In this document: one piece after another, positions 1-64,000 of the stretch | Position numbering within the stretch: position 1 is the first letter of the stretch | Layout of the letters: each line of letters begins with the position of its first letter | NCBI RefSeq assembly: GCF_025725645.1 | Contig: NZ_CP107007.1 | Location: forward strand, 682,001 to 746,000 | Length of the DNA stretch: 64,000 nucleotides | From: Halomonas sp. GD1P12 | Lineage (GTDB): Bacteria; Pseudomonadota; Gammaproteobacteria; Pseudomonadales; Halomonadaceae | Direction of reading: 5' to 3' | Program-made: the position numbers and the translations under genes | Notes under the pieces: generated by a model | Seen by the model: the letters and a program-made list of their open reading frames with translations, nothing else | Told to the model about the DNA's origin: nothing | Database searches by the model: none

Positions 1-326
1 ACTGCCATCAAAAGGCGTTCGATGCACTACGCCCGGTCGAGGAGGTGCTTGGCTGGATTCCCGGTCTCCGCGTTGAAACCATCGAGTCCTCCTGCTGCGG
101 TATGGCGGGGAGTTTCGGCTACGAAGCGGAGCATTTCGACGCCTCGATGAAAATGGCCGAACTCAGTCTGCTACCCGCCGTGCGCGGCGCCAACGCCGAT
201 ACGCTGGTAGTCGCCGATGGCACTAGCTGCCGCCACCAGATTCATGATGGTGCTCAGCGTAACGCCATTCATGTTGCCCGCGTGCTGGAGCAAGCGTTAT
301 CCTGGCATGATCGCGCGAGCGGATGA
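1..326 (+). CDS. FAD/Fe-S dehydrogenase, C-terminal end (probably Dld-II type D-lactate dehydrogenase), partial
   Basis: Only the last ~107 codons are present; the open frame enters from the left edge (frame of position 3) and ends with TGA. The visible part carries the cysteine-rich CCG-type motif ESSCCGMAGSFGYE and the terminal motif GTSCRHQIHDG, as seen at the C-terminus of ~1000-residue proteins that fuse an FAD-linked oxidase to a 4Fe-4S/CCG domain. Members include the D-lactate dehydrogenase Dld-II and YdiJ-type D-2-hydroxyglutarate dehydrogenase. The lactate permease 0.6 kb downstream, on the other strand, favours D-lactate, but this is context only. The missing N-terminal part prevents a firm choice. 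Confidence 0.75.
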   Translation, partial: CHQKAFDALRPVEEVLGWIPGLRVETIESSCCGMAGSFGYEAEHFDASMKMAELSLLPAVRGANADTLVVADGTSCRHQIHDGAQRNAIHVARVLEQALSWHDRASG

Positions 327-348
327 CAACAATCAAAAGGAGCCTTGC

Positions 349-873
349 ATGGCCATTTATCAACTGGGTGAGCACAAGCCGGACATCGGCGACGACGTCT
401 ACGTTGCCGAGACCGCCGATGTGATCGGGCAGGTGACGCTGAAAGCCCGCGCCAGCGTCTGGTATCAGGCGGTGCTGCGCGGCGATACCGAGCGGTTGGA
501 GGTGGGAGAGCAGAGCAACATTCAGGACGGCGCGGTGCTGCACGCCGACCCCGGCTTTCCCCTGACCGTGGGTAAGGGCGTGACCGTCGGTCATCAGGCG
601 ATGCTGCACGGCTGTACGGTGGAGGATGGCTGTCTGATCGGCATTCAGGCGGTGATTCTCAACGGCGCGGTGATTGGCGAGAACAGCCTGGTCGGCGCCT
701 GCGCTTTCGTGAAGGAGGGCGCGGTGTTTCCGCCCAACTCGTTGATCGTCGGCTCTCCCGCGCGGGTGGTGAAAACGCTGCCCGAAAGTGCAGTGGAGGG
801 GCTCAAGCTGAACGCGCAAAGCTACGTGGAGCGCGGCCAGCAACACGCCAAAGAACTCAAGAAAATCGGTTGA
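349..873 (+). CDS. gamma-carbonic anhydrase family protein (YrdA-like)
   Basis: Protein of 174 residues made of left-handed beta-helix hexapeptide repeats. The three histidines that bind the metal in gamma-class carbonic anhydrases are present at about residues 65, 82 and 87 (VLHAD and GHQAMLHG). The ATG at 349 is chosen because AAGGAG stands just before it and the fold starts directly after; an upstream extension would overlap the dehydrogenase gene. The gene follows that stop by 22 bases, so the two may be cotranscribed. The family is often called carbonic anhydrase, but many bacterial members show weak or no hydration activity, so the enzymatic role is inferred. Confidence 0.88.
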   Translation: MAIYQLGEHKPDIGDDVYVAETADVIGQVTLKARASVWYQAVLRGDTERLEVGEQSNIQDGAVLHADPGFPLTVGKGVTVGHQAMLHGCTVEDGCLIGIQAVILNGAVIGENSLVGACAFVKEGAVFPPNSLIVGSPARVVKTLPESAVEGLKLNAQSYVERGQQHAKELKKIG

Positions 874-894
874 AAAGCCGACGTTAAGCGCATA

Positions 895-922
895 AAAAAA
901 CCACCCCGAAGGGTGGTTTTTT
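895..922. terminator. bidirectional rho-independent terminator
   Basis: A-run, 6-bp GC stem CCACCC/GGGTGG with loop CGAA, then a T-run. It reads as a terminator on both strands and separates the converging carbonic anhydrase and lactate permease genes. Confidence 0.9.
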
Positions 923-956
923 GCGTTGGGCCAGGCCCGCTAAACGCCTGCAGCCG

Positions 957-2648
957 CTACATCAGCGTGTCGGTTACCCCCAGAACGTAGAAGGCAATCA
1001 GCGCGATGATACCGGCAAACGTCAGGTAGTAGATCGTCGGCAGGATGGTAATGCGGATCGTGGCGCCCTCGCGGCCCAGAAGGCCCACGGTGGCAGAGGC
1101 GGCCACCACGTTGTGGATGGCGATCATGTTGCCCGCTGCCGCGCCTACGGCTTGAAGGGCGATCATCATGGCGGTCGACACGCCCAGAGTTTGCGCTACG
1201 TTAAACTGGAACTCGGCCAGCATCAGATTGGAAACCGTGTTGGAACCGGCGATAAAGGCTCCCAGCGCACCGACGGCCGGGGCGAAGAAGGGATAGACAT
1301 CGCCCACGCCGTTGGCCACGGCCTGCGCCATCATCACCGGCATGGAGACCAGATCCGCTCCGTTTACACCGGAGTTGATCAGAATACGCACCATCGGCAC
1401 GGTGAAAATCAGCACGAAGCCTGCGCCGAAGATGGTTTTAGTGGACTCCGACACCGCCGCCTTCAGCTGGCCGCCGTTCATCCTGTGCAGGAAGTAGGTA
1501 ATCAACACGACCGCCAGGATGATGCCACCGGGTAGGTACAGCGGCTGTACGCCGCCGCTCACGCCGGTTTCACCGAGGATGTTCGCCCAGTTCAGGTTGA
1601 TCGACGTCAGTGCGACACGAAGCGGCTCGATGGTGCGCGAGGCGACCAAAAAGAGCGCCAGCAGCACGTAGGGAATCCAGCCTCTGAGCGTGGACATCGG
1701 CGCCCGGCCGGCCACGTCTTCCATTTTGATTTGCAGGTTGCCGATCCACTCATCCGGCCAGGACGTCGCTTCGGGGAAGTCCCAGGTGTCCTTGGGCAGC
1801 AAGAAGCCCTTGCGCGCCGCTGGTACCACGATGGCCAGGCCAATCATGGCGCCGATCATCGAGGGGAATTCCGGGCCGAGGAAGACGCCGACCAGCATGT
1901 AAGGCACGACGAACGAGATGCCGGTGAAAATGGCAAACGGGGTAATCGACAGGCCCTCTTTCCAGGACTTGTTGGCACCGAAAAAGCGCACCATCACGGT
2001 GACCAGAATCAATGGCATCAGTATGCCAATGATGGCGTGAGTGATCGCCACTTCGCTGGTGATCAGCCTGAAAAACACCTCCCAGGAAGAGCCGTTGGCA
2101 ACAAGCGCCTCGGTGATCCCGTTGCGGTCGACCCCGGTGCCCACGCCCACGATGATCGGCGTACCTACCGCGCCAAACGACACCGGCGTGGACTGGATCA
2201 TCATGCCCGCCACCACGGCGGCCAGCGCCGGAAAGCCCAGTGCGACCATCAAGGGGGCGGCCACGGCGGCGGGCGTACCAAAGCCCGAAGCGCCTTCGAT
2301 GAAACAGCCAAACAGCCACGCCACGATCAGCGCCTGCACGCGACGGTCCGGGCTGATACCGGAGAAGCCGTTGCGAATCGCCATGATGCCGCCGGAGTGC
2401 TTGAGCGTGTTGAGCAGCAAAATCGCGCCGAAGATGATCCACAAAAGCCCGGCGGTCTGAATCAGGCCCTGAATGGTCGAGGCAGCCACACGGGTAAAGC
2501 TCATGTCCCAGGCGGTCAGGCCGATCACGGCGGCGGTGAGGAAGACCAGCGGCATGGCGATTCTGGCGGGTACTTTAAAGCCAATCAGTAAAATACCCGC
2601 AAGCAGCAGCGGCATGAACGCCAGTAATGCAAGTATCGTTTCACTCAT
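957..2648 (-). CDS. lldP: L-lactate permease (LctP/LldP family)
   Basis: Protein of 563 residues, the usual length for LctP proton-linked lactate/glycolate permeases of the inner membrane. It is almost entirely hydrophobic segments and holds typical family stretches such as [14 protein letters not shown] (about residues 115-130) and [12 protein letters not shown]. It should import lactate, supplying the adjacent putative D-lactate dehydrogenase. The ATG at 2648 has no good Shine-Dalgarno sequence: the bases before it on the coding strand read CTCCTCC, with AAGGG about a dozen bases upstream. An LldR/PdhR-like operator lies ~120 bases upstream (2768-2783). The gene ends at a shared bidirectional terminator. 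Confidence 0.9.
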
Positions 2649-2997
2649 GGAGGAGAGCCCTTGTTTGTTCGACGGTGCTTTTATGAGTAGTCACTGCTCG
2701 GCGCTTGTGGCGCGTAAGCAGCCCAGGCCAACGATACGACCAGCTTAACGCGCTGACTACATTGGAAAATTGGTCTTACCAGTCAGCGGCGGGGATTGAT
2801 GCTGTCTTGTACCTGATGATTTTGAATCAAGTCGTTGTTTTTGATCGATATAACATCAGGCGTGCCAACGAGAAGTGACGTTTTTCATTAGACTAATAGA
2901 TAGGGCGGCAGGTAGGTGGTTGGGCAAGCATCAGGGCTTGTTTGTGGCGCGGGGAGCGACCATGCTGAACACGTCGTCTTTCAAGCGAGGTGAACCG
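2649..2997. other. intergenic region between lldP and the GST gene
   Basis: 349 bases without a convincing gene. It holds the operator-like palindrome at 2768-2783 and should contain the divergent promoters of lldP and the glutathione transferase. The right half is AT-richer than the surroundings. An in-frame extension of the GST frame to 2875 exists but lacks a ribosome binding site. Confidence 0.6.
2751..2788. promoter_or_regulatory. LldR/PdhR-like operator nested in an inverted repeat
   Basis: The core 2768-2783 reads AATTGGTCTTACCAGT, close to the TTGGTnnnACCAA box of FadR-subfamily GntR regulators such as PdhR and LldR. It is flanked by an outer perfect inverted repeat, CGCTGACT at 2751-2758 and AGTCAGCG at 2781-2788, which shares bases with the right operator arm. 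It lies ~120 bases before the lldP start. No LldR gene is in the window, so the regulator must be elsewhere. Function inferred from motif similarity. Confidence 0.55.
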
Positions 2998-3690
2998 ATG
3001 GATCGTATCGTTTATGACCTGTGCGGGCGCGATGAACGCCTGCGTTTTTCGCCTTACTGCTGGCGCGTGCACCTGTCGATGGCGCACAAGGGGCTCGCCT
3101 ATCGCACCGAGCCCTGGCGCTTTCAGCAAAAGGAGAAGATCGCTTTTGCCGATCACGACAAGGTACCCGTGCTGGTCGACGGCGACACGGTGGTGACCGA
3201 TAGCTTCGAGATCATGCGCTATCTGGATCAGACCTATCCGGACGCGCCGCTGCTTGGTGAAGGACAGAGCTATCAGCGTGCGCTCTTTTTTAAACTCTTC
3301 GTCGAACGTAGTGTTAGCCCGGCCCTGTTTCGCATCGTGGTGATGGACCTGCTCGAGGCCATTCATCCCGACGACCGTGACTATTTTCGCGAAACCCGTG
3401 AGGCGAACTTCAAGATGCGCCTTGAGGAGCTTCACAACCCCACCCAGGGGCGCGAGCAGCTCGACAAGGTGTTGACGCCGGTGAACGCGCTGCTAAAAGA
3501 GAGCGCCTTTCTCGACGGCGAAGCGCCGGCAGGCGCCGACTACCTGCTGTTTGGAAGCTTCATGTGGGCCCACGTCGTGTCACGCGAGGCGCTGTTCGAC
3601 GAGCACCAGCCCATCTCGCGGTGGTTCGAGAAAATGCTGGCCATTCATGACGGTATGGCAGGCCAGGCACCCACGGTGCGCGAGGTATAG
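2998..3690 (+). CDS. glutathione S-transferase family protein
   Basis: Protein of 230 residues with an N-terminal thioredoxin-like GST domain (about residues 1-85). The motif SPYCWRVHLSMAHKGL resembles the glutathione-site helix, and VPVLVDGDTVVTDSFEIMRYLD is split over the cis-Pro and the ES/DS motif that binds the gamma-glutamyl group. A helical C-terminal domain follows. The ATG at 2998 is chosen because GAGG sits seven bases before it; the upstream methionine at 2962 lacks one. Substrate unknown. Free-standing gene; the phasin gene follows after 152 bases with its own leader. Confidence 0.85.
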   Translation: MDRIVYDLCGRDERLRFSPYCWRVHLSMAHKGLAYRTEPWRFQQKEKIAFADHDKVPVLVDGDTVVTDSFEIMRYLDQTYPDAPLLGEGQSYQRALFFKLFVERSVSPALFRIVVMDLLEAIHPDDRDYFRETREANFKMRLEELHNPTQGREQLDKVLTPVNALLKESAFLDGEAPAGADYLLFGSFMWAHVVSREALFDEHQPISRWFEKMLAIHDGMAGQAPTVREV

Positions 3691-3710
3691 GTCTCATCCC
3701 AACGGCTGAA

Positions 3711-3750
3711 ATGATGCAGTGCGGCAAAAATCATGTTGCGCTGCACAAAA
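3711..3750 (+). promoter_or_regulatory. possible PhaR-type operator upstream of phasin
   Basis: Two TGC-rich half-palindromes are seen: GATGCAGTGCGGCA and TGTTGCGCTGCACAA (3734-3748). The second resembles the TGC/GCA-rich boxes described for the PHA-responsive repressor PhaR in proteobacteria. It lies ~95 bases before the phasin start. The consensus is from memory; the assignment is tentative. Confidence 0.35.
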
Positions 3751-3842
3751 AGCGCTGCTAGTTTTAGAGGACACAAGGCAAGTGCTTTGGTATCGACCGC
3801 CCCACATGCGCGTCGAATCGCTAACTGGCAGGAGGTTACGTG

Positions 3843-4199
3843 ATGGATAAGACCGCAGAGAACACCAAACAGCAGTTTGAGTCGATTTTCGTATCGCCCA
3901 TGCGCTCATACACCCTGGCCGCGCTCGATTACTACGAGCGTCTCGTCGGTGCCCAGATGGACGCCGCTCGTGCCTACTCGGACATGAGTCTCGCTCAGGC
4001 GCGTACCTGGCTTGACGTGAAGGACGCCGACGGTTTCAAGCGTGCCATGCAGTCCCAGCAGAAAACCGCGTCCGACTTCATGGAGCGCGTCAAGGGCGAC
4101 TCCGAGAAAGTCACCTCGATCGGTCAGGACTTCATGCAGGACAGCCAGAAAATGGCCGAAGAGCAGACTCAGAAAGCCGCTGATACCATCAACCGGTAA
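3843..4199 (+). CDS. phaP: phasin family protein (PHA granule-associated)
   Basis: Small helical protein of 118 residues rich in A, Q, K and D with no cysteines. The segment LAALDYYERLVGAQMDAARAYSDMSLAQAR resembles the phasin_2 family, amphipathic coats of polyhydroxyalkanoate granules that control granule size. The ATG at 3843 is preferred over the GTG at 3840 because AGGAGG (3830-3835) is seven bases before it. No PHA synthase or depolymerase gene is nearby. A strong terminator follows. The granule role is inferred from family membership and from PHA production being common in Halomonas. Confidence 0.82.
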   Translation: MDKTAENTKQQFESIFVSPMRSYTLAALDYYERLVGAQMDAARAYSDMSLAQARTWLDVKDADGFKRAMQSQQKTASDFMERVKGDSEKVTSIGQDFMQDSQKMAEEQTQKAADTINR

Positions 4200-4217
4200 T
4201 CAATCCGGTTGCTTTCG

Positions 4218-4244
4218 AAGCCGCCCCCTCGGGGGCGGCTTTTT
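4218..4244 (+). terminator. rho-independent terminator of the phasin gene
   Basis: Stem AGCCGCCCCC / GGGGGCGGCT with a two-base loop followed by a T-run; ends the phasin transcript just before the converging uraD gene. Confidence 0.9.
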
Positions 4245-4272
4245 CGTGGGCGAAACGAAAATAACCGGCGGC

Positions 4273-4818
4273 TCAGGTCTCGCTTTTGGCGATCAGACGA
4301 AAACGCGCGATGCAGGCGATCTGCTCGATGGCGGTTTCCCGCTCCTCGTCCGGCGTGTTGTTGAGCCGCGTCTCAAACGCCGCCAAAATATCGTGGCGGT
4401 CGAGCCCTTTCACCGCGATCACGAAGGGGAAGCCGAACTTCTCAAGGTAGGCGCCGTTCAAGGACTCAAAGCGCGCCAGCTCCTCGATTGAACACTGGTC
4501 GAGCCCGGCGCCGGCCTGCTCGCTTTTCGAAGCGTCGGTCAATTCATCGGCCAGCGCCGCCTTGCCGGCCAGGTCCGGGTGCGCGCGAATCACCTCGATC
4601 TGACGCTCGCGCGGCGCGGCGCGCAGTACATCGCTCATCGTTTGCGCAAGCACGGCCGGATCGTCGTGGGGGATATCCAACCCCTGGTGCCAGGCCTGCT
4701 CGGCGATCCAGGGCGAGTGTTCGAACACGTCGCCATAAGCCGCTAAAAACGCGTCCAGCGAACATTGGCTGGGGGCCGGGGTGAGTGAATCGGTTGCCTC
4801 TTGATGCGCGTTTGTCAC
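4273..4818 (-). CDS. uraD: OHCU decarboxylase (2-oxo-4-hydroxy-4-carboxy-5-ureidoimidazoline decarboxylase)
   Basis: Protein of 181 residues. It catalyses the last step of urate to (S)-allantoin conversion, decarboxylating the OHCU made by hydroxyisourate hydrolase. The catalytic histidine lies in RAHPDLAGK at about residue 80, and the downstream segment ALADELTDASKSEQAGAGLD and the NxxYLEKFGFPFVIAVKG motif are typical of the family. The start is GTG at 4818, supported by AAGGAG about nine bases upstream. It is divergent from uraH, the enzyme of the previous step, with the operator-like TGTATACA between them. Cytoplasmic. Confidence 0.93.
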   Translation of the reverse strand: MTNAHQEATDSLTPAPSQCSLDAFLAAYGDVFEHSPWIAEQAWHQGLDIPHDDPAVLAQTMSDVLRAAPRERQIEVIRAHPDLAGKAALADELTDASKSEQAGAGLDQCSIEELARFESLNGAYLEKFGFPFVIAVKGLDRHDILAAFETRLNNTPDEERETAIEQIACIARFRLIAKSET

Positions 4819-4851
4819 GGCGTCTTCTCCTTGGCGTAGAGCGAGGGGGCG

Positions 4852-4861
4852 GTGTATACAA
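4852..4861. promoter_or_regulatory. TTGTATACAA-type operator (site 1) before uraD
   Basis: GTGTATACAA, nine of ten bases matching the palindrome found before the racemase, puuE and allE genes. It lies 33 bases before the uraD start codon, in the uraD-uraH divergent region. Proposed operator for the GntR protein encoded at 5346; see the findings. Confidence 0.55.
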
Positions 4862-4944
4862 TCGATGGTATCACCACTAAGCTTTGATCAATACAAGGTG
4901 TTGACCGATGGGTCAAACGCACCGCCGATAACAGGAGAGAGCCC

Positions 4945-5298
4945 ATGGGACGGCTGACGACCCACGTACTGGATACCGCGAGAGGCGCGCCTGGCGCCGG
5001 CATCACGATCGAGGTTTTTCGACTTTCGGCCGGTTCTCGCGAGCACCTGGGGAGTGCGGTGACCAATGCCGACGGACGCTGTGATGTCCCGCTGCTCGAT
5101 GGCGAGCGCTTTCTGGCCGGCGAGTACGAGCTGGTGTTTCACGTCGGCGACTATCTGCGCACCCAAGGGGTCGAGGCCGTCGAGCCGCGCTTTCTGGACG
5201 TGATTCCGCTGCGCTTTGGCGTGGCCAGCGCCGATGAGCACTACCACGTGCCGCTGCTGCTCTCGCCCTATGGTTACTCGACATATCGCGGTAGCTAA
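4945..5298 (+). CDS. uraH: 5-hydroxyisourate hydrolase
   Basis: Transthyretin-like enzyme of 117 residues, the normal length. It hydrolyses 5-hydroxyisourate, the product of urate oxidation, to OHCU for UraD. The family signatures are complete: N-terminal [15 protein letters not shown] with the conserved histidine (about residue 7), [19 protein letters not shown] at the end, and the terminal YRGS tetrapeptide that distinguishes the hydrolase from vertebrate transthyretin. AGGAGAG stands just before the ATG. The GntR gene follows after 47 bases and may be cotranscribed. Confidence 0.95.
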
Positions 5299-5345
5299 AC
5301 AGACCCTAAAATCGGCACCCGATTTATTTCTTGCAAGGAGACGCC

Positions 5346-6062
5346 ATGAGCGACGAGCAGGCCGCCATGAAGCGCCGCGCGCCTGAAAGCGACGGCGACG
5401 CGCGCCACGAGTCGATTTATCGTGCGGTGAGCGACGCGATCGTCGAGCAGCGCCTAAAGCCCGGTGCGCGCCTTCGCGAGGATGCGCTCTCCGAGGTGTT
5501 CGGCATCAGCCGGACCGGCATTCGCAAGATTTTACAGCGCCTGGCGCTGGAGCAGCTCGTCACCCTTACGCCGCGCCGCGGCGCCAGCGTCACTCGCCCG
5601 ACCGCGGAAGAGGCGCGCGACGTCTTCAACGCGCGTCAGCTGGTCGAGTGTGGGCTGATGGCGGACGTTGCCAAGCGTATGACCGCGGCGGATTCCGACG
5701 CGCTTCGCACCCTGGCCCACCGCGAGCGCCAGGCGCTGCGTGAGGGTCAGCAGAGCGTGGCCATTCGCCTCTCGGCGGATTTTCACGTGCATCTGGCAAG
5801 GCTTTCCGGCAACGCCACGCTTGCCGATTTCGTCGAGCGGCTCTGCTCGCGCTCGTCGCTGATTCTCGCGGTCTACGGCCATCGCGGTCATCTGGGCTGC
5901 GAGTCCCACGATCACGACGATTTGATCAATTACCTGGAAGCGGGTAAGACCGAGCGCGCTACGGCGTTCATGAGCCGTCACCTGAAAGCGATCGAAGCCT
6001 CGCTTTCGATGGTGGAGGAGGAAGAGAGCGTGCCGGACTTGCGCCAGATATTTGCCGGTTGA
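5346..6062 (+). CDS. GntR family transcriptional regulator (FadR subfamily, FCD domain)
   Basis: Protein of 238 residues with an N-terminal winged helix (residues ~22-90: IVEQRLKPGARLREDALSE..GISRTGIRKILQRLALEQLV) and a C-terminal all-helical FCD ligand domain, in which ADFHVHLARLSGN holds the conserved metal-binding D and H. ATG at 5346 has AAGGAG five bases before it. Placed just after uraH, and with TTGTATACAA palindromes before four purine-degradation genes, it is the likely regulator of the allantoin pathway, comparable in position to HpxS of Klebsiella. FCD-type GntR proteins bind such short GT/AC palindromes. Effector unknown, perhaps a ureide. Confidence 0.87.
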   Translation: MSDEQAAMKRRAPESDGDARHESIYRAVSDAIVEQRLKPGARLREDALSEVFGISRTGIRKILQRLALEQLVTLTPRRGASVTRPTAEEARDVFNARQLVECGLMADVAKRMTAADSDALRTLAHRERQALREGQQSVAIRLSADFHVHLARLSGNATLADFVERLCSRSSLILAVYGHRGHLGCESHDHDDLINYLEAGKTERATAFMSRHLKAIEASLSMVEEEESVPDLRQIFAG

Positions 6063-6084
6063 AGGATGGTCGCTGTGGGCAGGT

Positions 6085-6963
6085 TTACATCAGGCTCCAG
6101 AAGGCTTCGACCAGCGGGTTTTTCAGGTTTTTCTTTAGCGTGAACAGGCCGATATCGTAGGGCTCGAGCTTTGGCGCCACGTCCAGCACGCGAATGCGCT
6201 CCCTGAGCGGGCTGTTGTCGAGCACGATTTTAGGCACCACGCCGATGCCGAAGCCCAGGCTGACCATGCTGACGATCGCCTCGTTCCCGGTGACCTGGGC
6301 GTAGATACGCGGCGAGATGTCTTGTCGGCGAAACCACTCGTCCACCCGTGCACGCGACACGCCGCTTTCCGACAAAATCATGGGAACACTCGCCCACTGC
6401 TCAGCCGTGCCAGGCGTGCCGGTGGGAGCGTTCGGCCCCGGCTGCTCGAGCGGGGCAATGAATAAGAGCGGTGAGGTGGCGATCGGCTTGAAGGCCAGTC
6501 CTCGCGGCAGGTGGGCGGGTTTGGCGGCGATGCTCAAATCTTCCTTGCCCTCCAGCACGTGGGCGATGGCGTGTTCCGGGTCCCCGGTGCGCAGCTTGAT
6601 CTCGATGGCCGGGTAGGCGATCCGAAAGCGGCGCAAAAGCTCGTGTAGAAAGCTGTAGCTGGCGGTCACCGAACCATACAGGCTTATTTCGCCGCTCAAC
6701 TCGCCGGGGTTATCGGTCAGCTCATGGCGAATCATGTTCCACTGGCTGCTGGCCTCGCGGGCGTACTCGAGAAATCGCTGGCCTTCCCGGGTCAGCATCA
6801 CGGTCCGGTTGTCGCGATTGAAAAGCGCCACGCCAAGCTCGTCTTCCAGATAGCGGATATTGCGCGAAAGCGCCGACACGCTCACAAAACACGCCTCGCT
6901 TGCGCGGCCAAAGTGCAGCGTCTCCGCCAGCGCCAGAAACTGTTTGAGAAGTTTGAAGTTCAT
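6085..6963 (-). CDS. ilvY: HTH-type transcriptional activator IlvY (LysR family)
   Basis: LysR-type regulator of 292 residues. The winged helix is at residues ~1-60 (LKQFLALAETLHFGRASEACFVSVSALSRNI), followed by a periplasmic-binding-like effector domain. Divergent placement against ilvC is the classic ilvY-ilvC arrangement, in which IlvY activates ilvC in response to acetolactate and acetohydroxybutyrate. The ATG at 6963 matches the family start (MNFKLLKQF); a longer frame to 7020 exists but would add 19 residues not seen in the family. Its promoter shares the 192-base gap with ilvC. Confidence 0.92.
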   Translation of the reverse strand: MNFKLLKQFLALAETLHFGRASEACFVSVSALSRNIRYLEDELGVALFNRDNRTVMLTREGQRFLEYAREASSQWNMIRHELTDNPGELSGEISLYGSVTASYSFLHELLRRFRIAYPAIEIKLRTGDPEHAIAHVLEGKEDLSIAAKPAHLPRGLAFKPIATSPLLFIAPLEQPGPNAPTGTPGTAEQWASVPMILSESGVSRARVDEWFRRQDISPRIYAQVTGNEAIVSMVSLGFGIGVVPKIVLDNSPLRERIRVLDVAPKLEPYDIGLFTLKKNLKNPLVEAFWSLM

Positions 6964-7005
6964 TTCGCCATCATACCCCTGTTTTGTTAAAAACGGGATG
7001 TGCTG

Positions 7006-7020
7006 TTGCAAATATATCAA
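7006..7020. promoter_or_regulatory. possible IlvY operator
   Basis: TTGCAAATATATCAA, an imperfect dyad with TTG/CAA ends and the T-N11-A spacing typical of LysR-family boxes, in the ilvY-ilvC divergent region. Assigned by pattern and position only. Confidence 0.4.
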
Positions 7021-7040
7021 TTTAAGAAAGAGTCGTTTTT

Positions 7041-7059
7041 GGGTAGATTGGCTCTACCC
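7041..7059 (+). promoter_or_regulatory. inverted repeat in the ilvC leader/promoter
   Basis: Perfect 7-bp inverted repeat GGGTAGA / TCTACCC with a five-base spacer, about 97 bases before ilvC. No T-run follows, so it is not a terminator. It could be a second operator or an mRNA hairpin. Confidence 0.35.
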
Positions 7060-7155
7060 ACTCGGCGCTGGCGTTTGAAGCGAGCGACCGGGTCACTTTT
7101 TTCGTGTCGGTGTGGCTACATCGACCGCGTTTGATCACAGATCGGGATATCCAGA

Positions 7156-8628
7156 ATGGCTAATTATTTCAATACCCTGACGCTTCGCGAACAGCTGGAG
7201 CAGCTTGCCAAATGTCGTTTCATGTACAGCTCTGAATTCGACGAGGGTGTCGAGGCGCTGAAGGGCAAGAAGATGGTGGTCATTGGCTGTGGCGCGCAAG
7301 GCCTCAACCAGGGCTTGAACCTGCGCGACAGCGGCCTGGACGTCGCCTACGCGCTGCGTCCGGACGCCATCGAGCAAAAGCGCCAGTCCTGGAAGAACGC
7401 CACGGAAAACGGCTTCACCGTGGGCACCTACGAAGAGCTGATTCCGACGGCGGACGTGGTTCTGAACCTGACCCCGGACAAGCAGCACACCTCGGTGGTC
7501 AACGCTGTGATGCCGCTGATGAAGGAAGGCGCGTGCCTCTCCTACTCGCACGGTTTCAACATCGTCGAAGAAGGCATGAAAATTCGCGATGACCTGACCG
7601 TCATCATGGTTGCACCCAAGTGCCCGGGCTCCGAGGTGCGTGCCGAGTACGTACGTGGTTTCGGTGTTCCCACTCTGATCGCCGTGCACGAAGCCAACGA
7701 CCCCAAAGGCGAAGGCCTGGCGCTGGCGAAAGCCTACGCGGTGGGCACCGGCGGCCACAAGGCGGGCGTGCTGATGTCCTCTTTCATCGCGGAAGTGAAA
7801 TCCGACCTGATGGGCGAGCAGACGATTCTTTGCGGCATGCTGCAAACCGGCTCTATCCTCTGCTTCGACAAGATGATCGAAGAGGGCATCGAGCCGGGCT
7901 ACGCCTCGAAGCTGATCCAGTACGGCTGGGAAAACATCACCGAAGCGCTGAAGTACGGCGGCGTGACCAACATGCTGGACCGGCTCTCCAACCCGGCCAA
8001 GATCAAGGCCTTCGATCTGGCCGAAGAGCTGAAAGAGATCATGCGTCCGCTGTACAACAAGCACCAGGACGACATCATGAGCGGCCATTTCTCGCACACC
8101 ATGATGGAAGACTGGGCGAACGACGACGCCAACCTGCACAAATGGCGCGCCGAAACTGCGGAAACCAACTTCGAGAAAACGCCGGCCGGCGACGTTGAAA
8201 TCTCCGAGCAGGAGTACTTCGACAACGGCATCCTGATGGTCGCCATGGTGAAAGCGGGTGTCGAGCTTGCGTTTGAGACCATGACCGCAGCGGGCATCAT
8301 CGCCGAGTCCGCCTACTACGAGTCGCTGCACGAAACGCCGCTGATCGCCAACACCATCGCGCGCAAGAAGCTCTACGAAATGAACGCGACGATCTCCGAT
8401 ACCGCAGAGTATGGCTGCTACCTGTATAACCACGCCTGCGTACCGCTGCTGGCCGACTTCATGAAGGGCATCAAGTCCGATGTCATCGGCAAAGGCCTTG
8501 AGGTCGACGACAACGGCGTGGACAACGCGCGCCTGATCGACGTCAACGAAGCGCTGCGTTCGCACCCGGTAGAAGCCGTTGGCGCCGTGCTGCGCGGTCA
8601 CATGGCCGATATGAAGAAGATCGTTTAA
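7156..8628 (+). CDS. ilvC: ketol-acid reductoisomerase (NADP+), class II
   Basis: Protein of 490 residues: the long, E. coli-type KARI with duplicated knotted C-terminal domain (short bacterial forms are ~330). Second step of isoleucine/valine synthesis: isomerisation and reduction of acetolactate or acetohydroxybutyrate. The Rossmann motif [17 protein letters not shown] lies at about residues 45-61. Metal-binding acidic residues are in [14 protein letters not shown] and in the second repeat around [16 protein letters not shown]. Cytoplasmic, Mg-dependent. Transcribed divergently from its activator gene ilvY, ended by the hairpin at 8660. Highly biased codons suggest strong expression. Confidence 0.97.
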
Positions 8629-8659
8629 CCCCTGGGTTAGCCGTTAGCTAGTCAAATCG

Positions 8660-8696
8660 AAGCCGGGCTATCCCCAGGATACGCCCGGCTTTTTTG
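8660..8696 (+). terminator. rho-independent terminator of ilvC
   Basis: Stem AAGCCGGGC / GCCCGGCTT with a 12-base loop, followed by a T-run, 31 bases after the ilvC stop. Confidence 0.88.
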
Positions 8697-8726
8697 TCTC
8701 TTTTTCCAGCCCGAAGGAGCAACTGC

Positions 8727-10223
8727 ATGGCGTCCTCGATTCCGCTTGCGAGTATTCAGCTAAAGAGCGCGACGATCAGCTTCGATGATCGCTTCACCCT
8801 GAGCGAGGTCGACTGGACCATCGAACCCGACCAGCACTGGGTGATCACCGGCGCCAACGGTTCCGGCAAATCGGCGCTGGCGGCGGCGCTGGCCGGCGTT
8901 GGAAAGCTGGAGGCGGGCAGCATCGAGGGTCTTCCCAAGCGCGTCGGGCTGGTCTCCTTCGAGGCGCAGGCCGAACTCATCGCCGCGGAGCTTAAAAAGG
9001 ACGACGCCGACATCATGGATGTCGTATCGCTGGGCACGCCGGTCAGGGAGATGATTTTTGATTACTGCCGGGATGTTGAGCTTGCCGAGCAACTGGTCGA
9101 AAAGTTTGGCCTGGCGCCGCTGCTGGAGCGCGCCTTTCGCAAGCTCTCGACGGGGGAGACCCGCAAGGTCATGCTGATTCGGGCGCTGGCCAACGAGCCG
9201 GCGCTTTTGATTCTGGACGAGCCGTTCGATGGCCTCGACGCCGACACGCTCGCCATGCTCCAGGCACACCTGGCCGCCATCGTCGAGCGCGTGCCCATGG
9301 TGCTGGTGCTCAATCGCTTCGACGAGATGCCGGATTTCATCACCCATGTGGCCTATCTGGACAAGGAGCGCCCCGCACCGGTGAAAGGTAGTAAAAAGCG
9401 TGGCGAAGGCGGGCGGCTGGCGTTCACGGTCGACCGCCAGGATGAAGCGGCTTACAACGAGCTTTATCAGCTGCTGCATTTGAAAACCAGCGATTTGCGC
9501 GTGCCCGAGGCGGACCCTGCCAGCCAGCTGCCGGCGCTCGACCCGAGCCAGCCGCTGGTCAAACTCACACAAGCGACGATCCGCTACGGCGATACCCTGA
9601 TCGTCGACCGCCTCGACTGGACGATCGAGCAAGGCCAGCACTGGCAGCTCAGTGGCCCCAACGGTAGTGGCAAGACCTGCGTGCTCTCCTTGATCACAGG
9701 CGACCACCCGCAGTGTTACACCAACGATATCTTCGTGTTCGGCTTCAAGCGCGGCAGCGGCGAGAGTATCTGGCAGATCAAGCAGTTCATCGGCTACGTC
9801 TCCACCGCCCTTCAGTGGGAGTATCGCGTCAGCACCAGCTGCAAGAACGTCGTCATTTCGGGCTTCCATGACAGTATCGGTGTGTATACCAAGGCCACCG
9901 ATCAGCAAAAACGAATCGCCGATCAGTGGCTTGAGCTACTGGGCATGAGCGCGCGGGCGGATCAGCCGTTCAACAAGCTCTCCTACGGCGACCAGCGGCT
10001 TTTATTGATTGCCCGGGCCATGGTCAAACACCCGCCGCTTCTGATCCTCGACGAGCCCTGCCTGGGTCTGGACGACATGAACCGCCAGCTGGTGCTCGCG
10101 CTGATCGAGAAAATCTGTGAAGGCGGCGAAACCACGGTGCTTTACGTCAATCACCACACCGAAGACCGCATCAAGGAGATCGACAATCACCTGACGCTGG
10201 AGAAACTCAGCGCTGTTTCATAA
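8727..10223 (+). CDS. modF: tandem-ABC ATP-binding protein, ModF-like
   Basis: Protein of 498 residues with two ABC ATPase domains in one chain and no membrane segment. Walker A: GANGSGKSALA (~45) and GPNGSGKTCVL (~320). Signature/Walker B: LSTGETRKVMLIRALANEP with LLILDEPFDGLD, and LSYGDQRLLLIARAMV with LLILDEPCLGLD. Length and order match E. coli ModF (490 residues), which is encoded next to modABC but whose role is unclear. Here no molybdate transporter gene is adjacent, so a link to molybdenum is only by homology; xanthine dehydrogenase, a molybdoenzyme, would fit the purine context. ATG at 8727 has GAAGGAG eight bases upstream. Confidence 0.8.
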   Translation: MASSIPLASIQLKSATISFDDRFTLSEVDWTIEPDQHWVITGANGSGKSALAAALAGVGKLEAGSIEGLPKRVGLVSFEAQAELIAAELKKDDADIMDVVSLGTPVREMIFDYCRDVELAEQLVEKFGLAPLLERAFRKLSTGETRKVMLIRALANEPALLILDEPFDGLDADTLAMLQAHLAAIVERVPMVLVLNRFDEMPDFITHVAYLDKERPAPVKGSKKRGEGGRLAFTVDRQDEAAYNELYQLLHLKTSDLRVPEADPASQLPALDPSQPLVKLTQATIRYGDTLIVDRLDWTIEQGQHWQLSGPNGSGKTCVLSLITGDHPQCYTNDIFVFGFKRGSGESIWQIKQFIGYVSTALQWEYRVSTSCKNVVISGFHDSIGVYTKATDQQKRIADQWLELLGMSARADQPFNKLSYGDQRLLLIARAMVKHPPLLILDEPCLGLDDMNRQLVLALIEKICEGGETTVLYVNHHTEDRIKEIDNHLTLEKLSAVS

Positions 10224-10309
10224 CGCCTCACCTAAACCCTCACGCGATAGGGGTAAAGAGCAGCCTCGGCATTGCGCCGCGGGGTGAATAGCGAACTGTC
10301 GCTAAATCG

Positions 10310-10645
10310 TCAGCGGCCAAAAAAGCGGCGCCAAAAGCCGCGTTTTGGCTCCGAGGGCTTTGGCGTGCGCCGCGCGAGGTACTCGCCGTAGCAGTCGGGG
10401 AAGTGCGTTTGGCACCAGTCGGCAAGCTCGGCCGCGGTGGCTGGATGGCGCGTCGGCGCCGAGTTTGAATAGAGCGATAGCGCCTCGCCCGCACCGAACG
10501 CCTGCCAGAGTAGCGCGATATAAGTGCTCCCAGCGCCAATGCTCGAGGCGGCGCCGTAGCCTTCGGCATCGCTCAGGGCGCGATAGCCCGAGCGCGTGAC
10601 GACCCCTTTGGCGAACGCCTGCTGGTGCGATGGCAACGTATTCAT
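10310..10645 (-). CDS. small hypothetical protein
   Basis: Possible protein of 111 residues that I do not recognise. It has an alanine/glycine-rich middle (GAASSIGAGSTYIALLWQAFGAGEALSLY) and a basic tail (KRGFWRRFFGR) after a PKPSEPK linker. No Shine-Dalgarno sequence stands before the ATG at 10645, so the start, and even whether it is expressed, is uncertain. It sits alone between convergent modF and the NCS1 permease operon. The opposite strand over this stretch shows no better candidate, and the even codon use supports a real but minor gene. Confidence 0.5.
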   Translation of the reverse strand: MNTLPSHQQAFAKGVVTRSGYRALSDAEGYGAASSIGAGSTYIALLWQAFGAGEALSLYSNSAPTRHPATAAELADWCQTHFPDCYGEYLARRTPKPSEPKRGFWRRFFGR

Positions 10646-10762
10646 GCGAGTGATAGCGTTCTTAAGCGATGTTCTTGAGCGATGCTATGAAACGATGCCC
10701 TTAAGCGATGACGGCAGGTGAGGTAGTGCGTAAAGGCGTTGCAGAGCATAAATCGATCCGTA

Positions 10763-10797
10763 AAAAAGCGCCGCCGGCCCGGGCCGGTGGCGCTTTT
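10763..10797 (-). terminator. rho-independent terminator of the NCS1 permease genes
   Basis: Near-perfect palindrome AAAAGCGCCGCCGGCCC / GGGCCGGTGGCGCTTTT. The run of A on the plus strand gives a U-tract for the minus-strand transcript ending at 10828. Confidence 0.85.
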
Positions 10798-10827
10798 GGG
10801 CTTACCTCAACGCGCAACGTGTGCGCC

Positions 10828-12306
10828 TCAGGTGGTCTGGTGAGCGCCGATGGCAGGGGCCGCCTTGAAATTGCGCATCAGCACGTAGTAAATCAGCCCG
10901 CCCAAACCGGCACCGATCAGCCAGCCGTAGCCGCCAAGCCCGGAAAGCGCGGGTACCAGCACGGTGGAAAGCGAGAACGCCGCCGCCCCCACGAAGGCGA
11001 TCAGTGCGCGCTTGTTCCAGCCCTTGGTGTAGTAGTAGGCGCTGTTGCGCTCGGAAGAGAAGAGCTCCTCCATGTTCAGGTGCTGGCGCTTGATCAGGTA
11101 GTAGTCCACCACGATGATCCCGTAGAAGGGCGCTACTACCGCGCCAAGCGCGTTGACGAAGCCCGGCACGCCGATCTGGCTGATCACCGATACCCACAGC
11201 GCGCCGACGAAAAACGCGATGATCGCGGTGATCAAGCCGCCGGTCTTGAAGCTGATCCTGCTGGGGAACAGGTTCGCCAGGTCATACGCCGGCGGGATGA
11301 AGTTGGCCACCAGGTTGATGCCGACGGTCGCGGCGAAGAAGGTCAGCGCGGCGACGATGGTCAGTGGCAAGGAGTCCACCCGCTCGACGATGTCTGCCGG
11401 GTTGGTCAGCGCCTCGCCGAACAGCACCAGCGTGCCGGCGGTGATGATCAGCGCGATGAAGGAGAAAAACGCCACGTTCAGCGGCAGGCCCAACAGGTTG
11501 CCAAGCTTCATCTGCCGCTCGGTTTTCACGAAGCGGGTGAAGTCACCGAAGTTGATCACTACCGCCGCGAAGTAGGCGATCATGGTGCCGACAATGGCGA
11601 AAAACGCCGCCACGGCGCCACCATCCGGCTCGCCGCTGCCGCTGAAAATGGTGCCGATGGCAGGCAAAAGCTCATCGCCGGCCTGGTACCAGACCACGCC
11701 CATCAGCACCAGCATGACCACGTAAACGAGCGGCCCCGCCCAGTTCAAAAAGTGCTTGATGCGCTCGATTCCCTGCCAGAAGATCGCGATCTGAAACACC
11801 CACACGATCACGAACGACACCCAGGCCACCGGGGAGAGCCCCAAAAAGCTTGCGCCGCTCGGCTCACCAATGAAGGCGGTGATCAATAGCGCCACCGCCG
11901 TCGAAGCGAAGTAGGTCTGCACGCCGTACCAGAATATACCCACGATGGCGCGCAGCATGGCGGGCAGGTTGGCGCCGCGCACCCCAAGGCTCGCCCGCAC
12001 CATGACCGGAAACGGAATGCCGTATTTCACGCTGGGCTTGCCGGTCAGGTTGACCAGAAACATCACCACCACGCCGGCGAGAATGATCGCCGCCATCACC
12101 GCCCAGCCGTTCAGGCCATACGTTAGAAAAAGCGACGCGGCCAGGGTATAGCCGAACAGGCTCTGAATGTCGTTGGACCAGACGTTGAAGATCTCGAAGG
12201 CGCCCCAGCTACGCGCCTCGGGCTTTAACGGGGCGAGGTCTTCGTTGTAAAGGCTTGGGTCGATACGCTTGATATCGAGTCCACTCGGGGACGGTTGCTC
12301 ATGCAT
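10828..12306 (-). CDS. NCS1 family nucleobase/ureide permease
   Basis: Inner-membrane protein of 492 residues with ~12 hydrophobic segments and the NCS1 (nucleobase:cation symporter-1) signature near the N-terminus, NVWSNDIQSLFGYTLAASLFLTYGLN. The intracellular motif VKYGIPFPVMVRASLGVRGANLP (residues ~93-115) and IIVVDYYLIKRQHLNMEELF near the end are also typical. The family imports allantoin, uracil, cytosine or hydantoins. The substrate here is probably a purine-pathway compound because of the neighbours. ATG at 12306 has AGGATG before it. It lies 81 bases after a second NCS1 gene on the same strand. Confidence 0.85.
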   Translation of the reverse strand: MHEQPSPSGLDIKRIDPSLYNEDLAPLKPEARSWGAFEIFNVWSNDIQSLFGYTLAASLFLTYGLNGWAVMAAIILAGVVVMFLVNLTGKPSVKYGIPFPVMVRASLGVRGANLPAMLRAIVGIFWYGVQTYFASTAVALLITAFIGEPSGASFLGLSPVAWVSFVIVWVFQIAIFWQGIERIKHFLNWAGPLVYVVMLVLMGVVWYQAGDELLPAIGTIFSGSGEPDGGAVAAFFAIVGTMIAYFAAVVINFGDFTRFVKTERQMKLGNLLGLPLNVAFFSFIALIITAGTLVLFGEALTNPADIVERVDSLPLTIVAALTFFAATVGINLVANFIPPAYDLANLFPSRISFKTGGLITAIIAFFVGALWVSVISQIGVPGFVNALGAVVAPFYGIIVVDYYLIKRQHLNMEELFSSERNSAYYYTKGWNKRALIAFVGAAAFSLSTVLVPALSGLGGYGWLIGAGLGGLIYYVLMRNFKAAPAIGAHQTT

Positions 12307-12387
12307 GGTGACATCCTGTGCGGGTATTTGGCGTTGTGAGTGAAGCGATATAAAAAGGCCGCCCGAGGGCGGCAGGGGGACAAACGA

Positions 12388-13749
12388 TTATTGCGTAAAG
12401 CGTTGGCAGGCGGACCAGCGCGCCATGAGCAGGTAGTACACCGCGCCCGCCGGAATCAGGCTCGCGTACCAGGAGACCGCCGAGAACATCAGTGCGGCGA
12501 CGATCCCCACCGCCATGGCGATCACCGCGGCCAGGTTGACGCCTTTGTAGGGGCCTTGCGGATCGTAGAGCTTGTCGAGATCCAATGTACGCCGGCGAAT
12601 CAGATAGTAATCCACCACCAGAATCGCGAAGATCGGGCCGAGAAAGGCGGAGTAGGTCTGCACGAACAACTGAAGTCCGGCGGCGGATTCCGGCTGCACC
12701 AGCTTCCAGGGAAAGGTGGCGAAGGCCAGCAGGCCGACCAGAATGGAGGCCGTCGGAAAGCGCATCTTGAACACGTCCATCAGCACGTAGGTCGGCGGCA
12801 CCACGTTGTTGAGCACGTTGGTGGTCACCTGAGCGAAGGCGATGAACAAAAGCGTGGTCATCAGAAGCGGCGTGTTATCCACGGCGTTGGCGAATACCTG
12901 GATGGGGTCGGCGGTGCCGGTCGCCTCGGACACCATGTAGCCAATCAGCCCCATGAACAGCGTGCAGGGCAGAATCGACATGGCGTAGATGGTGGTCAAC
13001 AGGCCGCCGCCGGTGCCTTTTTCATGCTCGCGCGAATAGTCGCTGACGTTGAGCATCATGGTGCTGTAGATGCCGAGAAACAGCATCGTCGCGCCCCAGA
13101 ACGGCATGCCCCAGGAGCCTTCCATGGTGAACAGACTCGCCGACAGCTCGTCGCCGTAGCGCTGTACCGTGGCATAGAACATGTAGGTCAGCGAGCACAG
13201 GATAAACGCGCTGCCGATGTTCTCGAGCCACTTGATGCCCTGAAACCCGGTCACCGACAGCGCGATCTGCAGAAGCTGGAAAGCGATGAAGAAAAACACC
13301 AGATTGTCGAAGCCGAACAGCGTGGCTGACACCATGTTCAGCGCCCCCGCGCCGATCCAGCTCTGAAAGCCGTACCACACCACCGCAGGCACCGCGCGAA
13401 CGAGGCCCGGAATGCGCGTGCCGGTGAAGCCGAAAGCGGAGCGCGCCTGCACCATGAAGGGAATGCCGTACTTGTAGCCGGCCGCGCCGTTGATCGCCAG
13501 CGCCACACCGATGACGAAGCAGCCGATGGCGATGGCAAGGGTGGCCTGTAAAAGGTTGAGCGTGCCCACCACGCTCGACCCCATGGCGAAGGTGCCAATC
13601 GACACGCAGCCACCGAACCAGGCCAGAAAGTAGGAGCCGCGTCCCATGATGCGGGTTTGTTGCGGCGCCAGGCTCTCGGCGCCCATCGCTTTTTGGGCGG
13701 CGTCCGCCGGCGGGTGGGATGTTTCCGAGGTCAAACCAGACGTGTTCAT
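12388..13749 (-). CDS. NCS1 family permease, probably allantoin/cytosine-type
   Basis: Inner-membrane protein of 453 residues, ~12 segments, with NCS1 motifs GRGSYFLAWFGGCVSIGTFAMGSS (residues ~36-60), YKYGIPFMVQARSAFGFTGTRIPG and ILVVDYYLIRRRTLDLDKLY. It is clearly diverged from the NCS1 protein downstream, so the pair are not recent duplicates. It may import allantoin or another ureide for the enzymes around it. The ATG at 13749 is preceded by GAGGA. Likely first gene of a two-gene operon ending at 10828. The 192-base gap to the racemase gene holds only a weak TTGTAT half-site at 13858. Confidence 0.85.
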   Translation of the reverse strand: MNTSGLTSETSHPPADAAQKAMGAESLAPQQTRIMGRGSYFLAWFGGCVSIGTFAMGSSVVGTLNLLQATLAIAIGCFVIGVALAINGAAGYKYGIPFMVQARSAFGFTGTRIPGLVRAVPAVVWYGFQSWIGAGALNMVSATLFGFDNLVFFFIAFQLLQIALSVTGFQGIKWLENIGSAFILCSLTYMFYATVQRYGDELSASLFTMEGSWGMPFWGATMLFLGIYSTMMLNVSDYSREHEKGTGGGLLTTIYAMSILPCTLFMGLIGYMVSEATGTADPIQVFANAVDNTPLLMTTLLFIAFAQVTTNVLNNVVPPTYVLMDVFKMRFPTASILVGLLAFATFPWKLVQPESAAGLQLFVQTYSAFLGPIFAILVVDYYLIRRRTLDLDKLYDPQGPYKGVNLAAVIAMAVGIVAALMFSAVSWYASLIPAGAVYYLLMARWSACQRFTQ

Positions 13750-13941
13750 CGTACCGTCCTCGCAAGATATTCGATGTTATAGTTTTGCCCGATGGCTCGG
13801 GCGACGCTTGCGGCGTGGCGTGCTAACGGTGTTCGTATTGTCGTTATGGATGCTGCTTGTATCGATAAAACGGTACTGCTGTATCAGCGATTCTGCCTGC
13901 TTGGCGCTGCTTCGTAATTAACGGTTGCCTGGTGATGAGCG

Positions 13942-14697
13942 CTAAGCGCCTGGCGGCAGCTCGAGGTTCGAATAGTCGCTGAACCTGCCGGTAAAAGTTT
14001 TCGCGCGCGGGTAGTCCAGATCGCCGTGCTTGCTGGTATGAAGGCCAAGCCCCACCAGCGACTCGGCAAGCTTCAGTGCGGCGCTGACGCCTTCGACGAC
14101 CGGAAGGCCCACCTCGCGGCTGATCGCCTGGGTCAAATTCGCCATGCCGCCGCAGCCCAGTACGATGGCGCCGATACCGTCCTCATCGCGAGCTCGGCAG
14201 CACTCGGCCACGATGCGCTTGAAGGCCGCGTCCGGGTCGTGTTCGAGATCGAGCACCGGAATTTCCGCGGCGCGAATGCGCCGGCAGTGGTGGCTAAAAC
14301 CGTACTGCTCTAAAAGATGCTCGGCGATGATGCCGGTGCGCCCCAGCGTGGTGACGATCGAAAAGCGCGTGCTGATCAGGGTCGCCAGGTGAAACCCGGC
14401 CTCGGCGATGCCGATCACCGGCGCGCGGGTTAGCTCGCGGGCGGCCAGAAGCCCGGGGTCGCCAAAGCAGGCCACGATATAGGCATCGATCCCGCCTTCG
14501 CGCTCGCCCTTGAGCACCTCCTCGGCCACGCCCACGGCGCTCACCGCCTCGTCGAAATGGCTTTCGATCGATACCGGCCCGGCCTCGGGCTGTGTGGCGC
14601 TCAGCACGGTGCCTTCGCTTTTCAGAGCTTCGGCGGCGCGATGAATGGCTTGGGTCATCGAGGCGGTCGTGTTGGGATTGATGATGCGTATATGCAC
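13942..14697 (-). CDS. hpxA: allantoin racemase (Asp/Glu/hydantoin racemase family)
   Basis: Protein of 251 residues in the aspartate/glutamate/hydantoin racemase family. N-terminal INPNTTASMTQAI (residues 6-18) is the usual start of hydantoin/allantoin racemases. The two catalytic cysteines of the two-base mechanism are in VACFGDPGL (~residue 81) and VLGCGGMANL (~residue 183). It should interconvert (R)- and (S)-allantoin so that all allantoin can be opened by the stereospecific allantoinase encoded divergently at 14953. The start is GTG at 14697. A TTGTATACGA palindrome lies 36 bases upstream. Confidence 0.87.
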   Translation of the reverse strand: MHIRIINPNTTASMTQAIHRAAEALKSEGTVLSATQPEAGPVSIESHFDEAVSAVGVAEEVLKGEREGGIDAYIVACFGDPGLLAARELTRAPVIGIAEAGFHLATLISTRFSIVTTLGRTGIIAEHLLEQYGFSHHCRRIRAAEIPVLDLEHDPDAAFKRIVAECCRARDEDGIGAIVLGCGGMANLTQAISREVGLPVVEGVSAALKLAESLVGLGLHTSKHGDLDYPRAKTFTGRFSDYSNLELPPGA

Positions 14698-14733
14698 GTT
14701 GAGCGACTCACAGGTAAACGATTAAAAGTCATC

Positions 14734-14743
14734 TTGTATACGA
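14734..14743. promoter_or_regulatory. TTGTATACAA-type operator (site 2) before the racemase gene
   Basis: TTGTATACGA, nine of ten bases to the palindrome, 36 bases before the GTG start of the racemase gene on the minus strand. Confidence 0.55.
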
Positions 14744-14909
14744 AAATAAGGCGCTTTAAATCACGGCGCAACCCTTTTAACGTTGAACCATAGTGTAAGA
14801 CCCAAACGTCTCGCAGCACGGTATAAGCGCTTTGAGAAAGCGTTGAAACATGGCGAATGAAAGCTGTTGGATTGCTAGCGCGTTGCGACCGGGCGTCGAA
14901 CTGTTTACC

Positions 14910-14919
14910 TTGTATACAA
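14910..14919. promoter_or_regulatory. TTGTATACAA operator (site 3) before puuE
   Basis: Perfect palindrome TTGTATACAA, 33 bases before the puuE ATG. With site 2 it brackets the racemase-puuE divergent promoter region. Confidence 0.6.
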
Positions 14920-14952
14920 AGAAGTCCCGCCAACAATCAGGGAGATACCACG

Positions 14953-15897
14953 ATGTCCACGAAAGAGCAGACCGCCAGTTTCTATCCGCGCGACCTGGTC
15001 GGCTACGGGCAAAAGACGCCCCACGCCAACTGGCCTGGCAAGGCAAAAATCGCCGTACAGTTCGTGCTTAACTATGAAGAGGGCGGGGAAAACTCGGTGC
15101 TGCATGGCGACGTCGGCTCCGAGCAGTTTCTTTCCGAGATCATCGGGGCAGCGAGCTACAGCTCGCGCCATCTCAGCATGGAGTCGATCTATGAATACGG
15201 CTCGCGCTCAGGCGTCTGGCGTATCCTGCGTGAATTCGAGCGTCGCGGTCTGCCGCTGACCGTGTTCGGCGTGGCCATGGCGCTGGAGCGCCACCCGGAA
15301 GTGGCCCACGCTTTCAAGGAGCTGGGCCACGAAATTGCCTGCCATGGCTACCGTTGGATCCACTATCAGGAAGTGCCCGAACACATCGAACGCGACCACC
15401 TGCAAAAGGCGATGGATATCTTCGAGCGCCTTTATGGCGAGAAGCCCGAGGGCTGGTACACCGGTCGCGACAGCCCCAACACCCGGCGGCTGGTGGTCGA
15501 CGAAGGAAGCTTTTTGTATGACAGTGACTACTACGGCGACGACCTGCCGTTCTGGAGCCGCGTGACCGACAGCCAGGGCAGCGATCATAACCATCTGATC
15601 GTGCCCTATACGCTCGACACCAACGACATGCGCTTCGCCTCGCCGCAGGGCTTCAACACCTCGGATCACTTCTTTAGTTATCTGCGCGACGCCTTCGACG
15701 TCCTCTACGCCGAAGGCGACGAAGCGCCTAAAATGCTCTCCGTGGGCATGCACTGCCGCCTGCTGGGACGCCCCGGGCGCTTTCGCGCGCTGCAGCGCTT
15801 TCTGGACCACATCGAAGCCCACGACCGCGTCTGGGTGACGCGCCGTGTGGACATCGCCCGCCACTGGGCCGAGCACCACCCGGCGCCGGCACTTTAA
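14953..15897 (+). CDS. puuE: allantoinase PuuE
   Basis: Protein of 314 residues of the polysaccharide-deacetylase fold, the metal-independent allantoinase unrelated to AllB (amidohydrolase). It opens the hydantoin ring of allantoin to allantoate. Typical segments: FYPRDLVGYGQKTPHANWPG at the N-terminus, FVLNYEEGGENSVLHGD, GHEIACHGYRWIHY and GWYTGRDSPNTRRL. ATG at 14953 has GGGAG eight bases upstream; a longer frame from 14857 would run through the operator palindrome and is rejected. Followed after 20 bases by an RpiR regulator gene, probably in the same transcript. Confidence 0.95.
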   Translation: MSTKEQTASFYPRDLVGYGQKTPHANWPGKAKIAVQFVLNYEEGGENSVLHGDVGSEQFLSEIIGAASYSSRHLSMESIYEYGSRSGVWRILREFERRGLPLTVFGVAMALERHPEVAHAFKELGHEIACHGYRWIHYQEVPEHIERDHLQKAMDIFERLYGEKPEGWYTGRDSPNTRRLVVDEGSFLYDSDYYGDDLPFWSRVTDSQGSDHNHLIVPYTLDTNDMRFASPQGFNTSDHFFSYLRDAFDVLYAEGDEAPKMLSVGMHCRLLGRPGRFRALQRFLDHIEAHDRVWVTRRVDIARHWAEHHPAPAL

Positions 15898-15917
15898 CCT
15901 TATCCGTTTGGAGAGCC

Positions 15918-16781
15918 ATGACGCCCCATATAGGACAGCGCATCGCCGCCCAGTTCGAATCGCTTAGCGCTCAGGAACAGCGGGTGGCGAGCTTCATTCT
16001 GGATCACTTCGACGATCTGGCCGTCTACAGTGCCGCGGACCTGGCGCGGCTGACCGGCGTGTCGAAATCGACCGTTAGCCGCCTGTTCAAGCGGCTGGGG
16101 TTCGAGAGCTTTCGCAACGTCAAAACGCACGCCCGTCAGCTTCGAAACCTGGGCGTGCCGCTGGTCATCGAATCCGATGCCATGGCAGAGGAAGGCGGGG
16201 GCGCCCTGGCGCGTCACCTTCAGCGCGAGCAGGAAAACCTACAGCGCGGCTTGGGCCGGTTGGATACGGGCGATATAGCGAGCGCAGTCGACGCGCTTTG
16301 CTCGGCGCGCCAGGTAGTGGTGATGGGATTTCGCAACAGCTACCCCTTGGCACTACACTTTCGCCAGCAGCTGATCCAGGCACGGGCTCAGGTGCGTCTG
16401 GCCCCACAGCCCAACCAGTCGCTTGCCGAGGAAATCGTCGATCTCACCACCGACGACGTCGTGGTGCTGTTCGGTTTTCGCCGGCGGCCGAAAGGGTTTG
16501 ACTCCCTGGTTGAAACGCTCGAGCGCTCGTCCCCCCGCGTTCTTTTGGTGGGTGACCCTACGGCCGTTGCCTTTGCCTCGCGGGTCGATTGGTTTTTAGA
16601 AACACCCCTTGAAAGTATTTCGGCCTTTGATAGCTACGCCACGGCTAATAGTTTGATCGCGTTGATCGCCAACGCTTGCCTTCATGAAGGTCTGGCAGAA
16701 GGCCGTAAGCGGATCAACGCGATTAGTGAAAGCTACGATGCGCTCGACGAACTCGAGCGCTCCGCTTTCACCTTCGACTAG
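15918..16781 (+). CDS. RpiR/MurR family transcriptional regulator
   Basis: Protein of 287 residues: an N-terminal HTH_6 domain (residues ~1-80, ARLTGVSKSTVSRLFKRLGFESF) and a C-terminal SIS domain (~125-260, VVVMGFRNSYPLALHFRQQL). SIS domains usually sense phosphosugars, but RpiR members in purine gene clusters are known. ATG at 15918 is preceded by GGAGAG. It follows puuE after 20 bases and converges on the YfcC-type carrier gene, whose stop is seven bases away. It probably regulates this carrier or the ureide genes; the target cannot be read from the sequence. Confidence 0.85.
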   Translation: MTPHIGQRIAAQFESLSAQEQRVASFILDHFDDLAVYSAADLARLTGVSKSTVSRLFKRLGFESFRNVKTHARQLRNLGVPLVIESDAMAEEGGGALARHLQREQENLQRGLGRLDTGDIASAVDALCSARQVVVMGFRNSYPLALHFRQQLIQARAQVRLAPQPNQSLAEEIVDLTTDDVVVLFGFRRRPKGFDSLVETLERSSPRVLLVGDPTAVAFASRVDWFLETPLESISAFDSYATANSLIALIANACLHEGLAEGRKRINAISESYDALDELERSAFTFD

Positions 16782-16788
16782 CCGTATC

Positions 16789-18228
16789 TTATCCGGTCCA
16801 TTGCGTTGCCTGGGCGAAGACCAAAAAGCCCAGCGCAATGACGATCCAGACACAGAATAGCGGGAAGAAAAATTTTACCCATTTTTGCCAAGGCACGCCG
16901 GCCAGTGCGAGCGTCGCCATGAAATAGCCGGAGGTAGGATAAAGAATATTGCCTATTCCATCACCGAGCTGGTAGGCCAGCACGGCGGTCTGGCGGGTAA
17001 CGCCGAGAATGTCTGAAAGCGGCGCCATTAGCGGCATGGTAACCAGTGCCTGACCACTGCCAGAAGGTACGATGAAGTTGAACCCGAGCTGTGCGAAAAA
17101 CATGCCGATGGCTGAAAGCAACGTGGGCAACTCGCCGACCAGGTTACCCAACCCGAACACCAGCGTGTCCATGATCTGACCGTCTTCGAGCATGACCGCG
17201 ACGCCCCGAGCGACACCGGCAATCATTGCGCCCACCAGAACGTCGCGAAAGCCCTGATTGAAACCAGCGCAGATCTCGTCGGTATCGAGCCCCGCGATCA
17301 CCCCGACGACAATACCCATGATGATGAATAGCCCTGCCATTTCCATCATGAACCAGCCCTGGCGCAGTACTCCGTAAACGAGCAGCGCGAAGAAGGCAAA
17401 CGTCGCCGCTGCCGCCAGCTTCTGGCGCAAGTTTGCACGCAGCGCCGGCGTGGTCTCGCCGTGCTGATAGCGTGCGCGTTTTTCGCTTTCCTCTGGATCA
17501 GCGGCCATGAGCCCGGATGTCGGGTCGGCATGAACTCGACGGGCATAGCGCATGACGAAAAAAATCGCCGCGGCCAGCATGACAACAAACGCCAAAATAC
17601 GTAGCCCGTAACCGGAGTAGAGCGGCAGTGCCGAGAGCTGCTGGCCGAGCCCGGTGTTGATCGGATTGAGCACGCCGGTAGTGAATCCCACCGTGGTAGC
17701 GCACAGCGCCACAGCGGCGGCGGTCAACGAGTCAAAGCGCAGCGCGATCATCAGCGGCAATATTACAGGTACGTATACGAGCGCCAGTTCCTGGGTACCA
17801 ATGACCGTGGCGATGGCGGCGAAAACGGTCATGAGCACCGGTATGGTGAGTACGCCACGGCGCGAGAAGCGTCTCGTCAGCTTATCCACCCCGATCTCGA
17901 TGATGCCCGTGCGGCGAAGGACCATGAACATGCCGCCGATCATGAAGGTAAAGAAGACGACTTCGCCGGCGCTCATCAGCCCGTTAGGAATGGCTAACAT
18001 GAAGTCGACCCAGCCGACCGGCGTAGAGTCGATCTGCTGATACGAGTTCGGGTCGATCGTGATCCGTCCGGCAGGGCCAGGCACGCGCTCAAACTGCCCA
18101 GCAGGTACGAAATGTGTGGCAATGGCCGCCAGCGCGATAAAAACGAAAAGTACGGCATAGATGTCGGGAATGCGGCACCAGCTCTTTTTGGCGGGCGATG
18201 GGGGGCGAGATATATCTTGGCGATCCAT
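16789..18228 (-). CDS. yfcC: YfcC family integral membrane carrier (C4-dicarboxylate anaerobic carrier-like)
   Basis: Inner-membrane protein of 479 residues with ~12 hydrophobic segments, of the YfcC/ArcD-like carrier family. Visible family features: IPDIYAVLFVFIALAAIATHFVPAGQF near the N-terminus, the VGFTTGVLNPINTGLGQ segment at mid-protein, and FNFIVPSGSGQALVTMPLMAPLSD with ILYPTSGYFMATLALAGVPWQKW near the end. The substrate is unknown; amino acids or peptides are proposed for relatives. In this setting a ureide, oxamate or carboxylate product is possible. Base composition is a little more AT-rich than its neighbours. Divergent from allE across 241 bases. Confidence 0.8.
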   Translation of the reverse strand: MDRQDISRPPSPAKKSWCRIPDIYAVLFVFIALAAIATHFVPAGQFERVPGPAGRITIDPNSYQQIDSTPVGWVDFMLAIPNGLMSAGEVVFFTFMIGGMFMVLRRTGIIEIGVDKLTRRFSRRGVLTIPVLMTVFAAIATVIGTQELALVYVPVILPLMIALRFDSLTAAAVALCATTVGFTTGVLNPINTGLGQQLSALPLYSGYGLRILAFVVMLAAAIFFVMRYARRVHADPTSGLMAADPEESEKRARYQHGETTPALRANLRQKLAAAATFAFFALLVYGVLRQGWFMMEMAGLFIIMGIVVGVIAGLDTDEICAGFNQGFRDVLVGAMIAGVARGVAVMLEDGQIMDTLVFGLGNLVGELPTLLSAIGMFFAQLGFNFIVPSGSGQALVTMPLMAPLSDILGVTRQTAVLAYQLGDGIGNILYPTSGYFMATLALAGVPWQKWVKFFFPLFCVWIVIALGFLVFAQATQWTG

Positions 18229-18421
18229 TGAGTGCCTCGTACCAGTGGGCCGCTATAGCAGCCTCTGTTGTGTTTTAAAAAACGGCAGAGCCATATGTTC
18301 CTGTTGACGTTCGAATCAGCCCAAACACGTGGGTTGAAACAAAAGTTGTTATAGAAGTTACTATTGGGAGATATGTTTCACAAGCGTTCAATAATGGCTA
18401 CGCTTCATTATGTTCGCTAAA

Positions 18422-18435
18422 TCTTGTATACAAGA
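18422..18435. promoter_or_regulatory. TTGTATACAA operator (site 4) before allE
   Basis: Perfect 14-bp palindrome TCTTGTATACAAGA, the longest copy of the motif, 36 bases from its core to the allE start codon. Confidence 0.65.
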
Positions 18436-18469
18436 CGGGTCCATTTGTTCCTTACCATCAGAGTCAACA

Positions 18470-19291
18470 ATGTCCAATAACTACTACGCCCCCCAGGGCG
18501 GCCATCCGCCGCAGACTCAGCTCACCGCCGACCGGGCGGTGTTCACCGAGGCTTACGCGCTGATTCCGAAAGGGGTGATGCGCGATATCGTGACCAGCAA
18601 CCTGCCGTTTTGGGAAAGCACCCGGGCCTGGGTGCTGGCGCGGCCACTCTCCGGCTTCGCCGAGACGTTTTCGCAGTACATCATGGAAGTGCAGCCGGAC
18701 GGCGGCAGCGACAAGCCCGAGCTCGACCCGAAAGCCGAAGGCGTGCTGTTCGTGGTCGAAGGCGAGCTCACGCTGACCCTCGAAGGCGAGCGCCACGTCA
18801 TGGCGCCCGGCGGCTACGCCTATATCCCGCCGGCCAGTAATTGGCAGGTGCGCAACGACACCCGCGCGCCCGTGCGCTTTCACTGGATTCGCAAGGCGTA
18901 TGAGTATGTCGAGGGCATCGACGTGCCCAATGCGTTCGTGACCAACGAGCAGGAGATCTTGCCCAACGAGATGCCGGGCACCGACGGGCGCTGGTCGACG
19001 ACCCGCTTTGTCGACCCGGCAGATGTGCGCCACGACATGCACGTGACCATCGTCAACTTCCAGCCCGGCGGCGTGATTCCCTTCGATGAAACCCACGTCA
19101 TGGAGCATGGCCTCTACGTGCTGGAAGGCAAGGCGGTGTATCACCTGAACCAGCAGTGGGTCGAGGTGGAAGCCGGCGACTTCATGTGGCTGCGCGCCTT
19201 CTGCCCGCAGGCCTGCTACGCCGGCGGCCCGGGCCCGTTTCGTTACCTGCTTTACAAGGATGTGAACCGCCACGCGGCGCTCAAGTTTTAA
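18470..19291 (+). CDS. allE: (S)-ureidoglycine aminohydrolase
   Basis: Bicupin protein of 273 residues. It releases ammonia from (S)-ureidoglycine, giving (S)-ureidoglycolate, and needs Mn. The first cupin spans about residues 60-125 (AEGVLFVVEGELTLTLEGE). The second spans ~185-260 and carries the metal site in ETHVMEHGLYVLEGKAVYHL. Length fits E. coli AllE (YlbA, 261). The ATG at 18470 begins the recognised MSNNYYAP start; the ribosome site is weak. allA follows after 29 bases, so the two enzymes of the ureidoglycine branch form an operon under the palindrome at 18422. Confidence 0.94.
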   Translation: MSNNYYAPQGGHPPQTQLTADRAVFTEAYALIPKGVMRDIVTSNLPFWESTRAWVLARPLSGFAETFSQYIMEVQPDGGSDKPELDPKAEGVLFVVEGELTLTLEGERHVMAPGGYAYIPPASNWQVRNDTRAPVRFHWIRKAYEYVEGIDVPNAFVTNEQEILPNEMPGTDGRWSTTRFVDPADVRHDMHVTIVNFQPGGVIPFDETHVMEHGLYVLEGKAVYHLNQQWVEVEAGDFMWLRAFCPQACYAGGPGPFRYLLYKDVNRHAALKF

Positions 19292-19320
19292 CTCACCCGC
19301 CCAGGCCAAAGGAGTTTGAT

Positions 19321-19812
19321 ATGCTCGAACTGACCGCCGCGCCGCTGACCGCGGAAACCTTCGCCCCCTTTGGCGAGGTGATCGACGCCCGAACGTCGCC
19401 CTCGTTTGCCATCAACGCCGGGCGCACCCAGCGCCACCATGATCTGGCGCGGGTGGAAACATTAGGCGAGAACGCCCACACGCTGATCAACATTTTCGTC
19501 AGCCAACCGGTAACGCTCCCGCTTGAGCTCACCTTTCTGGAGCGCCACCCCCAGGGCAGCCAAGCCTTCATGCCGCTGCACGGCGAGCGCTTTATCGTCG
19601 TGGTGGCGCCCAAGGGCGATACAATCGACCCACGCGAGGTGCGCGCGTTCGTGACTGATGGCCGCCAGGGCGTGAACTACGCCGCGGGCACCTGGCACGC
19701 GATCAACTCGGTGCTCGAGTGCGAGGGCGAGTTTCTGGTGGTCGACCGGGGCGGGGAGGGCGCCAACTGCGACGAATACCCGCTCGAGATCGTGGTGGCT
19801 CTCGACGAATAG
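19321..19812 (+). CDS. allA: ureidoglycolate lyase
   Basis: Protein of 163 residues, the family length (E. coli AllA is 160). It splits ureidoglycolate to glyoxylate and urea, the end of the pathway visible here. Recognisable segments: LTAETFAPFGEVID at the start, SQPVTLPLELTFLERHPQGSQAFMPL in the centre, and YAAGTWHAINSVL with FLVVDRGGEGANCDEYPL near the end. AAAGGAG precedes the ATG at 19321; the upstream part of the frame overlaps allE and is a shadow. Cotranscribed with allE. The next gene, pyruvate kinase, is functionally separate. Confidence 0.94.
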   Translation: MLELTAAPLTAETFAPFGEVIDARTSPSFAINAGRTQRHHDLARVETLGENAHTLINIFVSQPVTLPLELTFLERHPQGSQAFMPLHGERFIVVVAPKGDTIDPREVRAFVTDGRQGVNYAAGTWHAINSVLECEGEFLVVDRGGEGANCDEYPLEIVVALDE

Positions 19813-19887
19813 CGGCGAGGGCGTTTGCCTGTTCGTCACATTAATTTGCTAAGCTGTCAGCCAACTTCACCAACGATCAGGACTTCC

Positions 19888-21390
19888 ATGAGCCAGCGCA
19901 CCGCACCGCCCATTCGCCGTACCAAGATCGTCGCTACGCTCGGCCCCGCCAGCGACCGCGAAGGCGTTCTCGAAGCCATGTTGAAGGCGGGGGTGGACGT
20001 GGTGCGTCTCAACTTCTCCCACGGCACCGCCGATGACCACCGCGAAAGACTCACGCGCGTGCGCGAGATTGCCGCGCGGCTGGGGAGAAGCGTGGCCGCT
20101 TTGGGTGATTTGCAGGGCCCGAAGATTCGCATCGCGCGCTTCAAGGCAGGAAAGGTCGTGCTCGGGGAGGGCCAGCCCTTCGTGCTCGATATGACGATGG
20201 ATAGCGACGCCGGCGATATTCACGGCGTCGGCTGCGACTACAAGACCCTGGCCGAGGACGTGGCCGCCGGCGACCGGCTACTGCTCGACGACGGCCGCGT
20301 GGTGCTCGATGTCACCCGTGTCGAGGGCCAGCAGGTGCATACCGAGGTCGTGGTCGGCGGCAAGCTCTCCAACCACAAGGGCATCAACAAGCAGGGCGGC
20401 GGGCTCTCCGCGCCGGCGCTGACTGACAAGGACAAGGCGGATCTCAAGACCGCCGTCGAGATCGGCGTCGATTATCTGGCGATCTCCTTTCCGCGCTCGG
20501 CCGCGGACATGCAGGAAGCCCGGCGCCTGCTGGGTGACGAGGGCGCCGAGATCGGCCTGGTCGCCAAGGTGGAGCGCGCCGAGGCGGTGGCGGACGAGGC
20601 CACGCTCGACGGCATCATCGAGGCCTCGGAAGCGGTGATGGTCGCCCGGGGCGATCTGGGCGTGGAGATCGGCGATGCCAAACTGGTCGGCGTGCAAAAG
20701 CGCATGATCAAGCGGGCCCGCACGCTCAACCGCGCGGTGATTACGGCGACCCAAATGATGGAAAGCATGATTTCGGCGCCGCTGCCGACCCGCGCCGAGG
20801 TGTTCGACGTGGCCAACGCCGTGCTCGACGGCAGCGACGCGGTGATGCTCTCCGCCGAAACCGCCGCCGGCGACTATCCGGTCGAAACCATTCAGGCGAT
20901 GGCGCGAGTGTGTCTGGGCGCCGAGCGCGAGCGTACCGTTCAGGAGTCCGGTCACCGCATCCACGAAGGCTTCACCCAGGCCGACGAGACCATCGCGCTC
21001 TCCGCGATGTACGCCGCCAACCACATGAAAGGCGTGGTCGCGATCGCCTGCATGACCGCCTCGGGCTATACGCCGCTGATCGCCTCGCGCATCAGTTCGG
21101 GCCTGCCGATCGTGGGCCTGGCCCATAACCCCATCGCCCAGCGGCGCATGGCGCTTTATCGCGGCGTGGTATCACTGCCTTTCGATACCTCTCGGATGAG
21201 CGCGACCGAGCTCAACGACCGGGCGCTCGAGATGCTCGTCAAGCAGGGCGTGGCACGCCCCGGCGATCACGTCATTTTGACGCGCGGCGATCACATGAAT
21301 GCCCACGGCGGCACCAATACCATGAAGGTGATGTCGATTTCCGATCAGCATCAAAGCGCCCGCGAAAGCGCAAGCGGAGACGCCTCATGA
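19888..21390 (+). CDS. pyk: pyruvate kinase (PykA type)
   Basis: Protein of 500 residues with the full kinase core. [13 protein letters not shown] starts the barrel, RLNFSHG and [13 protein letters not shown] line the nucleotide/K+ site, the pyruvate kinase signature is at [13 protein letters not shown], and [21 protein letters not shown] precedes the [12 protein letters not shown] motif. It makes pyruvate and ATP from phosphoenolpyruvate. The E. coli PykA (AMP-activated type) is closest by pattern. The ATG at 19888 matches the usual N-terminus (MSxRxxRRTK); the frame extends to 19825 without a reason to use it. Overlaps the next gene by four bases (ATGA). Confidence 0.96.
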
Positions 21391-21932
21391 ACCTGTCGCG
21401 TCGCAAACTCATCAAAACCGCGCTGGGCGCGGCGCTCGTCGCCAGCGTAGCGACCCCCGCCTTCAATCTCTTCGCCGCCGAGCCAGAGGGGGCGAAAGCG
21501 GCGGCACCAGAGGCCGGGACGCTGCCGCTGACCATTCACACCGAGCAGGGCCCGCATCGGCTGGATGTCGAAGTGGCCGAGACGATCTCGCAGCGCCAAA
21601 AAGGGCTGATGGGACGCGAGCACCTGCCCGAAGAGCGCGGCATGCTGTTTCGCTTCGAGCGCGAGCAGCCCGCGGGCAATGCCTTCTGGATGTTCAATAC
21701 GCTGATCGCGCTGGATATCGCCTTCATCGATGACCAGGGGCGGATCGTCGCGATCAACACCATGCCCCCGTGCGAGTCCGAGACTGCCCGCGAGTGCCCA
21801 ACCTACCTGGCGGGCGCGCCGTTCACCTCGGCGCTGGAGGTCAACGCCGGCTACTTCGAGGCGCGCGGTATTCAGGTGGGCGACTGCGTCTCCGTGCCGG
21901 CGCTGGCCGGCTTCTGCCGGCCCGACGCCTGA
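21387..21932 (+). CDS. DUF192 family protein with Tat-like signal peptide
   Basis: Protein of 181 residues. The N-terminus ([17 protein letters not shown], then [12 protein letters not shown]) looks like a twin-arginine signal peptide with a cleavage site near residue 30. The mature part is a DUF192 domain, with the characteristic [20 protein letters not shown] and [15 protein letters not shown] segments. DUF192 proteins are small beta-barrel extracytoplasmic proteins of unknown function. The start overlaps the pyk stop (ATGA), so translation is coupled to a glycolytic enzyme. Two cysteines near the C-terminus ([10 protein letters not shown]) might form a disulfide. Confidence 0.85.
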
Positions 21933-21951
21933 ATGCTCGCCCGGTGGTGAC

Positions 21952-22812
21952 CTAAACCGCCGGGCGGCGCTTTTTAAAACGCAGTAGAATCAGCCCCACC
22001 CCGGCGACCACCAGGCCGCCGCCGGCGAGCTTGTGTACGCCCAGGGGGTCGCCCATCAGAAGCGCCCCCAGCCCCACCGCCAGTACCGGTACCAGCAGCG
22101 TCATCGGCACCACCTTGTTGACCGGGTGGCGGCGTAGCAGCGCGTACCAGATACCGTAGGCAAGGATCGACGACATCACCGCGGTATAGAACACCGCGCC
22201 CCAGCCGGCCAGGCCCGCCGAGCGAATGGCTTGCCACTGCCCGTTCTCGAAAAGCCAGGAGCCGAGCGCGACCTGGGGCACTGCGAATAGCGCGATCCAG
22301 CCCGCCAGCGCCAGCGGCGCGATGGCTGGGCCGCGCTTGATCAAAAGTTGCGACACCGCCCAGCCCAGCGCGCTCAAAAGCAGAATGCCAAGCGGCAGCG
22401 GCGAGGGCAGCGTGGGGCCACCCGCCAGCACCACCACGCCGGCAAACGATAGCAACAGTCCCGCCAGCCGCTTGGGCCCCAGCTTCTCCTTGAGAAAGAC
22501 GACCGCCAGAATCGTCGCAAACGGCGTGCCCATCTGTACCAAAAGCGCGCCGGTGCCCGCCTCGGACTGACCAAGGCCGATGAACAGCATGGCGAAGTGC
22601 AGCGTACCGAAGGTGACGGATAACAGCAGCAGAAACGGCAGCTGGGCGCGCGGCACCGGATAGAAGGGCACCAGCAGAAGGGCGACCAGCGCAAAGCGCA
22701 GCGTGGTCATCAACAGCGGCGGAAGTTCCGCCACGCCCACCTTGATGACGACGATATTGAGCGCCCAGATGGCCACGACCAGAAGGCCCAGAAGTAAATC
22801 GCGTAGCGGCAC
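21952..22812 (-). CDS. EamA/DMT family metabolite exporter
   Basis: Inner-membrane protein of 286 residues with two EamA repeats giving ten hydrophobic segments, the normal drug/metabolite transporter layout (YdcZ/YedA/RhaT-like length). First repeat: LLLGLLVVAIWALNIVVIKVGVAELPPLL. The second begins near residue 150 with LGWAVSQLLIKRGP. The start is GTG at 22812. Members export amino acids or other small metabolites; the substrate cannot be deduced. It converges with the DUF192 gene and is divergent from the TRAP transporter genes. Confidence 0.85.
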   Translation of the reverse strand: MPLRDLLLGLLVVAIWALNIVVIKVGVAELPPLLMTTLRFALVALLLVPFYPVPRAQLPFLLLLSVTFGTLHFAMLFIGLGQSEAGTGALLVQMGTPFATILAVVFLKEKLGPKRLAGLLLSFAGVVVLAGGPTLPSPLPLGILLLSALGWAVSQLLIKRGPAIAPLALAGWIALFAVPQVALGSWLFENGQWQAIRSAGLAGWGAVFYTAVMSSILAYGIWYALLRRHPVNKVVPMTLLVPVLAVGLGALLMGDPLGVHKLAGGGLVVAGVGLILLRFKKRRPAV

Positions 22813-22983
22813 GGCAGTGTCCTGTCGTTGAAAAGAGGATGATTCAAAGTGGCGCGACCATCATAACAGCCCGGCTCTCTTCCCTTCGCCCTTCAAGTGC
22901 CTACAATAGGCGAGGCGCGCGCGGGCCAACGACCGCCGCGCCCTTGCACATCCCCTATAAAAACCAGATAAAAAGGAATCCTC

Positions 22984-23994
22984 ATGACGCTGACACGCCA
23001 CCTCTCCCGCGCAGGCCTGGGCCTGACCGGTGCCGCGCTCTTGACGCTGGCCGTTTCCGCCCAGGCGCGCGAGCTTTCCGTCTCCACGGTGCTGTCCGAC
23101 GCCTTCCCCTGGGGGCAGGCGGCAGAAAAATGGGCCGAACTTTTGGAAGAGCGCAGCGACGGCGAGCTGACGCTGCGGGTTTACCCCAACTCGCAGCTGG
23201 TCTCCGGTGATCAGACCCGCGAGTTCTCCGCCATGCGCTCCGGACTGATCGATGCCGCGGTGGGCTCGACCATCAACTGGTCGCCCCAGGTGCCGGAGCT
23301 CAATTTGTTCTCGCTGCCGTTTTTCATCCCCGATGTCGCCGCCGTCGACGCGGTGACTAAAGGCGAGGCGGGCGAGATGGTGTTCGAGGCGATCGAGTCT
23401 CGCGGTATCGTGCCGCTGGCTTGGGGTGAGAACGGCTTTCGCCAGGTCTCCAACTCGAGCGGCCCGATCAGCGCCCCGGACGACCTCGACGGGCTCAAGA
23501 TTCGCGTCGTCGGCTCGCCGCTGTTCCAGGACACCTTTGCAGCCCTGGGCGCCGACCCGACCCAGATGAGCTGGACCGACGCCCAGCCCGCGCTGACCAC
23601 CGGCGCCGTCGACGGCCAGGAGAACCCGCTGTCGGTATTCGACGCCGCGCGCATCGACCAGGTCGGTCAGGAGTACCTGACGCTCTGGAACTACATGAAT
23701 GATCCGCTGATCTTCGCGGTTAACCAGCAGGTGTGGGGCTCACTGAGTGAAGAGCAGCAGACTTGGCTTCGCGAAACCGCCGAAGAGGCCGGCGCCTGGG
23801 AAATCAGCATGACCCGCGAGCAGGAGAGCGAGCGCCTGGCGGCGATCGAAGAGCGCGGCGTCACCGTCACCGAGCTAAGTGATGACGAGTACCAGGCCTT
23901 TCGTGAGGCGACCCAAAACGTCCTGGAAAAGTGGGCGCCGCGCATCGGCGAGGAGCTCATGGAGTCGGCGCAGTCGGCCATCGACGCGCGCTAA
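22984..23994 (+). CDS. TRAP transporter solute-binding subunit (DctP type)
   Basis: Periplasmic binding protein of 336 residues with a signal peptide (cleavage probably after AQA, residue ~29). It holds the DctP features GQAAEKWAELLEERSDGELTLRVYPNSQL, the FFIPDVAAVDAV segment and the conserved ligand arginine in LDGLKIRVVGSP (about residue 170). It delivers a carboxylate or similar compound to the DctQM permease encoded next. ATG has an AAAGGAA-like site before it. Divergent from the EamA exporter gene. Substrate not known. Confidence 0.92.
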   Translation: MTLTRHLSRAGLGLTGAALLTLAVSAQARELSVSTVLSDAFPWGQAAEKWAELLEERSDGELTLRVYPNSQLVSGDQTREFSAMRSGLIDAAVGSTINWSPQVPELNLFSLPFFIPDVAAVDAVTKGEAGEMVFEAIESRGIVPLAWGENGFRQVSNSSGPISAPDDLDGLKIRVVGSPLFQDTFAALGADPTQMSWTDAQPALTTGAVDGQENPLSVFDAARIDQVGQEYLTLWNYMNDPLIFAVNQQVWGSLSEEQQTWLRETAEEAGAWEISMTREQESERLAAIEERGVTVTELSDDEYQAFREATQNVLEKWAPRIGEELMESAQSAIDAR

Positions 23995-24005
23995 GCGCCA
24001 GATCC

Positions 24006-24027
24006 GCTACCGGCGTTGGCCGGTAGC
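24006..24027 (+). terminator. intergenic hairpin between TRAP genes
   Basis: Perfect 8-bp stem GCTACCGG / CCGGTAGC with a six-base loop between the binding-protein and small-permease genes. With only a short T-run some bases later, it is more likely an mRNA stabiliser or attenuator that keeps the binding protein in excess than a full terminator. Confidence 0.4.
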
Positions 24028-24047
24028 GCTACCCTTTAGAGGCTACC

Positions 24048-24527
24048 ATGCAACCATTTTCCGATGCGCGCCTCGAGCGCTGGCTGGGCGCGCTATCGTT
24101 GATCGTCATTTCGCTCATCAGTCTGGGTAACGTGGTGACGCGCTACCTGACCGGCGGTTCGTTCTCGTTTACCGAAGAGTTTTCCGTGTTTTTGCTGGTG
24201 GTGCTGACCTTTGCCGGCGCCAGCGTGGCGCTCCGGCGCAACCGCCATATTCGCATCAGCTTTCTCGAGCGCATGCTGCCCGAAAAATGGCGCGGCGCGC
24301 TGATTCTTTTTCAAGGCGCCTGCGGGCTTCTGGTGCTGGCGCTGATTACCTGGTACGGCGGCAAACTCGCCTTTCAGGAGTATCAGTGGGAGTCGTTGTC
24401 GCCCGGGCTTGGACTGCCCCAGTGGTGGTATCTGGTGTGGCTGCCGGTGCTCTCGGCGCTGATGCTTTGGCGCCTCGTTCAGCAGACCCGCGAACGATTG
24501 AGCGGAGACCTGCGCGATGACCCCTGA
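24048..24527 (+). CDS. TRAP transporter small permease subunit (DctQ type)
   Basis: Inner-membrane protein of 159 residues with four hydrophobic helices. Typical DctQ features: FTEEFSVFLLVVLTFAGASVALRRNRHIRI (residues ~44-74) and the terminal W..LPVLSALMLWRLVQQ segment. It forms the permease complex with DctM, encoded next with an 11-base overlap, and is driven by sodium. Translational coupling with dctM is expected from the overlap. Confidence 0.93.
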   Translation: MQPFSDARLERWLGALSLIVISLISLGNVVTRYLTGGSFSFTEEFSVFLLVVLTFAGASVALRRNRHIRISFLERMLPEKWRGALILFQGACGLLVLALITWYGGKLAFQEYQWESLSPGLGLPQWWYLVWLPVLSALMLWRLVQQTRERLSGDLRDDP

Positions 24528-25821
24528 TCTCTGGATGCTGCTCGCCTTCGCCGGGCTCTTGATCGCCGGGGTGCCGGTGGCGTTTTCGCTGGCGCTGGCG
24601 GGCTCGGTCGGTATCGTTACCGGGCTTTCGCCGGATATGCTGGCAACGCTTGGCACCAACACTTACAACAGCATCGCCAAATACCCGTTGATCGCCATTC
24701 CGCTGTTCATTTTGACCGGGCTGATCTTCGAGCGCTCCGGCGTGGCGCTGCGTCTGGTGCGCTTCGCCCAGGCGCTGATCGGCCCGCGCCACGGCGGCCT
24801 TGCGCTGGTCGCGGTGCTGGTGTGCATGATCATGGGCGGCATGTCAGGCTCTGGCCCGGCGGATGCGGCGGCCGTGGCGATGGTGATGCTGCCGAGCATG
24901 ACGAAGGCGGGCTACCCCAAGCCGTTTTCCGCCACGCTGATTGCGGCCTCCGCCTCCACCGCGATTCTGATTCCGCCCTCGGTGGCGCTGATTCTCTACT
25001 CCATCGTGGTGCCCGGGGTGGATCTTCGCGCGCTGTTCGCCGCCGGACTCTTCCCCGGCATTCTGGCGGGACTTTCGCTGCTGATACCGGCGATGCTGCT
25101 GGCCAAGCGCTACGGCTGGGAGGGCAGCACGCCCGAGAGCGATGCCGAGCGCCTGAGCGTGGGCGCGGCGTTCAAGCAGGCGCTGCCGGCGCTGTTTGCC
25201 CCGGTGCTGATTCTCGGCGGGCTGCGCTCGGGGCTATTCACACCGACCGAGGCGGCGGTCGTCGCGGTCGCCTACGGCACGCTGGTGGGGCTTTTTCTCA
25301 CGCGCGAGCTCTCGCTCAAGGATCTCTGGGCGCTGCTGGGCGAGGCGGCGATCATCTCCGGCGTCGTGATGCTGATCATCGCACTGGCCGGGGTGTTCGC
25401 CTGGGCGGGCACCATGCTCGGCACCTTCCGTCATTTGGCGGAGTGGATGATCGGGCTGACCGACAACGGCGCGCTGCTGCTGGTACTGGTGATGCTGGCG
25501 GTGCTGATCGCCGGGATGCTGCTCGATGCCATTTCGATCTATTTGATCCTGATGCCGATTCTGATTCCGGTCATGCAGCACTTCGAGTGGAACCCGGTGT
25601 GGTTCGGTATTTTGCTGGCCATGAATATCGCCATCGGCCAGTTTACACCGCCGGTAGCGGTGAATTTGATGGTCACCACGGAAGTGGCAAAGATCCGTCT
25701 CGAGCATACGCTGGGCTGGGCGCTGGTGTTCGTTGCCGCCATGGCCTGCGCGATGGCCATCGTGGCGCTGTTTCCCGGTATCGCGCTCTGGCTGCCAACG
25801 GTGCTGGGTTACAACGTGTAG
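24517..25821 (+). CDS. TRAP transporter large permease subunit (DctM type)
   Basis: Inner-membrane protein of 434 residues with ~12 hydrophobic segments. Family motifs: PLIAIPLFILTGLIFERSGV (residues ~50-70), GGMSGSGPADAAAVAMVMLP (~107-127) and QFTPPVAVNLMVTTEVAKI near residue 375. It carries the transport pathway and Na+ sites of the TRAP system. The start overlaps DctQ. Last gene of the dctPQM operon. 277 bases, holding a GCTGGCGCCAGC palindrome at 25836-25847, separate it from the next TRAP system. Confidence 0.94.
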   Translation: MTPDLWMLLAFAGLLIAGVPVAFSLALAGSVGIVTGLSPDMLATLGTNTYNSIAKYPLIAIPLFILTGLIFERSGVALRLVRFAQALIGPRHGGLALVAVLVCMIMGGMSGSGPADAAAVAMVMLPSMTKAGYPKPFSATLIAASASTAILIPPSVALILYSIVVPGVDLRALFAAGLFPGILAGLSLLIPAMLLAKRYGWEGSTPESDAERLSVGAAFKQALPALFAPVLILGGLRSGLFTPTEAAVVAVAYGTLVGLFLTRELSLKDLWALLGEAAIISGVVMLIIALAGVFAWAGTMLGTFRHLAEWMIGLTDNGALLLVLVMLAVLIAGMLLDAISIYLILMPILIPVMQHFEWNPVWFGILLAMNIAIGQFTPPVAVNLMVTTEVAKIRLEHTLGWALVFVAAMACAMAIVALFPGIALWLPTVLGYNV

Positions 25822-26098
25822 AGCCCGGGATAGCGGCTGGCGCCAGCGTTTAAAATGCGCGTGAGGCTAAACGTGCGTTTGACCGGGGATTTCATATACT
25901 CGGTCGAAAGAGGGGACGCGTTTTCGCCAAGGGTTGAATTTTTCGCTAAAGTGAATGAACCTTTGCCGCCGATTGGCAGAGTCGCTCCATAGAGTTAACA
26001 GACTGTCTCACAAGCGTTTTGAACGGTATCGCCCAAGGGATCCGATAAACGGGTGGTTTAAAACGAATAATGCTCACAAAAGAGAAAGAGGTGTGCCC

Positions 26099-27079
26099 AT
26101 GAAGCGCCATGTATTTTCGACCGCAGCCTTTTCAGGCGCGCTGATTGCCGCGGCAAGCTTTGCAAGCCCGGCGGTTGCCCAGGAACGCTACATCACCATT
26201 GGTACCGGCGGTCAGACCGGCGTGTACTACGTCGTCGGCCAGTCGGTGTGCCGCATGGTCAACCGCGGCAGCGAAGAGCACAACATTCGCTGTAACGCGC
26301 CGTCCACCGGCGGCTCGGTCGCCAACGTCAACGGCATGAAAAACGGCGACCTGGACATGGGTGTGGTGCAGTCTGACGTGCAGTACCGCGCTTACAACGG
26401 CGAAGCCAACTTCGAAGAAGAGGGCCCGTGGGAAGAGATGCGCGCCGTTTTCACCATGCACGGCGAGCCGCTCACCGTAGTCGCCCGTGCCGACGCCGGT
26501 ATCGAGAACATCAGCGATTTCCCGGGCAAGCGTGTGAACATCGGTAACCCCGGTTCTGGTCAGCGCAACACCATGGACGTGGTGATGGACGCCTTTGGTT
26601 GGGACGAAGATACCTTCGCGCTCGCCTCCCAGCTCGACGCCGCCGAACAGGCCGCTGCGCTGTCTGACAACAACATCGACGCCATGGTCTACGTGGTCGG
26701 CCACCCCAACGGCTCCATCCAGGAAGCGACCACCACCATCGATGCCAAGCTGGTCTCGGTGACCGGTGACGAAATCGACAGCCTGATCGAAGAGTATCCC
26801 TACTACACCCGCTCCGTGATTCCGGGCGGTCTGTACCGCGGCAACGACGAAGACGTCGAAACTTTCGGCGTGGCGGCGACGTTCGTCTCCTCCACCAATG
26901 TCGACGAAGACGTGATCTACGAAACCGTGAAAGCCGTGTTCGAGAACTTCGACCGCTTCAAGCGCCTGCACCCGGCGTTCGAGAACCTGAACGAAGAAGA
27001 CATGATCTCCGACGGCCTGACCGCGCCGCTGCACGCCGGCGCCGAGCGCTACTATCGTGAGCGTGGCTGGATCGAGTGA
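26099..27079 (+). CDS. TAXI family TRAP transporter solute-binding subunit
   Basis: Periplasmic protein of 326 residues with a signal peptide ending near VAQ (residue ~26). It belongs to the TAXI type (TRAP-associated extracytoplasmic immunogenic), shown by ITIGTGGQTGVYYVVGQSVCRMVN and GSVANVNGMKNGDLDMGVVQSDVQY. TAXI proteins bind glutamate, 2-oxoglutarate or related compounds where studied. ATG at 26099 is chosen for the signal peptide and AAAGAGG upstream. It is followed by the fused permease after 162 bases, within one operon; a hairpin lies between. Highly biased codons suggest strong expression. Confidence 0.93.
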   Translation: MKRHVFSTAAFSGALIAAASFASPAVAQERYITIGTGGQTGVYYVVGQSVCRMVNRGSEEHNIRCNAPSTGGSVANVNGMKNGDLDMGVVQSDVQYRAYNGEANFEEEGPWEEMRAVFTMHGEPLTVVARADAGIENISDFPGKRVNIGNPGSGQRNTMDVVMDAFGWDEDTFALASQLDAAEQAAALSDNNIDAMVYVVGHPNGSIQEATTTIDAKLVSVTGDEIDSLIEEYPYYTRSVIPGGLYRGNDEDVETFGVAATFVSSTNVDEDVIYETVKAVFENFDRFKRLHPAFENLNEEDMISDGLTAPLHAGAERYYRERGWIE

Positions 27080-27128
27080 GCCGACAAGCGCTAGGCGGCA
27101 GGTACCGATAGCGCCTTGAGAGAACGAC

Positions 27129-27158
27129 AAGCGCGGGCGCCCAGGGTGTCCGCGCTTT
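27129..27158 (+). terminator. hairpin between TAXI binding protein and fused permease genes
   Basis: Stem AAGCGCGG / CCGCGCTT with a 13-base loop and a short T-run, in the gap between the binding-protein and permease genes. Likely a partial terminator or attenuator that sets a higher level of binding protein. Confidence 0.45.
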
Positions 27159-27241
27159 CGTTGGAAGCGACGTTATATATCACGTCGAAAGCGTCGCCTA
27201 CGGCGCGATCGACCGGCGCGGATCTTGAAAAGGACAAGCGT

Positions 27242-29839
27242 ATGCAAGACGAAAAAACATCCTCGGGCGCCGCGCGAAACGACCTGGACGATATGGTTGC
27301 CTCGAGCGATACCGGCGCGCGCAAACCGTTGGGGGCGCCGGGCAAGCTGTTGGTGGGTATTGCCGCCGTCTGGTCGCTGTTCCAGCTCTGGATCGCCTCG
27401 CCGCTGCCTTACATGCTGGGGTTTGGCGTGTTCAGCGCGACCCAATCGCGTTCGATCCACTTGGCCTTTGCGCTCTTTCTTGCCTTTATGGCCTACCCCG
27501 CGCTCAAGCGCTCGCCGCGCGACCGCGTGCCGCTGCAGGACTGGGCGTTCGCCGCCGTGGCCGCGTTCTGCGGTGCTTACCTGTTCATCTTTTATGACGA
27601 TCTCGCCACCCGAGCCGGGCGCCCAATCACCCAGGACATCGTGGTCGGCGTGGTGGGTATCGTCATGCTGTTGGAGGCGACCCGGCGCGCGCTCGGGCCA
27701 CCCTTGATGGTGGTCGCCGCGGTGTTTATCGCCTATTCGCTCTTTGGCCCTTACATGCCCGGCATTCTCGCGCACCGAGGCGTGAGCCTGGGCGGGCTGA
27801 TCAACCACCAGTGGCTCGGCACCCAGGGCGTGTTCGGCATTGCGCTGGGGGTGTCGACCAGCTTCGTATTCCTGTTCGTCCTGTTTGGCGCGCTGCTCGA
27901 CAAGGCCGGCGCCGGCAACTATTTCATCAAGGTGGCCTTCTCGATGCTGGGCCACTTCAAGGGTGGCCCGGCGAAGGCCGCCGTGGTGGCCTCGGGCATG
28001 ACCGGTTTGATCTCCGGCTCCTCGATCGCCAATACCGTCACCACCGGCACGTTCACCATTCCGATGATGAAGCGGGTCGGTTTTAGCGCCGAAAAGGCCG
28101 GGGCGGTGGAAGTGTCGTCATCGGTCAACGGTCAGATCATGCCGCCGGTCATGGGCGCGGCGGCGTTCTTGATGGTCGAGTACGTGGGCATCTCCTACGT
28201 CGAGGTCATCAAGCACGCGTTTCTGCCGGCGCTGATCTCCTATATCGCGCTGATTTACATCGTTCACCTGGAAGCGCTAAAGGCGGACATGCGCGGTTTG
28301 CCCTCGGGCAACCCGCCGCGCCCGCTGTTGAACAAGGTGATCGGCTTTTTGACCGGGCTTTTACTGCTGATGGCGCTCTCCATCGGCGTCTATTACGGGC
28401 TGGGTTGGCTCAAGCCGGTGCTGGGCGAGGCGACCCCCTGGGTCGTATCGGTGGGGCTGGCGGTGATCTATATCGGCCTTTTGAAGATCGGTGCTCGCTA
28501 CCCGGAACTCGAGGTCGACGACCCCAACCAGGCGGTGGTGAAGCTTCCACAAACCCGGCCGACGGTGATGGTGGGGCTTCATTACATTCTGCCGGTCGTC
28601 GTGCTGGTGTGGTGTCTGATGGTCGAGCGTCTTTCACCGGGGCTATCGGCCTTCTGGGCGACCGTGTTCATGATTTTCATCATGGTCACCCAGCGCCCGA
28701 TCATCGCGCTCTTTAGAGGCCGTAGTCAGATGGCCGCCGACATCAAGGAAGGCCTTTGGGATCTCTGGGACGGCCTGGTCACCGGCGCGCGCAACATGAT
28801 CGGCATCGGTATCGCCACCGCCACGGCGGGCATCGTGGTGGGGGCGGTGTCGCAAACCGGCGTGGGCCTGGTGCTGGCGGACGTGGTCGAGATTCTCTCC
28901 GGCGGCAACCTGATGGTGATTTTGCTGCTGACCGCGGTGCTGAGTTTGATTCTCGGCATGGGGCTTCCCACCACCGCCAACTATATCGTGGTCTCGGCCT
29001 TGATGGCGCCGGTGATCGTCATGCTTGGCCAGCAGAACGGGCTGATCGTACCGCTGATCGCGGTGCATCTGTTCGTGTTCTATTTCGGCATCATGGCGGA
29101 CGTCACCCCGCCGGTGGGGCTGGCCTCCTTCGCCGCCGCGGCGGTCTCCGGGGGCGATCCGATCCGCACCGGCTTCCAGGCGTTCTACTACAGCCTGCGT
29201 ACCGCAGCACTCCCGTTTCTGTTCATCTTCAACACCGACCTGCTGTTGATCGATGTCACCGTGGCCCAGGGGATCGTGGTCTTCATCGTTGCAACCATCG
29301 CCATGCTGATCTTCGCGGCCGGCACCCAAGGGTACTTCATTACCCGCAACCGCTGGTACGAGTCGATTCTGCTGCTGCTGGTCGCGTTCACCCTGTTCCG
29401 CCCGGGCTTCTTCATGGATCGTATTCACGACCCTTATGATTCGGTCCCGCCGGCGCAGTTCGTCGAGGCACTGGGGCGGGTAGATGAAGGCAGCAACCTG
29501 CGTATTCAGATCGCCGGCGAAGACGCCTTCGGCGCGCCGCTGACCACCTACATGCTGATACCGGTACCGGAGGGTGAAACCGGCGAGGAGCGTATGGAGA
29601 ACCTGGGGCTGGAACTCTACACCGACGGCGACCAGACGCTGGTAGACATGGTCGAGTTTGGAAGCCCCGCAGCGGATCTGGGCCTGGATTTCGATCAGGA
29701 GATCATCGAGGTACTGGCCCCGGTGAATCGCTGGACGAAAGAGTGGATGTGGCTGCCGGCGCTGGGGCTGTTCGCGCTGGTCGTCCTATTGCAGCGCGGC
29801 CGTCGGCGCAAGGACGAGCCGGCACCCGCGGCGACGTGA
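27242..29839 (+). CDS. TRAP transporter fused permease subunit (4TM/12TM type)
   Basis: Inner-membrane protein of 865 residues that fuses the DctQ-like (4TM, about residues 30-190) and DctM-like (12TM, ~200-690) units, the usual partner of TAXI binding proteins. Motifs: GLISGSSIANTVTTGTFTIPMMKRVGFS (~258-286), GMGLPTTANYIVVSALMAPV and FGIMADVTPPVGLASFAAAAVSGGDPI. A C-terminal soluble part follows (~750-840) before a last hydrophobic helix and a basic tail. ATG at 27242 has AAAAGGA before it. The longer frame from 27116 is a read-through of the leader. A UspA gene follows after 17 bases. Confidence 0.93.
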   Translation: MQDEKTSSGAARNDLDDMVASSDTGARKPLGAPGKLLVGIAAVWSLFQLWIASPLPYMLGFGVFSATQSRSIHLAFALFLAFMAYPALKRSPRDRVPLQDWAFAAVAAFCGAYLFIFYDDLATRAGRPITQDIVVGVVGIVMLLEATRRALGPPLMVVAAVFIAYSLFGPYMPGILAHRGVSLGGLINHQWLGTQGVFGIALGVSTSFVFLFVLFGALLDKAGAGNYFIKVAFSMLGHFKGGPAKAAVVASGMTGLISGSSIANTVTTGTFTIPMMKRVGFSAEKAGAVEVSSSVNGQIMPPVMGAAAFLMVEYVGISYVEVIKHAFLPALISYIALIYIVHLEALKADMRGLPSGNPPRPLLNKVIGFLTGLLLLMALSIGVYYGLGWLKPVLGEATPWVVSVGLAVIYIGLLKIGARYPELEVDDPNQAVVKLPQTRPTVMVGLHYILPVVVLVWCLMVERLSPGLSAFWATVFMIFIMVTQRPIIALFRGRSQMAADIKEGLWDLWDGLVTGARNMIGIGIATATAGIVVGAVSQTGVGLVLADVVEILSGGNLMVILLLTAVLSLILGMGLPTTANYIVVSALMAPVIVMLGQQNGLIVPLIAVHLFVFYFGIMADVTPPVGLASFAAAAVSGGDPIRTGFQAFYYSLRTAALPFLFIFNTDLLLIDVTVAQGIVVFIVATIAMLIFAAGTQGYFITRNRWYESILLLLVAFTLFRPGFFMDRIHDPYDSVPPAQFVEALGRVDEGSNLRIQIAGEDAFGAPLTTYMLIPVPEGETGEERMENLGLELYTDGDQTLVDMVEFGSPAADLGLDFDQEIIEVLAPVNRWTKEWMWLPALGLFALVVLLQRGRRRKDEPAPAAT

Positions 29840-29856
29840 AACGTCAGGAGAGTGCC

Positions 29857-30285
29857 ATGTACCAGAAAATTCTGCTGCCCGTGGATCTCAACGAAGAGAG
29901 CTCGTGGAAAAAGGCGCTGCCGGTGGCCGCCACGCTGTGTCAGACCTTTGGCGCGTCACTGCACCTGGTGAGCGTGCTGCCGGAGTTCAAGATGCCGATG
30001 GTGGGGGCCTATTTTCCGAAAGACTTTTCGCAAAAGGCCCACGAGGGGATGAAGGAGGCTCAGGCCGCCTTCATCGATGAGCACGTCCCAAACGATATCC
30101 CGACTCAAAGCGTGATCATCGACGGCTCACCCTGGGAGGCGATCATCAAGGTCGGCAAGAAAATCGACGCCGATTTGATCGTCATGGCCTCCCACACCAG
30201 GCGCAAGTTCGCCGACTACGTGCTTGGCCCCAACGCCGAGCACGTGGTGCACCACGCGAAAATCTCGGTGATGATCGTGCGCTAA
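29857..30285 (+). CDS. universal stress protein UspA family
   Basis: Protein of 142 residues with the Usp fold. The N-terminal [15 protein letters not shown] strand and acidic residue, the ATP-binding loop at [33 protein letters not shown] (about residues 110-140) and the G-2x-G-9x-G-type pattern in modified form suggest nucleotide binding. AGGAG stands before the ATG. It sits 17 bases behind the TAXI TRAP permease. In Halomonas elongata the UspA-type TeaD is encoded behind the TRAP ectoine transporter and regulates it, so a similar control is inferred. Last gene of the operon, followed by a terminator. Confidence 0.9.
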
Positions 30286-30305
30286 CAGCGCGCGTTTCAC
30301 GCGAC

Positions 30306-30330
30306 AAGGCGGCTTCGGCCGCCTTTTTTT
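30306..30330 (+). terminator. rho-independent terminator of the TAXI TRAP-usp operon
   Basis: Stem AAGGCGGC / GCCGCCTT with TTCG tetraloop and a T-run, 20 bases after the usp stop. Confidence 0.92.
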
Positions 30331-30434
30331 GTGCCAGTGACGGCGACTGCGACGTTTGGCTAATGTCGTTCCCGCGCCGGGTGACCAACACTGAGCGAGC
30401 GGTTTCAAACACCATAATGCTTGGGAGCCTTACC

Positions 30435-31955
30435 ATGATCTACGCCAATCCGGGCGACAGCGGCGCCGTCGTCACTTTCGAAAAGCGTTACGGCAACTAC
30501 ATCGGCGGCGAATTCGTGGCGCCGGTGAAAGGTGAGTACTTCGACAATCTCAGCCCGGTCAACGGCCAGGTGTTCTGCGAGATTCCCCGATCCAGCGCCG
30601 AGGATCTGGAAAAGGCGCTCGACGCCGCCCACAAGGCCGCCCCCGCCTGGGGCAGGACCTCCGCCGCCGAGCGCAGCAATATCCTGCTCAAGATGGCCGA
30701 TCGCATCGAGCAGAATCTCGAGCTTCTGGCGGTGGCGGAGACCTGGGACAACGGCAAGGCGGTACGCGAGACCCTGAACGCCGACTTGCCGCTTGCCATC
30801 GATCACTTTCGCTATTTCGCCGGCTGCATCCGCGCCCAGGAAGGGAGTGCAGCGGATATCGACGCCAACACCGTGTCCTACCATTTCCACGAGCCGCTGG
30901 GCGTGGTGGGGCAGATCATTCCCTGGAACTTCCCCATCCTCATGGCGGTGTGGAAGCTGGCGCCTGCGCTTGCCGCCGGTAACTGCGTGGTGCTCAAACC
31001 CGCCGAGCAGACGCCAGCCTCCATTCTCGAGGTCATAAAGATCGTGGGCGACCTGCTGCCGCCGGGCGTGGTCAACATCGTCAACGGCTTCGGCGAGGAG
31101 ATCGGTCAGAGCCTTGCGACGAGCAAACGCATCGCCAAGATCGCCTTCACCGGCTCCACCCCGGTGGGCTCGCACATTTTGAAGTGCGCCGCCGAGAACA
31201 TCATTCCCTCCACGGTGGAGCTTGGCGGCAAGTCGCCGAACATCTACTTCGCCGACATCATGAACGCCGAGCCAAGCTTCGTCGACAAGGCCGTCGAAGG
31301 TCTGGTACTGGCGTTTTTGAACCAGGGCGAGGTCTGCACCTGCCCCTCGCGCGCGCTGGTGCAGGAGAGCATGTATGACGAGTTCATGGCGAAGGTGCTC
31401 GAGCGCACCAAGGCGATCAAGCGCGGAAACCCGCTGGATACCGACGTGCAGGTCGGCGCTCAGGCATCGCAAGAGCAGTTCGACAAGATCATGTCCTACA
31501 TGGACGTCGCCCGCGAAGAGGGCGCGGAGTTTCTCACCGGCGGCAACAAGGCGAGCATCGACGGTGACTATGACAGCGGCTACTACATCGAGCCGACGAT
31601 TCTGAAAGGCAACAACAAGATGCGCATCTTCCAGGAGGAGATCTTCGGCCCGGTGGTGTCGGTCACCACCTTCAAGGATGAAGAAGAGGCGCTGGCGATC
31701 GCCAACGACACCGAGTTCGGCTTGGGGGCCGGGGTGTGGAGCCGCGACATCAACGTGGCGTTTCGTATGGGCCGTGGCATTCAGGCCGGGCGCGTGTGGA
31801 CCAACTGCTACCACCAGTACCCGGCCCACGCCGCGTTTGGTGGCTACAAGAAGTCTGGCGTCGGCCGCGAAACCCACAAGATGGCGCTCGAACACTACCA
31901 GCAGACCAAGAACCTGCTGGTCAGCTACGACGTGAACCCGATGGGCTTTTTCTAA
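30435..31955 (+). CDS. exaC: NAD-dependent aldehyde dehydrogenase, ExaC/AcoD-like
   Basis: Protein of 506 residues, the length of the ExaC-type acetaldehyde dehydrogenases. NAD site: [10 protein letters not shown] (~residue 237) and [14 protein letters not shown] holding the general-base glutamate (~260). The catalytic cysteine lies in [16 protein letters not shown] (~303). The family converts acetaldehyde or other aldehydes to acids. The start ATG at 30435 matches the MIYANPG N-terminus seen in relatives. Monocistronic between two terminators. Exact substrate (acetaldehyde, betaine aldehyde or other) not proven by sequence; strong codon bias suggests high expression. Confidence 0.9.
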
Positions 31956-31985
31956 CTCGCCCCACGGGCTTTCGAAACACAGCGA

Positions 31986-32009
31986 CCCGGCCACTGGCCG
32001 GGTTTTTCA
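31986..32009. terminator. rho-independent terminator of exaC
   Basis: Stem CCCGGCC / GGCCGGG with ACT loop followed by T-run; it overlaps the last bases of the converging SulP gene. Confidence 0.88.
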
Positions 32010-33755
32010 TGCCGGTTTTTCAGACCGGAACTCCAGCCAGCGCCGCGCCAGCCGCTTGGCCTGTTCGAGCTGGCGGACCACGGCGAACCGGCCCGTTTGG
32101 CGGCGGATGCCGGTGCGCTTGAGCTTTAACACCATGCGCGGCGCCAGACCGACCACGATAATGCCGACGCCACGCTCGGCAAGCTCCCGGCGCAGCGTGT
32201 CGATGGCGACCAGCGCGGAAGCGTCCAAACTCGGCACCTCCTGCATCTCCAGCACCACGATGCGCACGTCGCGGTCGATCACGCGAAGCGTCGCCATTGC
32301 CTTTTCGGCGGCGCCGAAAAAGAGCGGCCCGCTGACCCGGTAGTGGGCGACGCCGTCCGGGAAGGCGGCTGCGGGCTCCGGCGCCTCCAGACGGCGAGTG
32401 TGGGTGAGCTTTGCCATTCGCCGGATGAACAGCGCGGCGGCCAGGCCCATGCCCACGGCCACCGCGATCACCATGTCGAACACCACGGTGAGCAAAAAGC
32501 AGATGACCAGCACCGCCACGTCGCTGCCCGGCGCACTTTTCAACGTGTGCACGAAGTGGCGCGCCTCGCTCATGTTCCAGGCGATGATGAACAAAAGTGC
32601 GGCGAGCGCCGCCATCGGCACGTAGCCCATGGCGCCGGCCAGCGCGACCACTGCCAGCAGCACGACCAGCGAATGAACGAGCGCGGCCACCGGCGAACAG
32701 GCGCCGCTTTTGATATTGGTCGCGGTACGGGCAAGTGCGGCGGTAGCGGTCATGCCGCCAAAGAACGGCGCGATCACGTTACCCAGCCCCTGACCGATCA
32801 GCTCGGCGTTGGAGTCGTGACGGGTGCGGGTCAGGCCGTCGGCCACCACGGCGCACAAAAGCGACTCGATGGCTGCCAGCAGCGCGATTGCCAGGGCCGG
32901 GCCGAGCAGCGCCTGGATCAGCGCGAAGTCGACGGTCAGCGGATCATCGTTGGCGCCGGGAAGCTGCCAGGGCAAGGCAAAGCTGGGCGCGAAAGGAGGA
33001 ATGCCGCTACCCGCCACGCCATCGGCCTCCCAGCTAAAGCGCGAGGCAATGGTCGCCACCTCAATGCCGCCCCAGGCAAGCATAAGCGCCACCAGCGTGC
33101 CAACGCTCAGGCCCACCAGGGGGGCGGGGATTGGCGTTTTCAGGCGCGGCCAGGCAATCAAGGTGGCAAGCGTGGCCGCCCCTATGCATAGATCCGGCGG
33201 CGAAAGCTCGGGAAGCGCGCGGCCGATCACCACCAGGTTATTAAGCGTACTGCTGCCAAGCGCGATATCGCTCAAGCCAAGAAAGCCGGGCACCTGCAGC
33301 AGCGCAATGACCACCCCGATACCCGCGGTAAAGCCGAGAATGACCGGGTAGGGCACGTACTGGATCAGACTCCCCAGCCGGGCGAGCCCCAGCGCCATCA
33401 GAATCAAACCGGCCATGAGCGTGGCGACGAGCAGCCCGCCCAACCCGTACTCGGCCACGATAGGAAAGAGAATGACCACGAACGCCGCGGTAGGGCCTGA
33501 AATATTGAAGCGTGAGCCGCCCGTCAGCGCGATGATGGCCCCGGCTACGATCGCCGTGTAGAGCCCATGCTGCGGCGCCACCCCGATGGCGATCGCCAGC
33601 GCCATCGACAGCGGCACCGCGACCACGCCTACGGTGAGCCCCGCCAGCACGTCCCGCTTGAGCTTGCCAGGCGTGTAGCCTTCGCGCCAGGTGTTCAGCA
33701 GGGCGCGGCCGGGAAGCGGAAGTTGGGCCTGGAAGCGACGGGGAGCGCGGGACAT
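32007..33755 (-). CDS. SulP family anion transporter with STAS domain (DauA-like)
   Basis: Protein of 582 residues. N-terminal SulP membrane domain (about residues 30-430) begins with LKRDVLAGLTVGVVAVPLSMALAIAIGVAPQHGLYT, the SulP signature. The C-terminal STAS domain lies at ~455-560, with IVVLEMQEVPSLDASALVAIDTLRREL at the conserved helix. Members carry sulfate, bicarbonate or C4-dicarboxylates (E. coli DauA). No carbonic anhydrase or sulfur gene is adjacent to choose among them. ATG at 33755 with GAGG upstream. Monocistronic; the stop lies inside the exaC terminator region. Confidence 0.9.
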   Translation of the reverse strand: MSRAPRRFQAQLPLPGRALLNTWREGYTPGKLKRDVLAGLTVGVVAVPLSMALAIAIGVAPQHGLYTAIVAGAIIALTGGSRFNISGPTAAFVVILFPIVAEYGLGGLLVATLMAGLILMALGLARLGSLIQYVPYPVILGFTAGIGVVIALLQVPGFLGLSDIALGSSTLNNLVVIGRALPELSPPDLCIGAATLATLIAWPRLKTPIPAPLVGLSVGTLVALMLAWGGIEVATIASRFSWEADGVAGSGIPPFAPSFALPWQLPGANDDPLTVDFALIQALLGPALAIALLAAIESLLCAVVADGLTRTRHDSNAELIGQGLGNVIAPFFGGMTATAALARTATNIKSGACSPVAALVHSLVVLLAVVALAGAMGYVPMAALAALLFIIAWNMSEARHFVHTLKSAPGSDVAVLVICFLLTVVFDMVIAVAVGMGLAAALFIRRMAKLTHTRRLEAPEPAAAFPDGVAHYRVSGPLFFGAAEKAMATLRVIDRDVRIVVLEMQEVPSLDASALVAIDTLRRELAERGVGIIVVGLAPRMVLKLKRTGIRRQTGRFAVVRQLEQAKRLARRWLEFRSEKPA

Positions 33756-33873
33756 GGCAAAGCCTCGGGATCAATGGCGAACCCGGATAAATTACGCCGC
33801 CCTAATGTATTACACAACGGCCTCGCCCAATGGCCTTGATGACAGCGGGCTACCTCCATGCGCTAAGGGCATA

Positions 33874-33910
33874 AAAAGACACCGCCCGGTATGAGCCGGG
33901 CGGTGTCTTT
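33874..33910 (-). terminator. long terminator hairpin after the Spy-like gene
   Basis: Stem AAAGACACCGCCCGG / CCGGGCGGTGTCTTT with a short loop. A-runs on the plus strand give the U-tract for the minus-strand gene ending at 33936. Confidence 0.9.
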
Positions 33911-33935
33911 GGAACCCAACCTATCGATGAGGCGT

Positions 33936-34358
33936 TTACTGCTCGGTCTGGGTCTCGTCCGTCGCAGTAGTCGCTTCGTCGCCCTGTTCGCCGTGGTGAC
34001 GCCCACGCTCGCCGCCGCGCTCGCTGCGATGCTCCTGGCGTACGTCGCGCATGGCCTCGCGCAGCGCCTGGTGCTCCTCGTCGGTCAGAATCTCGTCGAT
34101 GCGCGCCTGATGCTCGTCGTGCAGCGCCTTCATCGCCTCGAAAAATTCGCTGTTGGCTTCGTTGAGCTGTTGCTGCTTCTCTTCATCGATCTCGGCGCGC
34201 TGGTAGACTTCCTGGCGCTGCTCCTGCATGCGCTCGCGCATCTGCTCGCGGTCCTGGCCTTGGCTGTCGTGCGGGTGCGCCTGAGCGGTCATCGCGACGG
34301 GTACCAGAGCGGCGGCCAACAGAGCCGGGGCAAAGAGTTTGCGAAGTGATAGCGTCAT
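33936..34358 (-). CDS. Spy/CpxP-like periplasmic protein (LTXXQ-type, tentative)
   Basis: Protein of 140 residues with a signal peptide (SLRKLFAPALLAAALVPVAMTAQAH, cleavage near residue 25). The mature part is highly charged and helical, rich in Q, E, R and H. EILTDEEHQALREAMRD resembles the LTxxQ box of the Spy/CpxP family of periplasmic chaperones and stress sensors. The ATG at 34358 has AGGAGAG before it, so the longer frame to 34448 is rejected. It could bind metal through the histidine-rich tail. No Cpx genes adjoin, although baeSR, a classic spy regulator in E. coli, is encoded 1 kb away. Confidence 0.65.
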   Translation of the reverse strand: MTLSLRKLFAPALLAAALVPVAMTAQAHPHDSQGQDREQMRERMQEQRQEVYQRAEIDEEKQQQLNEANSEFFEAMKALHDEHQARIDEILTDEEHQALREAMRDVRQEHRSERGGERGRHHGEQGDEATTATDETQTEQ

Positions 34359-34493
34359 GGTTTCTCTCCTTGATGCGATGCTGTCGAAGGTGACACCTGC
34401 AGTATCACGCGGCCCGGTGTAAAGTCGTTGCACAAAGTGTGCAAACACCGTGACCTTCTCATAGGCTAAGCATCCGGATAAAAGGAGTTATCG

Positions 34494-35459
34494 ATGCACG
34501 CGTTTCGTGTGATTCGCCGCTCGCTAGGCGCAGGAAGTTTGGCGCTACTGCTCGGCGGCTGCGGCGCGACCCACCTCGCCACCAGCGGCGAAACCGCCAT
34601 CGCCCAAGCGGCTACCTCCCCAACCCCGCGTTCGCCCTCGGCGCGCTCGACGTCGCTCACCCCGCAGCGTTATACCCCGGCAAACTGGCCCGAGTCGCTC
34701 ACCGCCCGCGTGCGCCTGCCCGACACCCCAAAAGCGGGCCTGCGCCCGGCGGCGCTGATCGTGCATGGTGGCGGCTGGCGCGGGCGAAGCCCCGCCGATA
34801 TGGAGAAAATCACCCGCCAGCTGGCGGGGCAGGGCTATGTGACGGTCAACGTCGAGTATCGCTTTGCGCCGCGCTACCGTTTTCCCGCCCAGCTTCATGA
34901 TCTGCAGCAGGCGATGCGCTGGATTCACGATAACGCCGAGCGCCTGGGGGTCGATACCGACCGCATCGTCGGCGTGGGCTACTCCTCCGGCGCCCACCTG
35001 GTGAGCCTTCTGGCGCTGGCAAGCCAAACGGGGCCGCTGGCCGAGCCGTATGGCGGCGAGCACACCAGACTTCGCGCCGCGGCGGTCGGGGGGCTGCCGA
35101 GCGATCTGTTGAAATTCGATGACGGGGAGCTTGTGATCGGCCTGCTCGGCGGTACCCGCGACGAGGTGTACGACGCCTACGTGCAGGCCTCGCCGATTCG
35201 CCAGCTCACGCCAAAGGCGCCGCCGTTTTTCCTTTTCCACGGCAATCGCGACCGGCTAGTGCCGGTGGATCACGCCCGGGACTTTTATGAGGCGCTGCGC
35301 GCCCAGGGCACACCCGCCGAGCTCTACCTGCAGCACGGGCGTGGGCACATTGCGGCTTTTCTACTGCGCGGCGGGGCTGTTGATGCAGCGATCGCGTTTC
35401 TCAATCGAGAAGTGAATCGCAAGGTGGATAATGGCCCCGACACTCAGCCTTCAGGCTGA
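34494..35459 (+). CDS. alpha/beta hydrolase lipoprotein (esterase/BD-FAE-like)
   Basis: Protein of 321 residues with a lipoprotein signal (lipobox LLLGGC, cysteine at ~residue 23), a Ser/Pro-rich linker, then an alpha/beta hydrolase domain. The oxyanion motif HGGGWRGRSP lies at ~residue 85, the nucleophile elbow in VGVGYSSGAHLV (~160), and the catalytic aspartate and histidine are likely in NRDRLVPVDHA (~255) and GRGHIAAF (~285). Carboxylesterase activity is expected; the substrate is unknown. AAAGGAG precedes the ATG. Its end overlaps the converging baeR gene by 16 bases. Confidence 0.85.
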   Translation: MHAFRVIRRSLGAGSLALLLGGCGATHLATSGETAIAQAATSPTPRSPSARSTSLTPQRYTPANWPESLTARVRLPDTPKAGLRPAALIVHGGGWRGRSPADMEKITRQLAGQGYVTVNVEYRFAPRYRFPAQLHDLQQAMRWIHDNAERLGVDTDRIVGVGYSSGAHLVSLLALASQTGPLAEPYGGEHTRLRAAAVGGLPSDLLKFDDGELVIGLLGGTRDEVYDAYVQASPIRQLTPKAPPFFLFHGNRDRLVPVDHARDFYEALRAQGTPAELYLQHGRGHIAAFLLRGGAVDAAIAFLNREVNRKVDNGPDTQPSG

Positions 35460-36163
35460 TACTTGTAACCCACGCCATACACCGAGCGGATGATCTCCTG
35501 CTCGGGCAGCGCTTCGGTGATCTTTTTGCGCAGCTTCTTGATGTGGCTATCCACGGTGCGCTCGGACACGATGCGGTTGTCGCGGTACATGTGATCCATC
35601 AGCTGCTCGCGGCTAAAGATCCGCCCGGGGGCGTGCATCATCACGCGCAAAAGCTGAAACTCCACCGCGGTGAGGCCCAGGTCCTGGCCCTTGGCAAGTG
35701 CCATCCAGCCTTCATCGTCCAGGGTGACCGGCGCGATTGGGGCGGTGGCCTCAATGGGGGCGCTTTCGGCGGCGCGGCTTCTGCGCAGCACCGCCTTGAC
35801 CCGGGCCACCACTTCCCGCGGGCTGAACGGCTTGCAGATATAGTCGTCGGCGCCCATCTCGAGCCCCACCAGACGGTCCACCTCTTCGACCTTGGCCGTC
35901 ACCATGATGATGGGCAGCGCCGGCCAGCGCTGGCGGATCTCGCGGCAGAGCGTGGTGCCATCCATGCCCGGCAGCATCAAATCCAGCAGTACCAGCGCCG
36001 GCGTATTCGCGTCGAGCCAGGCAAGCACGTCGTCGCCGTGCTCGATCAGCGTCGGCGCGAAGTGGTGGCCGGTCAGGTAGTCGGCCATCAGGCGCGCGAT
36101 CTTCGGCTCATCCTCGACGATCAGAAGTGAGGCGTTGGCGGGGTACGAATCGGTCGATGACAT
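35444..36163 (-). CDS. baeR: response regulator BaeR
   Basis: OmpR-type regulator of 239 residues. Receiver domain (~12-125) with acidic pocket VEDEP, phosphoacceptor D61 in LLDLMLPGMDG and K111 in ICKPFSP. C-terminal winged helix follows (~145-235, LTAVEFQLLRVMM and SERTVDSHIKKLRKK). The wording of the receiver and effector matches E. coli BaeR, which induces drug-efflux genes under envelope stress. ATG at 36163. Last gene of the adaptor-RND-baeS-baeR operon, 49 bases after baeS. Confidence 0.9.
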   Translation of the reverse strand: MSSTDSYPANASLLIVEDEPKIARLMADYLTGHHFAPTLIEHGDDVLAWLDANTPALVLLDLMLPGMDGTTLCREIRQRWPALPIIMVTAKVEEVDRLVGLEMGADDYICKPFSPREVVARVKAVLRRSRAAESAPIEATAPIAPVTLDDEGWMALAKGQDLGLTAVEFQLLRVMMHAPGRIFSREQLMDHMYRDNRIVSERTVDSHIKKLRKKITEALPEQEIIRSVYGVGYKYQPEG

Positions 36164-36212
36164 GGGCACTCGAGGCTCCAGAGTGAAAATCCAGCGTGAA
36201 GCTAATGTAACG

Positions 36213-37634
36213 CTAACGCGAAGACAGAAGCGGGAAGCGCAGCGTCCAGCAAAGCCCGCCCAGGGGCGAGGTGCTGGCGGTGAGCGTCGCGCCGTGGGCG
36301 CCGGCCAGCGCGCTTGCAATCGAAAGCCCCAGGCCGCTGCCGCCGCTTGCGCGACTGCGCGAGCCCTCGACCCGGTAGAGCCGTTCGGTCAGCCGTGAAA
36401 GCTCGCTTTCCGGCACGCCCGGGGCGCTATCTTGCCATATCACCACGGCCTGGTGGGCCTCGACGGTCAAGCGAACGTCGAGCGTGCCCGGGGCCACGGT
36501 GTAGGCGCAGCTGTTATCCAACAGGTTGCTCCAGAGCTGGCGCAGACGCTGCGGGTCGCCCAGCACCATGACGTTCGGGGCGATCTCGGTGGAAAGCGCA
36601 AGGCCGCTGTCCGCCAGCCAGCGGTCGGCATCCGAGAGCCGGCCCAACAGGCTGTCGCTGAGATCCATCGGCGACAGCTGAATATCGAGCGCGCCGGCGT
36701 CGCTTTGCGATAGCAGGCGAAGATCCGCCACCAGCCGCTCGAGCTGATCGACCTCCTGGGCGAGCGACCCCAGATTCTCCTGGTCGAGCGCTCGCACGCC
36801 GTCCTGCATCGCCTCGATCTCGCCGCGCAGCACGGCCAGCGGCGTTCGAAGCTCGTGGGCGGTGTCCGATACCCAGCGCGCCCGGGCGTTGCGGCTCGCC
36901 TCCAGCGTTTCGGCCAGCAGATTGAAGTCCTGGGCCAGCCGCGAGAGCTCGTCGCGCCCGCGCGCGCGCAGGCGGATGTGGTAGTCGCCTTCGGTGAGCC
37001 GGCGCGTGGCGCCGGCCAGCGCCCGGGTGCGCCCGCCGAGCCACCAGGAGAGCCCGCCGGCCAGCAGCAGCGAGGCGACCACCAACGACAGGACGATAAC
37101 GATGAGGTTGCGCTGCTGGCGCTCCAGAAAACGGCTCTCCATGCGCTCCATGACCTGCTGGGGCGAGCGAAAGCCCAGCTCGCCGATACTCACGCGCTCG
37201 CCGCCGCTGGCGCTTTCGCTGTAAAGCGTTAGCCAGTGCCAGTCGCTGGGCTCGCCCAGCGGGCGAGGGCGCACCACGAAGCGGCCCTCGGCGTCACGCA
37301 GCGCGAAGTCTCGCGCTTCGCCCAAAGGAGAGGCGCGCTCCTCGCGCCCGCGGCCGAGCTCGAAGCGCACCACGCGAGGCCAGCGGTCCGGGGAGCGCTC
37401 GAGCCACGCCCAGTTTCGCTGGCCGTTCCAGCGGGTCACCAGGCCGTCGGCCAGTAGGGTCGCCCGGCGCTCCTGAGCCTGGGTCAGATACTCGATGAAG
37501 CCCCGGTCGATGCTGTAGGAGACCGCCAGAAAGGTGCTGGCGGCGATCGCCACGTTGACACTCAGAATCACCGCGAACAGGCGCCACCCAAGACGCGACG
37601 GACGCCAGCGTGACAGCGTTTGAAGCCGGGTCAT
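36213..37634 (-). CDS. baeS: sensor histidine kinase BaeS
   Basis: Protein of 473 residues: two membrane helices (about residues 18-40 and 175-197) around a periplasmic sensor domain, a HAMP linker (~200-250), the phosphoacceptor histidine in SDTAHELRTPLAVLRGE (~258), and the ATPase lobe with LLDNSCAY (N box) and ASGGSGLGLSIASALAGAHG (G boxes). The kinase partner of BaeR. The start overlaps the RND pump stop by four bases (37631-37634), so translation is coupled to the pump it probably regulates. Confidence 0.91.
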   Translation of the reverse strand: MTRLQTLSRWRPSRLGWRLFAVILSVNVAIAASTFLAVSYSIDRGFIEYLTQAQERRATLLADGLVTRWNGQRNWAWLERSPDRWPRVVRFELGRGREERASPLGEARDFALRDAEGRFVVRPRPLGEPSDWHWLTLYSESASGGERVSIGELGFRSPQQVMERMESRFLERQQRNLIVIVLSLVVASLLLAGGLSWWLGGRTRALAGATRRLTEGDYHIRLRARGRDELSRLAQDFNLLAETLEASRNARARWVSDTAHELRTPLAVLRGEIEAMQDGVRALDQENLGSLAQEVDQLERLVADLRLLSQSDAGALDIQLSPMDLSDSLLGRLSDADRWLADSGLALSTEIAPNVMVLGDPQRLRQLWSNLLDNSCAYTVAPGTLDVRLTVEAHQAVVIWQDSAPGVPESELSRLTERLYRVEGSRSRASGGSGLGLSIASALAGAHGATLTASTSPLGGLCWTLRFPLLSSR

Positions 37635-40600
37635 GATACGCCACCGCTTTGGTCGGGTTGTGGGGTTGGCTGCGGCGGGGCGCTCAGGCGCTCGCGCAGG
37701 TTTTCAAGCCCCAGGTACAGGCAGGGCACCAGAATGAGCAGAATGGCGGTGGCGAAGATCATCCCGAAGCCCAGCGAGATGGCCATGGGGATCATGAAGC
37801 GTGCCTGACGCGAGGTTTCCAGAATCATCGGCGCCAGCCCCAAAAAGGTGGTGAGCGTGGTCATCATGATCGGGCGAAGGCGCCGAGTGGCCGCGGCGAC
37901 GATCGCTTCGCGCGCCGCCATACCCTCGCGGCGCTTGCGATTGGCGTAGTCGATCAGCACCAGCGCATCGTTGATGACCACCCCGGAGAGCGCCAGCATT
38001 CCCAGCAGGCTGATGATCGAGAGCCCAAAGCCCATGACCATATGGCCCGCCACCGCGCCGACCAGGCCAAAAGGAATGGCGGCCAGCACCAATAGCGGCT
38101 GCAGGTAGCTTCTAAATGGAATGGCGAGCAAGGCATAGAGCGCGGCGAGCATCAGCCACATGGCGGTTCTGAGCGTGGCGAGGTTGTCGGCGGTGTCCTG
38201 CTGGCGCCCGCCGAGGGCCACTTCGAGCCCCGGCCAGGTGTTGGTCAGCGTAGGGAACACGTCCTCCTGCAGCGTGGCGAGCATTTGGTTGATCGTCTGG
38301 TCGTTGTCGGAGTCGGCGGTCACGGTGATGATGCGTCGCCCGTCGATACGCGTCAGGCTGCTCGAGGCCTGGCTCAGGGTGATATCGGCCGCCCGCGACA
38401 GCGAAACGCTCAAGCCATCGGCGGTGCGCACCGGCAGGCGGTAGAGCTCGTTCAGACTCGCCCGGTCCTGCTCGGGCAGGCGCACCTCGACACTGACCTC
38501 CTGGCGGCCGATGAACTGCTCGACAGCGGTGGCGCCCTGCAGCGGGCCGCGTAGCGCCTGGGCCAGATCGCTGCCGGTCAGGCCCAGCGCGCGACCCTCG
38601 GCGGAAAGACGCATTTCGAGCTGTGGCTTGCCGTCGCCCAGGCCGCTGTCGATATCGGTCAGACCGTATTCGCCGAGCTGCTCGGCCAGACGCGTGGCGG
38701 CGGCTTCCAGCACCTGGGTATCCGGGTGGGAAAGGCGCAGGCTGAGCGCGGCGCCGCTGCCCGGCCCGCCCACGTCCGAGGCGAAGCGCACCGACTGCGC
38801 GCCGACCAGATCGCCGCTCACGTCGCGCCAGCGCTCGGCGATGCGCGATGGCGGCCACTGATCGAGACTCTCGCTGGCGATATCCAGCGTCACTTCCAGA
38901 CTTTCACCGTCCAGCCGGCTGCGGGTGCTGGCGAATGAAAGCGTCGGCTCCTCGGCGCTGAGCGTCTCGGCGGCGTCGATCAACTGCTGGCCGAGTTCGC
39001 GGCTGACGCTGATATTGCTGCCGATCGGCAGGGTCACGGTAGCGCGCACCTGGTCCGACTCGACCCGGGGCATCAGCGAAAAGCCGAGCCGCCCGCTCAT
39101 CGCCCAGGCCAGCGCTACCACCAGCAGCGTAACCCCCAGGCTTACGCTCAGAAGCCGCTGATTCAGCGCGCGCTGCAAAAACGGCTCGAAGCGGCGGTAG
39201 GTAAACGCGTGCAAGCCCCCTTGCAAGGCGTGGCGAAGGCGCTCCAGCGGGCGCTGCCAGGCCGGCGTCTTGCGCGGCTTGTGGCTGTGGGCCAGGTGCG
39301 CGGGCAGGATGAACAGTGCCTCGGCCCAGGAGATCAGAAAGACCGTGACCACCACCACCGGTACGGTGGCGAAGATCATGCCCAAAAAGCCCGGCAAAAA
39401 CAGCAGCGGCATGAACGCCACGATATTGGACAGAATGGCGAAGGTGAGCGGCACCGCGATCTCCTTTCCCCCCTTGACCGCCGCATCACGCAGCGAATAG
39501 CCCTCTTCGCGGTAGCTGTAGATGTTCTCGCCCACCATGATCGCGTCATCCACGACGATGCCGAGCGCAATGATGAAGGCGAACATCGACATCATGTTCA
39601 GCGACACGCCGATCCAGGGCAGAAACAGCATCGCGCCTAGAAACGCGGTGGGAATGCCGAGCGTCACCCAGAACGCCAAGCGCGCCTCGAGAAACAGCGC
39701 CATGAGAATCATCACCAGCGCCAGGCCCATCCAGGCGTTCTTGAGCAGAAGCCCCAGGCGGTCCTCGTACACCTCGGAGCTGTCGCGGGCTACGTCCAGA
39801 TGAATGTTCGGGGGAAGCCCGGCGCGCAGGCGCTCGAGCTCACCCTGCACCGCCTTCGAGACGCTGGTGGGGGTTTGATTGCCGACCTGGAAAACCTCGA
39901 CGGAGAGGCCCTGCTGGCCGTTATAAAACTCCTCGCGGTCAGTTTCGGCAAAGCCTTCGCGCACCTGGGCGATCTGGCCAAGCGTTACCGGTGCGCCCTG
40001 GGCGGTGGTCAGAATCGGCAGGCGCGCGAACTCGGCGGCGCTCTGGCGCCGGCCCTGGTAGCGGATCAGCCACTCGCCTTCGGCAGTGGTGAGCTGGCCG
40101 CTGGCCAGATCCAGCGCTTCCTCGCCGATGCGCGCGGCAAGCGCCTGGTGGTCCAGCCCGTAACGCTCGATCGCCTCATCGTCCAGCAGCACCTGAATCT
40201 CACGGTCGCGGTTGCCGGAAAGCTCCGCCCGGGAGATGCCGCTATTGGCCTGAAGCTCGGCGCGCACGTTTTCGGCGGCGTCGTGCAGCGCGGAAAGGCT
40301 GGCATCGCCGTACACCTGCAAACTCACCACGCCGCGGGAGAAACCGGCCAGGCTAAAGCGCGGCGGGTCGGCGGCGTTGGGGAAGGTAGTGATCCCATTC
40401 ACCGCCTGCTGGATCTCCTGATAGACGCGCATCACCTCCACGCCGTCGATCAGCGTGGCCTGCACCACGCCGCTGCTTTCGTTGGCGGTGGCGGTCAGCT
40501 CGTCGATCCCTTCGACGTTGGAGATCGCCGCCTCGACCGGTAGCAGCAGGCTCTGCTCGATATCTTCTGGCGTTGCGCCGGGGTAGCTGATGGTGACCTG

Positions 40601-40744
40601 CACGGTTTCGCTTTCAAAGTCGGGAAAGACCTCCTTCTTGATCGCAAGCGAGGCCATCAGGCCACCGACGATGAACAGCGCCATCATCAGGTTCGGCGCG
40701 ACACCGTGATCCACCATCCAGGCAAGCGGGCCCTTGCGCGTCAT
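37631..40744 (-). CDS. RND efflux transporter, inner-membrane subunit (AcrB/MdtB/HAE type)
   Basis: Protein of 1037 residues, the normal length, with the first helix at residues ~11-30 and the duplicated 12-TM/porter layout. Visible: VFPDFESETVQVTISYPGATPEDIEQSLLLPVE in the porter domain, FIIALGIVVDDAIMVGENIYSY with the conserved proton-relay aspartates, and the repeat's equivalent in LSGVVINDALVLIDYANRKRREG. Proton-driven export of drugs or lipophilic compounds across the envelope. It lies between the adaptor gene (four-base overlap) and baeS. No outer-membrane channel gene is nearby, so a TolC-like protein from elsewhere is needed. Confidence 0.94.
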   Translation of the reverse strand: MTRKGPLAWMVDHGVAPNLMMALFIVGGLMASLAIKKEVFPDFESETVQVTISYPGATPEDIEQSLLLPVEAAISNVEGIDELTATANESSGVVQATLIDGVEVMRVYQEIQQAVNGITTFPNAADPPRFSLAGFSRGVVSLQVYGDASLSALHDAAENVRAELQANSGISRAELSGNRDREIQVLLDDEAIERYGLDHQALAARIGEEALDLASGQLTTAEGEWLIRYQGRRQSAAEFARLPILTTAQGAPVTLGQIAQVREGFAETDREEFYNGQQGLSVEVFQVGNQTPTSVSKAVQGELERLRAGLPPNIHLDVARDSSEVYEDRLGLLLKNAWMGLALVMILMALFLEARLAFWVTLGIPTAFLGAMLFLPWIGVSLNMMSMFAFIIALGIVVDDAIMVGENIYSYREEGYSLRDAAVKGGKEIAVPLTFAILSNIVAFMPLLFLPGFLGMIFATVPVVVVTVFLISWAEALFILPAHLAHSHKPRKTPAWQRPLERLRHALQGGLHAFTYRRFEPFLQRALNQRLLSVSLGVTLLVVALAWAMSGRLGFSLMPRVESDQVRATVTLPIGSNISVSRELGQQLIDAAETLSAEEPTLSFASTRSRLDGESLEVTLDIASESLDQWPPSRIAERWRDVSGDLVGAQSVRFASDVGGPGSGAALSLRLSHPDTQVLEAAATRLAEQLGEYGLTDIDSGLGDGKPQLEMRLSAEGRALGLTGSDLAQALRGPLQGATAVEQFIGRQEVSVEVRLPEQDRASLNELYRLPVRTADGLSVSLSRAADITLSQASSSLTRIDGRRIITVTADSDNDQTINQMLATLQEDVFPTLTNTWPGLEVALGGRQQDTADNLATLRTAMWLMLAALYALLAIPFRSYLQPLLVLAAIPFGLVGAVAGHMVMGFGLSIISLLGMLALSGVVINDALVLIDYANRKRREGMAAREAIVAAATRRLRPIMMTTLTTFLGLAPMILETSRQARFMIPMAISLGFGMIFATAILLILVPCLYLGLENLRERLSAPPQPTPQPDQSGGVS

Positions 40745-41949
40745 GGGGCGTTCTCCTCATCCGGGTGGGCCGGCGTCTGCGCGGATTGGCGCGGGCGCAC
40801 CTGCTGGCCGACGCGCGGCTGGGCAAGCCCGGCGGTGACCACGCGCTGACCCGGGCTGAGCCCGTCGCTCACCAGCGCCTGCTCTTCGCCGCGGTAGGCA
40901 AGCGTCACCGTCGAGCTCTGGAGCCTGTCGTCATCATCGAGCCACCACACCACGTCGCCCGGGCGCAGCGCCGAGGAGGGCAGGGCGATCAACGCCTCGC
41001 GCGCGGTGGTGTGGTAGCGAAGGCGCACGACATCCCCCAGGCGCAGCGCCGGCCCGTTCTGGTCCAGTGCCAGCGGGTCGTCGACGGAGACGAGCAGCTG
41101 TGCCTGCAGGCCGTTCTCTTCGAGATTCGGCAGAATCGAGGTCAACTCACCTTCGCGGCTCTCCTCCGCCGGCCAGCTTTGGCTGGTGAGCGTGACGCGA
41201 TCGCCGGGCTCGAGCCAGGCAAGCGTGTCGCCGGGAAGCGAGGCGCGCACCCAAAACTGTTCGACGCCGACCAGGCTCAGCACCTCGGTGCCTTGGCTCA
41301 ACAGGCTGCCGGCGCCGAGGGTGCGTTCGGCGACCATCGCCCGCCAGGGCGCGGTGAGCGTGGCGCGCTCCAGATTCAGGGCGGCCTGGTCGCGTAGCAC
41401 CCGGGCCTGGGTCAGGGCAGCTTCGGCCTGGCGCTTTTGCGGTTCGCGCAGCACCAGCGCACGGCGCTCGGCGGTAAGCTCGCGGCCAAAGCGGGCGTAG
41501 TCACCCTCGGCGCGCTGCTGCTCGGCGCGTTCGAGCGCAACGCCGGCTTCGGCGGTGGCGACCTGGGCCTGGGCATCCTGCAGCGCAAGCTCGAGATCCG
41601 CGCGGTCGATATAGGCAAGCGGGGCGCCTTCCTCTACGACCTCGCCGGGCACCACGCCTTCGGCAAAGCGTTCGAGCTCGCCGGCCACTCGGCTCGAGAC
41701 CATGGTCGATTTCTCGGCCTCTACCCGGCCGAAGCCTGAAAGTGATGGGGCCTGAACGCGGCGCTCAACGCTGATGACATCGACCAGCGGCGGTGAGGCC
41801 GGCGGCGGCGGGCGGCGCTCGATACGCGGGGGTTGAGTGACGATCCACCAGGCCAGGGCCAGGCCGCCGGCCAGAATCAAAAGCGCCGCGATGGCGCCCC
41901 AACGCACCCGGCCGCGCTGGCGGGCCGGCGTTTTATCAAGAAGGGTCAT
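40741..41949 (-). CDS. RND efflux periplasmic adaptor (membrane fusion protein)
   Basis: Protein of 402 residues, with one N-terminal membrane anchor (about 15-35), a Pro-rich linker and the HlyD/AcrA architecture. Beta-barrel, lipoyl (SLSGFGRVEAEKSTMVSSRVAGELERFAEGVVPGEVVEEGAPLAYID), and the long alpha-hairpin coiled coil (~115-190). It joins the pump to a TolC-like channel. The ATG is at 41949. First gene of the four-gene operon; a TetR gene diverges across 214 bases. It overlaps the pump gene by four bases. Confidence 0.92.
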   Translation of the reverse strand: MTLLDKTPARQRGRVRWGAIAALLILAGGLALAWWIVTQPPRIERRPPPPASPPLVDVISVERRVQAPSLSGFGRVEAEKSTMVSSRVAGELERFAEGVVPGEVVEEGAPLAYIDRADLELALQDAQAQVATAEAGVALERAEQQRAEGDYARFGRELTAERRALVLREPQKRQAEAALTQARVLRDQAALNLERATLTAPWRAMVAERTLGAGSLLSQGTEVLSLVGVEQFWVRASLPGDTLAWLEPGDRVTLTSQSWPAEESREGELTSILPNLEENGLQAQLLVSVDDPLALDQNGPALRLGDVVRLRYHTTAREALIALPSSALRPGDVVWWLDDDDRLQSSTVTLAYRGEEQALVSDGLSPGQRVVTAGLAQPRVGQQVRPRQSAQTPAHPDEENAP

Positions 41950-42003
41950 TACCGCACGTCATCCGTTGGCTGGAAGCTAAAAATGCTGGAAGATAAGCGT
42001 AGT

Positions 42004-42013
42004 ATGCTAGCAT
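42004..42013. promoter_or_regulatory. candidate TetR operator
   Basis: Perfect 10-bp palindrome ATGCTAGCAT in the gap between the efflux operon and the divergent tetR gene. Flanking bases GTAGT and CTACT extend the symmetry with an offset. TetR proteins usually bind palindromes in such divergent gaps; no experiment or close homologue is used here. Confidence 0.45.
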
Positions 42014-42163
42014 CTACTCCAGTTAAGCAGTGATTAGGCAAGCAATGTGTAAAGAGCGTGCAACGTGACGCATTGATACAAGTACCTGCGCCTAACGACT
42101 CGACCCTAATAAATAGACCGGCTTCACGTTGATTGATTGCCTTGACCGACAGGCCTGGACGAT

Positions 42164-42769
42164 ATGAAAAACACCTCGACCCGCGACAAATTGATCGATA
42201 CCGGCGCCGAGCTGATCGCTCAGCACGGCTACAACGCCACCGGCATCAACGCCGTGCTCAATTCCTGCGGGGTACCCAAGGGCTCGTTCTATCACTACTT
42301 CTCCAGCAAGGAGGATTTCGGGCTGGCGGTGATCGAGCGCTTTGCCGACGACTACGCCGTGGGTCTGAAGGCGCTATTGGAAGATGAAAGCGTGACGCCG
42401 CTCGAGCGGCTCAAACGCTACTTCGCCCGCGGCCGGGACTACATGCAGACCTGCAACCACGAAACCGGTTGTTTGATCGGCAACCTGGGCCAGGAGCTTT
42501 CGGGCCAAAGCGATGTCTTTCGCGACGCGCTGAACACGGTCTTCCAGCGCTGGGAGCAGCACTTCGTGGCCTGCCTTCAGGCCGCTCAAGCCCAGGGCGC
42601 GGTGAGCCCCCGAGCCGACGTCCAGGCGCTGGCCAGCTTCATCCTGAGCGGCTGGGAAGGGGCGATTTTGCGCGCCAAGACGCTCAAGTCGGTCACGCCC
42701 ATGGAGCAGTTCGAGTCGATTCTGTTCGAGTACGTGCTGGTCGATACCGTGGCGCGCCAGAGCGCCTGA
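42164..42769 (+). CDS. TetR/AcrR family transcriptional regulator (NemR/AcuR-like)
   Basis: Protein of 201 residues. HTH at residues ~8-55 (RDKLIDTGAELIAQHGYNATGINAVLNSCGVPKGSFYHYFSSKEDFG). The C-terminal domain with CNHETGCLIGNLGQELSGQSDVFRDAL resembles NemR and AcuR, regulators that sense electrophiles or acrylate through cysteines; two cysteines (CNHETGC) are present. It is divergent from the RND operon and may repress it. ATG at 42164 matches the usual start. No strong ribosome site. Confidence 0.85.
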   Translation: MKNTSTRDKLIDTGAELIAQHGYNATGINAVLNSCGVPKGSFYHYFSSKEDFGLAVIERFADDYAVGLKALLEDESVTPLERLKRYFARGRDYMQTCNHETGCLIGNLGQELSGQSDVFRDALNTVFQRWEQHFVACLQAAQAQGAVSPRADVQALASFILSGWEGAILRAKTLKSVTPMEQFESILFEYVLVDTVARQSA

Positions 42770-42821
42770 AAGGCGGCTGGCGCCGCGCACGCGGTCATCG
42801 CTCTACTTACGCTCTACCTAC

Positions 42822-42851
42822 GCACAAGGCGGCCCGCAAGCCGCCTTGTGC
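42822..42851. terminator. inverted repeat between convergent tetR and SDR genes
   Basis: Perfect 12-bp stem GCACAAGGCGGC / GCCGCCTTGTGC with a six-base loop between two convergent genes. No clear T-run follows, so it would be a weak or rho-assisted terminator. Confidence 0.6.
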
Positions 42852-42866
42852 GTTCAACATGGCGTA

Positions 42867-43721
42867 TCAGGTGTTCAGAATCACGCCGCCGTTCAGGTGG
42901 AGGGTTTGGCCACTCATGTAGGACGAGTCTTCGCTTGCCAGATACACGTAGGCGGGGCCCATTTCGCTGGGCTGGCCGGCGCGCTTCATCGGCACCTGGC
43001 CGCCGAAGCTTTCGACCTTCTCCTCACTCATGCTGGCGGGAATCAGCGGCGTCCAGACCGGGCCTGGTGCTACGGCGTTGACCCGAATGCCGCGCTCCAT
43101 CAGCGACATGGCCATCGAGCGCATCAGCCCCTGAATGGCGCCCTTGGTCGCGGTGTAATCGATCAGGGTGTCGTTGCCTTTGAAGGCGTTGATCGACGAG
43201 GTTTCGATGATGGTATCGCCTTCGCCGAGGTGCGGCAGGGCCGCCTTGATCATGTAGAAGTGGCTGAAGATGTTGGTCTGGAAAGTGCGCAAAAGCTGGT
43301 CGTCGGGAATATCGGTGATATCGTCCCAGTCGTACTGCTCGGCGGCGTTATTGATCAGCACGTTGAGCTTGCCGTACTCATCGAGGGTCTTTTGAATGAC
43401 CTCGCGGCAAAAGACCGGCTGGGCCACGTCGCCCTTGAGCACCAGGCAGCGCCGGCCCTCGGCTTCCACCAGGCGCTTTGTCTCTTCGGCGTCCTCATCC
43501 TCTTCCAGATGTACGATCACGCTGTCGGCGCCTTCGCGGGCAAAGTGTACGGCCACGGCGCGGCCGATGCCGCTGTCGCCGCCGGTGATGAGTGCTACCT
43601 TGTCCTTGAGCTTCTCCGAACCGCGATAGCTTGCGCGGATGTACTCCGGCGCCGGGCGCATGGCGTATTCGTCGCCGGGCTGTTTGTCCTGATGCTGCGG
43701 GGGCTGTTTCTGCTCGCTCAT
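42867..43721 (-). CDS. short-chain dehydrogenase/reductase, general-stress type (YghA-like)
   Basis: Protein of 284 residues: a polar N-terminal tail (EQKQPPQHQDKQPGDEY) followed by the SDR Rossmann fold. NAD(P) motif TGGDSGIGRAV (~residue 50), NNAAEQYD, and the active site SSINAFKG with YTATKGAIQ (catalytic Tyr and Lys). It matches the ~285-residue oxidoreductases of the YghA/general stress protein 39 group (related to glucose 1-dehydrogenase). Substrate unknown, probably aldehyde or sugar. The ATG at 43721 fits the family; the frame open to 43793 has no site. Next to the stress-protein operon across an AT-rich gap. Confidence 0.88.
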   Translation of the reverse strand: MSEQKQPPQHQDKQPGDEYAMRPAPEYIRASYRGSEKLKDKVALITGGDSGIGRAVAVHFAREGADSVIVHLEEDEDAEETKRLVEAEGRRCLVLKGDVAQPVFCREVIQKTLDEYGKLNVLINNAAEQYDWDDITDIPDDQLLRTFQTNIFSHFYMIKAALPHLGEGDTIIETSSINAFKGNDTLIDYTATKGAIQGLMRSMAMSLMERGIRVNAVAPGPVWTPLIPASMSEEKVESFGGQVPMKRAGQPSEMGPAYVYLASEDSSYMSGQTLHLNGGVILNT

Positions 43722-44238
43722 ATTGATTCCTTCCTTTGTAACCGTTTCGACGCGGTGTATAGCGATGGCCGACCCGCTCCTGGGTCGCACCATCGTTTAC
43801 CTTAGTCCAACGTTACGAAAGGGCCAAACCTGGCCACTTTTACGGTTTGCTTTAAGTGATTTTTACTTAACACTTTTTTAAAAAAAAGGATGGTCTACTT
43901 GTATTTCAGGAAAACGCGTTTGTTTTTAAAAGCATTAGTTAAAGGGGTTTTTTAATAATCCTTGCGGCCGAGATTTCAAGTTTTTAGATTGGTTTTAAAT
44001 AATTGAAATATAAATATTTTTTTGGTTTTGGGAATAAGTGTCTGGAGTTTTTTGTAAAAGCGTTGTTTTAAAATTGACAGTTATTAACCCCCCGCTATAG
44101 TTCATAAGTGGTCTGTAAGAAGTTTTAAAAATAAGTAGTTAACTCATGTTATAAAAAGGATGGCGTTTATCAGCGCTAAAAGTTCATTTTGTTCACTACC
44201 CCGGCTGCAAACAATGCAACGCATGGAGGATGCAATTA
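43722..44238. other. AT-rich intergenic promoter region
   Basis: 517 bases with no convincing gene in any frame. It is strikingly AT-rich compared with its surroundings, with repeated T and A runs from ~43850 to ~44170. It holds the sigma70-like promoter of the stress-protein operon (44074-44101) and a ~130-base leader. Such regions may be bent DNA or sites for H-NS-like proteins; I see no further gene, hairpin or repeat with clear function. Confidence 0.6.
44074..44101 (+). promoter_or_regulatory. sigma70-type promoter of the stress-protein operon
   Basis: TTGACA (44074-44079), a 16-base spacer and TATAGT (44096-44101): nearly consensus -35 and -10 boxes in an AT-rich setting, reading into the gene at 44239. 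Confidence 0.7.
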
Positions 44239-45111
44239 ATGAGCGATCAAGGAAAGTACTCCCACCCCGATGCCAGCGGCGCAAAAAGCGCTGACACCTC
44301 TCAGGAACACGATACTCTCGATACCGAACGGCTCAAAAGCCAAGGTAAAGAGACCGCTCACGACCTTGGCGACGCCGCCCAGCACCAGGCCGAGCACTTC
44401 TATGAGCAGCAGCGCGAGCTGGTCGCCAAGCAAGCCGGCAAGTTCACGAAGGTTCTGAACCAGGCCGCAGACGAGTTCGAAAGCCAGCACCAGCCCTTTT
44501 TCTCGCAGCAGGCACGCAAGGCGGCAGCGCTTGCCGACGACTTCTCGAACCAGTTTCGCGACAAGGATCTCAAGCGCGTCTTCCACGACGTTCAGGGCTA
44601 CAGCCGCCGCGAACCGGCAGTTTTCATTGGCGGCGCCATCGCCGCGGGCTTTCTCGTCGCCCGCTTTCTGCGAAGCTCGCAGCACCATGATTCCCAAGAG
44701 CGCGGTTCTCGTGGCAATGGTTCTCATGGCTATGGTTCACAAGGCTACGGTTCACAAGGCTACGGTTCGCAAGCATACGACGCCAGACGCCAGAACCCTC
44801 AAGACGACCCCCGCCATTATGGCGCTGAAGGCTTTGGGGCTGTGAATCGCGGCTCGGCTTCCGGTGGTCAGGGCGACTACCGCGAGCGCCATACGGACAT
44901 GAACGCCGCCGGGTCGCGCTTTACCTCTCAGCACCCTTCGTCTCGTCCCCTGTCATCCTTCGATAACGACGGCCCTGTGCCTGGCGGCAACAGCGCCGAG
45001 CGCGACCCGAGCGAGCCTTTTGATGCCAATGACGCGCGGCCGAGAATTACCCCCCGGCCCGGCGATGACCCGCTGCCCGGCGATCGCGACCCTTACCGCA
45101 CACCGCGATAA
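44239..45111 (+). CDS. membrane-tethered stress protein with GSQGY repeats (YqjD/ElaB-like fold suggested)
   Basis: Protein of 290 residues that I recognise only in part. Residues ~1-110 are charged and helical (KETAHDLGDAAQHQAEHFYEQQRELVAKQAGKF), followed by a single hydrophobic segment REPAVFIGGAIAAGFLVARFLRS (~132-152), as at the C-terminus of YqjD/ElaB-type ribosome-binding membrane proteins. The rest is a low-complexity tail with a GSQGY-type 15-base tandem repeat and Pro/Asp-rich end. ATG at 44239 has GGAGGA eight bases before it; the ATG at 44230 is inside that site. First of a three-gene operon. Confidence 0.7.
   Translation: MSDQGKYSHPDASGAKSADTSQEHDTLDTERLKSQGKETAHDLGDAAQHQAEHFYEQQRELVAKQAGKFTKVLNQAADEFESQHQPFFSQQARKAAALADDFSNQFRDKDLKRVFHDVQGYSRREPAVFIGGAIAAGFLVARFLRSSQHHDSQERGSRGNGSHGYGSQGYGSQGYGSQAYDARRQNPQDDPRHYGAEGFGAVNRGSASGGQGDYRERHTDMNAAGSRFTSQHPSSRPLSSFDNDGPVPGGNSAERDPSEPFDANDARPRITPRPGDDPLPGDRDPYRTPR
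44704..44778 (+). repeat. 15-bp tandem repeat (5 units) inside the stress-protein gene
   Basis: Five consecutive 15-base units of the type GGTTCACAAGGCTAC coding GSQGY; two are identical and three vary at up to a few bases. The repeat may change length by slipped-strand pairing in frame. Confidence 0.85.
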
Positions 45112-45161
45112 CCCTCCACGCGTTTAACGCTCAACGATTGGCCAGTACGAACGAGGCTTAT

Positions 45162-45599
45162 ATGGAAACGCAGCGCAATAGCACGACGCAGGGAGCGTCC
45201 GTTGGCTCGCTTTTAACGACGTTGACCCGCGAGGTAACCGACCTGGTTCGAGGCGAAGCCGAACTCGCCAAGGCCGAGGTCTCGGAAAAGACCCATCAGG
45301 CCCTGACCGGCATCGCCGCAATCGCCGTGGCGGGCGCGGTGATCTTCGCCGGCTTTCTGGTGCTGCTGGCATCGGCGGTCGCCCTGCTCAACGAAATCCT
45401 GCCGCCGGACATGACCCCCTGGCTCTCCGCCGCCATCGTCGGCGTCGTGACCGCCGTTATCGGGTTGATCATGCTCAACGTGGGGCTCAACAAGATCAAG
45501 GCGCAGCGTTTGGCACCGCAGCGCACGCTAAAAAGTTTACAGCGGGACAAGGAGCTGGCCCAGGAGCACGAGCATAACGTCAAGGAGGCGTTGAAATGA
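45162..45599 (+). CDS. phage holin family / YqjE-like membrane protein (DUF1469)
   Basis: Protein of 145 residues with two hydrophobic segments at about 50-80 (IAAIAVAGAVIFAGFLVLLASAVALL) and 90-115, and a charged C-terminal helix. It fits the YqjE/DUF1469 group, which databases label 'phage holin family' although members are ordinary chromosomal genes. The N-terminal LLTTLTREVTDLVRGEAELAKAEVSEK is typical. ATG at 45162 with ACGAGG upstream. Overlaps the next gene by four bases (ATGA). Confidence 0.85.
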   Translation: METQRNSTTQGASVGSLLTTLTREVTDLVRGEAELAKAEVSEKTHQALTGIAAIAVAGAVIFAGFLVLLASAVALLNEILPPDMTPWLSAAIVGVVTAVIGLIMLNVGLNKIKAQRLAPQRTLKSLQRDKELAQEHEHNVKEALK

Positions 45600-46852
45600 G
45601 CGATCACAAGGATCACCGCACCCCCGAAGAGATCGAAAAGGACATTCAGCACTCCCGCGAGCGGCTCGACTCCACGCTTGGCGAGCTGGAGGAGCGCTTT
45701 TCACCCCAGCGGCTGCTCAACGCTTCCTACGACTACCTTCGTCACGGCGGCGCCAACGAGTTCTTCACTAATCTGGGTACGACCATCAAGGAGAACCCGG
45801 TTCCGTTTCTGGTCACCGGGGCAGGGCTTGGCTGGCTGTTGACCGCCCAGCGCAGCGGCGCTCAGCGCGATGACCGCCACTACGCCAATTCCGAAGCCTA
45901 CCCGCACAGCGGCCCGCAAGGGCGCTTCGATTCGCGCATGAACCCCCCGCCGATGTCGCAGCCGTTCTCCAACCGGGGGGATCGCCCTACCGGTGAGTAC
46001 GCCGATGCCTTGACGGGCGGCGCGCGCCCGGCGGGTCTCGAAGGCGGCGCCCCGTTTGACCACCCCGAGCGCAGCGCCTTTTCGCATCCGCCGGCGTTCG
46101 ATGACAGCGACCGCCCGGATACCGGTTTCGACCAGGGCGCGGGCATGAACTCGGGCATGAAGGAGCGCGTCGTCGGCGGCGCCCGCCACATGGGCCACAG
46201 TGCCAGTGACGCCGTCCACCATATCAGCGAACGGGCTCACCATATGGGAGGCAACATGCGCGACACGACCTCAGGCTTGTACCGCTCCACCCAGCACGGC
46301 ATGCACGACGCCGGGCAGTGGGCCAGAGACGCCGGCCGCCACTCGTCGGACTTCATTCAGGAGCACCCGCTGGTCGCCGGGGCACTGGGGTTTGCCATTG
46401 GCGCCGCGCTCGGCGGGCTTCTACCCTCAACACGGCGGGAAGACGCTTATATGGGCGAATATCGCGACCGCCTGATGGGCGAGGCCGCCGAGATGGGCCA
46501 CCAGCAGGCCGATAAGATGCAGCACTCTCTTCACGAAAGGACCGAGAAGATGAAAAACGAAACCGACAAGGACCAGCAACAGAAAGACCAGCACGAGAAA
46601 GACTCGCATCAAAACGAGCATCAGGAGCACGACACGCGCCATACGCCGAGCGACACCGACAGCGAGCACATGCGCTACTCCGACGAGGCGATGCCGGGGC
46701 ATAACGCCGCCTCGGGCCAGAGCGGCAACCCGGGCAAGCAGCCCACGCCCCACGACAAGGACGAGAGCAAGAAAGAGCACGGCCTGGCCGACTCCGACAC
46801 GCCCTCCGGCAACACCCAGGGCGACGACACGCTCGAGCCGCCCAAGCGTTAA
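45596..46852 (+). CDS. DUF3618 domain protein with C-terminal acidic tail
   Basis: Protein of 418 residues. DUF3618 at residues ~8-60 (RTPEEIEKDIQHSRERLDSTLGELEERFSP), then a hydrophobic stretch PVPFLVTGAGLGWLL (~75-90), a long Gly/Pro/Asp-rich part, a second hydrophobic stretch EHPLVAGALGFAIGAALGGLLP (~257-280), and an extreme hydrophilic tail (~320-418) rich in E, D, K, H and Q. The two membrane-like segments resemble the one in the first gene of the operon, suggesting a common origin or interaction. The function is unknown; envelope stress is inferred from the YqjE-type partner. Confidence 0.8.
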   Translation: MSDHKDHRTPEEIEKDIQHSRERLDSTLGELEERFSPQRLLNASYDYLRHGGANEFFTNLGTTIKENPVPFLVTGAGLGWLLTAQRSGAQRDDRHYANSEAYPHSGPQGRFDSRMNPPPMSQPFSNRGDRPTGEYADALTGGARPAGLEGGAPFDHPERSAFSHPPAFDDSDRPDTGFDQGAGMNSGMKERVVGGARHMGHSASDAVHHISERAHHMGGNMRDTTSGLYRSTQHGMHDAGQWARDAGRHSSDFIQEHPLVAGALGFAIGAALGGLLPSTRREDAYMGEYRDRLMGEAAEMGHQQADKMQHSLHERTEKMKNETDKDQQQKDQHEKDSHQNEHQEHDTRHTPSDTDSEHMRYSDEAMPGHNAASGQSGNPGKQPTPHDKDESKKEHGLADSDTPSGNTQGDDTLEPPKR

Positions 46853-46906
46853 ACGGGGTGTGAACGCTCGTTAGCGCTCCTATGAAACATTAGGCAAGAC
46901 ACGCTG

Positions 46907-46939
46907 ATAGCGCCCGGCCACCGCCGGGCGCTATTTTTT
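46907..46939. terminator. bidirectional terminator between the stress operon and xseA
   Basis: Stem ATAGCGCCCGGC / GCCGGGCGCTAT with a CACC loop and T-run. It lies right at the xseA stop on the opposite strand. Confidence 0.9.
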
Positions 46940-48274
46940 GTGGCGGCGTTTGACCTCGACGCTCAGGCGGCCTTCTCCCAAACGCAGCGACAGCGTTTGG
47001 CCCGGCACGGTGTCCTCGGCGCGGCGCACCACCTGGCCGGTGCTGTCCTGGGCGATGGCGTAGCCTCGGCCCAGTACGGCCAGCGGGCTCACTGCGTTGA
47101 GCTCGCGGGCAACGCTCGAAAGCCTTGCGCGGCGCGCCTCCAGCGTGCGCGCCACCGCGCCTTTCAGGCGGCGGTCGAGCTGGGCCAGACGCGCCTGCTC
47201 GGCCTGGTGTAGCCTTGTCATGTCCTGGCTTGCCAGCCGTTTGGCGAGCTGCGCGGTACGGCTCTGCTGCTGGCCAAGCGAATGGTTCATGGCGCGCTGC
47301 AGGCGCTGGAACAGGGTTTCGACGTGCTGGCGGCGCTGGGCGAGCTGCTCGCCGGGATGTTTGAGCCGGGCGCGCAGGTGATCCAGCCGCTGGCTTTCAC
47401 GCTGAAGGCTGGCCCGAACGGCGCGGGTCAGGCGCGCCTCGCTTTGGCCCAGCGCCTGCAAAAGCGCCCGTCCATCCGGCACCAGCCGCTCCGCTGCCGC
47501 CGAGGGCGTGGGCGCGCGCACATCGGCGGCGAAGTCGGCAAGCGTCGTATCCACCTCGTGGCCCACGGCGGACATCACCGGCAGGCGGGAATTGAAAATC
47601 GCCCGCGCCAGGTGTTCGCTGTTGAACGCCCACAGGTCTTCCAGGCTCCCACCGCCGCGGGTGATCAGCACGGCGTCGCGTGCCGGGTCGAGCTGCTTTT
47701 GCCGGTTGAGCAGCGCCAGCGCCGAAATCATCGCTGGCGCCGCCTCTGCCCCCTGTACCGGCACGGGGATCAGCGTTACGTCCGCCAGCGGCCAGCGCGC
47801 GTTGAGAACCGCCAGCACGTCGCGAATCGCCGCGCCGCTGGCCGAGCTCAGAATCAAAAGCTTGCGTGGCGGGTAGGGCAGGGGGCGGGCGTTGACGAAC
47901 ACGCCTTCACCGTCGAGCTGCGCTTTCAGCCGCTCGAAGGCCGCCAACAGCTCACCCAGCCCCGCCGCCTGCACCGCCTCGGCGATCAGCTGGTAGTCGC
48001 CGCGCGGCTCGAACAGCGACACCTTGCCTCTGAGCTTCACCTGGTCGCCGTCGCGCATCGGTGCGGCCACGAACCGCGCCCGCTGGCGAAACAGCGCGCA
48101 GCGCACCTGGGCGCGGTCGTCCTTCAACGTGAAATAGATATGCCCAGAGGCGGGTTTGGAAACGTTCGAAAGCTCGCCTTCCACCCACACCTCGCCCATG
48201 TCGCGCTCGAGCGCCTGGCGCGAGCGTTTGTTAAGGTCGCTGACGGAAAGGGCTTTAGCGTCGGAAGAGGTCAT
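46931..48274 (-). CDS. xseA: exodeoxyribonuclease VII large subunit
   Basis: Protein of 447 residues (E. coli XseA is 456). N-terminal OB fold (about 10-110, LSVSDLNKRSRQALERDMGEVWVEGELSNVSKPASGHIYFTLKD) followed by the catalytic domain with ALLTRGGGSLEDLWAFN-like segment (ITRGGGSLEDLWAFNSE, ~203) and AVGHEVDTTLADFAADVRAPTPSAAAE. A coiled-coil region (~270-390) that binds XseB follows. It degrades single-stranded DNA in repair. ATG at 48274 with GGAGC upstream. xseB is not in the window. Confidence 0.95.
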   Translation of the reverse strand: MTSSDAKALSVSDLNKRSRQALERDMGEVWVEGELSNVSKPASGHIYFTLKDDRAQVRCALFRQRARFVAAPMRDGDQVKLRGKVSLFEPRGDYQLIAEAVQAAGLGELLAAFERLKAQLDGEGVFVNARPLPYPPRKLLILSSASGAAIRDVLAVLNARWPLADVTLIPVPVQGAEAAPAMISALALLNRQKQLDPARDAVLITRGGGSLEDLWAFNSEHLARAIFNSRLPVMSAVGHEVDTTLADFAADVRAPTPSAAAERLVPDGRALLQALGQSEARLTRAVRASLQRESQRLDHLRARLKHPGEQLAQRRQHVETLFQRLQRAMNHSLGQQQSRTAQLAKRLASQDMTRLHQAEQARLAQLDRRLKGAVARTLEARRARLSSVARELNAVSPLAVLGRGYAIAQDSTGQVVRRAEDTVPGQTLSLRLGEGRLSVEVKRRHKK

Positions 48275-48311
48275 GACGAGCTCCGAATCAAAAAGAGCAG
48301 CAAGCCTAGCA

Positions 48312-49034
48312 TCAATTCGGAATCAGCAAATGATCCAATCCACTATTGGCTTTCAGCTCTCTCTGGCCTTCGCTCGAAAATGTCACACCGTCCAGCTCGC
48401 CTACAAGCTGAAGCGAGTCGTCCTCGCGGCGCAGCGCGGTACCCTCGCGCAGGGCAACGACCAGAGCGTTCGGATTGAGCGCCAGATATTCTGTCAACCG
48501 CTCCTCGCGACTTTCACCGTTATGTCCTGCAGGTTTGCCAGAGATGAAGTGCGGGTTGATTTGAAACGGCACGAGCCCGAGAGTATTGAAGCTAGGTGGT
48601 TCTACAATAGGCATATCGTTGGTGGTACAGATCGTGGGACCTGCGATATTGGAGCCGGCGCTCCAGCCTATATAAGGGGTACCTAAAGCCACGCATTGTT
48701 GAATAGCAGTGAGCAGGTTAGCTTCATAAAGGCGCTTTACCAGCGCGAATGTATTGCCACCCCCTACCGCAATGGCCTCTGCACGGTGTACGGCCTCTAT
48801 TGGATCAGGTGCTCGATGAACGCCATCTACAGTAATGCCCAATGCCTCGAACGCAGGGCGGACCTGTTCAAGATACATATCAAAGGTCTTGCCCACACCT
48901 GCAAATGGAATGAACAGCACACGGTTTATCACATTTGGCGCTGCAGTCAGGAAGTCCTCAATCAGCGGTTTGGCGTGTTCGAGGTAACCGGTGCTGCCAG
49001 CTTTGGAACTGCTCAATAAAAGTAAGCGCGACAT
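48312..49034 (-). CDS. pepE: peptidase E (alpha-aspartyl dipeptidase, S51)
   Basis: Protein of 240 residues (E. coli PepE is 229). The catalytic serine lies in GWSAGSNIAGPT (~residue 123), with the start MSRLLLLSSSKAG and AVGGGNTFALVKRLYE as family marks, and INPHFISGKPAGHNGESREERL holding the His. It cleaves dipeptides with N-terminal aspartate. ATG at 49034 is preceded by AGGAGG. It is the last gene of the DUF1177-AroM-OPT-PepE group on the minus strand, suggesting that imported peptides are cleaved. Confidence 0.92.
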   Translation of the reverse strand: MSRLLLLSSSKAGSTGYLEHAKPLIEDFLTAAPNVINRVLFIPFAGVGKTFDMYLEQVRPAFEALGITVDGVHRAPDPIEAVHRAEAIAVGGGNTFALVKRLYEANLLTAIQQCVALGTPYIGWSAGSNIAGPTICTTNDMPIVEPPSFNTLGLVPFQINPHFISGKPAGHNGESREERLTEYLALNPNALVVALREGTALRREDDSLQLVGELDGVTFSSEGQRELKANSGLDHLLIPN

Positions 49035-49057
49035 TATAAGCCTCCTGAATGAAAAGA

Positions 49058-49075
49058 GCGGCGCCTGTGCGCCGC
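49058..49075 (-). terminator. hairpin between OPT transporter and pepE genes
   Basis: Stem GCGGCGC / GCGCCGC with a four-base loop, followed on the minus strand by TCTTTTC. Probably a partial terminator between the transporter gene and pepE. Confidence 0.5.
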
Positions 49076-49111
49076 CTTTAAAAATAAGTGCCGAGAAGAA
49101 TGTCCGAGGGA

Positions 49112-50737
49112 TTAACGCGAGCCTAGCTTCAAGGTCGACGAGAAGAAGCTGTAGAGTGCAGAGCCCGTGATGAAGCCAGCGCCCAGGATGTAGAGCTTAT
49201 GACCGCCTTCGGTCCCGAAGCGTTTCACTACCAGCCAGCGAATTACTAGCGCGATGTAGATCACGATGCCGGCCAAAGGCGAAGTGATCAGAAGCCCAGT
49301 GGCCAGAAGCACCCCGATTTGACGCGACATACCGCCCACTGCCTGGATGACGCCGCCTATCACAGCCCATATGAGCAGTTGTTTGGCGACCTCCATGCTG
49401 GCGCCAGCATCGATGGTGGCTACGTAAACCCGCGCTACTGGCGGTACCAGATCGGCGGCGAAGTAGGCTCTAAAGACCAGCGCCACGATTACTATCGCCA
49501 CGCCGAAGCTAAAGAGTTCAGCAAAATACTGCTGGCGACGACCATCAAGCTCGTACTCCTGATCGTGCCCCTCTCCACGGATCACCCAGCCCGCTTTTAG
49601 GTCGTAGGCCATGTCGGCAAACGCGGGACCAGTGGCTACGGTAAAGGCCACCAGTACACCCAGCGCGGTGCTGGGAAAACCTATCAACATGCCAATGACC
49701 AAGGCAATGAGGGCGGTGGCGAAGGAAGGAAACCAGCCCGAGTGCATGGCCGCAATCCCGACAATGAGTTCGGACGCCATGGCGGCCAGCGCTGCAAACA
49801 CTAGCCAGCCAATCAACATGCCCGGCGACATGCCGGTATAGACACCGGTGCCCAGTGCCAGTATCAGCGCCACGATCAGGTAGACACTGAAACCGCTCAT
49901 TAACGCCACGCGCATTTGAAGTGCTGAACGGGTCGGGCGCTGCGAAGGCTCATCGTTGGCTTGCTTGTCACGCTGGTCGCGTCGCATCAATAGAATGATT
50001 TGCACCAGCGCTACCAGTCCTGCTCCGATCATGATGCCATGCGGGATGTAGGCGTTGCTGATGTCAAAGCCGAAAAACTGCTCGGAGTAGCCACGCAGAA
50101 TCAACCCCAAGCCCAATGCGCACATGGCGAACACGTTGGCGATCCAAGCGATACCGAACATTTCAGCGGGGATGCCGAAAGCCTTGCCGGTCATGCCACC
50201 TGCCATGCCTGCCAGTAGCAAAAGCGCATTGCGACCCTTGTCGGCAGCAGCCTTCAGTGCCTCAGCGGTGGCAAGCCCCGGTGGCCAAGCCGCACGAGCA
50301 GTGAAAACTTTGCTATCGAAGGAGAAGTAGAGAATCGAAGCATCGGTGATCACGGCAAGCGCTGCGCCGAAGAGCATTGGAATGAGCATCTGCGACTCAC
50401 CCATCAAAAACGGGATCGCTAGGGGCAGCAGTAATCCGTTGGCGGCAGAAAAGGTTGCGCCGGATATGGTGGTCTGTACCAGCGTTTGACGCTCGAGCGA
50501 GTTGTAACTACGAAATAGCTTGAGGGGAATATAAGACAGAAGGATGGCAATCAATGCGCCAATGATCGAGGTATTGGGCGTGATCCCCACACGCGTGATC
50601 AGCTCGAGCCCGATGATCGCTCCCAGCACGCAGACGACCAAGTTGGTCAGCATTTGGCCCGGTGAAAAGAAGCGAGGATGTCGGCGAGGTGCTTGAGGCA
50701 CCTCGCTATCGGCCGTGGCCGACGTGGTATCGTTCAT
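49112..50737 (-). CDS. OPT family oligopeptide transporter
   Basis: Membrane protein of 541 residues with ~14-16 hydrophobic segments, of the OPT (oligopeptide transporter) family, which carries peptides or metal chelates with protons. Recognisable: ERQTLVQTTISGATFSAANGLLLPLAIPFLMGE (residues ~78-110), ARAAWPPGLATAEALKAAADKGRNAL and FPSFATALIALVIGMLIGFPSTALGVLVAFTVATGPAFADMAYDLK. Start ATG at 50737 (MNDTTSATADS). It lies between aroM and pepE, so it probably brings in a peptide that PepE attacks. Codon use is more varied than in the neighbours. Confidence 0.85.
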   Translation of the reverse strand: MNDTTSATADSEVPQAPRRHPRFFSPGQMLTNLVVCVLGAIIGLELITRVGITPNTSIIGALIAILLSYIPLKLFRSYNSLERQTLVQTTISGATFSAANGLLLPLAIPFLMGESQMLIPMLFGAALAVITDASILYFSFDSKVFTARAAWPPGLATAEALKAAADKGRNALLLLAGMAGGMTGKAFGIPAEMFGIAWIANVFAMCALGLGLILRGYSEQFFGFDISNAYIPHGIMIGAGLVALVQIILLMRRDQRDKQANDEPSQRPTRSALQMRVALMSGFSVYLIVALILALGTGVYTGMSPGMLIGWLVFAALAAMASELIVGIAAMHSGWFPSFATALIALVIGMLIGFPSTALGVLVAFTVATGPAFADMAYDLKAGWVIRGEGHDQEYELDGRRQQYFAELFSFGVAIVIVALVFRAYFAADLVPPVARVYVATIDAGASMEVAKQLLIWAVIGGVIQAVGGMSRQIGVLLATGLLITSPLAGIVIYIALVIRWLVVKRFGTEGGHKLYILGAGFITGSALYSFFSSTLKLGSR

Positions 50738-50786
50738 GATGTATTCCCTGTTCGACTTGCGTTTTTTTATGGAGTGGTCCGCTTGG

Positions 50787-51473
50787 CTAACCAAGCAGCA
50801 GGTTTGCCGCGCTGAAAACCAACTGGCGTGGCGTCAGCGTTCGATGGCCCGAGATTCGGGCGATGCGGGCACGTTGGGCCAAGGTGTAGCCCATGCAATC
50901 GAGATAGAGCAGGTCCCCTTTCAAGTCGGCTGCTTTCTCCGCGGCCAAGTCGAGAAGTAAGGAATCACCGTAGGGGGAGGCGTAGAGCGTTTCGACCTCG
51001 AAGCCGGCTGCTTGCCAACGTGTTCTCGCAGGTGTCATTTGACGCGGCTCCGGACTCATGACCAGTAGCCTGCCCTCGGGGAAGAGTCCCTGTAGGCCAA
51101 GGCGCACCAAGCGTTTGGGCAAAAGTACAGGAACTGATAGGTCGGAGTAGTCAGGAAGCTCGCCTGTGCAGAGCACCAAAATGGCGTCTGTACCTTTTGT
51201 CGCCATCGTGCGAATCGCGCTATCCAGCAGTGGCTCCAAGTCGGGCTCGGCGATAGTGACCTGGCAGCCGTCGGCCATGCGCGATACCAGCACCTGGTCC
51301 TGCTCGCCTACTGGATAATGGCGTTCGATTTCCTCGAGCGTCAGCCCATCCAGCGCGCCGGCCTCGATGACTTTGATACCCGGTGCAAGCAGCTTGGAAA
51401 GGTCATCATGAAGGTCCGTGCGTGGGGCTTGGCCGATAGTGATAATGCCTAAGCACTTGCGTTGTTCCTTCAT
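50787..51473 (-). CDS. AroM family protein
   Basis: Protein of 228 residues, similar in length and sequence layout to E. coli AroM (225), whose function is unknown although it is TyrR-regulated with aroL. Recognisable: LGIITIGQAPRTDLHDDL at the N-terminus, ILVLCTGELPDYSDL (~97-112) and LDCMGYT. It overlaps the DUF1177 gene by four bases (51470-51473). The fold resembles racemase/isomerase-type alpha-beta proteins, so an isomerase or hydrolase role is possible but unproved. Confidence 0.85.
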   Translation of the reverse strand: MKEQRKCLGIITIGQAPRTDLHDDLSKLLAPGIKVIEAGALDGLTLEEIERHYPVGEQDQVLVSRMADGCQVTIAEPDLEPLLDSAIRTMATKGTDAILVLCTGELPDYSDLSVPVLLPKRLVRLGLQGLFPEGRLLVMSPEPRQMTPARTRWQAAGFEVETLYASPYGDSLLLDLAAEKAADLKGDLLYLDCMGYTLAQRARIARISGHRTLTPRQLVFSAANLLLG

Positions 51474-52411
51474 TCGCGGGCACCGCCGTGTTGAAAACGA
51501 GTGTGTTCGCCATACATCTCGACGATACGGGCAAACTCTTCGGAGTCATGGAATTGACAGGTACCAGCGGTGAAGTCCTTGGCCACTTCAACGGCGAAAC
51601 GTGCCGCCTGTTCGACATCTACCTCGTGACTTGCGCCGGTCGCGCAACCGGCTACAGCGGTTTCGGTGGCCAAGGCCACGCCCACGACGGGGGCCGAAGT
51701 AGCCACGGCGGGTTGTAGAATGCTGTTCAGATGATAGAGGCCGTTACCGTAGGGCGTGATGTCCTGCTGGGTAATAGCGAATATGTGTGGCAACCGTCCT
51801 GTCACACGGGACATGACATTCATCAGGTCTTCACTGGTGCGCAGAATGTAGCCCTGCTTGACGGTCGGTGACATCGACACGCCTCGCAGGTTGATGACGC
51901 GATTACCCTTTGTGGTATCGATCGACACGATTGCGTCCATTGCCGTGTCGATCTCGTGCTCCCAAGTGTCCTCGAAGCTGATGGGGGAGTCCATGAAAGG
52001 GACGGGATGATGCTCGCGAGTGGGAGCGTTCGGGCAGATGTGAGTAGTGATGATGACATCTCCTTCAAGCTGATCGCCGTTAGCAGCCATGCCGATTAAT
52101 TTGGCCGCAGCCGCCAGTGCGGCGAGCGCGCCATCACCATCGGATACATAGCCTGTAATCTCCGGACGGGCACCGATACCGCCAAGACGGCCGATTACCC
52201 CAAGCGTTGGCGCATCGCCACCCGCCTGTTTACCGTCATGGCCCTTTACGGTGATATGCATGAAATCGCTTGCACCCTTATCGGATGTGACCCGAGTGAT
52301 TCGAATGCTCTCCGGTGCTGCGCCGCAGCTTATTAGGTACTCCTTTATCCGCTCGCCGGAAGCGCTAGGGGTATCGAGAATTTCATGAAGATCGATGACT
52401 TGTTTGAGCAC
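51470..52411 (-). CDS. DUF1177 family protein
   Basis: Protein of 313 residues of the DUF1177 family (function unknown). Visible conserved parts: VIDLHEILDTPSASGERIKEYL at the N-terminus, GVIGRLGGIGARPEITGYVSDGDGALAALAAAAKL (~90-125), and THICPNAPTREHHPVPFMDSPI. The last has several His/Pro/Asp residues that could bind metal. Start GTG at 52411 with AAGG upstream. Divergent from a LysR gene, which likely regulates the operon DUF1177-aroM-OPT-pepE. Confidence 0.85.
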   Translation of the reverse strand: MLKQVIDLHEILDTPSASGERIKEYLISCGAAPESIRITRVTSDKGASDFMHITVKGHDGKQAGGDAPTLGVIGRLGGIGARPEITGYVSDGDGALAALAAAAKLIGMAANGDQLEGDVIITTHICPNAPTREHHPVPFMDSPISFEDTWEHEIDTAMDAIVSIDTTKGNRVINLRGVSMSPTVKQGYILRTSEDLMNVMSRVTGRLPHIFAITQQDITPYGNGLYHLNSILQPAVATSAPVVGVALATETAVAGCATGASHEVDVEQAARFAVEVAKDFTAGTCQFHDSEEFARIVEMYGEHTRFQHGGARE

Positions 52412-52507
52412 GAACGTAACCTTGGTAGTAAAAGAAGATGCAATTAGAGTACGCTCGCGTATTAATTGGATAAATTTGAATAAAAGATAGATTGATCAGG
52501 ATTTCCG

Positions 52508-53425
52508 ATGAATAACGTAACCGCTCGTCAGCTCGAGGCCATCATCGCGGTGGCTGACTTGGGCAGCTTTACCGAGGCCGCTGAAAGGTTGCACTTATCA
52601 CAGCCGTCGCTGAGTCAACTGGTGCGTCAGCTCGAACAGACATTAGGTGTGAAACTGTTCGAGCGCACCACACGGCGCGTCAGTCTATCGACGGCGGGTC
52701 AGGAGTTTCTGCCGGTGGCGGAGCGGGTGTTATCGCGTCTGGAGCGAGGCATGCAGAACATGCGCGCCTTCGCGAAGGGGCAGCAGGGCCAGATCAGTTT
52801 TGCCGCTCTTTTGACCGTCGGGGGCAGCTTGATTCCTGCCGCTATGGCGGCGTTTCACCAGCGCTATCCCGGCATCGGGCTCGAATACCTGGAAGAGAGT
52901 GACGAGCCGATCTATCAACAGGTGATGGCCGGGGATGTCGATTTCGGTGTGAGTGTTGCTCCCCTCAATCCGGAAGACGTCGACTTTCATCCTCTGTACA
53001 AGGATTACCTCTATTTCGTCTGCTCGCCGAATCATCCCTTGGCCGATGAAGAGGAAGTCAGTTGGCATCAGATCGTCGAGTGGCCGTTCATTGCGATGAA
53101 GTCGCGAACCAGTATGCGCAGACTAACAGAGCAGGGCTTTGCCATAACCGGCCAGTGCATGGAGCCGGTTCAAATCGCAGGGTATCAGTCAACCATTCTA
53201 GGCATGGTGGCCAACAATATCGGCGTTAGTGCCTTGCCGTCATCGCTCAAGCTGATGTTTCGCCGAGATGATGTTTGCCTGATTCCTATCAGTGAAAGGC
53301 TTTATCGCGACATCGGTATACTCACCTCACGACGGCGAGAGCTTGCGCCTGCCGCCGAGAGATTCATCGAGGTACTGATGGAGCTGGTCGAGGCTAATCG
53401 TTCGTTGTTGCCAAGCCCCGAGTAA
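52508..53425 (+). CDS. LysR family transcriptional regulator
   Basis: Protein of 305 residues: winged helix at ~1-60 (TARQLEAIIAVADLGSFTEAAERLHLSQPSLSQLVRQLEQTLGVKLFERTTRR) and an effector-binding domain. It belongs to the CynR/CysL-like group by pattern. ATG at 52508 with CAGGAT upstream. It is divergent from DUF1177 with a 96-base gap, the usual place for LysR control, so the peptide-like cluster is its probable target. Confidence 0.88.
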   Translation: MNNVTARQLEAIIAVADLGSFTEAAERLHLSQPSLSQLVRQLEQTLGVKLFERTTRRVSLSTAGQEFLPVAERVLSRLERGMQNMRAFAKGQQGQISFAALLTVGGSLIPAAMAAFHQRYPGIGLEYLEESDEPIYQQVMAGDVDFGVSVAPLNPEDVDFHPLYKDYLYFVCSPNHPLADEEEVSWHQIVEWPFIAMKSRTSMRRLTEQGFAITGQCMEPVQIAGYQSTILGMVANNIGVSALPSSLKLMFRRDDVCLIPISERLYRDIGILTSRRRELAPAAERFIEVLMELVEANRSLLPSPE

Positions 53426-53465
53426 GTGTCAGACGTCGGGTTGGCGGTGCTCCTTTTCGAGTCGC

Positions 53466-54323
53466 CTACCGTATACGTCGCTGCCCCCGGCGGCGAACCC
53501 ACTCGCCCGGTAGCGTCAACAGCAGGCAGCCGCACATCATGACCAGGGCCAGTAGGGCGACCGAGCCCATGTCCGAGCCGGCATCGGAAATGTTGCTGTA
53601 AAGCAGCAGCGGCAGTAGGTTGATCTGCGAGCCGGTGAGCGCCAGGGCCGTGCCGTAGGCGCCGAAGGCCACCGCCGCGCACAGGCTCCAGGAGGAGACC
53701 ATGGCCGGGGCCAGCGCGGGCAGATAGACATCGCGAATGCGTTGAAACGACGAAGCGCCGAAGCTCTGGGCCATGACCAGCTGGCGCCGGTCGAGCCCCT
53801 GTACCACCGGCAGCATCAGCAGCACGACGCGTGGAATCAGAAAATAGGCGTAAACGAATACCAGACCCTGAGGGGTGTAGACGAAACGCCCGAACCAGGC
53901 GGGGTCGACGCCCAGCGATGCCAAGCTCAGCGTGACGAACCCCGCACGTCCCAGCAGCAGGATGAAGCCATAGGCGACGATCAATCCACTGAAGATGAGT
54001 GGTAGCGAAATCAGCCATAGCAGAAAGAAGCGCTGACGCGGCGATTGGTGGTGAAGGTATTCGGCGATCACCACGCCGACCAGCACCGAAAGAAACGCCG
54101 TGGTGACCGAGAGCAGCACGCTGGTAAGCAGGCTCTTGGCCACCAGCCCCTCGGCCAGCAGCCGCGCGCCGGTTGCAAGCGGTGACTCGAGGGCTGTAAG
54201 GATCAAAAGCGCCAGCGGCAGCAAAAAGAACAGGCTATAGCCCAAAGCGCTGGGCGCGACGGGGGCGAGGCCTTGCCACGCCCGAAGGCGTGGCAGAAGC
54301 CGGTCGAGAGGCGATGAGCGCAT
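53466..54323 (-). CDS. ABC transporter permease
   Basis: Inner-membrane protein of 285 residues with six hydrophobic segments and the binding-protein-dependent permease (EAA) loop at QSFGASSFQRIRDVYLPALAPAM (~189-212). One of two permeases of an importer of the iron/thiamine/polyamine/2-aminoethylphosphonate type. ATG at 54323. It is the last gene of the operon, ten bases after the binding-protein gene. Substrate unknown. Confidence 0.9.
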   Translation of the reverse strand: MRSSPLDRLLPRLRAWQGLAPVAPSALGYSLFFLLPLALLILTALESPLATGARLLAEGLVAKSLLTSVLLSVTTAFLSVLVGVVIAEYLHHQSPRQRFFLLWLISLPLIFSGLIVAYGFILLLGRAGFVTLSLASLGVDPAWFGRFVYTPQGLVFVYAYFLIPRVVLLMLPVVQGLDRRQLVMAQSFGASSFQRIRDVYLPALAPAMVSSWSLCAAVAFGAYGTALALTGSQINLLPLLLYSNISDAGSDMGSVALLALVMMCGCLLLTLPGEWVRRRGQRRIR

Positions 54324-54332
54324 GATCGACGC

Positions 54333-55394
54333 TTACTGGCTCAGAACGCGCTGGGTCCAGAGCTGGCTCAGATCGCTGCTGATCCGGGAGGCGGCCTGAA
54401 CGTCCAGCGGTTGGATCTGGGGCGCATCGACCAGCGTTTCCGGCAGTTCAATATCGCCGTTGACCGGGCGTACGAACCCTTCGGCGAAGGTGCGCTGGCC
54501 TTCGTCGGACATCACGTAGTTGAGCCACAGGCGCCCGGCGTTCGGGTTGGGGCCATCCTTGACCAGCGAAATGGCATAGGGCGCGGCCACCGAGGCTTCC
54601 TCGGGGATGACCACGGCCACGTTGTCGCCCATGCCATCGGTGATGCTGGCCTTGAGGCCGTCGTTTTCGTAACCGATCCAGATCGGAATCTCGCCGCGCA
54701 CGAATTGGGCGTAGGGGGTGGTGCCGACCACGCGCGCTACGTTGCCCGAGCGGCTCAGCTCGGACAGATAATCGATGCCGGGCTCTAGGTTGTCCAGGTC
54801 ACCGCCCGCGCCGTAGTTCGCCGCCAGCGTAACGACCTGGCCTTGACCGGTCGAGCGCGGGTCGAGGTAGACGATGCTGTTGCGATACTGCTCATCGAGC
54901 AGGTCTTCCCAGCTTTGCGGCACCTCGTCGACGAGCTGCTTGTTGACGAGAAACGCCACGTTCAGCGAGTGAATGGTGAACCACTCACCGTCCTCGGCCT
55001 TGAAAACCTCGGGAATCGTGTCGAAGTTGATCGGGGTGAACGGGCTGAGCAGATCTTTCTCGTAGGCGTTGATGGCTGAAGACGCATAGTAGTAGGCGGT
55101 ATCGGCCTGCGGGCGATTGCGCGACTGCTCGAGCGAGACGACGGTCGCGCCGGAGCCCAGGTCGTTGAAGACGATCTGCACGCCTGGATAGCGCTCGGTG
55201 AAACCGTTGAACTGGCTTTGCCAGTTGGCCCAGGTGGGGCCGGTATCGAAAGAAACCACCAGACCCTCTTCTAGCGCTTCATCGTAAAGCGCCTGTTCGC
55301 CTTCGTAGAACTCGGTGTCCAGCGTTTCGGCGGCGGCGGTCAAGGGGAAAAGGCTGGCGGCGGCGAGCAGCCCCCATATGATCGAGCGTTGCAT
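54333..55394 (-). CDS. ABC transporter solute-binding protein
   Basis: Periplasmic protein of 353 residues with a signal peptide (IIWGLLAAASLFPLTAAAE, cleavage near residue 22). The Fe3+/polyamine/phosphonate-type binding fold (SBP_bac_6/AfuA-like) shows in GLVVSFDTGPTWANWQSQFNGFTERYPGVQIVF, the NVAFLVNKQLVDEVPQSWEDLLDEQYRNSIVYLDP region and IPIWIGYENDG. The ligand is not determined. It is set between the ATPase and second-permease genes, nine bases after the ATPase stop. Confidence 0.9.
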   Translation of the reverse strand: MQRSIIWGLLAAASLFPLTAAAETLDTEFYEGEQALYDEALEEGLVVSFDTGPTWANWQSQFNGFTERYPGVQIVFNDLGSGATVVSLEQSRNRPQADTAYYYASSAINAYEKDLLSPFTPINFDTIPEVFKAEDGEWFTIHSLNVAFLVNKQLVDEVPQSWEDLLDEQYRNSIVYLDPRSTGQGQVVTLAANYGAGGDLDNLEPGIDYLSELSRSGNVARVVGTTPYAQFVRGEIPIWIGYENDGLKASITDGMGDNVAVVIPEEASVAAPYAISLVKDGPNPNAGRLWLNYVMSDEGQRTFAEGFVRPVNGDIELPETLVDAPQIQPLDVQAASRISSDLSQLWTQRVLSQ

Positions 55395-55403
55395 GATGTT
55401 ACC

Positions 55404-56432
55404 TCAGCGGTTGAACAAATGAATGTGACGGGGAGGAAGGGCTACCTGAGTGACGAGGTTGGGAGGAAGGATCGCCTCGAGCATCAGGGTGGTGTTGCCG
55501 CAGCGAAGCTGCAGCCGTTGTTGAGCGCCGAGGAACTGGCGCTCGATCGTCTCGACCGGGCGCCGATTGGCGGCGTCATCGGTCGGGTTCGATAACAGGG
55601 TTTCGGGGCGAATCATGGCGCGTACCGGCTGCCCTTTGGCAAAGTTGTGGGGCGGCACTTCCAACGTGCCAAGATGTTCGGTCGTGATATGGGTAGCATC
55701 CACCACCTGCGCATCGATGAAGTTGGCGCGGCCGATGAAGCGCGCGACAGCTTCGCTGCCGGGCCGGGTATAGAGCGTTTCCGGCGCACTGTGCTGTAAA
55801 AGCCGGCCTGCCTCGAGCAGCGCCACGTGATCACCTAGCGCCATGGCCTCTTCCTGGTCGTGGGTGATCATCAGCGTGGTCACGCCAAACTGGCGCTGCA
55901 GGTGCTTGAGTTCCTGGCGCATGGATTCGCGCCGTGAGGCATCCAGCGCCGAGAAGGGCTCGTCGAGCAGCAGCGCGCGGGGCTCGAACACCAGGGCGCG
56001 AGCGATGGCCACGCGCTGCTGCTGTCCGCCGGAGAGCTGGCTGGGGTAGAACGCCTCGAGCTCCGCCAGGCCCACGTCGCGAAGCGTGGCGCGAGCGCGG
56101 CGGTAGCGCTCGTCGCGGCGGACGCCCTTCACCTTCAACGGGTAGGCGACATTATCCAGCACGCTCATGTGCGCAAAGAGCACGTAGTCCTGCAACACGA
56201 TACCCAGTCCGCGCGCGCCGCAGGCGGTGTGGGTCATGTCCTGACCGCCGAGCATGATGCGCCCTTGGTCGGGCGTGAGAAAGCCGGCGATGAGCTGCAG
56301 CAGTGTGCTCTTGCCCGAACCGCTGGCACCGACGACGACCAGGAACTCGCCGCTCTCCACCCGCAGATTGATGTCGTGAACGCCGACCTCGCTGCCGGGG
56401 TAGCGAAACTGAATGTCTTCGAGCGCGATCAT
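55404..56432 (-). CDS. ABC transporter ATP-binding protein
   Basis: Protein of 342 residues with the ATPase core. Walker A GASGSGKSTLL (~39), signature LSGGQQQRVAIARALVFEPRALLLDEPFSALD (~132-165), H-loop in ITHDQEEAMALGD. A C-terminal TOBE-type regulatory domain lies at ~250-340. It belongs to the PotA/FbpC/PhnT group. The start overlaps the stop of the permease gene (ATGA at 56429-56432). Energises the importer. Confidence 0.94.
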   Translation of the reverse strand: MIALEDIQFRYPGSEVGVHDINLRVESGEFLVVVGASGSGKSTLLQLIAGFLTPDQGRIMLGGQDMTHTACGARGLGIVLQDYVLFAHMSVLDNVAYPLKVKGVRRDERYRRARATLRDVGLAELEAFYPSQLSGGQQQRVAIARALVFEPRALLLDEPFSALDASRRESMRQELKHLQRQFGVTTLMITHDQEEAMALGDHVALLEAGRLLQHSAPETLYTRPGSEAVARFIGRANFIDAQVVDATHITTEHLGTLEVPPHNFAKGQPVRAMIRPETLLSNPTDDAANRRPVETIERQFLGAQQRLQLRCGNTTLMLEAILPPNLVTQVALPPRHIHLFNR

Positions 56433-57220
56433 GACGCGGGCTCCTGTGAACGGGGTCTACCCAAGCGCCTCTGCACGAGGGTGGAGAAGAGCGAGAAAAG
56501 AAGGGCCAGCGACAGCAAGAACAGCGTTGCCGCGCAGGCGAAACCGGTGGCGCGGTAAAAGGCCTGGATCAGTACGACGGGGTAGGGCTGGGTGAGAAAG
56601 CCTGAAATGAGGTTGCTGAGTTCGAACTCGCCAATGGAGAGCGCCGCCACCGTCAAGCTTCCAGTGAACACCGAACGCGACACCAGCGGCAGGTAGAGAT
56701 GAAAAAAGCGCTGCACGCTGGAGGCACCGAGCGAATCAGCCATCTTCACGTAGGCCTTCAGCGGTGAGGCGTCGATATCCGCCTGAACGGTGTAGAACAG
56801 ATAAGAGAACGTCACCACGACGTGGCCTGCGATCAGCAGCCAGGAACTGCCAAGCCAGGGCATCAGCGCGCTGCTGAAGGCCAGCACGAACGCGAACCCG
56901 ATCACCAGCTGTGGCACCGCGATGGGCAGCATCACCAGCAGCCGGGTAATGCCTTGGGAGAGCGCGGAGAACCGCAGCGTGACGCAGTACACCAGCGGCA
57001 CGACCAGTAGAACGTCGATCACGCAGGTGAGCAGTGCGAGCTTTAGCGTGGTGAACATGGCGTTGCGGTAGGTCGCTTCCTCCCAGACGGCGGCGAACCA
57101 GCGCCCGGTGAACCCGTGAGGCAAAAGCGTGTTGCTCCATTGATCCCCGAACGCGCCCACCAGCAGCAGCGCGATAGGGGCCAGCAGATAGACGATGTAG
57201 CAATAGGTGAGCAGTCGCAC
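56429..57220 (-). CDS. ABC transporter permease
   Basis: Inner-membrane protein of 263 residues with six hydrophobic segments and the EAA loop at KMADSLGASSVQRFFHLYLPLVSRSVFTG (~165-190). It pairs with the 285-residue permease encoded downstream. Start is GTG at 57220; AAGGTAA lies upstream and no internal ATG fits as well. Second gene of the operon after the LOG-like gene, 63 bases behind it. Confidence 0.9.
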   Translation of the reverse strand: MRLLTYCYIVYLLAPIALLLVGAFGDQWSNTLLPHGFTGRWFAAVWEEATYRNAMFTTLKLALLTCVIDVLLVVPLVYCVTLRFSALSQGITRLLVMLPIAVPQLVIGFAFVLAFSSALMPWLGSSWLLIAGHVVVTFSYLFYTVQADIDASPLKAYVKMADSLGASSVQRFFHLYLPLVSRSVFTGSLTVAALSIGEFELSNLISGFLTQPYPVVLIQAFYRATGFACAATLFLLSLALLFSLFSTLVQRRLGRPRSQEPAS

Positions 57221-57283
57221 GGCGTTACCTTGGCATCGGCCGAATGGAAATATCAGAATGTCGCGTTTTGATCGGTGGCGGGT

Positions 57284-57931
57284 TCATGGCAGCGAAGCGA
57301 TGCCCCATAGCGCCGCAGCGGCTCGGTCGAGCGCTTCGTCCACGCTGGTGACGCGCGTGACGCCTTCGGCATGAGGAGCATCCGGAAAAGTGAGCACGGG
57401 CTTGTCGAAATGACGCCCGAAGGCGACTTCCGTATGCGTGCCAAGGCTTCCCCCTACCGCGATCAGCGCGACGCTGGCGCGGGCGATGAGCACGTTACGT
57501 GCCTCTCCCAGGCCGCTGGCGATAGGCAGCGTCACCCAAGGGTTGGCGTAGCCGGCGTCGGTTTCCGGCAGCAGGCCGATCACGCATCCGCCCTTGCTCG
57601 CCGCCCCCTCGCTTGCCGCCTCCATGACGCCGCCGCGCCCACCGCACAACAAGGGAATACCCAGCTCTGCAAGCCCCGCGCCTAGATGGCGCGCGGTCGC
57701 CAGCTGGTCGGACGTGGCGGCGCGCGGGCCGATGACCCCGACGGGCGGGCACTGCAGTGGAATCCGGCGGGTGCGCAGGAGGGCAAGTGCCTCCCGCGGG
57801 GAGAGGGGCGAGCGCAGCGCGTCGGGCCAGTCGGCACTGCCCAGCGGGCGCAGGCGCGGCTCGAGGGGGACGTCGTTGCACACTAGGGTGCGGGTGGTTT
57901 CTGACAGGCGAATCAACGGTTGGGATGTCAT
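57284..57931 (-). CDS. LOG-like / TIGR00725 family protein
   Basis: Protein of 215 residues of the LOG/MoCo-carrier-like Rossmann group. The typical PRAATSDQLATARHLGAGLAELGIPLLCGGRGGVMEAASEGA... holds the GGRGGVMEA motif (GGxxGxME in LOG). It is followed by GCVIGLLPETDAGYANPW and ALIAVGGSLGTHTEVAFGRHFDKPVLTF. TIGR00725 members lack a settled role; LOG enzymes cut nucleoside 5'-phosphates. ATG at 57931 chosen since TTACATTTTGATCA precedes it; the longer frame to 57985 would run through the operator. First gene of the ABC importer operon. Confidence 0.78.
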   Translation of the reverse strand: MTSQPLIRLSETTRTLVCNDVPLEPRLRPLGSADWPDALRSPLSPREALALLRTRRIPLQCPPVGVIGPRAATSDQLATARHLGAGLAELGIPLLCGGRGGVMEAASEGAASKGGCVIGLLPETDAGYANPWVTLPIASGLGEARNVLIARASVALIAVGGSLGTHTEVAFGRHFDKPVLTFPDAPHAEGVTRVTSVDEALDRAAAALWGIASLP

Positions 57932-57936
57932 ATAAT

Positions 57937-57959
57937 GATCAAAATGTAAGAAATTGATC
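57937..57959. promoter_or_regulatory. candidate DeoR operator
   Basis: GATCAA-N11-TTGATC inverted repeat centred in the gap between the LOG-like and deoR-type genes, right before the LOG start. Symmetry and place suggest it is the operator of the DeoR regulator. Confidence 0.5.
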
Positions 57960-58039
57960 GCAATAATCGCGCCCCGCCGTGTCACTTTGATGACATGCGC
58001 TCATGCGAGGATCGATGAATCAAAGGAATCCCCGGCTCT

Positions 58040-58816
58040 ATGACTGATCTGACATCGCTGAACCCACGCCACCGTGAACTGATTTCCCTGGTCGAACTAC
58101 ACGGACACGCCTCCATCGAGTTTCTCGCCCAGCGTTTGAACTGCTCTGCACAAACGGTGCGGCGCGATATTCGCAAGCTCTGCGAGGCCAGCGTGCTTCA
58201 ACGTTTTCGCGGCGGGGCGAGCATCGATACGTCCCAGGTAAGGCTTGGTCACGCCTCCAAGCAGGACTCGCAGCAGGTGGAAAAGGGCCGCATCGCCGCC
58301 GCCGCGCTGGGCGTGCTCGAAGATGGGCAGGCGCTGTTTCTGGATACTGGCACCACCTGCGATCACGTGGCACGTGCACTGGCGCATTTTCGCGGAAAAT
58401 TGCACGTGATCACGCACAACCTGACCGCTGCGCTAGCGCTGGGCCCTCATCATCAGCGCTTCGATCTACAGGTAGTGGGAGGGCGAGTAGCCGGAAGCGA
58501 CGGCGCCTTGACCGGGCCGCGCGCCATTCGCGAGCTGAGCGGATACCGGGCAGATGTCGCCTTCATCGCTGTTTCAGGCTTGGACGCCGATGGCTACGTG
58601 CTGGATTTCGACAGCGAAAAAATAGAGATCAAGCAGGCCATGATGCGTGGCGCCCAGCGATCGGTGCTGCTGATGGGGTCGTCCAAGCTGGGGACGAGAG
58701 GCATTCGGCGTGTAGCGCACCTCGACGAGTTCGACCAGATCTTATGTGACGTACCGGCACCCGAAGAGATTCAAACGATCATGGCCAAGCCGCAGTGCTG
58801 GAAAGCGGTGCCCTAG
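58040..58816 (+). CDS. DeoR family transcriptional regulator (GlpR-like)
   Basis: Protein of 258 residues. N-terminal DeoR HTH (residues ~8-60, [51 protein letters not shown]) and a C-terminal sugar-phosphate-binding DeoRC domain (~80-235, [39 protein letters not shown]). Members such as GlpR respond to phosphorylated sugars or polyols. Divergent from the LOG-ABC operon, so that is its likely target, which hints that the imported compound yields a phosphorylated sugar-like effector. guaBA lies downstream with its own promoter. Confidence 0.9.
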
Positions 58817-58850
58817 TTGTTGCAAGAAACGGGGCGCCCAGCGCCCGGCA

Positions 58851-58880
58851 TTGCTGCCACACCCCTCGAAACGCTATAAT
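58851..58880 (+). promoter_or_regulatory. sigma70-type promoter of guaBA
   Basis: TTGCTG (58851-58856), 18-base spacer and TATAAT (58875-58880), ~55 bases before the guaB start. The -10 is consensus. Confidence 0.7.
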
Positions 58881-58934
58881 GGTCGATTAATTTTCCTCGC
58901 CCCATCTTCCCACTGTTCAATGGGTGTTGCCGCT

Positions 58935-60404
58935 ATGCTACGTATGGCCCAAGAAGCGCTTACGTTCGATGACGTTCTCCTCGTTCCCGGCTTCTCCGAC
59001 GTTCTTCCCAAGGATGTCAGCCTCAAAACCCGCCTGACCCGCAATATCACGCTCAACATTCCGCTCGTTTCCGCCGCCATGGACACGGTGACCGAAGCGC
59101 GGCTGGCAATTGCGATGGCCCAGGAAGGCGGCATCGGTATCATCCACAAGAACATGAGCATCGCGCAGCAGTCTGCGGAAGTGCGCAAGGTCAAAAAGCA
59201 CGAAAGCGTGATCGTGAAGGACCCGGTCACCGTCAGCCCCAACGCCAAGCTCGAAGACCTGCTCAACATGGCGAACGAGTTCGGCTTCTCCGGCTTCCCG
59301 GTGGTCGAAGGCGAAACGCTGGTGGGTATCGTCACCGAGCGTGACATGCGCTTTCAGCCCAACGTGGGCGACAGCGTCGCCGACATCATGACCCCGCGCG
59401 AGCGCCTGGTCACCGTATCCGAGGGCACCGATCTCGAAACCAGCAAGGCCAAGATGCGCGAGCACCGCATCGAGAAGATGCTGATCGTCGATGACGCCTT
59501 CCACCTGCGTGGCCTGGTCACCTTCCAGGACATCGAGAAGGCGCGCACCTACCCGAACGCCGCGAAAGACAGCGACGGCCGCCTGCTGGTCGGCGCCGCC
59601 GTCGGTACCGGCCCGGAAACCGCCGATCGCATTACCGCACTGGCCGAAGCCGGCGTGGACGTGGTGATCGTCGATACCGCCCACGGCCACTCCCAGGGCG
59701 TGATCGACCGCATCCGCTGGGTGAAAGAGCACTTCCCCGAGATTCAGGTGATCGGCGGCAACATCGCCACCGCCGCCGCCGCCCGCGCGCTGGCCGAAGC
59801 CGGCGCCGACGGCGTGAAAGTGGGCATCGGCCCCGGTTCGATCTGCACCACGCGCATCGTCGCCGGTGTGGGCGTGCCGCAGATCACCGCCGTTTCCAAC
59901 GTGGCTGCCGCGCTCAAGGAGTTCGACATTCCGCTGATCGCCGACGGCGGCGTGCGCTTCTCCGGTGATCTGGCCAAGGCGATTGCCGCCGGCGCCAGCG
60001 CGGTCATGGTGGGTGGCCTGCTGGCCGGCACCGAGGAAGCGCCGGGCGAGGTCGAGCTCTACCAAGGGCGTACCTACAAGGCCTACCGCGGCATGGGCTC
60101 CATGGGCGCGATGTCGCAAAGTCAGGGCAGTGCGGATCGCTACTTCCAGGACAAGAGCGCCGGCGCCGAGAAGCTGGTGCCGGAAGGCATCGAAGGCCGC
60201 GTGCCCTACAAGGGCCTGATGAGCGCCATCGTGCACCAGATGATGGGCGGGCTGCGCGCCTCCATGGGCTACACCGGCTGTCACAACGTCGAAGAGATGC
60301 GCACCAAGCCGGAGTTCGTGCAGATCACCGGCGCCGGCTTCAACGAGTCGCACGTGCACGACGTGCAGATCACCAAGGAAGCCCCCAACTACCGGGTGAG
60401 CTAA
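58935..60404 (+). CDS. guaB: inosine-5'-monophosphate dehydrogenase
   Basis: Protein of 489 residues. It oxidises IMP to XMP with NAD, the committed step to guanine nucleotides. The catalytic barrel is interrupted by two CBS domains (about residues 95-205: [32 protein letters not shown]). The active cysteine is in [17 protein letters not shown] (~303), and the flap region shows [13 protein letters not shown] at 58935 matches the usual [16 protein letters not shown] start; the long frame from 58746 is the deoR end region. 104 bases before guaA, with which it forms the guaBA operon. Confidence 0.97.
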
Positions 60405-60424
60405 CCCCGGGGGTCAGTATTGAT

Positions 60425-60454
60425 GCGGCGGGCCTTGGCCCGTCGCTTGCTTTT
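60425..60454 (+). terminator. hairpin between guaB and guaA
   Basis: Stem GCGGCGGGCC / GGCCCGTCGC (one G-U pair), two-base loop and TTGCTTTT. Could reduce read-through from guaB into guaA. Confidence 0.55.
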
Positions 60455-60508
60455 AGAGCCTTATCAAAGCCTTCGCGGCCGCGCTTACACTGCTTGAGAG
60501 ATACCGCC

Positions 60509-62086
60509 ATGACCGACATTCACGCCCACAAGATTCTGATCCTCGATTTCGGCTCCCAGTACACCCAGCTGATCGCCCGCCGCGTGCGCGAAATCGGCGT
60601 CTATTCCGAAGTGCGCGCCTTCGATATCACCGAAGAGGAGATCCGCGAGTACAACCCGAACGGCATCATCCTCGCCGGCGGCCCGGAATCCGTGACCGAG
60701 CTCGAATCCCCGCGCGCACCGGCGTGCGTATTCGAAATGGGCCTTCCGATCTTCGGCATTTGCTACGGCATGCAGACCATGGCCGAGCAGCTTGGCGGCA
60801 AGGTGGAAGGCTCGCAAAAGCGCGAGTTCGGCTACGCCCAGATCCAGATCGACGAAGACAACGCGCTGTTCAAGGGCATCAAGGACCATGTGGACGCTGA
60901 ATCCGGCAAGGCGCTTTTGGACGTATGGATGAGCCACGGCGACAAGGTGGCCCAGGCCCCCGCCGAGTTCACCGTGACCGCCTCCACCCCGAGCTGCCCG
61001 ATTGCCGCCATGGTGTGGGAAGAGAAGCAGTTCTACGGCGTGCAGTTCCACCCGGAAGTGACCCACACGCTGCAGGGCCAGCGCATCCTCGAACACTTCG
61101 TGCTGGATATCTGTCAATCCGAAAAACTCTGGACCCCGGCGCAGATCATCGAAGACCAGGTGCAACGCGTGCGCGAGCAGGTAGGCGACCGCCACGTGTT
61201 GCTCGGCCTCTCCGGCGGTGTGGACTCTTCCGTGGTCGCGGCACTTCTCCACAAGGCGATCGGCGACCAGCTCACCTGCGTGTTCGTCGACAACGGCCTG
61301 CTGCGCAAGGACGAAGGCAACCAGGTAATGGAAACCTTCGCCAGCCACATGGGCGTGAAGGTGATCCGCGTCGACGCCGAGGACCTGTTCCTCGATAAGC
61401 TCAAGGGCGAAAACGACCCGGAAGCCAAGCGCAAGATCATCGGCAACACCTTCATCGACGTGTTCGACGACGAGGCCAGCAAGATCGAAGGCGTCGAGTT
61501 TTTGGCCCAGGGCACCATCTACCCGGACGTGATCGAGTCCGCCGCCTCTAAAACCGGCAAGGCGCACGTGATCAAATCCCACCACAACGTGGGCGGCCTG
61601 CCGGAAACCATGAAGCTCAAGCTGGTCGAGCCGCTGCGCGAGCTGTTCAAGGACGAAGTGCGCAAACTCGGCCTCGAACTCGGCCTGCCGTATGACATGG
61701 TCTACCGCCACCCCTTCCCGGGGCCGGGCCTCGGCGTGCGGATTCTGGGCGAAGTGAAAAAAGAGTACGCCGACATCCTGCGCGAAGCCGACGCCATCTT
61801 CATCGAGGAACTGCGCGCCTCCGGCTGGTACGAGAAAACCAGCCAGGCGTTCGCCGTGTTCCTGCCGGTCAAATCCGTCGGCGTGGTCGGCGACGGCCGC
61901 CGCTACGAATGGGTGATTGCCCTGCGCGCCGTGGAAACCATCGACTTCATGACCGCCCGCTGGGCGCACCTGCCCTATGAGCTGCTGGAGAAGGTGTCCA
62001 ACCGGGTGATCAATGAGTTGGAAGGGGTTTCGCGGGTGACTTATGATGTCTCCAGTAAGCCGCCGGCTACTATTGAGTGGGAGTAG
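60509..62086 (+). CDS. guaA: GMP synthase (glutamine-hydrolysing)
   Basis: Protein of 525 residues, exactly the E. coli length. It aminates XMP to GMP. Glutaminase domain (~1-205) with catalytic cysteine in [15 protein letters not shown] (~87) and [11 protein letters not shown] (His/Glu). ATP-pyrophosphatase P-loop [13 protein letters not shown] (~235). Dimerisation domain at the end. ATG at 60509 matches the usual start. The last ~25 codons use a visibly different codon set (ttg, ggg, gtt, act, tat, gat, agt) from the strongly biased rest. This fits replacement of the 3' end by an integrated element. Confidence 0.97.
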
Positions 62087-62118
62087 GTAACGCGTTTTTT
62101 AATTGGTGAGCCATAAAA

Positions 62119-62154
62119 TTAAGGTCGCTATTTTTTTAAAAATAGTGACCTTAA
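62119..62154. terminator. bidirectional terminator between guaA and the island genes
   Basis: A 17-bp stem TTAAGGTCGCTATTTTT / AAAAATAGTGACCTTAA with one mismatch and a two-base loop, with T and A runs on the two sides. It ends guaA and the converging 211-residue gene. Confidence 0.85.
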
Positions 62155-62175
62155 AATACATTTAATAAATTAAAA

Positions 62176-62811
62176 TCAATTAAGTTTGAGGTAGTGACAA
62201 GGTGTCGTTATATCCAAAATATCAATGACTCTATCAATTGTATACTTCTCATCAAGTCCAATTTTAAAAGTAGCGTTGCTTGAGTAAAAGAAATCGAAGT
62301 GGTTTAGTGGATGGTAATCTTTATCTTGGTTAGCCTCATCATGATCAACACGTAAGTAACCGTCTTCATAAAAGAATAACTCTCTAATTAAAAGCCAAAA
62401 ATCTCTATTATCGGCACTGCTATCTAGAATTGGACTAGCAAAATCGAATATATCTTCCCCATGCATTGTATCGTCTCTCGATATAAAAGCTAAAGCTTCC
62501 GAGGTCAAGAGATTATCGAGTTCAATATCATTCGCTGTCAAAAATTTAAGTCTTTCATTATCAATAATAACTTTAAAAGGAAAGTTTATAGTAAAAATTT
62601 TTTCTGAACTTTCAAAAACTAAACGGCTCATTTTTGATACTTTTAAAAAAAGCTTCTCTTCAGATTGAACTGACTTGCCAGGTGGTTCGTATATTAGCAT
62701 TATTTTTATAGATTCTAGAAGAATACGCACAGCATCCTGTTTCTTTCTTATGGGAGTGAAGAAAAAACGTGCTTGATGGCGATCTAGTATAAATTCGTAA
62801 GCTTTTGACAT
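62176..62811 (-). CDS. hypothetical protein, small partner of the SF1 helicase
   Basis: Protein of 211 residues that I do not recognise with certainty. No signal peptide, no membrane segment; acidic, with a segment GYLRVDHDEANQDKDYHPLNHF followed by FDFFYSSNATFKIGLDE near the C-terminus. The D/H-rich stretch could be a catalytic or metal site; it recalls, from memory only, small DUF2290-like proteins next to helicases. It begins six bases after the helicase stop, with no good ribosome site, so translation is probably coupled. AT-rich (much lower GC than the host), suggesting transfer. Ends at the terminator after guaA. Confidence 0.7.
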   Translation of the reverse strand: MSKAYEFILDRHQARFFFTPIRKKQDAVRILLESIKIMLIYEPPGKSVQSEEKLFLKVSKMSRLVFESSEKIFTINFPFKVIIDNERLKFLTANDIELDNLLTSEALAFISRDDTMHGEDIFDFASPILDSSADNRDFWLLIRELFFYEDGYLRVDHDEANQDKDYHPLNHFDFFYSSNATFKIGLDEKYTIDRVIDILDITTPCHYLKLN

Positions 62812-62817
62812 ATTAAA

Positions 62818-64000
62818 TCACAAGTATTTATAGTTGTCGGCAATAATTCTTTTTATGTCTTCTCGACTGCTAGTTTCGTCAATATTTCCATTTCCATGAT
62901 GTATCTCAATGAGCCCATGAGCCATACTTCTAAACTCAGGTGCTATACCCGCATCTTCGCAGGCCAGCTCAATTAGGTCGTAAAGTGATATATTTTGTGA
63001 GCTATAATCAATTGACGTTTTGTCAACTTCGTTCTCACCTGGAACTTTAATTGTCATTTTTCCTTCATTATTAATTTCTTGGATACCACGATGAATATAA
63101 GGCAAGATGTTAGAGTTTTCAGTCTCTGAAACAACTAAGAAAGTTTTAAGAAAAGATCTAGTTAGCATCATATATAGTGCATTTCTGAAGTTATGATTAT
63201 TGTTTATTTTTTCAGCGATACAAATTATAAAAGGAAATTCTAAACCTTTTACATTGTTTTGGTTGCTGATAAATAAAGCATCGCGATCATATACTTTACT
63301 TTCATATGCTTTATTAACAGACCAGTCGAAGTTCCGGCCTATATGCAGCTGAAGTCTATCAGCTAACTGATAAGAACGTCTTGATGGGTGAATAAATATT
63401 ACGCCAATATCAGCAGGCTTAACAGTCGGGTGTTCCTCTTTAATATGAGCAATTGCATCAATTATATTGTCTACTACTCCAGAATAGTCGCTGTACTCAA
63501 TTATCTCTATACTCGGTGAGCTATCATGATCTATATCTTCAAATCTTCTTAATGGCTCTCTCTTTAATGCTACATGTTCATTATCAGCTTCATTTTCAAC
63601 TATGTAGCCACATGATTTCCATTCATTTTCGTCTAACCATCTTAGCTTTTTATCTTCAAAAAGACCCATCCCTAACCCATGCGCGAACATTAAAGTACGT
63701 GGGTCTGTTCTATAACATTTGCTTAATAAGAAGTCTGGTGTTACTTCAGATATAATTCTATCGTCAAATATACTCTGAAAGATATCACCAGCTATATATA
63801 TATTTTTCTTCGTTACTTTTGAGCATAGTTCGAAGAAAGATTCTGGGAAATCTTGACTCTCATCTACCAGCATATAGTCAAATGCAGGCCCGAGGCTCTC
63901 TATTTTATTATCTACTAAAGCTAGTGCTGCTTTACAAGCCTCATCAAAACCGTAATGTCTTGAGTAGGTATGGAATGGGATTCCGTAAAAATCACAGATA
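62818..64000 (-). CDS. UvrD/Rep-like superfamily 1 helicase, C-terminal part (partial)
   Basis: 393 residues are visible; the frame stays open to the right edge (frame of 63999) and the N-terminus with Walker A is outside. Motifs in order: II in FDYMLVDESQDFPESFF, III in IYIAGDIFQSIFDD, IV in LSKCYRTDPRTLMFAHGLGMG, V in NNVKGLEFPFIICIAEK, and VI-like in RNALYMMLTRSFLKTFLVV. These are the UvrD/Rep arrangement. Motif VI is weak, as the usual VALTRA is LTRS. A C-terminal acidic part (~270-393) has no match I know. AT-rich, six bases from its small partner; likely an island-borne ATP-dependent helicase. Confidence 0.85.
   Translation of the reverse strand, partial: ICDFYGIPFHTYSRHYGFDEACKAALALVDNKIESLGPAFDYMLVDESQDFPESFFELCSKVTKKNIYIAGDIFQSIFDDRIISEVTPDFLLSKCYRTDPRTLMFAHGLGMGLFEDKKLRWLDENEWKSCGYIVENEADNEHVALKREPLRRFEDIDHDSSPSIEIIEYSDYSGVVDNIIDAIAHIKEEHPTVKPADIGVIFIHPSRRSYQLADRLQLHIGRNFDWSVNKAYESKVYDRDALFISNQNNVKGLEFPFIICIAEKINNNHNFRNALYMMLTRSFLKTFLVVSETENSNILPYIHRGIQEINNEGKMTIKVPGENEVDKTSIDYSSQNISLYDLIELACEDAGIAPEFRSMAHGLIEIHHGNGNIDETSSREDIKRIIADNYKYL

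Follow-up and report, generated by a model that had tools for sequence, protein, structure and literature searches.

At the right end of the window, by which we mean the whole stretch of 64,000 nucleotides from Halomonas sp. GD1P12 that was analysed, a small gene and a UvrD-like helicase gene lie on the minus strand next to an ORF which, by its sequence, we take to be guaA (Table 1). According to the ORF list and the sequence, the partner ORF and the helicase frame are spaced six bases apart. The helicase gene runs past the window edge; the complete gene, whose recovery together with its neighbours the earlier note had suggested, was obtained from the adjoining genome sequence, and Fic and HipBA genes lie beyond it.

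Table 1. Features at the locus. Plain numbers are positions in the window; C1 and L002 positions refer to the adjoining genome sequence.
Feature	Position	Strand	Basis or remark
Presumed guaA (GMP synthase), chromosomal anchor	60494..62086	+	its 3' end bounds the insert on the left
AT-rich inverted repeat, two 15-base arms	62121..62152	.	between guaA and partner gene; read by eye
Small partner protein, STM2766 family, 211 aa	62176..62811	-	NF053714 match, invariant residues, AlphaFold2 model
UvrD-like SF1 helicase, STM2767 family, C-terminal 393 of 671 residues	62818..64000	-	gene continues past window edge to C1:746833
Full helicase gene, 671 aa	C1:744818-746833 (L002:1818-3833)	-	adjoining genome sequence
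Fic-gene region right of insert, one stretch	C1:747319-747468 (L002:4319-4468)		
Fic-gene region right of insert, another stretch	C1:749034-750257 (L002:6034-7257)		
HipA/HipB toxin-antitoxin pair	C1:750343-751915 (L002:7343-8915)		3.5 kb past helicase

The GC content across the pair is 34-35%, as compared with 62-65% in the preceding three kilobases, and in a DNA comparison the homology to five same-genus genomes is lost no more than four bases from the guaA stop codon. This agrees with the initial impression of a tight, AT-rich pair beside an island junction. The C-terminal 358 amino acids of guaA have matches in 39 of 41 same-genus genomes, its own genome included. The AT-rich part stops within about 0.7 kb of the helicase start. 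Besides the pair, the insert holds two ORFs of at least 100 amino acids, one running antisense to the helicase and another, 112 amino acids long, without a family match, and no integrase was seen among the ORFs of the insert. The inverted repeat, judged from its letters, is likely a bidirectional terminator; it is absent from the list of computed repeats.

To the right of the insert follow, in order, a partial repeat of a Fic gene, a pseudouridine synthase, a Fic-domain gene that is intact, and the HipBA pair. Two stretches match parts of the intact Fic-domain gene, which lies another 1.9 kb away, one over 77 bases (96%) and the other over 72 bases (85%); this looks as if a Fic gene had been duplicated here and had then decayed.

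Both proteins fall into families that NCBIfam treats as a matched set with no function stated. The helicase scores 935.4 bits with NF053713 (STM2767 family DEAD/DEAH box helicase) over residues 3-669, above the curated cut-off of 550, and the partner 203.7 bits with NF053714 (STM2766 family helicase-associated protein) over residues 3-209, above the curated cut-off of 70. These names already stand on some E. coli copies among the matches listed. Pfam finds UvrD-type domains in the helicase; for the partner neither Pfam nor PADLOC yields a match with an E value of 1 or less, and the PF10053 and PADLOC DUF2290 models give no match to it. The helicase had been recognized as UvrD-like from its motifs, and indeed GLSGTGKTE, DESQDF, GDIFQ, KGLEFP and LTRSF are all present, K203 being the Walker A lysine; UvrD, Rep, PcrA and AddAB are among the closest solved structures when its predicted model is compared. 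We disagree on motif VI, whose LTRS had been called unusual. It is normal for the STM2767 family, since R559 and S560 are invariant in 63 aligned sequences. The same predicted model is almost as similar to human Schlafen 11 and 14 as it is to UvrD.

The D/H-rich segment of the partner, pointed out in the earlier note as a possible nuclease-like or metal site, is the most conserved part of the family. None of the 103 sequences aligned, the Halomonas partner among them, departs from R154, D156, D158, H167, P168, H171, D173 and K183, and this invariance supports the suggestion. We propose R154-x-D156-x-D158 ... H167-P-x-x-H171-x-D173 ... K183 as a candidate active site. In the AlphaFold2 model (pLDDT 92.6, pTM 0.89) these invariant polar residues (R, D, D, H, H, D, K) are placed on three successive strands, 153-157, 170-174 and 182-186, and on a loop joining two of them. 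A relationship to the TumE/DUF6516 toxin was considered and rejected: the hhalign score of 15.7, obtained with a shallow set of five TumE sequences, is below the maximum of 19.2 among 60 shuffled versions.

The pair is a widespread operon. With a partner profile built from 20 proteins, genomes taken one per species gave 68 loci and viral contigs another 5, and co-occurrence, which had been named as a point to check, is the rule: in 65 of the 68 partner loci a helicase gene lies directly upstream on the same strand. As for the other three, two partners lie where a contig ends, and the third (L090) is truncated next to an apparent transposase gene. The intergenic gap, with starts that are approximate, is between -20 and +16 bases in 57 of the 65, exactly -4 in 17 and above 100 in four. 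Eight phylum labels are intermixed in a tree of 63 helicases, from Bacillota to Aquificota and Cyanobacteriota, several of the sequences being from MAGs. The partner is also rare. It was found in its own genome and one other among 146 relatives, and in its own genome alone among 398 genomes of a phylum sample. Each of the 20 carriers (of 68) that were searched whole has one helicase over the cut-off.

The position next to guaA deserves attention as well. We searched 41 same-genus genomes for this slot and opened five (G006, G024, G027, G034 and G039). What follows guaA is Septu PtuA and PtuB in G006 (473 and 290 bits), a type I methyltransferase and S subunit in G027 (864 and 431 bits), an adenine methyltransferase and a DpdB-like gene in G024 (319 and 80 bits), two moderate defence-family matches in G034, and in G039 a gene read as a recombinase plus one more, with no strong PADLOC match. 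The right flank is also common to G006, G024 and the Halomonas genome, and G027, G034 and G039 were matched at the left flank only. Partial guaA copies about 29 kb (G036) and about 16 kb (G019) downstream of guaA suggest islands integrated at the guaA 3' end. It seems that in this genus short defence cassettes are swapped at that site.

Outside the genus the pair travels on mobile elements. Plasmids of Acinetobacter, Lactococcus, L. paracasei, Pantoea and Salmonella bear it, beside a type I restriction-modification system in L. paracasei and beside methylase and helicase genes in Lactococcus. The Salmonella IncHI2A-type plasmid pS2122_1 (L111) has a chromosomal-looking hin-fljBA region in addition to the pair, with an IS3-family transposase gene in between. 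In E. coli the pair occurs in 32 of 5426 genomes, always on the chromosome, in a search that detects close copies only; the copies among the matches listed share 82-83% identity with the one on the Salmonella plasmid. Of the 32 E. coli contexts three were opened, and in each the pair comes after a prophage tail-fibre-assembly gene, which is broken in two of the three; the elements sit at ssrA (where an AbiTii-domain gene is next to the pair), prfC and tRNA-Thr.

For the neighbourhood in general, the scan covered 264 of the 340 neighbour ORFs picked, the 76 from L085 on (viral contigs among them) being left out. The control set comprised 132 of 139 picked ORFs from the same contigs, at places hand-chosen at round coordinates, and ORFs were called by a simple script. 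At 1e-15 the neighbours matched 133 PADLOC families (133 members) and 131 families (131 members) versus 6 families for 132 control members; the equality of family and member numbers may be due to a cap or to chance, and one protein can match many families. The neighbours match many more PADLOC families than the controls do, and these figures are not a count of defence neighbours. Among the neighbour matches listed are models for type I, II, IIG, III and IV restriction-modification, AbiEi, AbiD, GajB, SoFic and a phospholipase effector, along with general ones such as CARF/RtcR, DinG and dGTPase; the control matches included AbiEi, SspH, mad8 and dCTPase. Slot, prophages, plasmids and neighbours together give good contextual support to the defence role for which the earlier note had put the pair forward as a candidate.

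The most informative comparison is with Helicase+DUF2290. The PADLOC model PDLC03002 ("Helicase") matches the Halomonas helicase with 105.6 bits, the next best model reaching 37. It is the helicase model of Helicase+DUF2290: it gives 988 bits on an E. coli plasmid helicase that lies next to a protein matched at 277 by a PADLOC DUF2290 model, and 1094 bits on a second DUF2290-linked helicase. An hhalign comparison of the helicase profiles spans 560 columns, most of the N-terminal part among them, with an E value of 3e-44. Partner and DUF2290 align over 44-46 columns with probabilities of 71% and 55%, the lower figure coming from deeper alignments, and the score of 36.5 compares with a maximum of 20.1 for 60 column-shuffled versions. 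The stretch they have in common reads R-x-D-x-D ... H-P-x-x-H ... K/R-I; the 49 DUF2290 sequences show no variation at R136, H151, H155 and R165 and very little at D138, D140 and P152. A DUF2290 gene occurs in 7 of 349 phylum-sample genomes, and in six of the seven it adjoins one of the best sub-cut-off matches of the STM2767 model. All seven DUF2290 plasmid records opened have the order helicase, then DUF2290. On one Lactococcus plasmid, pLLD17C (L112), a gene annotated as abortive infection lies at a distance of about 1.1 kb from the DUF2290-type pair.

Something is known of what the sister system does. According to PMC9122126, Helicase+DUF2290 is also carried by prophages and satellites, and the helicase plus DUF2290 protein from P4-like satellites inhibits phage T7. 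PA1372-PA1371 of P. aeruginosa is labelled Helicase+DUF2290 in PMC11637435, and according to PMC4410645 an SOS-inducing plasmid no longer brings its fitness cost, transcriptional changes and high rep expression once PA1372 is lost.

In our opinion, the pair is probably a defence module of two genes that moves horizontally and acts against phages and plasmids, and a sister lineage of Helicase+DUF2290. We hold this because of the operon linkage, the spread together with the rarity, the guaA slot, the mobile carriers, the neighbours, the kinship and the literature on the sister system. The operon, its conservation and spread, the homology to the DUF2290 helicases, the partner signature and the defence-type locations are direct observations. 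As to sensing, activation, enzyme activity and a phage phenotype, we infer that the most likely arrangement is a helicase sensor with a small effector. The UvrD-like helicase would act as the sensor by loading on the abnormal replication or recombination DNA of an invader, and its ATP-driven translocation would switch on or position the small partner. The latter would be the effector, with a site formed from R63, R154, D156, D158, H167, H171, D173 and K183, and its chemistry would most likely be that of a metal-dependent nuclease or another nucleic-acid-acting enzyme. It could attack the DNA of the invader, or the host cell could be stopped.

The roles might be distributed differently, the partner being a regulator or loading factor while the helicase itself unwinds or displaces replication or transcription complexes of the invader (compare HelD and Rep). 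We find this somewhat doubtful, since an invariant polar set that the model places on three strands and a loop, and that is partly common with DUF2290, would appear to exceed what binding usually needs. It may also be asked whether phages are the main target at all. According to PMC4410645, PA1372 inactivation abolished the cost of plasmid pNUK73, and the pair could likewise mainly limit plasmids or other replicons by sensing copy number or replication, with anti-phage action being secondary. However, plasmids themselves carry the pair, and the position of the pair in prophages, seen in all three E. coli contexts that were opened, fits phage exclusion, as does the anti-T7 result for the sister system (PMC9122126), so that we consider a primarily plasmid-limiting role unlikely. 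That these are ordinary accessory DNA repair genes without a defence role seems very improbable to us: UvrD, Rep, PcrA and AddAB are indeed close to the helicase fold, but the rare presence, the mobile carriers and the defence-type surroundings speak against it.

Returning to the defence module with a helicase sensor and a small effector, we would like to add a tentative suggestion. The STM2766 and DUF2290 partners may form one small-effector superfamily with a catalytic site new to solved structures (R-x-D-x-D / H-P-x-x-H / K-R), set off when a UvrD-like, Schlafen-like helicase detects runaway replication. If this is true, it would be a widespread and unrecognised branch of helicase-triggered immunity to phages and plasmids. 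In any case, a gene pair of many phyla to which no function had been assigned is now tied to a known defence system, mechanistically unexplained in the literature consulted, and the residues to test are named. Loss of the sister helicase relieves a plasmid burden in Pseudomonas; the pair therefore provides another lineage for studying what helicases of this kind sense.

It remains to compare the pair with what is already described. Gabija also combines a UvrD-like helicase (GajB) with a partner (the nuclease GajA) in defence. However, the GajB models give at most 28 bits on the Halomonas helicase, and the partner matches no Pfam or PADLOC family, GajA included; we therefore do not count the pair as Gabija. 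HamB of Hachiman is an SF2 helicase, whereas the Halomonas helicase belongs to SF1. No HamA or HamB model is among the PADLOC matches listed for either protein. Hachiman is similar in having two genes, a sensor helicase (HamB) and an effector nuclease (HamA), according to PMC12278908.

The description of the pair as undescribed was only half right, because NCBIfam pairs the proteins and Helicase+DUF2290 is kin; what stands is that no function is stated and that no direct test was found. In the literature searched, a paper on lactococcal plasmid defence not being covered, STM2766 is not mentioned and STM2767 appears only in the contexts of Salmonella typing, deletion and genome diversity. The family names exist already, and, within the same scope, the defence link, the kinship and the candidate site were not met in print. 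Relative to the STM2767/STM2766 families of NCBIfam, which carry no function, our additions are the kinship, the context and the candidate active site.

The closest described system is Helicase+DUF2290 (Rst_HelicaseDUF2290, of the PA1372-PA1371 type; Rousset 2022). In both, the helicase gene comes first and a partner of similar size is close downstream on the same strand; the helicases are homologous, the partner signature is common and both are carried on plasmids. On the other hand, the helicases are split by one branch with an SH-aLRT of 100, in an unrooted tree of sets gathered by separate queries in which intermediates were not sought. Further, the PF10053 and PADLOC DUF2290 models miss the STM2766 partner, and D173, invariant in STM2766 partners, is absent from DUF2290 in the alignment. 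Since the helicases are homologous and the partners have a signature in common, while the DUF2290 models miss the partner, the pair looks, from its sequences, like a system that works as Helicase+DUF2290 does and is its sister, rather than a member of it by the partner model.
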